IMG/VR virus record: IMGVR_UViG_3300045125_000026
Location: 1-28,066 of that record
DNA from: a virus
Reading direction: 5' to 3' (one strand)
DNA length: 28,066 nt
The position numbers were made by a program, and so were the translations under genes. Shown one piece after another: positions 1-28,066 of the stretch. Position 1 is the first letter of the stretch; each line of letters begins with the position of its first letter. The notes below the pieces were generated by a model, which ran no database searches, was not told the origin of the DNA, and saw only the letters and a list, made by a program, of their open reading frames with translations.

Positions 1-1287
1 TATGCAGCAATTAATGCTAAGGTTTCAATATTGTTGGACTAGGATATGATTTTGTTGAGACAAGAAAAACAAATGAAGCATTTGATAATATTGACAGATG
101 AAAAGCAATTAGAAAGAGCTCGTCGCAAATTAAATAGACTTGCGTCAAGATTTGCATGATTGGCTTGAAGATTGTAATGAAGAAGAAACATTTAAAGAAA
201 CACTTATTAAGGTTTATACAGATGTAGAGGCAACAGGAAACGGATATCTTGAAATCGGTAGAACATCTGCTGGCAAGATATGGATATATCGGACATATTC
301 CATCAAAGACAATGCGTGTTCGTCGCCTGCGTGATGGATTTATTCAATTGCTTTATGGTAAGGCTGTATTCTTCCGAAACTTTGGAGATCACAGAAACAG
401 CTAATCCAATTGCAGGCGGACAGATACGACCAAATGAAATTATTCATTTAAAGAAATATACTCCAATGAATAACTATTATGGAATTCCAGATATTATTGC
501 AGCACAGAATGCTATGGCAGGAAATGAATTTGCTGGAAAGTATAACCTTGATTACTTTGAGAATAAAGCGGTTCCAAGATATATTATTACAGTAAAGGGT
601 GCTAAATTATCACCTGAATCAGAGCGAAAATTGCTTGAATTTTTCCAGGTTGGACTAAAGGGTAAAGAATCATAGATCTCTTATATATTCCACTTCCAGC
701 AGATACCCCAGACTCAAAAGGTTGAATTTAAGATGGAGCCAATTGAGGCTGGATACACAAGAGTCTTCATTTAATACATATCGTAAGATCAAATAGAGAT
801 GAAATTCTACTTGCTCACCGTGTCCCAATTAATAAAATTGGAATCCCAGAAGGAGTCAATCTTAGCAGCAGCTCGAGATGCAGATAAAACATTTAGAGAA
901 CAAGTTTGTGGTCCAGCACAAGATATTCTTAGAGAAGAAATTAAATAAAATAATTGCTGAAATGACAGATGCTCTAGTTAATTAAATTTAATGAGCTTAA
1001 CTCTTACAGATGAAGATACCCAAGTCTAAGATTGATGAGAGATTATTTAAGAATGCAGGTAATTACCCCTAATGAAGTTAGAATTAGAAAGGGTATGGTT
1101 CCAATTGATGGCGGAGATGAAGTGGTTGAATTAAAGCCACAGCAGGCAGGCAGAAGTTAAATGCTCAGGCTACGAATACTAGAACTAGGGATTCAAGAAA
1201 GATCTGCAAATTCCCCAGATAATTCTGGAGAAGGCTAGAAATGCAAAAGGCGACGGTAAGACAAGTCGAATAGTACTACTCAACTAG
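1..1287 (+). CDS. Portal protein (5' end missing, frame-broken)
   Basis: Forms the dodecameric ring at the capsid vertex through which DNA enters and to which the connector binds. The window opens inside the gene: the rebuilt protein begins YAAINAKVSNIVGLGYDF, the usual early region of PBSX/HK97-type portals, so roughly the first 60-80 residues are probably missing. Following the protein across frames gives a clip/stem region (NEIIHLKKYTPMNNYYGIPD, 433-492), then IIVTKGAKL-like and SESERKLLEFF-like text, and a late RVPINKIGIPEG segment near 823-855. The C-terminus is Gln/Asn/Ser-rich and ends about 1287. An alternative frame would run to the next start at 1328. At least six frame breaks are needed, all of one or two bases. 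Family identity is strong; the exact end is uncertain. Confidence 0.85.
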
Positions 1288-1312
1288 TTATTTGCCTTTT
1301 GATATATACAAG

Positions 1313-1328
1313 TATAAAATTAAGCATA
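1313..1328 (+). promoter_or_regulatory. Possible leaderless promoter of the protease gene
   Basis: TATAAAAT (1313-1320) sits only 7 bases before the ATG at 1328, and no Shine-Dalgarno sequence precedes that ATG. A TTGCCT at 1292-1297 could be a -35, but the 15-base spacing is short. The layout matches the -10/ATG spacing of leaderless actinobacterial genes. It is weaker than the similar site at 20944. Confidence 0.35.
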
Positions 1329-2664
1329 TGAATATTGAAAAATCTCATTGGTCTTCCAATGGCGATAACATTACATTTATCAGTTCCATTTACTAAAGTT
1401 AATCGTGAAAAGAGAACCGTATCAGGTTTTGCAACACTAGACAATATAGATCAGACAGGCGATGTTGTTACATCAGAAGCAAGCATAAAAGCATTTGAAA
1501 ATTTTCGTGGAAACATTCGTGAAATGCATCAACCAACTGCAGTTGGTAAAGTTGTTTCATTTAAGCCAGAAACATACTATGATCCAAAATCAAAAGAATT
1601 TTATAATGGAGTTTATGTAGATGTATATGTATCAAAGGGTGCACAAGATACTTGGGAGAAATGTTCTTGACGGAACTCTTACAGGATTTTCAATTGGCGG
1701 AAAGATTAAAGATTCAGATAATGAAGTTAATAAAGTCAACAGGACAAGCTGTAAGATTTATCAAAGACTATGATCTTGATGGAACTTTCAATTGTTGATT
1801 CACCAGCAAATGAACTATGCAATGTTTTGTCTATTGCAAAAGATGAATGGCAACTGGTATTTAAAGGCATGGCAGCAGATGTTGTAACAGAAAATATTTT
1901 TTATTGTGCAGACAGTGATTCTGTGTTTATGTCAACAGAGAAAACATTTGATTCTCCAGTTACTGGAAAAGCCAGCAACATTAATTGGTTGGGTGAGAAT
2001 TCAGATGATGTAAACAAATCAAAAGAAATAGATAAGATTCTTGATTCATTTAAGAAATCAAGATTGACCGTTGCCTGATACACAAACAATTGCAAAACAG
2101 GCAAACGCAGAAGGAGGTAATGAAGTGTCAGAAGTACAAAGAAGAATGCAGTAGTTGCAGAAACTACTGCCGTGAAGAAACACCAGTAGTTGCTGAAGAA
2201 GCACAGCTGAAGCTCCATCAGTCAAGAATGACAGCACCAGCAGACGAGACGCTTCTGCCGAAACTCTGGAAAAAGCAGCCGATGTATCAGAAGTTATGGT
2301 TGATGAACCTGATTTTGCAAAGATGCTAGGCGATCTAAAAGGCTTTTTCTCAGAGACTCTTGAATAAGGCTTCAGAAGTCAAATGCTGCTCAAGTTACAG
2401 CTATTAAAGAAACAGTTGAAACATTTCAGCAAGAGCGTTGATGACTCGAATTTCAGAGTTGGCAGAACAACATAGCAGCACTTTCAGAGTGCTGTAGAAG
2501 ATATCAAGAACACGATTGATGGTGTAGAAAAGCGTGTTGACGCAGTAGAATCAGAAACTGCAATTAAGAAGTCCTCGGACCTTGGCGGGTCTCAGGAAGT
2601 TACAATCAAAAATCAAAATGGAACGGTTCTTTCCTCGGTTCCGTATAATGAATTAATTCAATAA
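1328..2664 (+). CDS. Prohead protease with C-terminal scaffold-like region (HK97 type)
   Basis: Serine protease of the HK97 prohead (U35/S78) type, which matures the capsid by cutting scaffold and shell proteins. The rebuilt N-terminus is MNIEKSHWSSNGDNITFI, then VPFTKVNREKRTVSGFATLD and DQTGDVV. Candidate catalytic residues are the His of REMHQPTAVGKV (about 1520-1555), the Ser of LTGFSIGGKIKD (about 1678-1710) and the acidic pair in MELSIVDSPANE (about 1780-1812); this order is typical of the family. The second half (about 2060-2660) is acidic and helical, with VEKRVDAVESETAIKKSSDL near the end, resembling the scaffold or delta domain fused to proteases in actinophages. It ends at tandem TAA TAA. 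Start 1328 is chosen because the frame matches the conserved N-terminus; a one-base frame break occurs about 1370. The region 2090-2500 is badly broken. Confidence 0.85.
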
Positions 2665-2685
2665 TAAGGTAGGTGAAAATAAATA

Positions 2686-3748
2686 ATGAGCAATGAAATA
2701 TTAGAAAAGGCAGTAGCCGCTGGTACAACAGTACAACATGGTGTACGGTTCTGCATCCATGTCAGGAACTGGTATCCACGTTGGTTCAGAAAATGGTAAC
2801 GGTGGTTTGCTAAACCCAGAGCAGTCAGCTCGCTTCTTGGATTATATGTTCGATGCAACCGTAATTGGTAAGGTTGCACGTACCGTTCGAATGAAAGCTG
2901 ACACAACAGAGATTGATCGTATGGTCCGTCGGTGAGAAGCTTATGAAGCTTGCATCAGAAGGCAGACAACACAGGCTGCAAACGCAGCTGTTACTTTCTC
3001 AAAGATCTCTCTTACAACAAAGAAGCTTCGCCTGGATTGGGAGCTTTCAACAGAGTCTCTAGAAGACAACATTGAAGGTGCAGATCTAGAAGATCACATT
3101 GCACGCATGATGGCAACACAGGCAGGTAATGACATTGAAGATGTAATCCTTAACGGAGATACATCACTAACATCAGATGCATCTATACAAGGCATTTGAT
3201 GGTGTAGTTAAGAAGGCAAAGGCAAACGGTCACGTAGTAGACGCAGGTAGGTGCTGCAGTATCTCGTGCAGTATTTAACTCAGCTCTTAAGGCACTTCCA
3301 CGTAAGTACAAGCAGCGTCAGAACAGACCTTCGCTTCCTGGCAGGTTCAAACTTGATCCAGGATTACCTATATTCAACATCACAGAACATCCAGAACGTA
3401 AACCCACAGGATATTGCTTCAAGCATCATCCGTGGAGAGGTTACAGCCAGCTTCGGTGGTCCAGCAGGTTACGTAGCTCCATACGCATTTGGTATTCCAA
3501 TCGTTGAAGTTCCACTACTTCCAGAAACACAGACTGGTGATTACTCAGGTGCATCAGGTTCACACGGAGATATCCACTTGACATTCCCAAATAACGTTGT
3601 TATTGGTATTAAGCGTGATGTAACCGTTTACCGCTTCTTCTGGCCACGTAAGGACTCAATCGAGTATACAATGTATACTCGTGTTGGCGTTCAGATCGAG
3701 CAAGCAGACGCTTGGGTAGTTGTAAAGAACGTTAAGGTTGCTTCCTAA
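2686..3748 (+). CDS. Major capsid protein (HK97 fold)
   Basis: Main shell protein. The start at 2686 (MSNEILEKAVAAGTTVQ) follows an AAGGT/AGGTG ribosome-binding region at 2666-2674. The rebuilt chain, about 350 residues, continues with LLNPEQSARFLDYMFDATVI and GKVARTVRMKADTTEIDRM (N-arm and E-loop region). Next come KKLRLDWELSTESLEDNIEG and DLEDHIARMMATQAGNDIED (spine helix), a VILNGD motif, and a P-domain/A-domain second half ending GVQIEQADAWVVVKNVKVAS. LAGSNLIQDYLYS and IPIVEVPLLPE are typical of actinophage capsid proteins. Breaks near 2735, 2930, 2965, 3187, 3247 and 3330 are mostly repaired by removing one base. The position after the protease, a dedicated terminator and a good ribosome-binding site all fit a highly expressed gene. 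Confidence 0.9.
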
Positions 3749-3760
3749 TTTAATTAGGAA
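3742..3760 (+). repeat. Perfect inverted repeat across the capsid gene stop codon
   Basis: TTCCTAAT, a TTA loop, then ATTAGGAA. The left arm contains the last codons and the TAA stop of the capsid gene. It lies 12 bases before the GC-rich terminator hairpin and could form a small tandem 3' hairpin on the transcript. Confidence 0.5.
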
Positions 3761-3772
3761 TTAAACTGCACG

Positions 3773-3804
3773 AAAGGCCCCCAATTAATTTTAGGGGCTT
3801 TTCA
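3773..3804 (+). terminator. Rho-independent terminator after the capsid gene
   Basis: AAAGGCCCCC (3773-3782), an AT-rich loop, then GGGGCTTTT (3794-3802). The stem is CCCC/GGGG closed by AG/CT pairs with one unpaired base, followed by a T-rich tail. It sits directly after the capsid stop codon, where transcript processing or partial termination is expected. Confidence 0.75.
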
Positions 3805-3828
3805 TTTTAATTTAACTAATGCTATAAT
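3799..3828 (+). promoter_or_regulatory. Promoter with extended -10, between capsid and connector genes
   Basis: TGCTATAAT at 3820-3828 is a consensus extended -10. A TTTTCA at 3799-3804 gives an 18-base spacer and overlaps the terminator's T-run. The downstream gene has AAGGAG at 3845-3850. The arrangement terminator, TATAAT, AAGGAG recurs after the major tail gene. Confidence 0.5.
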
Positions 3829-3856
3829 TAAATGACCTAGACATAAGGAGATATAT

Positions 3857-4261
3857 ATGTCATTTGACACATTAAAGGTATCTGAATTAAAAAAAATTGC
3901 AGAAGATTTTGGCGTCGATACAGATGGACTAAAAAATAAAGCAGATATTATTGCAGCACTGGCAGAAGAAGGCGTTACATGGTCAGTTTATAACAAGACA
4001 ATTAAAGAATATTGAAGAAGATGCAGAAGAAGCACTAGAAGTTCTTACCTAAATTTGATCCAAAGAAGGAACAGCCAGAAGATACAGTTCTAGTTAGAAT
4101 GACAAGAGAGAACTTCAGATACGATATTGATGGTCATACATTTACAAAGGATCATCCATTTGTGGCTATGACAGAAGAAGATAGCTCAAGAAATTTTTGA
4201 TACAGGAGGAAGGGTTTTAGATTGGCAACGCCAAAGGAAGTTCAAGAGCTTCTACAACTAA
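3857..4261 (+). CDS. Small head-associated protein with HeH/SAP-like N-terminal domain
   Basis: About 130 residues. Start 3857 has AAGGAG at 3845-3850. Residues 1-40 (LKVSELKKIAEDFGVDTDGL, then KNKADIIAALAEEG) have the two-helix pattern of HeH/SAP/Rho-N domains, which bind nucleic acid or protein and are often found at the start of phage connector or head-decoration proteins. A Glu-rich linker follows (EEDAEEALEVLPKFDPKKEQ), then PEDTVLVRMTRENFRYDIDG and a HTFTKDHPFVAMTEEDAQEI-like segment. The tail end EGFRLATPKEVQEFYN ends at TAA 4259-4261. Frame breaks lie near 4008, 4047, 4180 and 4210. The second domain resembles small head-tail or head-surface proteins that follow capsid genes in actinophages. 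The exact role is inferred from position. Confidence 0.65.
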
Positions 4262-4273
4262 GCCTAACATAAA

Positions 4274-5299
4274 ATGGCAGAGATATATAAAGATCATAAC
4301 TTCACCAATTAAGACACAAAATATTTTGGGCAGGAGAGATTGTAGATGCCGATGGAGATGTAACTGCAGTTGTATTATGATATAACTGAGAAGATCAACA
4401 CTTAGTTCTCCCATCAGTTGATCCAGCAACCCTATATTGATACATTTGAAGCAACGAAGCTTGATACAGATAATTAGGAACATATCAGGTTGTATTACCA
4501 TTAGAATTTACTAGTAAGAAATAGAAAATTTAAAATTAAGTGGCAATATTATAGTTGAAGGCAATGAAGATTCTCATATCATACTTTACAGATGTTGTAA
4601 CTCCATATGCTAATATATCTGACATCATGCGAAGATTTAAATTTTGGATACAGATGCTTCTGACCCAAATTATAAGACATATCACGAATTACAAATGGCC
4701 GAAAAGTATGCAAGAAAATTAATTGAACATTTATACAAATCAAAATTTTCTATTTATATGATGATGTATGTTGTGTTATGGGTATGGATTCAGATATACT
4801 TGCCTTTACCATTTAAAATATATAAATTACATGAGCTTTATGCAAATGATATTTTATTAGTTGATAATATTAATGAGATTAATAATTGGAATTATAATGC
4901 CGAGATATCAGAAACTGGATTATGGAATTAGAGTAAATAGAGCAATCATTGCTTAGATAATACTGTATATACAGCAAATGGCTTAGTTCCGCCAACAATT
5001 AATGATATGGACATCTGGAGCATTTAAAGCAGATGTTACGATATAAAGTTCAAGGAAGATTTGGTTGGGAATCAGTTCCAGACAATGTTGAACAAGCATG
5101 TATTATAGTTAATGAGCAGATTATTTGCATAAAGATACAGGTTTGGAGAAATAAGTATGTTAAGAGCATTATCTACATTTGACTGGGATTTTGAATATCA
5201 TCGAAGATGTTCATATAGGAACTGGAAATGCTTACGCCGATCAGATTATTACATCCATATGTGCTAAGTAAATATGGTAGATTATATGATATGATTTAA
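4274..5299 (+). CDS. Head-tail connector (gp6-like adaptor), extended
   Basis: Likely the adaptor ring below the portal. Start 4274 (MAEIYK) lies 12 bases after the previous stop, with no good ribosome-binding site. The rebuilt protein, about 340 residues, has an N-terminal beta-rich part (AGEIVDADGDVTAVVYDITE, LPSVDPATLIDTFEATKLDT). A central segment follows: YFTDVVTPYANISDI, then DPNYKTYHELQMAEKYARKL, a HELYANDILLVDNINEINNW-like stretch and YGIRVNRAI. The C-terminal part (YKVQGRFGWESVPDNVEQAC, then WRNKYV and TGNAYADQIITPYVLSKYGR) matches the pattern of gp6-like connectors: a G-W-VP helix, then a disordered loop and a final D-LL-Y helix. It is longer than minimal connectors of 100-150 residues, so the front part may be an additional decoration domain. 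Many single-base breaks occur, especially 4320-4460 and 4930-5200. Confidence 0.65.
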
Positions 5300-5317
5300 T
5301 AGATTCATGTATTGACA

Positions 5318-5768
5318 ATGAAGCTAGATGTTTATAGACAATACAGAGACTCAGGATCCAGATACTGGAGCAATTAAAAGAGAGTGGCAATTATCATAGA
5401 ACTGTAGATTGTCATGCTAAAGGAGTTAATTAGTAATTCTGCTACAACTCAGATCAAGCGACAAACAAGTATTTAATAATAAATATATCTAATGAACAAA
5501 TTATTCAGGTTAGAACCTCAGAAAGAATTAACATATACGTGAAAAGGTTACAAATATTAGAGATGCATAATGGTAACGTTATCTGGACAGAATTAAATTA
5601 TCCTAGCAGAAACTCCAACTGTATTTGAAGTTATAGGAGTAACTCCAATAACAGATCCATTTGGAAATACATTAGCATATAACTCATCAATGAAGAGATC
5701 GGAGAATCAGCAAATTGGACATCTGAGACGACTTAGCACTTCAAGCAGCAAGCGGACTAGTTAATTAA
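5318..5768 (+). CDS. Head closure / stopper protein (head-tail adaptor)
   Basis: About 150 residues, rebuilt. Start MKLDVYRQYRDTQDPDTGAI is followed by KREWQ, HRTVDCHAKGVISNSATTQI, EQIIQVRTSERINIREKVTN, then NIRDAHGNVIWTELNYP and TPTVFEVIGVTPITDPFGNT. This layout, a small beta-barrel with an R-KV-NI-D--GN-IW segment, fits the stopper/adaptor proteins placed between connector and neck genes. I choose the end at TAA 5766-5768 because the frame reading NEEIGESANWTSET and LALQAASGLVN runs up to a TAATG overlap with the next start, the same coupling used at 17058. The competing frame MKRSENQQIGH is judged a shadow. Function is assigned mainly by position and size. Confidence 0.55.
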
Positions 5769-6513
5769 TGGCTGGTCAGCCTAGTGGTGTTATAAAAGAT
5801 AGTACAGTGGCACAGATATCAGCAGCAATATATTATAAAACAAATGTTATAGCAAAACTTACATCTAATGCAGGTTTTCAAGAATTACATTTACAGATAC
5901 AATATTTAATCAAGTAGAAAAAGATTTTGGTGAATATATTGATGCACAAGCAAGAGGAAACAATAGATCATTTCATCATGTATATGAATGGGGAAGAACG
6001 TTGGAGACTGAGACAGCCAGATTATTTAAATTAAGTAAAATTTCTCAATATGGACTTATCTTTAAAATAAATTATGATTTAAAAGACTCTAAATCGTTTG
6101 TGCCTTCTTCAAAATCTAAACGCAGACATGTTTTTATAAAGAAAGCATCTGTTATGGAAGATGGAGTGCCTGTTGTAATTAGACCAAGATCTGCAGAACG
6201 TTTAGTATTTGAATATAAATGGATATGACTGTATTTATGCCTAAAGGGCCAATCTGTTACTGTAAATAAGACCTGGCGGAATTGCTACAAGAAATCAATT
6301 TCTATTCAGCATATATAATATTTTTTAGTGGACAGCTTAGTAAATATGTCAATTAAAAAATCTGGATTTCAAAGAATATTTAATTCAAAAATTAACAAGA
6401 GCATTGAGATTTACCAGTACAGATTAAGAAGGTTCAATATAAATTTTCTGCCAACAATACGAATAGAGGCTGACGCAGCATTAAGCTTTGCAGCATTTGG
6501 AGGTGCATTATGA
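5768..6513 (+). CDS. Neck / tail-completion protein
   Basis: About 247 residues. It starts MAGQPSGVIKDSTVAQISAA and overlaps the previous stop by one base (TAATG). Recognisable stretches are YYKTNVIAKLTSNAGFQ, VEKDFGEYIDAQARGNNRSF, HHVYEWGRTGDETARLFKLS (about 5965-6030), FVPSSKSKRRHVFIKKASVM and ADAALSFAAFGGAL at the end. HHVYEW and the basic KSKRRHVF followed by FV--P are shared by actinophage proteins between stopper and tail terminator that are thought to complete the tail or neck. Breaks are seen near 5880, 6000, 6228, 6265, 6330 and 6405. The stop TGA overlaps the next ATG (ATGA). Confidence 0.6.
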
Positions 6514-7029
6514 CAGGTAAATTATAAATTAGACGCAATGTTTGAACTTAGAAAATACTTTATGGAAAAAGCTTAAGGTAGAAGAGATATATTTGATGAG
6601 GATGACTACTGAGTCAGATAATTTAAATGAAAATATAATTCCAGTTATTCCAGTTCAACAGGCTCCAGAAATGAATCAATTTTTAAGCGGGAAGAAGCAT
6701 ATAGTCTATGACAAGATAGGCATGTCATATGAAGACAATTGGCTAATATGCTGTGAGCAAATATTATTTACAATATATTCAACAGATATATCAGATATCA
6801 GTAGAAATTAGAAACTTTATGACTGATGAATTTAGAAGAATGGATGAGTCAGCTAGAGATATAAATTACGTGGTCAAGACCTTTCAGATAAATTTAAGTT
6901 TCATAGTATCTGTATAGCAGATATATCCCCTATAGCTCCTTCGGAGGAATTACAGGGCTTTTTGCTGCAGATGTAATATTGGAGATTAAATATTCAAGAA
7001 TTACAGATTTGAATGGTAGATTTGCCTGA
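6510..7029 (+). CDS. Tail terminator protein
   Basis: Caps the tail tube and joins it to the neck. It is about 170 residues, starting at the ATGA overlap (6510) with GGAGGT 6 bases upstream (6499-6504). The rebuilt order is LDAMFELRKYFMEKLK, then NIIPVIPVQQAPEMNQFLSG, HIVYDKIGMSYEDNWLICCE, ILFTIYSTDISDISEIRNFM, TDEFRRMDESARDIN, SPYSSFGGITGLFAADVILE and IKYSRITDLNGRFA. The pattern of a short N-terminal helix, a P-IP-QQ-PE strand, W-CEQ-FTIYS, a long R-MDESA helix and a final beta strand ending in the stop fits tail terminators found directly before major tail protein genes. It ends at TGA 7027-7029. Confidence 0.65.
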
Positions 7030-7140
7030 GTTTGCCTTTATAGCGATATTATACCGTAAAATTATCCTAAGAGGAAAGAGGCCTAGCCAGCCACGATTTA
7101 TATATATTTAAATTTAATGAAATAGGAGGTTTAAATTCAA
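7030..7140 (+). other. Leader of the major tail gene
   Basis: A non-coding stretch of 111 bases. It contains an AT-rich CGATATTATACC region that could hold a -10 but has no clear partner. AGGAGGT at 7126-7132 is the strongest ribosome-binding site in the window, consistent with high expression of the tube protein. Confidence 0.55.
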
Positions 7141-7881
7141 ATGGCACAAAACGTAGGTAATGCTAAAAACATTCTCGTCGGTGCGTCACCATTGTTTATT
7201 TCTGTTGAAGACTCAACAGTTAGCAGGTTACGATGATAGCATGGAGGCAGGCGTAACCAACGCAGGTACGCTTGCACGAAACACAAAAGGTTCCAGCATT
7301 TGATTCAGGAGAATCTTATACTGATACATTAAACGCTTTAGATCTAACTCCAGGAGTTGACGGTGCTGGTTACCGTAACGTAGGTTATACAAATAACGGT
7401 CTTCAGATCACTTATAACCCAACATACGATTCAGTTACCGTGGATCAGTTACTTGATACAGCTAAGCTGTTCAAGTCTGCGATGGAAGTTATGATCGCAA
7501 CTGAAATGTCAGAAGGTACTCTTGAGAATATTCTCAGTTGTATTCGGTCAGCAGGTAAAGCAACATCAACTGAGGATGGAGACAATGATGTTCTCGGTCT
7601 TGAGGCAGGTGCACTTGGTGCAGCTCCAACAGAGCGTCAGCTTATTGCAGTTGGACAAGCTCCAACAGTTGTTAGCCCAAATGACAGAGCGTGTATATTA
7701 TGCACGTCGTGTTCTTGTCTGTACAACAGTCACAGTTCTCTTTGGCTCGTACAGCTCCAACAACATTCCCAGTAACATTCCGTCTTGCTACCATCCGGTA
7801 TTATCAGCACACGCAGGTTCAGAATACGGTAAGATTATTGACCGTGCATTGGACAGTATAATAATTAATTTTAATTATTAA
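7141..7881 (+). CDS. Major tail (tube) protein
   Basis: Forms the stacked hexameric rings of the tail tube. The start MAQNVGNAKNILVGASPLFI follows AGGAGGT. The rebuilt protein, about 240 residues, continues SVEDST, YDDSMEAGVTNAGT, ARNTKVPAFDSGESYTDTLN, LTPGVDGAGYRNVGYTNNGL and QITYNPTYDSVTVDQLLDTA, ending near RRVLSVQQSQFSLARTAPTT and YGKIIDRAL. The IL-GAS-LFIS opening, the V-VDQLLDTA-LFK helix and the late RV-F-LAR segment are characteristic of actinophage tube proteins. Breaks lie near 7225, 7275, 7550, 7690 and 7785. In one frame it ends at 7881; in another it would end GQYNN at TAA 7866-7868, which I think equally likely. It is flanked by a strong ribosome-binding site and a terminator. 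Confidence 0.82.
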
Positions 7882-7885
7882 TATT

Positions 7886-7910
7886 AAGGCCTCCAGAAAT
7901 TGGGGCCTTA
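7886..7910 (+). terminator. Rho-independent terminator after the major tail gene
   Basis: AAGGCC (7886-7891) plus CCA pairs with TGG plus GGCCTT (7901-7909), with a single bulged T and a GAAAT loop. The following T-run is poor. It parallels the terminator after the capsid gene, including the AAGGCC start. Confidence 0.7.
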
Positions 7911-7941
7911 TCTAGTTGTATCTAGTAACATCACTTATAGC

Positions 7942-7969
7942 TATAATAATTTAGAAGATCCTAAGGAGG
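7942..7969 (+). promoter_or_regulatory. TATAAT box and ribosome-binding site before the tail chaperone
   Basis: GCTATAAT (TATAAT at 7942-7947) is followed by AAGGAGG at 7963-7969, 6 bases before the chaperone start. No convincing -35 lies at 17 bases; a TTGTAT at 7916-7921 is 20 bases away. It repeats the layout seen at 3820-3850. Confidence 0.42.
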
Positions 7970-7975
7970 ATTAAA

Positions 7976-8318
7976 TTGGCAACAACAGTATATGATGTAG
8001 AAGAAATTCAACTACAGAATGGCGCAAACAGTAAAGCTAAAGCCATTATCAATCAAGGAACTTCGTAAGTTTATGGAAGCATGTAAAAAAGACAGGCAAG
8101 ACTCAAACAGATGAGAATGTAACACTAGAATATCTTAGTTGAAGCATGTGCAGTTGCATTAGAAACACAATTACCAGATGTTGGTTGCAGATAGAGACGC
8201 ATTTAGAAGATGCATTAGACGTACCAACAATCAATCGCATTCTTAGAAGTTTGTGGAGGAATTAAGACTGGACGACCTAAACCTACTAGCGGCAGCGGTT
8301 CTGGCTGGTCAGAACTAG
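7976..8318 (+). CDS. Tail assembly chaperone, short form (gpG-like)
   Basis: Coats the tape measure during tail assembly. It starts at TTG 7976 after AAGGAGG; a single inserted T in AAATTGG may hide an original ATG GCA. The rebuilt order is ATTVYDVEEIQLQNG, KLKPLSIKELRKFMEAWKKT, GKTQTDENVTLEYLVEACAV, ALETQLPDVVADRDALEDAL and DVPTINRILEVCGGIK. In the zero frame it then reads LDDLNLLAAAVLAGQN and stops at TAG 8316-8318. DVPTI--IL-VCGGIKL-D is the standard end of actinophage G proteins. About 113 residues. The equally open -1 frame gives the long form. Confidence 0.7.
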
Positions 8319-8657
8319 ACTTAGCCGCATTAGAAGGTGAAGTATTTCTTCTTAGGCATTGGAAAAATTACGAAGAACTTAGAAGAAAATTTATCAATGC
8401 CAGAGCTTATCCAAACATTGAAATCAATGAATGAAAGAGAACATAACGCAGAAAAAGTTTGCTGCATCACTAAAGGGTAGTCAGATATAGATGAATACGA
8501 AGAAGAAAAAAGGAAGGTCCCACCTTCGAAGATATAAAAGTTAAGAGCCAGTGGGAATTAATGCATCAGCAAGATGATGTTGTTATCATTGCAAGGTCAG
8601 TTTGCCAGCGAAGCTGGATTTGGAATCGGCGTAGGGCTAGGATATTCTAAGGAGTAA
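7976..8657 (+). CDS. Tail assembly chaperone, long frameshift form (gpG-T-like)
   Basis: Same start as the short form, then a -1 frame: PKPTSGSGSGWSELDLAALE, GEVFLLGHWKNYEELEENLS, MPELIQTLKSMNEREHNAEK, FAASLKGVDIDEYEEEKEGP and finally LQGQFASEAGFGIGVGLGYS, ending at TAA 8655-8657. LDLAALEGEVFLLG-W, the EL--LS-PEL helix, the KF-A---GVDID segment and the closing LQG-A--AGFGIG-GL-Y are the family's conserved T-part. About 227 residues. Slippage would occur between about 8270 and 8316; CCTAAAC at 8276-8282 is an imperfect candidate heptamer. Because the raw text holds many indels, the shift itself rests on family knowledge rather than on this sequence alone. Confidence 0.7.
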
Positions 8658-8666
8658 TTGAGATAA

Positions 8667-11600
8667 ATGGCTGACGAAGCAAATCAGTAACGAGTATAGT
8701 CGCAAATGCCGACTTCTCAAGCCTTATTGCCGATGTGCATAAGGTTACCGCCAGTTTACAACAATTAGCAACGAGAACTTAATGCATCTAATAGATCTAT
8801 TGCCTCTGCAACATAAAGTAGCAAACAGATCTTTTCAGAGATACACTAAGAAGCACAGTGGCAAGTTTTCAAGCACACTTTGTTAAGCTTAAATTCAGAT
8901 GTAGATAAATTTGGTAAGAATCTTAGATGCTGGAAGATTAAAGCTTAGAGATTATTTTAATACATTTCAGACACATGCTAAGAACTTCTAAAGGATATAT
9001 TAGAGAACTTGCTAAAGCAGCAAGTAATGCTTGCAAAATTCTATATTGCAACCTCTGGGCAGAAATGCTCAGGGGCTAATGCAATATCAATGTGAATGTT
9101 CCAAGAGGGCTTGATGCTATAAAAAATAAAGCAGCAACTTGCTAAGACAAGAGACTGCAGATCATGAATAAAGCATTATTCTGGATGGCGCAGGAGCAAC
9201 TTAATTAACTGGGGTAAAAATACTCAGTGGGCTGGTCGTCAGTTAACAGTTGGCTTAACTGTTCCACTTAGCAATGTTTGGAGCACAGCTGCAGCAGATG
9301 CATTTAGAGAAGCAGATCAAGAACTAACTAGACTTGTAAAAGTTTATGGAGATGTTGCTGGAACATCATCTCAAGAATTAGCACAAAGTTAGACAAGATG
9401 TTGTCGCTACATCTAAAGAATTATCAAGCGGCTATGGGAGTTATCTTTTAAAGAAACAATTGGACTTAGCTGCCGATATTGCTGCAACTGGACAAAACTG
9501 GTAATGAACTTTTAGGTTCAATTAAAGAAACAACAAGACTAGCAGTACTTGGAGAAGTAGATAGAGCAAGAAGCAATGAAAGCAACTCTTGCTATTCAAA
9601 CTGCATTTAAATCAAATACTGCAAGAACTTAACAGAAACAATTAACTTCTTAAACGCAGTTGAAAACCAAACATCAACAACATTAAATGATTTAGTAGAA
9701 GCTATTCCAAAAGCAGGTACAGTTATTCAAACAATTAGGCGGAAACGTAGAAGATCTTGCACTTTATTTAACTGCTATGAGAGAAGGTGGAGTTAATGCT
9801 TCAGAAGCTGCCAACGCATTAAAGTCTGGATTAGCATCTATGATCAATCCAACTAAACAAACAGTTGGATTGATGAAAGATTTTGGTATAGATGTATTAG
9901 GAATGGTGGAAAGAAATACAGGAAATACCACTGGTAATGATTTTAGAATTACAAAAAGCATTAGATGGACTTGATCCATTAAGCAAAGCAAGAGCATTAG
10001 AACAAATGTTTGGTAAATTCCAATTTGCAAGAATGGCGGCTCTGTTCAATAACTTAGAAAATCTGGTAGCCAGACATTACAGGTTATGCAATTAATGAAT
10101 GCATAGTGCAAAAGATTTAGCAAATGTAGCTAGTCGAGAATTAACAATGGTTACAGAATCGGCTTCTGGTAAATATAAAAGAGCAATTGAAGGATTAAAA
10201 GCAAACCTTGCTGATGTTGGTGAAGAATTTTTAGCAGTAGGAACTAAATTTATAAATGCTTTTTCAAAAGTTTTAGAGTTTTTTAATAATCTTCCAGAGC
10301 CAATTAAAAAGCAGTTACATATTTAGGTGGATTTACTGCAATTATTGGTCCAGTAATTATGTTAACGGGTGTTCTTGCAAACTTCTTTGGATATATAACT
10401 AAAGGTATTGTTCAATTAAAAGCATTTTCCAAAGAGCACACGGATGGAGAATGCTTACTCCAGAAATTATTGCTACTCAAAAAGCTGCAGAGCTTGTAGA
10501 AAAGTCATTCTATTCAGATGCTCAGGCAGCAGAAGTTTTACACGGAGCACTTACTAAATTAGTTTCAGACTATATGAATCTGCAAGCAGCAATGACAAAA
10601 GGTGCAGTGCCAGTAAACCCATTAGTTTCTACTTCGGCTGGAAATGTAATTATGAATCCTATTAGAAGAGAAGTGAATCCTAATAGTCCATATGTTGGTG
10701 ATCCAAATACAAGAGCAATGTCTCACGTAAATCCACGAGACATTAATAATCCAGCTTCACTTATGGGAGTAGTTCCTGGCGCCCTTCCAGTAAATAGAGG
10801 TATTGCAAAAGACTCCACAAATTTATATGCACGACAGACTTCCAGATGTTCCTGGAGTAACTAGTGTTAAAGGTATATCAACAGGAATAGTTTCTGGAGA
10901 AGCTGCAAGATTCCATGCATTAATGGCAACTCTTGGAATGCAAACTGAAGCTGAAGTTGCAACATTAAAGAAAACAATTGCACTTGGTGGAACAGTAAGC
11001 GCAGAACTATTAGCAACATTTGATGATATATTACCTATGACCACAAGATTAGCTGATAATGCAGCGACACAATCAGCTGCAATCGTTGCTGAATTAAGAG
11101 CTGGAAAATTAACAGTAGATCAAGCAAAAGCTGAAATTATGGCAATCAATGCACAGCTTGAAGCATCTTTAAAGTCTGAAGTCGCTGCTTATGCAGCAAC
11201 AAAAGGAAGAACAATTGATTTTACAAAAGCACCATTAATGAATCAACCAGTTACTGATGCTAATGCACAATTTACATTAAGAGATTTATATAAAAAAGAA
11301 GGCAACAGAGCAGTCATGGAAGAGTTTGGAAGACTTCGTGGCATAAGAACTTTTGGAGCACCATACAGTATTCAGACAACAAGGCTCCCTAAATTTAATG
11401 ATGGTGGATCAATTGAATCATTTGGTCCAAATAAAACTCAAGTATCTGGACCATCATCAATTGGCTATGATGATAGATTAGGATCTGTTCCATTAGGCGG
11501 ATATGTATTAAATCAACCTGCATCATTAAATCCAAATAATAAAGATTTAATTGCAATGGCTCCATATACTTACGAAGATGGTGGAGAAATAACAGCAGCT

Positions 11601-14600
11601 CTTACTCCAAAAGAAACTGTATTTGGACCTAAACTCCATAGAATTCCTGGACTGTATGATGCATTAGAAGCAGCAAATAATGGATATAATTTTGGCGGAC
11701 AAATTATGCGTAATAAGGGTAATTATGGACAAGAAGCAAAAGAGACTCCAGCTGTATTATAGAAAACAATTAGGCGAACTTGTTAAGTTTATTAATAGTC
11801 CAGTTTATGAAGATTCAGTAAGAATGAGAATGGTAATGCTTGACGCTGCTGAATTAATTGAATATGGTAAATTATCTCCAGGCGATGCAATGAATAAAGC
11901 TTTTGCTAATTTTGAATCTGCAAAATCTAAATCTGGAGGCAGCTTAGAAGCATTTATTAAAGAAAGAATAAAGCAAGTAAAAACATTAGAGAAAAAATAC
12001 CCTGGATTAAAACATCCAAATAGGACTGCTACAAGAACTCCAAATAGTAAGGCTCTTAATTTACATATTTCAAAATTAAGAGATTTAATGATGGAGATCC
12101 AAGATTTGGTAATGTTGCTGAAGAATTAAAAAATATGGTTCTCTTTGATCCAAAGAAAGCAAATAGTGGTGGAGTTCCATATCTTCAGATGCGTGATCCA
12201 AGAGGAGTAAAAGTTGGTCAAGCAAGAGCTCATTTATTAAGACATGGAGAAGTTGGCTATGCAACAAGAGGCCATATGGGAGTTGCAGCCGTATTAGATG
12301 CAGAATTAAATTCAATGATGGCAAGATTAGATCAAATAGGTTTAAGATCTGACGTCTTACATTTAACACAAGCAGATGCAAAAGATTCTTTAAATGGTTT
12401 AATTAAAAAAGCTGGTATGGCCAACATGACAACCTTAGATGATATAGCTATTGCTTTATCTGATCCAGGAAATAAATTCCCAAGCAAAAAGGAATTAGCT
12501 GATATAAAGCTGGACGTGCCATGCCACTTAGAGCTACACCACAACAAAAGAACTCATTGAAGATGTTATTGCAAGCAGTAACAGAAAGAAAACGTTGGGT
12601 TCTTAGAGGCAGGCCTCCAATGCCAGTTCTTGCATCATTTAATAGGGGTGGCGGAGTAGTAACACCTAATAGACCTAATTATGGAAATGTAATGTCTCTA
12701 TTAGCCCCAGATAAAATGTTAAAAATATTATCATCAGCAAAAGAAATGTCTGCTGGAGTAGCAAAGGGAAGTTTTGCAAAAATGCCTCCAGTCAAATATG
12801 GTCATATGGTAGCACCAAGCTCTGGAAGAAGTTTTCCGATACCAGGTGTATCTGGTCTATATAAAGATGCGGAAGGTAATTTAAAATTCTTTAAAGGTGT
12901 TCCAAATGAAATAACTGCAAAAGCAGAAGTCTATGGAACAAGAATGGCCAGGGAAGTATTTGGCTTAGATGCACCAAGAACAGACTATCAAAACTATAAC
13001 AAACCCCCTAGACCCGTCTGGAAAATCTAAATTGCTTGGATTGGAATCACCATTTGATCCTAAATTTGCTGTAGGTGGAGTAGGTTTTGATGAAGATCAA
13101 ATGATTAGGCAAACTATTGCTTCTTTAGTAATGAACAATAAAGATTTGTCTAGATCCAATGTGTTTGGAAATGTTTTAGCAGATGTTGGACCAGCAGGTG
13201 TATTTGCTAGAGCATCCATGAATACAGAACATGCAAAAGGAAATGAACTCTATGGAAAAACAAGCAATGATTAATTTGCTTGCAGTACGTGGAGGAGCAA
13301 GAAAAGATTTTGCTTATGATACATCTTCAATTGCAGGAGGAATGACTCCAAGACAGTATGGTAGTAAGATGAAAACTGCAATGAAAAAAAATGCATCCAA
13401 AACTACTTAAGTTTATAAAATCTCTTCCAGAAGCAGACAGACCTCCATATATTGCATTACTAAATAGATTTGAAGAAGGAATGGCTGTAGATTGGAGTAA
13501 ATATCAATCAATACATGCTAATCCAAAATTTAACACAGGCGGCGGAATCATTAGATCTGGAAGATCTGCATACGGAAGACCAGGAAATCCTGCAGCACGA
13601 GCAGCCTGGGAAGCTAAGCAGGCTCAAAAGAAGAGAATTAGAAAGGCAAGCAGAAGAATCAAGACGTAGAAGCCACTCTGGAACTGGCTCTAAAGCAGTA
13701 TATACTCCTCAATTAAATCCACCATCACAAATGCCTGCACAAATGGGTGGAGCAAAAATTATTGGAGGATTCTATAATCCTGCTTCAGCAATTAGAGCAG
13801 CATTAGTTGATCCGCATATTTATAGAATAGGTTTAATGGCTCAGTATGCATCTGCTCAAGCAAAGGCATTTGGAAATAGTTTGAGAGCTGCTGGTCCAAT
13901 GTTACTATCTGTTGCAAAAATACTTCATTAACAATGAAAGCTGGAGTGATGGCCTATGCATCACAATTAAAAGATGCTGCAATGAGAGTAAGAGATTTTT
14001 CAAGAGTTGTTAGAATGCCAGTTTATGCAGAAGCGCATCAAAGATGGGTAAATGCTTATGGAGTAGATCCAAAAACTGGAAATCCTCCAGGATGGAAACC
14101 TGGAATGATGACTGGACCTGTTGGATTAACTAATTGGAAACAACAAACTTTACAAGATGGAAGAGTCGTAGAGTCAAGAAAACAAGGTTACTACGGTTTT
14201 AGAAAAACTGAATATCGTGTAGACGGACAAAATATGACTAGAGCGGAAGCTCAAAGACAAGGTTTGATTTCTCCAAGAGGCCAAATGGGAATGGGAGCAC
14301 AGATGGGTATCAGCATGGCTGGTATGGCAGCTGGAAGCGCCTTAATGTCAAAGGGACAAGCTGGATTAGGAATGGGCGTAATGATAGGCTCAAGCGTTCT
14401 TCCAATGATGATGCCACAAGTTATTTCTGGAATTACTAAAGCAAAAACAGCTGCGTTGTCTGCAGCATCCGCATTTAAAGCTGGCGGTGGCGGAGTAAAA
14501 GCTTTTGTTACAGCACTAACATCAATAAAAGCTGCTGGACCATTACTTGCAATTACAGCAATTGTTACAGCAGTTGCAATCTTAATTAAGAAAACTAAAG

Positions 14601-17058
14601 AGTGGAATAAGGATGCTCAATTAAGATTTGGAATGAATGCAAAAGCTGCAGAGCAAGCAGGAATAGAATATACAAAACTTGCTGATAAAATTAATTTGGT
14701 AAAACAAAGACAATCTGCATTACAAAATGTTGGTAAAAATGGTGTCAATTTTGGCGGAATAACTGGACTCAATATGTCAATAGAAGAGTTGAAAAAGTAT
14801 AAACAAGATGCAGAAAAAATCTAACTGAGTTTGTTGGATCATTTAATAGAGCAGATTCAGGAAATATTGTAGAGCTTGCTACAAACATTAAAGCACAATT
14901 CTTGGCTGCTGGAATGAGTGTTGAAGAAGCAAATAAGAAAATTATGGGAATGGTAGCAGCTTCTAAAAATTCTACTCTTGCTGTAAAAGTATTAACTGAT
15001 GCTACATTTAAAGGAATTCAAGATTCTTCAACGGCTGCAGAGTATTCTTATAAAACATTTAAGTCAATTAATAGAAGGCGGAAATATAACTGGACAATAT
15101 AAAACAAAAATTATTGAAGGAATTAGTTCTGTAATAGACTTAACAGATAAGTCTATAGTTCAAATAAGCGCACAAAAAGATGCTGCTGGAAATCTTAAAG
15201 GTGAATACGTTGCCCTACAAGAAGTTATTAATAGAATGAAAAACTTCTGGAGGATTTGAAGATACAATAGGTTTAACAGCATTTAATCAATTGCCAGCAG
15301 AGCTTCAAGCAATAGCAGATCAAAGCGATACAATTGCTGGAATTTATGCAAAATGGAGATTGCTTACTAAGGGTGTTCAAGTAAACTTAAAGAAATAAGT
15401 TCAGATACAGCATTAGCAATAGATAAATATTTAACTGCATTTACTGCAGCCCAAGATCAATTAATTGAATCTGGAAAATCGGCATTTAAATCTGGTTTAG
15501 GTTTTGCTGGGTTAGACAATACTTTTAAAAAGATTGGGTATACAACTGCAAGCCTTCAAGACATTATTAACAAAACAGGAAGAGAAGCTGCAATTGCACA
15601 ACAGAAAGCATCTCAAGCTGCTCAAGATCAAAATGATAAATTACAAAAACAAATTGATTTAATTCGTGAAGCAGCAGATGCTAAATTAAAAGCATTAGAT
15701 GAGACTGAGAAAAAAGAAACTTATGAAATACAATTACAGAAAGCTAGACTTGATTATCAGGATGCTGTAGCAAAGGGAGATTTCAAGCAGCAGAAAGAGC
15801 TAGACTAGAATTAGTTCAATTACAAAAAGCTAGACAAGCCGAACAAGCAAGACTTGCTATACAAGAAGAGGCTGCAAGAAAAGAAAAGGCTTTACAAGAT
15901 CAGCAAAAGAAAAATGCGGATGCAGAAAAGAAAAGACAAATTGCTTATCAAAATATTCAAAATGAAGCTGCAAGGGCTCAAGAAGCATTGTCTAAAATTA
16001 ATTCTTATTCGCAACAGTATAAGGATCTTTTGTTACAAAAAGAAACCAATGCATTTATTACTGATCCAAAATTAAAAAGCATCTGCAGATATACAAACAA
16101 ATAACCAACTAACGGCCTTAGTTAAAGATATTCAAAAAGCTGCAACAGTAGGAAAAGGACAAAAGGGTTACGATATTGCTGCAGATATTAAAAAAGCATT
16201 TAGTCAATTCTTTGATGCATCAGGAAAAGCAATTGCATTTGATGCTGTAAAACAAACTCCAGTCTATAACGGAAGCGGATTATCACTTTCAACAACAACA
16301 GTAAAGGGTGGTAGTGACTGATGTGTTAAATAAAGATTTGGCAGTTGTAAAGGCGCAAGCATCACTTATCACTGGCGGAATGACATTGAAGCAATTAGGA
16401 GAATTGCTTGTTAAAGGATTGGGAGATGGTAAAACTAAGCCTGGACAAATGGATCCAGCAAAGTACGCAACGGCTGGTTATAATAATACAGGTATTATGG
16501 ATCCAAATGCACCAAAAGGTGGAACTGTTGTAACTCAAAATGGTAAAACATATATTTATAGTAATGATGGAATTCCTTTTGATACAAGCACAGAGAATGG
16601 CAAATTTATTGCAAAAAGATTAAATGTTAATTTAAAAACAGTAAAAGCGGTTAAGCTTGCTGAAGGTGGAGGTCCAGTGTCTGGACCAGGAACTGGAACA
16701 TCTGATTCTATACCAGCAATGCTTTCAAATGGAGAATTTGTTATAAATGCTTTATCTGCTCAAAAAGATAGGTTATGATAATTTACATGCATTAAATAAT
16801 TTTGCAGCTGGAGGTTTAGTTGGAAGTGCTAGTATGCCACGATATAATGTTGGTGGACTACTTGGAAGATCAAGTAGATTAATGATGCATAATGGCGGCA
16901 CTGCAACTAGTGTTACAATTGGAGATATAAATGTATATGCAGCACCAGGAATGGATGAAAGAATGCTTGCTAAGGCGGCTGCACAAGAAGTGTTTGCAAT
17001 AATGTCTGATAAAAAATTACAAATGGGACAACCAAAAACAGTAGGTAGGATAATATAA
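8667..17058 (+). CDS. Tape measure protein (about 2,800 residues)
   Basis: Sets tail length and is ejected at infection. It starts MADEANQ; AAGGAG lies at 8649-8654. In order: FSSLIADVHKVTASLQQLQR helices (1-150); NWGKNTQWAGRQLTVGLTVP with PLAMFGA (about 190-215), standard in these proteins; long helices including RLAVLGEVDRQEAMKATLAI; a hydrophobic hairpin (about 10325-10430); a Gly-Gly-punctuated middle (11390-13700) holding a kinase-like domain; Met/Gly-rich and hydrophobic segments (14280-14610); a Lys/Glu/Gln coiled coil (15590-16010); then DSIPAMLSNGEFVINALSAQ (about 16700-16765) and a C-terminal YAAPGMDERMLAKAAAQEVF. About twenty one-base breaks are crossed; the long open runs 10803-11762 and 13934-14824 need none. 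The stop overlaps the next start (TAATG). Identity is very secure; internal domain limits are approximate. Confidence 0.92.
12830..13510 (+). other. Kinase-like domain inside the tape measure
   Basis: Residues about 1390-1615 of the tape measure read PIPGVSGLYKDAEGNLKFFK, GVPNEITAKAEVYGTRMARE, VFGLDAP, LLGLESPFDPKFAVGGVGFD, QMIRQTIASLVMNNKDLSRS, NVFGNVLADVGPAGVFARAS. Landmarks of a kinase-like fold are a strand pair with Lys in KFFKG, a Glu in the following helix (KAEVYG), a K-D-L-S-R-S-N loop (about 13140-13158) like the catalytic HxDxxxxN loop, and an Asp-Val-Gly (about 13180-13190) at the DFG position. Spacing is short, as in HipA/PI-kinase-like proteins rather than eukaryotic kinases. The resemblance is from pattern reading only; activity is unproven. 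Confidence 0.5.
15590..16010 (+). other. Coiled-coil segment of the tape measure
   Basis: About 140 residues almost without Gly or Pro, rich in Lys, Glu, Gln and Ala: NDKLQKQIDLIREAADAKLK, ALDETEKKETYEIQLQKARL, AERARLELVQLQKARQAEQA, ARKEKALQDQQKKNADAEKK. A heptad-like helix typical of the ruler part of tape measures. It is crossed by breaks near 15780 and 15850. Confidence 0.75.
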
Positions 17059-17636
17059 TGAGTTTTGAAAATTTACCAAAGGTTCAGTATTATATATAGA
17101 GGCAAAAGACCCGCTAGCAATGACTCTTGAAACTTCTACATTTACATATCCAGGAGCTGCCTCTTCAACAACAGCTGGGGGACAGAAATATACATCTGCA
17201 GTTGCTACAAGAAATATATTGTTGCCTACTGATAAAGATATATTAAAATTTAGAAGAGTTTCCAGAGCATAATAGATCTGAATTCTCTATGGGAAATAAT
17301 AGAATTAAGCAATCAAATAGAATGGCAAACGGAACATTAAGGGAATATATTATTGCAGATAAAAAAATATTTTCTGCTTCATGGTCTATGCTACCATCTT
17401 ATAGAAATGAAACTGTTGATGGTGCATGGGGCGCAGAAGATATAAAGACATTCTATGAGAGCCTAGCTGGAAGAAACAATTTAGAGTAAAGATTAATACA
17501 TCTAAATCTGCAACCGCTGCAGAATCTTCTACAGACAATATTTATACAGTTGTATTTACTGATTTTAATTGCACACTATCTAAAAGAGGTATTCAAGCCA
17601 TATTGGAGCGTTAATATTTCATTGGAGCAAGTATGA
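17058..17636 (+). CDS. Distal tail protein (Dit-like)
   Basis: Forms the ring at the end of the tube that anchors the hub. About 192 residues, starting MSFENLPKGSVLYIEAKDPL in a one-base overlap with the tape measure stop. It continues AMTLETSTFTYPGAASSTTA, LKFRRVPEHNRSEFSMGNNR, IKQSNRMANGTLREYIIADK, KIFSASWSMLPSYRNETVDG and AWGAEDIKTFYESLAGRNNF. The end is YTVVFTDFNCTLSKRGIQAY, WSVNISLEQV, TGA. The RMA-GT-R-Y-IADK--FS-SW--LP motif with V-DG-WGA and a final TVVFTDF--TLSKRG--YW-V-I-LE-V is the usual signature of Dit-like minor tail proteins in actinophages. Breaks at about 17090, 17262, 17487 and 17600. It stops in an ATGA overlap. Confidence 0.75.
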
Positions 17637-20600
17637 TATCAGTTTCTGATGAAGTAAAAATATATATTTAAAAAGAAAATTCAGTAATAGTATCTACTGG
17701 CGGGACAATAGAATATAATTTAAATAATATGGTAGATAAAATAACTGCTACGTCATCTGGTGCAGATCATGCATTATCTAATGCTTTTAAAAATTTATTT
17801 CCAATAGATAGTATATATTCTACATATAGACCATTAAAACCAGGAATTAAATATTATATATATACATCTGAAACTTCACCAGGAGTTCAAACAGATACTC
17901 CTCCAAATTCATTTGAAGCACCACGATCAATTGGAACACCAACTAAACCAAGATTATATTATCCAGGACCAGATACAACCTATAAATATTGGCTTGGTCC
18001 AAAAAATGCAGACATTAGTGTTTCCTTGGAGTATTTTGATAATCAATCAACACCGTCTGCTAAATTAGTTCCGTGTAATAAAATAATTGCAAGATTTGAG
18101 ACATCTCATGATACTCCAACATCGTGGACAATTAAAGCAGTAAAGTCTGACAATACAGAAATAACACTTGGAACGGGATCTTCTATAAATTCTAACGGGG
18201 AAGCAATCGTATATTATAATGGAACAGCATGGTCTACTACTGCACCAACAACATACTTCTACTCAATCATTTAAAAAAATATCATTATCTGCTATAAATT
18301 CAGATACTGGAAAATTTTTGGCGGTATTAGAATTAAGCCCAAGATGGGTTATAGATATTAGTGAAGATATACAAGATTTTGAAATAGCAAAAGAAACAAC
18401 AATTAATTCAGACTCTATTTTACCAGTAGGGACATTGTCTTCAAACCTATTGTCTTTAAATGTTGCTAAATTCTATGGATCAAGCAGTATAATTAAAGAA
18501 TATAATAGAGACTCTGACATAGATCCATTGGTTATAGTATCTTGATAAAAATGCAATTATTTCTCCTTATATTGTTGTCAATGACGGAGTGTCAGATGTA
18601 AAGATAAATCAAGGAAAATACTACATGGTCGAGTGGTCTCTTTCACAATTTGATTCAGCATCCATAAGAGCCTTAGATTCAAGCAAGATATTACAGGATA
18701 CTGTGGCACCATTAATATTGGTTGAAGATATGCCAGCTACTGCAATTATTAGAAGAGTATTAGACTCAATTGGTTACTCAAACTATAATATCAATGTTGC
18801 ATCTGATGATAAATCAATTCCAGTTGTTAGGTATTTTTGGACAAAAAGATGGACAAACTGTTTGGGAATGCTTACAAGATTTATGCAGGGATATGCAAAT
18901 AAATATGTTTGTTGATAACAACGACATAATGCAAATATATAGCAGAGATGCAATATATAGTTCTACAAGAACACAGGACTGGATATTTACAAATGAAGAA
19001 ATTTCTTCAGGTGGATTAGTATCATATATACCAAATATAATAAGTTTAAATAAAAAAGAACAAGTTGCTGGTAATTCAGTAAAAGTTTTATGGTCAGCTC
19101 CAAGCGTAAGTGGATATGTGTCTAACAATGCTGCTCCAGTTTGGATTTCATCAGAGGATGGACTAGCTGCTGGAACGTTAGCAACAAATTTAAATTCAAC
19201 AGAATCTAACTATATAAATGTAAATCTTCAAAGCGTTGATCAGTTAATTGATTCAGATCTAGTTATCCCAGATTTTGCTGGATTTTTATTAATAGACACA
19301 GAAGTAATAGAAGTATGAAGGTTTAGAATTTGAATATTATAAATCTTCAGATAGTACAAAACAAACAGTTTTAATTACAACTGCTTCTGATTTTTGGAAG
19401 CATTACTCATTAGCTAAAACAGATGCACAAAATATTAATACATTTAAAGCAAATGGAAGATATAAAATTAAAAAAGAGCAGCATTAGGTACTTCTGCTAA
19501 AGAGCATAGTGGAAGCGGAAATGCTACTGTATCTGTATATGGACCTATAGATTTAACAGCACCTGGCGATCCTGTATTTAAAGGAGATTTAAATCAAACA
19601 TATGCTTCAGCAAAAACTGCTTGGGATGCCAAAGCACCTAAAATTGGAAAATCGTTTTATCCATTAACCAATTTTGATAAAAGTAAAAGTCATTATACAT
19701 CGGGAGTAATTGCTTTGACTCAATAGCAACATCCTCTAAACCAGGATTCTATTCTATGGGAACAAGAATGTTTTTTGATAATCAATTTGACACTGGTTTA
19801 AAAGATTCTTATTCAACAGATCAAATAGGAGGATTTACTGTATTTGCTGGCAGACACTGGTAAAAAAGGTTACCACATCATAGTAAATACAACAGCAGGA
19901 TCAAGGTCCTCCAAAGATATTAGAATTTTAAAAACTACATCAAACGGTTTAACTACAGTAATAAAAGATTCTCAAACAAATGCTGTTAGTACTTTTGCTG
20001 GAGTATATGCAGCACTAAGCATATAATGTAGACGTTTTAATTAAATCAACTTATAATACAGGCGGAACATTAATTAAAAATACATTAACTATTTTTATTA
20101 ATGGATTTAGAATAGATGCAGAAGATATTGCATCTCCATTATCTCCATCTAATAAAGTAGGATTATTATGCGGACAAGGAATTGTTTATTATGATTATGT
20201 ATACGGATTAAATATTCCAGAAAAATCTAATTTGACTGATATTGATTATACAAGTTTAAACTCAAAAGGTTCATATAAATATAATGGTGTATATTCTGAT
20301 GACACAATCTCTATGCTTTTTGGAGATTTAGTGTATAGTGCAGGAGAAACAAGAGATTCTAGAAATGGATCATTGAAAGAATTTGGTTCTGTTGTTAGAC
20401 AAATAAAAGAATTAAAGTTAGATATGATTCTGCTAAACCCAGCAATACCACTATACCTTTCATCTGGAGTAAATAAAAATGTAAATATTATGTCAAGTAA
20501 ACTACAACCATTTACAGCAGAAATGTTAGTTATGAATAACACATCAGGGTTTGTGAATCTAGCAGATGGACAATATAATACATTCCAAGTTGTCAGAACT

Positions 20601-20930
20601 CCGTTGTAGATGGCGGCGTTGTTGAATATTCAACAGATAGTCCAGATAGTAGGGCAAAAAAGATATCCAGTGCAATTTGATTCTACCTGGATTCAATCTG
20701 CAACAGATGCAAAATCAGTGGCAGACTGGATTACATCCACGCAATTAAATAAAGGGCAGAAGCGTAGAAATGGAAGTTTTGGAAACCCTCTAATAAACGC
20801 CTGGAGATATCGTGGTATAAATTATCAATCACTAGATTTATCCACTACAAATGAAAAGTATATAGTAACTTCAGTTAGACTAGGATTTTCTCAGGGGGTG
20901 ACTACCAATATAATTTGTAGAGCTATTTAA
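17633..20930 (+). CDS. Tail hub / Tal-like minor tail protein
   Basis: About 1,095 residues, starting MISVSDEVKIYI at an ATGA overlap with GGAG just upstream (17624-17627). The front is beta-rich (YRPLKPGIKYYIYTSETSPG, YWLGPKNADISVSLEYFDNQ). The middle reads FLAVLELSPRWVIDISEDIQ, DFEIAKETTINSDSILPVGT, YYMVEWSLSQFDSASIRALD and TVWECLQDLCRDMQINMFVD, a hub-type region with the W--L-DL--A/DM--N-FVD helix and a FTNEE-SSG-L--Y-PNI segment. A laminin-G-like beta sandwich may lie about 19640-20230 (GFYSMGTRMFFDNQF, GGTLIKNTLTIFINGFRIDA). The C-terminus (WI then TSTQLNKGQKRRNGSFGNPL, YIVTSVRLGFSQGVTTNIIC, RAI) is the standard hub ending. It ends at TAA 20928-20930. Confidence 0.75.
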
Positions 20931-20943
20931 TATATTCTACAAA

Positions 20944-20961
20944 TGGTATAATGAATAAATG
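20944..20961 (+). promoter_or_regulatory. Extended -10 promoter with predicted leaderless start
   Basis: TGGTATAAT (20944-20952) is a consensus extended -10. Only six bases separate it from the ATG at 20959, so transcription would begin at or next to the start codon. No ribosome-binding site is present. This spacing is the hallmark of leaderless actinobacterial genes. Confidence 0.55.
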
Positions 20962-21286
20962 ACAAAGAAAATAATACCTGGAATCTCAACACCAATTATA
21001 GGTGATGAGGACAGATAAGTATTATTTAAATAAGACTGTGGTTATCTGATCAGCAAGATAAATCAACGTCTAAGTCTAATAACTCCATTTGGAAGCCAGG
21101 TATGGGGAAATCCTCCACCACCGCCTCCCACCACCAGGAGATAACAGACCACAGTTAGACGATATTCAAAAACCTATTTCTCAAGAAATATATTATGAAA
21201 ATGGTGTTGCAAAAGTAAAGGTTTCTATGAGAATATATATATCATCAGAAGACGAAGTTAAAAAGTTTGAAGTGATAAAGCACTAA
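20959..21286 (+). CDS. Small tail-region protein with polyproline run
   Basis: About 108 residues, not recognised. It starts MTKKIIPGISTPIIGDED, passes a badly broken stretch (21015-21065), then reads INQRLSLITPFGSQVWGN and a run of about eight prolines (21113-21139) followed by GDNRPQLDDIQKPISQEIYY and ENGVAKVKVSMRIYISSEDE. It ends VKKFEVIKH at TAA 21284-21286. The raw text has one extra base inside the proline codons. The polyproline run would normally need EF-P for translation and may act as a rigid spacer. It lies between hub and fibre genes, so a tail-tip role or a chaperone role for fibre assembly is possible but unproven. No ribosome-binding site; see the promoter just upstream. Confidence 0.6.
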
Positions 21287-21310
21287 GCCAGTTTCTCAAG
21301 GAGGTACAGC

Positions 21311-22173
21311 ATGATAACTAAATTTGGTAAGAGATTCTTGCTAGATTTTATTGCAGGTAATAGGACTTTTTTTGACAAAACATTATCTGTTGGAATTGCA
21401 AAAGATGCAGAGTATGAATTGTCTGATACAAATAGCAGATTGGGGTTTGAATTTTATACTGTTCCAGTTCTATTTGGCGGCATAGATATAGACACATCTG
21501 TAAATCCATATACATATACTGCAATATATAGCACAAAGCTTCCTACAAATTTGGCGGGTAAAATAAATGAGATAGCCATATACTCCTGGAAGAAGATCAT
21601 CGTCTAACTCATATGGAAATCAATTTATAACCACATTTGAATCTCCATTTGAATGGACTCCATCGCCAGTATTAAATGAAATAGATTATAGAGTTGGAAA
21701 TAGTTCGTTAGATTTATCTTCAGATGGTACATCTGCAAAAGAATATATTGCAGTAATACCAAATTTTGATATGTCTGGATACAGCAATTTTGACACAATA
21801 TCATTTTCTTATAAAGTAAATGATTCAAATTTATCTTCAGTTAAAATTAAGATTATATAGTTCTGCAACAGATTATTATGAATTTATTTTTACAAATCAC
21901 ATAGTTGGATGGAATATAAAAGATATTCAATTAGCTGATATGACATCTAATGGAAATCCAGATTCTTCATTGATAAGCAAAATTGGAATAGTCATTACTC
22001 CAACAACATCATCTACATCTATTACATGTAGATGGTTTAAGAATAAATGATGAGGATACATTTGATCCAGCATACGGAATGATAGCAAGATCAAATATAA
22101 GACGAAATTGAAAAAGTAGCGGGCAGAGAATTAACAATAGAATATAAGTTGGATTTAAATTTTGGTGAGTTAA
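21311..22173 (+). CDS. Beta-rich minor tail protein
   Basis: About 287 residues. Start MITKFGKRFLLDFIAGNRTF has a strong AAGGAGGT ribosome-binding site (21298-21305). Residues 20-95 read DKTLSVGIAKDAEYELSDTN, LGFEFYTVPVLFGGIDIDTS and YTAIYSTKLPTNLAGKINEI, a beta-domain that resembles short tail-tip proteins. The second half (FDTISFSYKVNDSNLSSVKI, KLYSSATDYYEFIFTNHIVG, WNIKDIQLADMTSNGNPDSS, LISKIGIVITPTTSSTSI, VDGLRIND) has the strand order and closing V-DGLRI of jelly-roll carbohydrate-binding domains. It probably sits at the tail tip and may bind a surface sugar, an inference from fold pattern. Breaks near 21592, 21860, 22035 and 22100. In the raw frame there is no stop before the next ATG; removing one T gives GAG TAA at about 22170. 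Confidence 0.6.
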
Positions 22174-22175
22174 TA

Positions 22176-25100
22176 ATGGCTAATTTTTTTGATCTTAGAT
22201 CCCAAAACAAACAAAGTCTACTGACGGTAAGTACATAGATCTTAGTATTCACTGGCTTTGTTCCAGATACTGACTATGGACTTACTTTTGCTTGGGTTTA
22301 TGAAGATACAAAATTAGGTGTTAGTGGCGAATCAAATATATTTAATTTTTAAAACAATTGCAGAACCAGAACTTGCCGCACCACAATTTAGAGATCAAGA
22401 TGTAGATGCAGTAAACTCAATATTATATATTAACTGGACTGGCAAAGATGCTACTGGACACGACTATATTCCTGGAAAATTAAAACAGGTTAACATATGG
22501 ATTAAAGGTGGAGACTTTGGAGAAGAGTTTAAGCAATATGGAACATCATTTACAAAAGCTGGAACTATACAAATAAATGCTACTCAAAAAGCAACATATT
22601 GTGTAAAGCTTCAAGCAGAAGGAACAACTGCAGGATTACTTTCTCACATTCTCAGAATCATTTTGTGTAACATTATTAAAACAGCCAAAAGCAGTTTATG
22701 ATATAAGACACGAATGGGACAACGCTGGAAACTTATCTTTATTTTGGAAATTTGATCCAACATTTAAAGACGGAACAAATGATAATACTTTAGCAGATTC
22801 GTTTGGACTTCAACTACTTGATGAAGTAAACGATGTAGATGCAACATGGTGGACAGCAGTAGAAAAAGATAAAATTCCACCATTAGAACAAAAAATTATT
22901 ATTTCATGCTAATCAATTACAAAAAGTATTTGGAGAATTTACTGCTTTCGAAATTGATTATACAGGAGCAATATATGTAAGAGATAAAAATTTACAAACA
23001 AGTTTTGTAACTGGATATAGTTTAACAAAATATTCAGATCCTCTTACTGCACCAGTTAATATCTGCAGTTAAAGCTCCAATGGCGTATAATGTTTCTGTA
23101 TACTGCTAACTCTACTTTTGATAAAATATATGTTGAGGAAAGTACAAATTCAGGAAGTACTTGGACAAATGTTGCTGTAACTACCTTCAAATCCAGCCTA
23201 TATACCTACAACTAATTCATTGGCCAGAAGTGTTAGGGCTAAATTTTCTAAAAAACTTGGTGGATTTACAGATTATAGTAATACAGTAACAGTAACTCCA
23301 GATAAAATTGATCCAACAGATACAACAGCTCCAGCAAAACCCTACAAATGTTTCTGCATTGGCAACAGTAGACGCAAATGATATAAACTGGTTTTTAGCC
23401 TACAGGCAACCATATCTTTTACTAAATCATCAGATGAAGACTGTAGGGGTTATAGAATTAGATGGACAACGCAGACTTTAAATCCAATATATGAACTATG
23501 GATATGTATGATCAATCCATCAAGCGGTAATACTGTTTCGTTTACAGTTTCAGGATTAATTCCAAATGTAACTTATTACTATCAAGGTTGCATCAGTTGA
23601 TCAATTTAATAATACGCCAATCATACACAACATCTGGAACCTTTGGCGCACAAGATTCTGTTGCTACAGCAGAAGGATCTCTTGCAAGATTAAAGTCATA
23701 TATATCAATAGGCGGAGCTACTGGGGATCAATTTAAATTTGGTACAGGAATATCTGAATCAATTAACACTAGTACTACAACAACACCATCTTATCTTCAG
23801 GTACATATCACGGAGTGCTTTAAATAAAACAGGAAATAAAAATAATTTTTGGCTAACAACTGGACAGTTAGAGTTGGTACAGATACACAATTTATGTATT
23901 TCAATGGTACTGATTTATATTTAACTGGAGATATAAATGCAAGATCTGGTTCAATAACTGGAAACCTAACAATGACTGGAGGAGGCTCTGTAATTGCTGA
24001 GACGTCTTCTGTAGCGTTAAATAAGTTACATTAAGTCATCTGAGATTATTTGCATATGATGCAGCAGGAACTGAAACAACTCAAATAGTTTCAAATGCTG
24101 CTGTTGGATCCTAACCTTTACTACTGTCAAAGCATTAATTGGAAATTGGTCGGTTGGTTCACAAATACTATAAGTGCTGGAGGAGTTACATTAAATTCAA
24201 CTCAGGTTCAATTATTGCAACAAATGCTGGATCTTATGTTGGAATTAAACCTAGAGTCTCAGCTGGAACTAGATATTGTTCTATGGTCTGGAAATGCAGA
24301 AACCCCAGCAGTAAATAGTGCGTGCGAATCTGGACAAGCTGGTTTCAAGTAAATGCAAATGGACAACTGTATGCAACTGGAGCAATTATATCTGGAAAGA
24401 TAACTGCAGAATCTGGATCATCTCTTGGCGGATTACTAAATGATACTTCTAAAGTCTACTACTCATCTTCAACACCTCCAACGCTCCTTCTGGAGGACTT
24501 AAGGTTGGAGATGCATGGGTAGATACTGCAAATCAAATAATGTTTTAAAAATTTGGAACGGTACACAGTGGACAATAGCACAAGATTCAGAATCTGCTAA
24601 AACTATTGCTAATTTAAAAAATAGAACATTTATGCAACAGAACTAACTGGACCACTAAGACCAAATATTACAGGTGTTACATTTGTAACAGGAGATCTTT
24701 TGAGTTAATTCTGCATGGAAATAAACTTTATAGATATGATGGTATCATACTTGGGCATCAACTCAAGAATCAAGATTCTAGATGGATCAACAGCGCTATC
24801 TAGAGTTACGGGATTAACTGATAAATTTGGTACTGGAGTAGATGCAACTCTATTAAAAAATTTAATTGTGAATACATCAGATGGTTCATATATTCTTCTT
24901 ATGTTGCTGGTGGATCAACTTATGTTGCAAAAAGTTCATACGCTAGTACGAAATGCTGGATCGGTATATTGGATGGGACACACAGGCTGGGTTATTTATC
25001 CAGCTATTAATATTGGAAATACAAACGCTTGTGCTAATAAGATGGTCTAATACATTACATGCCATGAAGTAAAGGAAATATAGTAGCAGGTGGAATTATT

Positions 25101-28066
25101 GGAATGCCGATGGTTCATTTAGATTAGGCGAGCCACTGGAATAACAACAGGAATTACTGGACAAATTACTATAGGATCAAATGTTTAATTCAGGGAAGCA
25201 TAACAGCAAATTCCTTCAGATTCAACATATACTGTATAGATACTTCAGGAAATGCAACAATTATAAATGGAACAAAATACCACTCTGGCAAATACAATAC
25301 ACTGGAGCAACGATCAGATGCTGAACCTCACTGGTCTGGTGGGGCAGTTCAAATTCTTATGCTGTTCTTGGAACTGCTCGCGAGCAAGACGAATTGTTTT
25401 GATCTGGAAGCCAGCCAGATAGAATTGATTTTTATCCTAATGTCTAGGAGCATCGATGCTCGCTTACTGCTTTTATGGCGATTCTTTAGCTGGAGTAAAT
25501 GCAGGATGATGCTGGGTCACGGTCATTGCCTGGTTTAGTAATAGCTCCTCCAAGCCAAATCAATGGCAAGCCCACCTGAAATCCAGATGACTCTAACTGT
25601 CAGCTGGAGGATTGATGGATATATACAGCCGTTCTGGTAATGGCATCTGAGACTTTACAATTAATACATGTGCTTGTCATGTAGGAAACGTGGCAGTTGC
25701 AGCTGTAGCACATAAGAAATATTTCTGCAGGAATACAACTGCCCCTTCTGGCGGTAATACTGGAGAGTGATATTTGGATATCCAGTATTAAATATGGTAT
25801 AGTAGCATATGCCTTCAGATATTTATGTTACAAACGATACCAAGTGTTGGTCTACTGCTGCTAAAAGCATTTGTTATGGACCGCATTCTGCGACGATTGG
25901 TGCTGCAGTTAAGATCTGTTTTTTCTTTTTTTGATAGCAGGATGGACTAGAGTACGGCCGCTTTTCTGGTGTTTATCCAACCATCAAGATCCTTTTATAT
26001 CACCAACATCTTCCACAACTTCATCTGAGATTAAATTCCGGAACTGTTTTAAGAGTGGAACCACTTACCGTGGCGACAGAGGAACTTGGAACGGAAATGG
26101 ATACACGATTTCATCCTATCGACTATAAGATGGATGAAGCCTACTACGCACGCAGGATACTGGCGGCTTAACAGTACAAATTACAGATCCAGCTTTGTCT
26201 ACTTTATCTGGCACTAACTAATGACATTCACAATAACTGGAACATCTGGAGCAAATTTTGATAAGGGGTGGATAGCTTTTAGAGTTAGAGCTAATGCTTC
26301 AGGTGGAATTCAGCATATGCTGGATCTGCAGATTCTTTAAAGATATTATGTTGTATGTACAAAAGCCAAGACTGGCCTACTGGAGGAAACTCCAGCATTA
26401 GATAAGTATACAAGTCCAGCGGTTGGTGATGCGCTAAATTATTCTTCTGGGTGGGATACTCACAGATGCTTATATAAGCCAGACGCTGGACAGAAGCACA
26501 ATTAGTTTGGTATAAAAATCTAACTAATTCTACAACAGGCGGAACTGTAGTACAGAACACTAATTCTTATTCATATACTGTTCAATCTTCAGACTCAGGA
26601 TATTATATATGTACGGTAGAGACAGTTTTTAATTCTGGTTCAGATTATGAGCTAGGTCCAACAACGTAGGAGTTCACAGCGGTCTGTAACAACTTCAAGC
26701 GTTGTATCTACTGCTCCAGATGCATTTACGTATTCCTCTATACAGATGGAAGCTCTGTTACTTCTCCAGCAAACACCAACTCAGACTAAGAGTGGCTTCA
26801 ACATCCAAATACTGTTTTGGTTGATTTGGGTTCTTCAGCCATCAGCTACAGAATACTTCAGAGCTTTGGACATTACGGAACAGGATCTGGCAGCTGGTGG
26901 AACATCTGGTCAAATCCTAGGACAATCAAACAGTAACTACACTAAATCGGTATGATTGCAAATGGAAATAATGACTGCATCTGGTAGACATGGCGATGCT
27001 ACTGCAAGCATATCTTCATCTGCATCAAATTCACCTATCACTGCCTGTGGCAAGATCTGGAGGAACATCAAGATACTCTTCCAGTTCAATGTAAGCACTA
27101 CTACTGGTGCTAATGCTAAAGCTGGGCGGTTAATTTTCACACAGTGGATCACTCAGCGTGTGGTTCATCATGTCAGGCAAATGGAACAGAAAAATACCAT
27201 CTTCAACCAACTTGGAACAGTAACTTCAACCAAGTAATGCTCGAGATTCAAACAGTAGATTTTAACTGCTAGTCCGATTTGCTGTAGATCCAACAGTAAC
27301 AATTAATAGCGTTACGGCATACAGTTCTGACTGGATCAATCTGAGGAGTTCAAGAAGCTGGTAATCGCGCATGGCGCTGCCAACGTCACTACCATCATTA
27401 GCAAGACCTTCGGCACTACATTCTCGCGAAGCATCGTACTTCTAACTAGCACATATTATACAAATTATCAAGCCACTGGATCACAAAGAAGAATTACTCT
27501 TCCATCAGCTTTTAGTTCTGGTACTACAATTTATGTATCAACTAATGGTTATATTTCCTGGGAGGATTAGATCCAGCAGGAGCTACATCTATACCAAGTG
27601 CTTCAAATTCTGGAATTACATTAGCTCCATTATCTGCTGATTTAAGACAAGAGCAGCAACAAGTTTCTTCAAATACATCTACAGGCGGACTATGGTATTT
27701 AGCAGATTCAACATCATTTACTATTACATATTGGGGCAATTATTATTCTGATGCAAATCAATTTGCAAGATATCAAGTAATTTTTATTGGGGACAAAGTT
27801 ATGCAGATATATATTTTACAAACAACAGTTTAACAACTGTAGTTCCAAGCACTACTGCAGTTCAGAATAATATATGTATACTTATAGAACTTGGGCAGAC
27901 AGTACTTCTCAAGCATCTACATCTGTTATCTACTGCAACAATGAACAGGGTTAGCACAAAAACGATGGGGCTGACGATAACAGAACAGTATTGGCGCATC
28001 TCAGCCAGTTGCCCCTTCTGAGTGGATCAGCGTCAATATCGGGAGGAACTGCTCCAGGAACAATTT
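22176..28066 (+). CDS. Giant modular tail fibre (3' end beyond window)
   Basis: Likely receptor-binding fibre, at least 1,950 residues if one gene. It starts MANFFDL, then STDGKYIDLSIH, FVPDTDYGLTFAWVYEDTKL, GVSGESNIFNF and FRDQDVDAVNSILYINWTGK, a fibronectin III-like opening, followed by further FN3 units to about 23640. Collagen-free beta segments come next (GTDLYLTGDINARSGSITGN, LTMTGGGSVIAE at 23905-24000), GAIISGKITAESGSSLGGLL, and GD-W-V-N-L repeats (24480-24740). Region 25040-27400 is badly frame-broken, with Ig-like stretches. Region 27430-27960 is nidogen-like. I found no internal start or terminator, so I keep one gene, but a split near 25 kb cannot be excluded. The start has only a weak GGTGAG upstream. 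Confidence 0.6.
23040..23640 (+). other. Fibronectin III-like domains in the fibre
   Basis: Two consecutive units: APMAYNVSVYTANSTFDKIY, VEESTNSGSTWTNVAVTTSN, and after a DPTDTTAPANPTNVSALATV linker, ATISFTKSSDED, GYRIRWTTQTL, SFTVSGLIPNVTYYYQVASV and DQFNNTQSYTTSGTFGAQDS. The GL-PN-TYYYQVASVD core is a textbook FN3 strand pattern. These domains are common on phage tail surfaces and probably help bind carbohydrate on the host. Confidence 0.7.
24450..24745 (+). repeat. GD-W-V repeat pair in the fibre
   Basis: Two copies of one motif, rebuilt over frames: TPPNAPSGGLKVGDAWVDTA then NVLKIWNGTQWT (24473-24580), and GVTFVTGDLWVNSA then NKLYRYDG (24673-24740). GD-W-(D/N)---N-LY-(W/Y)-G--W is a recurring element of phage tail fibres. 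Confidence 0.6.
26080..26640 (+). other. Ig-like domains in the fibre
   Basis: First unit: GTTYRGDRGTWNGNGYTISS, resembling the GTWNG--TISSY strand pair of bacterial Ig-like repeats. Second unit: AQLVWYKNLTNSTTGGTVVQ, NTNSYSYTVQSSDSGYYICT, VET (about 26492-26625). The core Trp and the D-G-Y-C pattern are those of I/V-type Ig domains. Ig-like folds on phage tails are known as accessory surface binders. The surroundings are full of frame breaks, so domain limits are rough. Confidence 0.6.
27430..27960 (+). other. Nidogen-like beta domain near the fibre end of the window
   Basis: Rebuilt over three frames: YYTNYQATGSQRRITLPSAF, SSGTTIYVSTNGYISWGGLD, PAGATSIPSASNSGITLAPL, SADLRQEQQQVSSNTSTGGL, WYLADSTSFTITYWGNYYSD, FARYQVIFYWGQSYADIYFT. 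The sequence TLPF-F, Y-STNGYISWGG, LAPL-ADLR and F-I-YWG is the pattern of NIDO-type domains and related phage or S-layer beta modules. It probably forms part of the distal, receptor-facing fibre. Confidence 0.5.

Follow-up and report, generated by a model that had tools for sequence, protein, structure and literature searches.

A conserved -10 element predicted to open a leaderless transcription unit between tail hub and fibre-side genes in a group of apparently actinobacterial phages

The window analysed here is a viral record of 28,066 bases, and the features of the tail junction described here lie on its plus strand. The 3' part of a minor tail (hub-like) protein gene occupies 20610-20930 (phrog_10359, E 8e-10), with its stop TAA at 20928-20930. 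This gene is a homologue of Streptomyces phage minor tail proteins. Eleven bases further on lies the site AATGGTATAAT-GAATAA-ATG (20942-20961). The 11-mer AATGGTATAAT (20942-20952) reads as an extended -10 element, TGG followed by TATAAT, and contains the 9-mer TGGTATAAT at 20944-20952. It is followed by the six-base, A/T-rich spacer GAATAA (20953-20958) and by the ATG start codon of a small tail gene (20959-20961), where transcription is also predicted to begin, given the spacing from the -10. No Shine-Dalgarno sequence is present in 20931-20958, ahead of the small gene. The initial annotation had placed a TATAAT six bases before this ATG, and the sequence bears this out.

The small tail gene (20959 to approximately 21313) is broken by frameshifts in the window. 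It has a variable linker, with a proline run here, and a conserved C-terminal part. The ORF from 20959 ends after 19 codons (MTKKIIPGISTPIIGDEDR, then a stop), since the reading frames are broken throughout, and the remainder of what had been described as a small polyproline protein sits in other reading frames. That description holds in part: a proline run occurs in the small proteins of some relatives and is absent from others. The intact protein is roughly 100-160 aa long in relatives, and about 265 aa in one group (L059, L060, L065, L070, L074, L075 and L083), which has the same promoter; 10 of 80 loci carry the element upstream of a longer gene. As we read the alignments, the longer protein combines a stretch similar to the conserved C-terminal part with an extra domain after it. 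PHROGs and Pfam gave no informative match for the small protein (viral-contig members and Rhodococcus phage Trina), and the Streptomyces phage Faust counterpart, gp42, matches phrog_11696, whose function is unknown. A structure prediction from a 24-sequence alignment reached a mean pLDDT of 53 and a pTM of 0.18.

The Shine-Dalgarno sequence of the next gene, AAGGAGG (21298-21304), lies within the end of the small tail gene, and G013, a relative, is arranged alike, its next gene having AAGGAG. In the window and in relatives, AAGGAGG falls where the small protein has its conserved C-terminal QGG, whose conservation may be owed in part to the Shine-Dalgarno site of the next gene. This second gene of the unit (21311-22169) encodes a tail protein (phrog_9983) and is also frameshifted in the window, where the tail protein of a relative aligns across all three forward frames. 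The whole window (1-28066) is rich in frameshifts, with 64 ORFs of at least 60 aa and none above 319 aa, a pattern more suggestive of an indel-prone assembly than of biology.

Within the window the hexamer itself has no weight as evidence, since TATAAT is no commoner in this AT-rich DNA than in shuffled sequence (53 copies against 47.9 +/- 6.6). The same applies to TGGTATAAT with up to one mismatch (13 copies against 13.05). The exact 9-mer is unique in the window, and TATAAT-N6-ATG occurs once on the two strands together. A promoter scan of the window that required a -35 box did not report 20944-20961, a result that counts against reading it as a host promoter. A 9-bp inverted repeat, ATTTGTAGA (20913-20921) and TCTACAAAT (20936-20944), lies upstream of the -10 and touches it. 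Its fold has a z of -4.05 in the window, and the mean over 67 distinct junctions is -0.72, with many junctions having no hairpin at all; a hairpin or terminator was rejected as a conserved part of the locus. A strong upstream hairpin is also found in Muntaha, BillNye, Mildred21 and L028. Lineage-specific inverted repeats adjoin the promoter in the window (20913-20944) and at the Muntaha, BillNye and Coruscant junctions (L187, L182 and L184), and the Coruscant repeat (CCCCCAATT/AATTGGGGG) runs across the -10 itself.

Conservation of the junction was examined in viral contigs gathered through the neighbouring proteins, with no use of the motif. A first set, for which one search kept 80 out of 175 relatives, comprised 90 loci on 83 distinct contigs. 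A second, more divergent set of 80 out of 307 relatives, six of them already present, gave 74 new loci; 16 of these were on first-set contigs and were removed from the contig count, leaving 141 distinct contigs, counted by name. The element AATGGTATAAT precedes the ATG at the junction in all 90 first-set loci and is exact in 63 of the 74 second-set loci. The other 11 have one mismatch each, as AGTGGTATAAT (n=3), AATGGTAAAAT (n=3) or AATGATATAAT (n=5). Thus 141/141 distinct contigs lie within one mismatch of the 11-mer, 130 exactly and 11 with a single mismatch. An ATG lies 4-9 nt behind the element in all 141, which for the 11 inexact second-set loci was a search requirement. Over 29 first-set clusters plus the window (120-base regions, <85% identity), the eleven columns are invariant, and outside them mean pairwise identity is 38%. 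When the window is added to the first set, 83 of 91 rows have a gap of 6 nt to the ATG (seven have 7 nt, one has 5 nt); of the 63 exact second-set loci, 52 have 6 nt, six 7 nt and five 8 nt. Gaps of 5, 7 and 8 nt may correspond to a few messages with a one- or two-base leader.

The form of the element points to an extended -10 promoter. The TGn motif stands directly before TATAAT in 90/90 first-set loci, always as TGGTATAAT, and in 74/74 second-set loci as TGGTATAAT, TGATATAAT or TGGTAAAAT, and the extended -10 is still recognisable in the tolerated mismatches (AGTGG, TGATATAAT and TGGTAAAAT). In all 37 distinct upstream sequences from the viral contigs the best match to TTGACA at 16-18 bp was 2-3 of six bases, so that the TGn extension goes without a -35 there. 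In the first set the third G of TGG and the two preceding A vary no more than the core does. This constancy would exceed what a generic extended -10 needs, and it counts against a plain host-promoter reading. No Shine-Dalgarno sequence was found before the small gene in G001, G013, G027, G029, G032 and G033, nor in Faust. These junctions and that of the window thus combine a -10-like signal at the proper distance with the lack of a Shine-Dalgarno sequence, as in leaderless (TA-led) genes.

The cultured relatives carry the same arrangement in a different form. The capsid protein matches 136 phage records, 127 from Streptomyces and nine from Rhodococcus, with no others. Fourteen cultured phages were examined, 13 Streptomyces phages and the Rhodococcus phage Trina, limited to loci whose N-terminus fitted a text pattern. 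In all 14, TATAAT or TATGAT precedes the same start codon, at 6 nt in seven and 7 nt in seven. The comparison of this junction proposed with the initial annotation, for a conserved TATAAT and a 6-7-base gap, therefore came out positive in the 141 viral contigs and the 14 cultured phages, 6-7 nt being the dominant gap. The Stanwilliamsviridae Streptomyces phages and Trina share the gene order minor tail, small protein, tail protein, and the -10 6-7 nt ahead of the ATG of the small gene. They differ in detail: the junction of the Streptomyces phages (TATAAT-N6-ATG in Faust) lacks the TG extension and its TGG, whereas that of Trina is TGGTATGAT-N6-ATG, with TATGAT. Seven of the 14 (Faust, Francob, Blueeyedbeauty, BillNye, Muntaha, Emma1919 and Comrade) have TTGACT with a 17-bp spacer, read directly off the sequence. 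That one lineage has a -35 and the other a TG extension is as would be expected for one promoter maintained in two ways.

Leaderless genes appear to be a genome-wide class in these relatives. In a spacing histogram of six nearly whole relatives (853 ATG-start genes, from crude longest-ORF gene calls), a TATAAT ending exactly 6 nt before an early ATG was found for 33 genes, whereas the other distances averaged 3.7. No Shine-Dalgarno match was found for 42 of the 51 genes with TATAAT 5-8 nt upstream, compared with 384 of the 824 other genes. The head maturation protease gene of the window (1292-1330) has TTGCCT, 17 bp, TAAAAT, 7 nt and ATG, and in many relatives this gene likewise has TTGCCT, 17 bp and a -10-like hexamer with the ATG a few bases on. 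Of 21 listed copies of a lectin-like gene (Laminin_G_3), 15 have TATAAT near the ATG and six lack it. In the G013 table, which is built on chosen starts and misplaces that of the protease gene, TATAAT at 5-8 nt is found only for the small tail gene and the lectin-like gene. The structural region of Faust alternates Shine-Dalgarno-led genes with a few that have a -10 6-7 nt upstream, including gp42. A secondary leaderless promoter had been considered unusual in a late operon; that view is wrong for this group, where a leaderless-type -10 precedes dozens of genes, the head protease and lectin-like genes among them.

The most probable reading, in which we place high confidence, is that the site is a host SigA/HrdB-type promoter that starts a leaderless message for the small tail gene and the fibre-side genes, the latter translated via a Shine-Dalgarno site. 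A new transcription unit would open where the tail hub gene gives way to the fibre-side tail genes, with RNA polymerase reading the extended -10 TGGTATAAT without a -35 box. Transcription would start about seven bases downstream; at this spacing +1 falls on or beside the A of the ATG, and the message of the small gene should therefore be leaderless. The following tail gene, on the same message, would be translated from the AAGGAGG at the end of the small gene. In the available part of PMC3160421, -10-type signals near start codons are read as marks of leaderless genes, which make up more than 20% of genes in Actinobacteria, and in a polycistronic message no gene but the first can be of this kind. 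PMC4633059, in its accessible part, describes an ATG or GTG at the 5' end as necessary and sufficient in mycobacteria. A new transcript is therefore predicted here, and because a leaderless start depends on a 5'-terminal AUG, the small gene would be translated poorly from RNA reading through the hub gene. Dosage of the fibre side would in this way be set apart from that of the tail core. The layout is consistent with the separate control of the fibre genes that had been proposed, and the promoter is probably a genuine switch for the attachment proteins, given its retention in all related viruses examined.

Host SigA/HrdB is the likely reader, since no sigma-70 gene was found in the relatives. 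A regulon under a phage-encoded sigma-70 factor calls for the phage's own gene with region 2, and one family profile detected this in none of the 16 viral records and none of the 14 cultured phages, while it was positive in 10 of 14 control genomes. WhiB-family genes are present in 13/16 viral records (L396, L397 and 11 more) and 14/14 cultured relatives (W01-W14), and the WhiB profile was positive only in Corynebacterium among 14 control genomes. Together with the restriction of capsid matches to Streptomyces and Rhodococcus phages, this supports the actinobacterial host first suggested from the leaderless start. A search of genome contigs with the phage thioredoxin, in pursuit of the host, gave matches from mixed phyla. 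WhiB is not supported as the explanation for the missing -35, as 14/14 cultured phages carry the gene, whichever promoter type they have.

The constancy of the whole 11-mer leaves room for a more specialised reader. It is possible, though unlikely, that a phage-specific regulator, beyond host RNA polymerase alone, reads the exact AATGGTATAAT as a small regulon, made up of the fibre-side unit and the next downstream unit. The 11-mer is near-invariant at the tail site, while most other leaderless sites share TATAAT alone, and it occurs 69 times in 35 records, compared with once for the reversed control. Roughly 7-10 kb downstream of the tail site there is a second copy, ahead of a gene of 72-75 aa that has a Shine-Dalgarno sequence and is thus leadered; all 13 such loci retrieved (L302-L314) show this, as does G013 (G013:86107). 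The WhiB genes would offer a candidate regulator, but they are present with or without a -35 and so do not track promoter type, no sigma-70 gene was found in the 16 viral records and 14 cultured phages, and the Streptomyces phages carry a different upstream sequence at the same junction. A bolder version, which we regard as rather improbable, makes AATGGTATAAT a dedicated late element whose reader is the host SigA holoenzyme after alteration by a phage protein, for example the WhiB homologue. The element would activate the fibre side as a leaderless unit with its own timing, untranslatable from tail-core read-through, and then the next downstream unit. T4-type late promoters have the octamer TATAAATA as their -10 consensus. 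This type was rejected; the window site reads TATAATGA, and the bases after TATAAT are variable in relatives.

Three further readings were considered. Every exact copy of the 11-mer contains ATGGTATAA, so a translational signal could be imagined in which ATG GTA TAA serves as a mini-ORF of two codons, with ribosomes coupled from its stop to the ATG that follows. This is very unlikely: the ATG GTA codons are missing from the 13 Streptomyces phages, which nevertheless retain TATAAT and the gap of 6-7 nt, conservation also extends to the final T and the gap, and the same 11-mer also precedes genes having a Shine-Dalgarno site. The string sits exactly where the conserved tail core meets the variable fibre region, and in many relatives it is found again roughly 7-10 kb downstream, as might be expected of a DNA junction maintained for module swapping by recombination. 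Eleven bases are short for homologous exchange, however, spacing and start codon are conserved along with the string, and the head protease and lectin-like genes show similar -10/ATG layouts elsewhere; we give this reading very little credence. A chance TATAAT in an AT-rich genome would agree with the lack of enrichment in the window, but it is refuted by conservation in 141/141 viral contigs and 14/14 cultured phages examined, and its probability is close to nil.

The host-type leaderless promoter favoured here has counterparts in bacteria and phages. The leaderless (TA-led) genes of Actinobacteria have, according to the available text of PMC3160421, a TANNNT -10 about 10-12 bp before the start and no Shine-Dalgarno sequence, with TG before the -10 replacing the -35 in low-GC genomes; those are bacterial genes, whereas the present promoter is from a phage and lies within a late tail gene run. 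Cluster O mycobacteriophages such as Corndog, also actinobacterial phages, have predicted leaderless SigA-like promoters, and for Corndog PL1 and PR2 the predicted +1 is the first base of the start codon (PMC4351075, accessible part). The phages and genes differ, and the promoter described here faces along the operon, at the hub/fibre-side border, and is backed by conservation. A phage promoter with a leaderless transcript is also predicted for gene 90 of mycobacteriophage Adephagia, in a toxin-antitoxin region rather than among tail genes (PMC11373665, accessible part). Predicted leaderless promoters are thus already known in mycobacteriophages, and what stands out here is the unusually deep conservation.

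The literature searched yielded no 5'-end maps from infections with these phages. For a large group of uncultured phages, apparently of actinobacteria, the element offers a landmark in the transcription map, and it transfers to cultured Streptomyces and Rhodococcus phages, in which it is directly testable. Its position suggests that the attachment genes form their own transcription unit apart from the tail core. It also suggests that leaderless starts (TATAAT, 6 nt, ATG) should be looked for besides Shine-Dalgarno starts when these phages are annotated. As a separate observation, a Cas4/PD-(D/E)XK-type exonuclease gene in one relative (L097:6246-7031) has a TATAAT a few bases upstream of its start.
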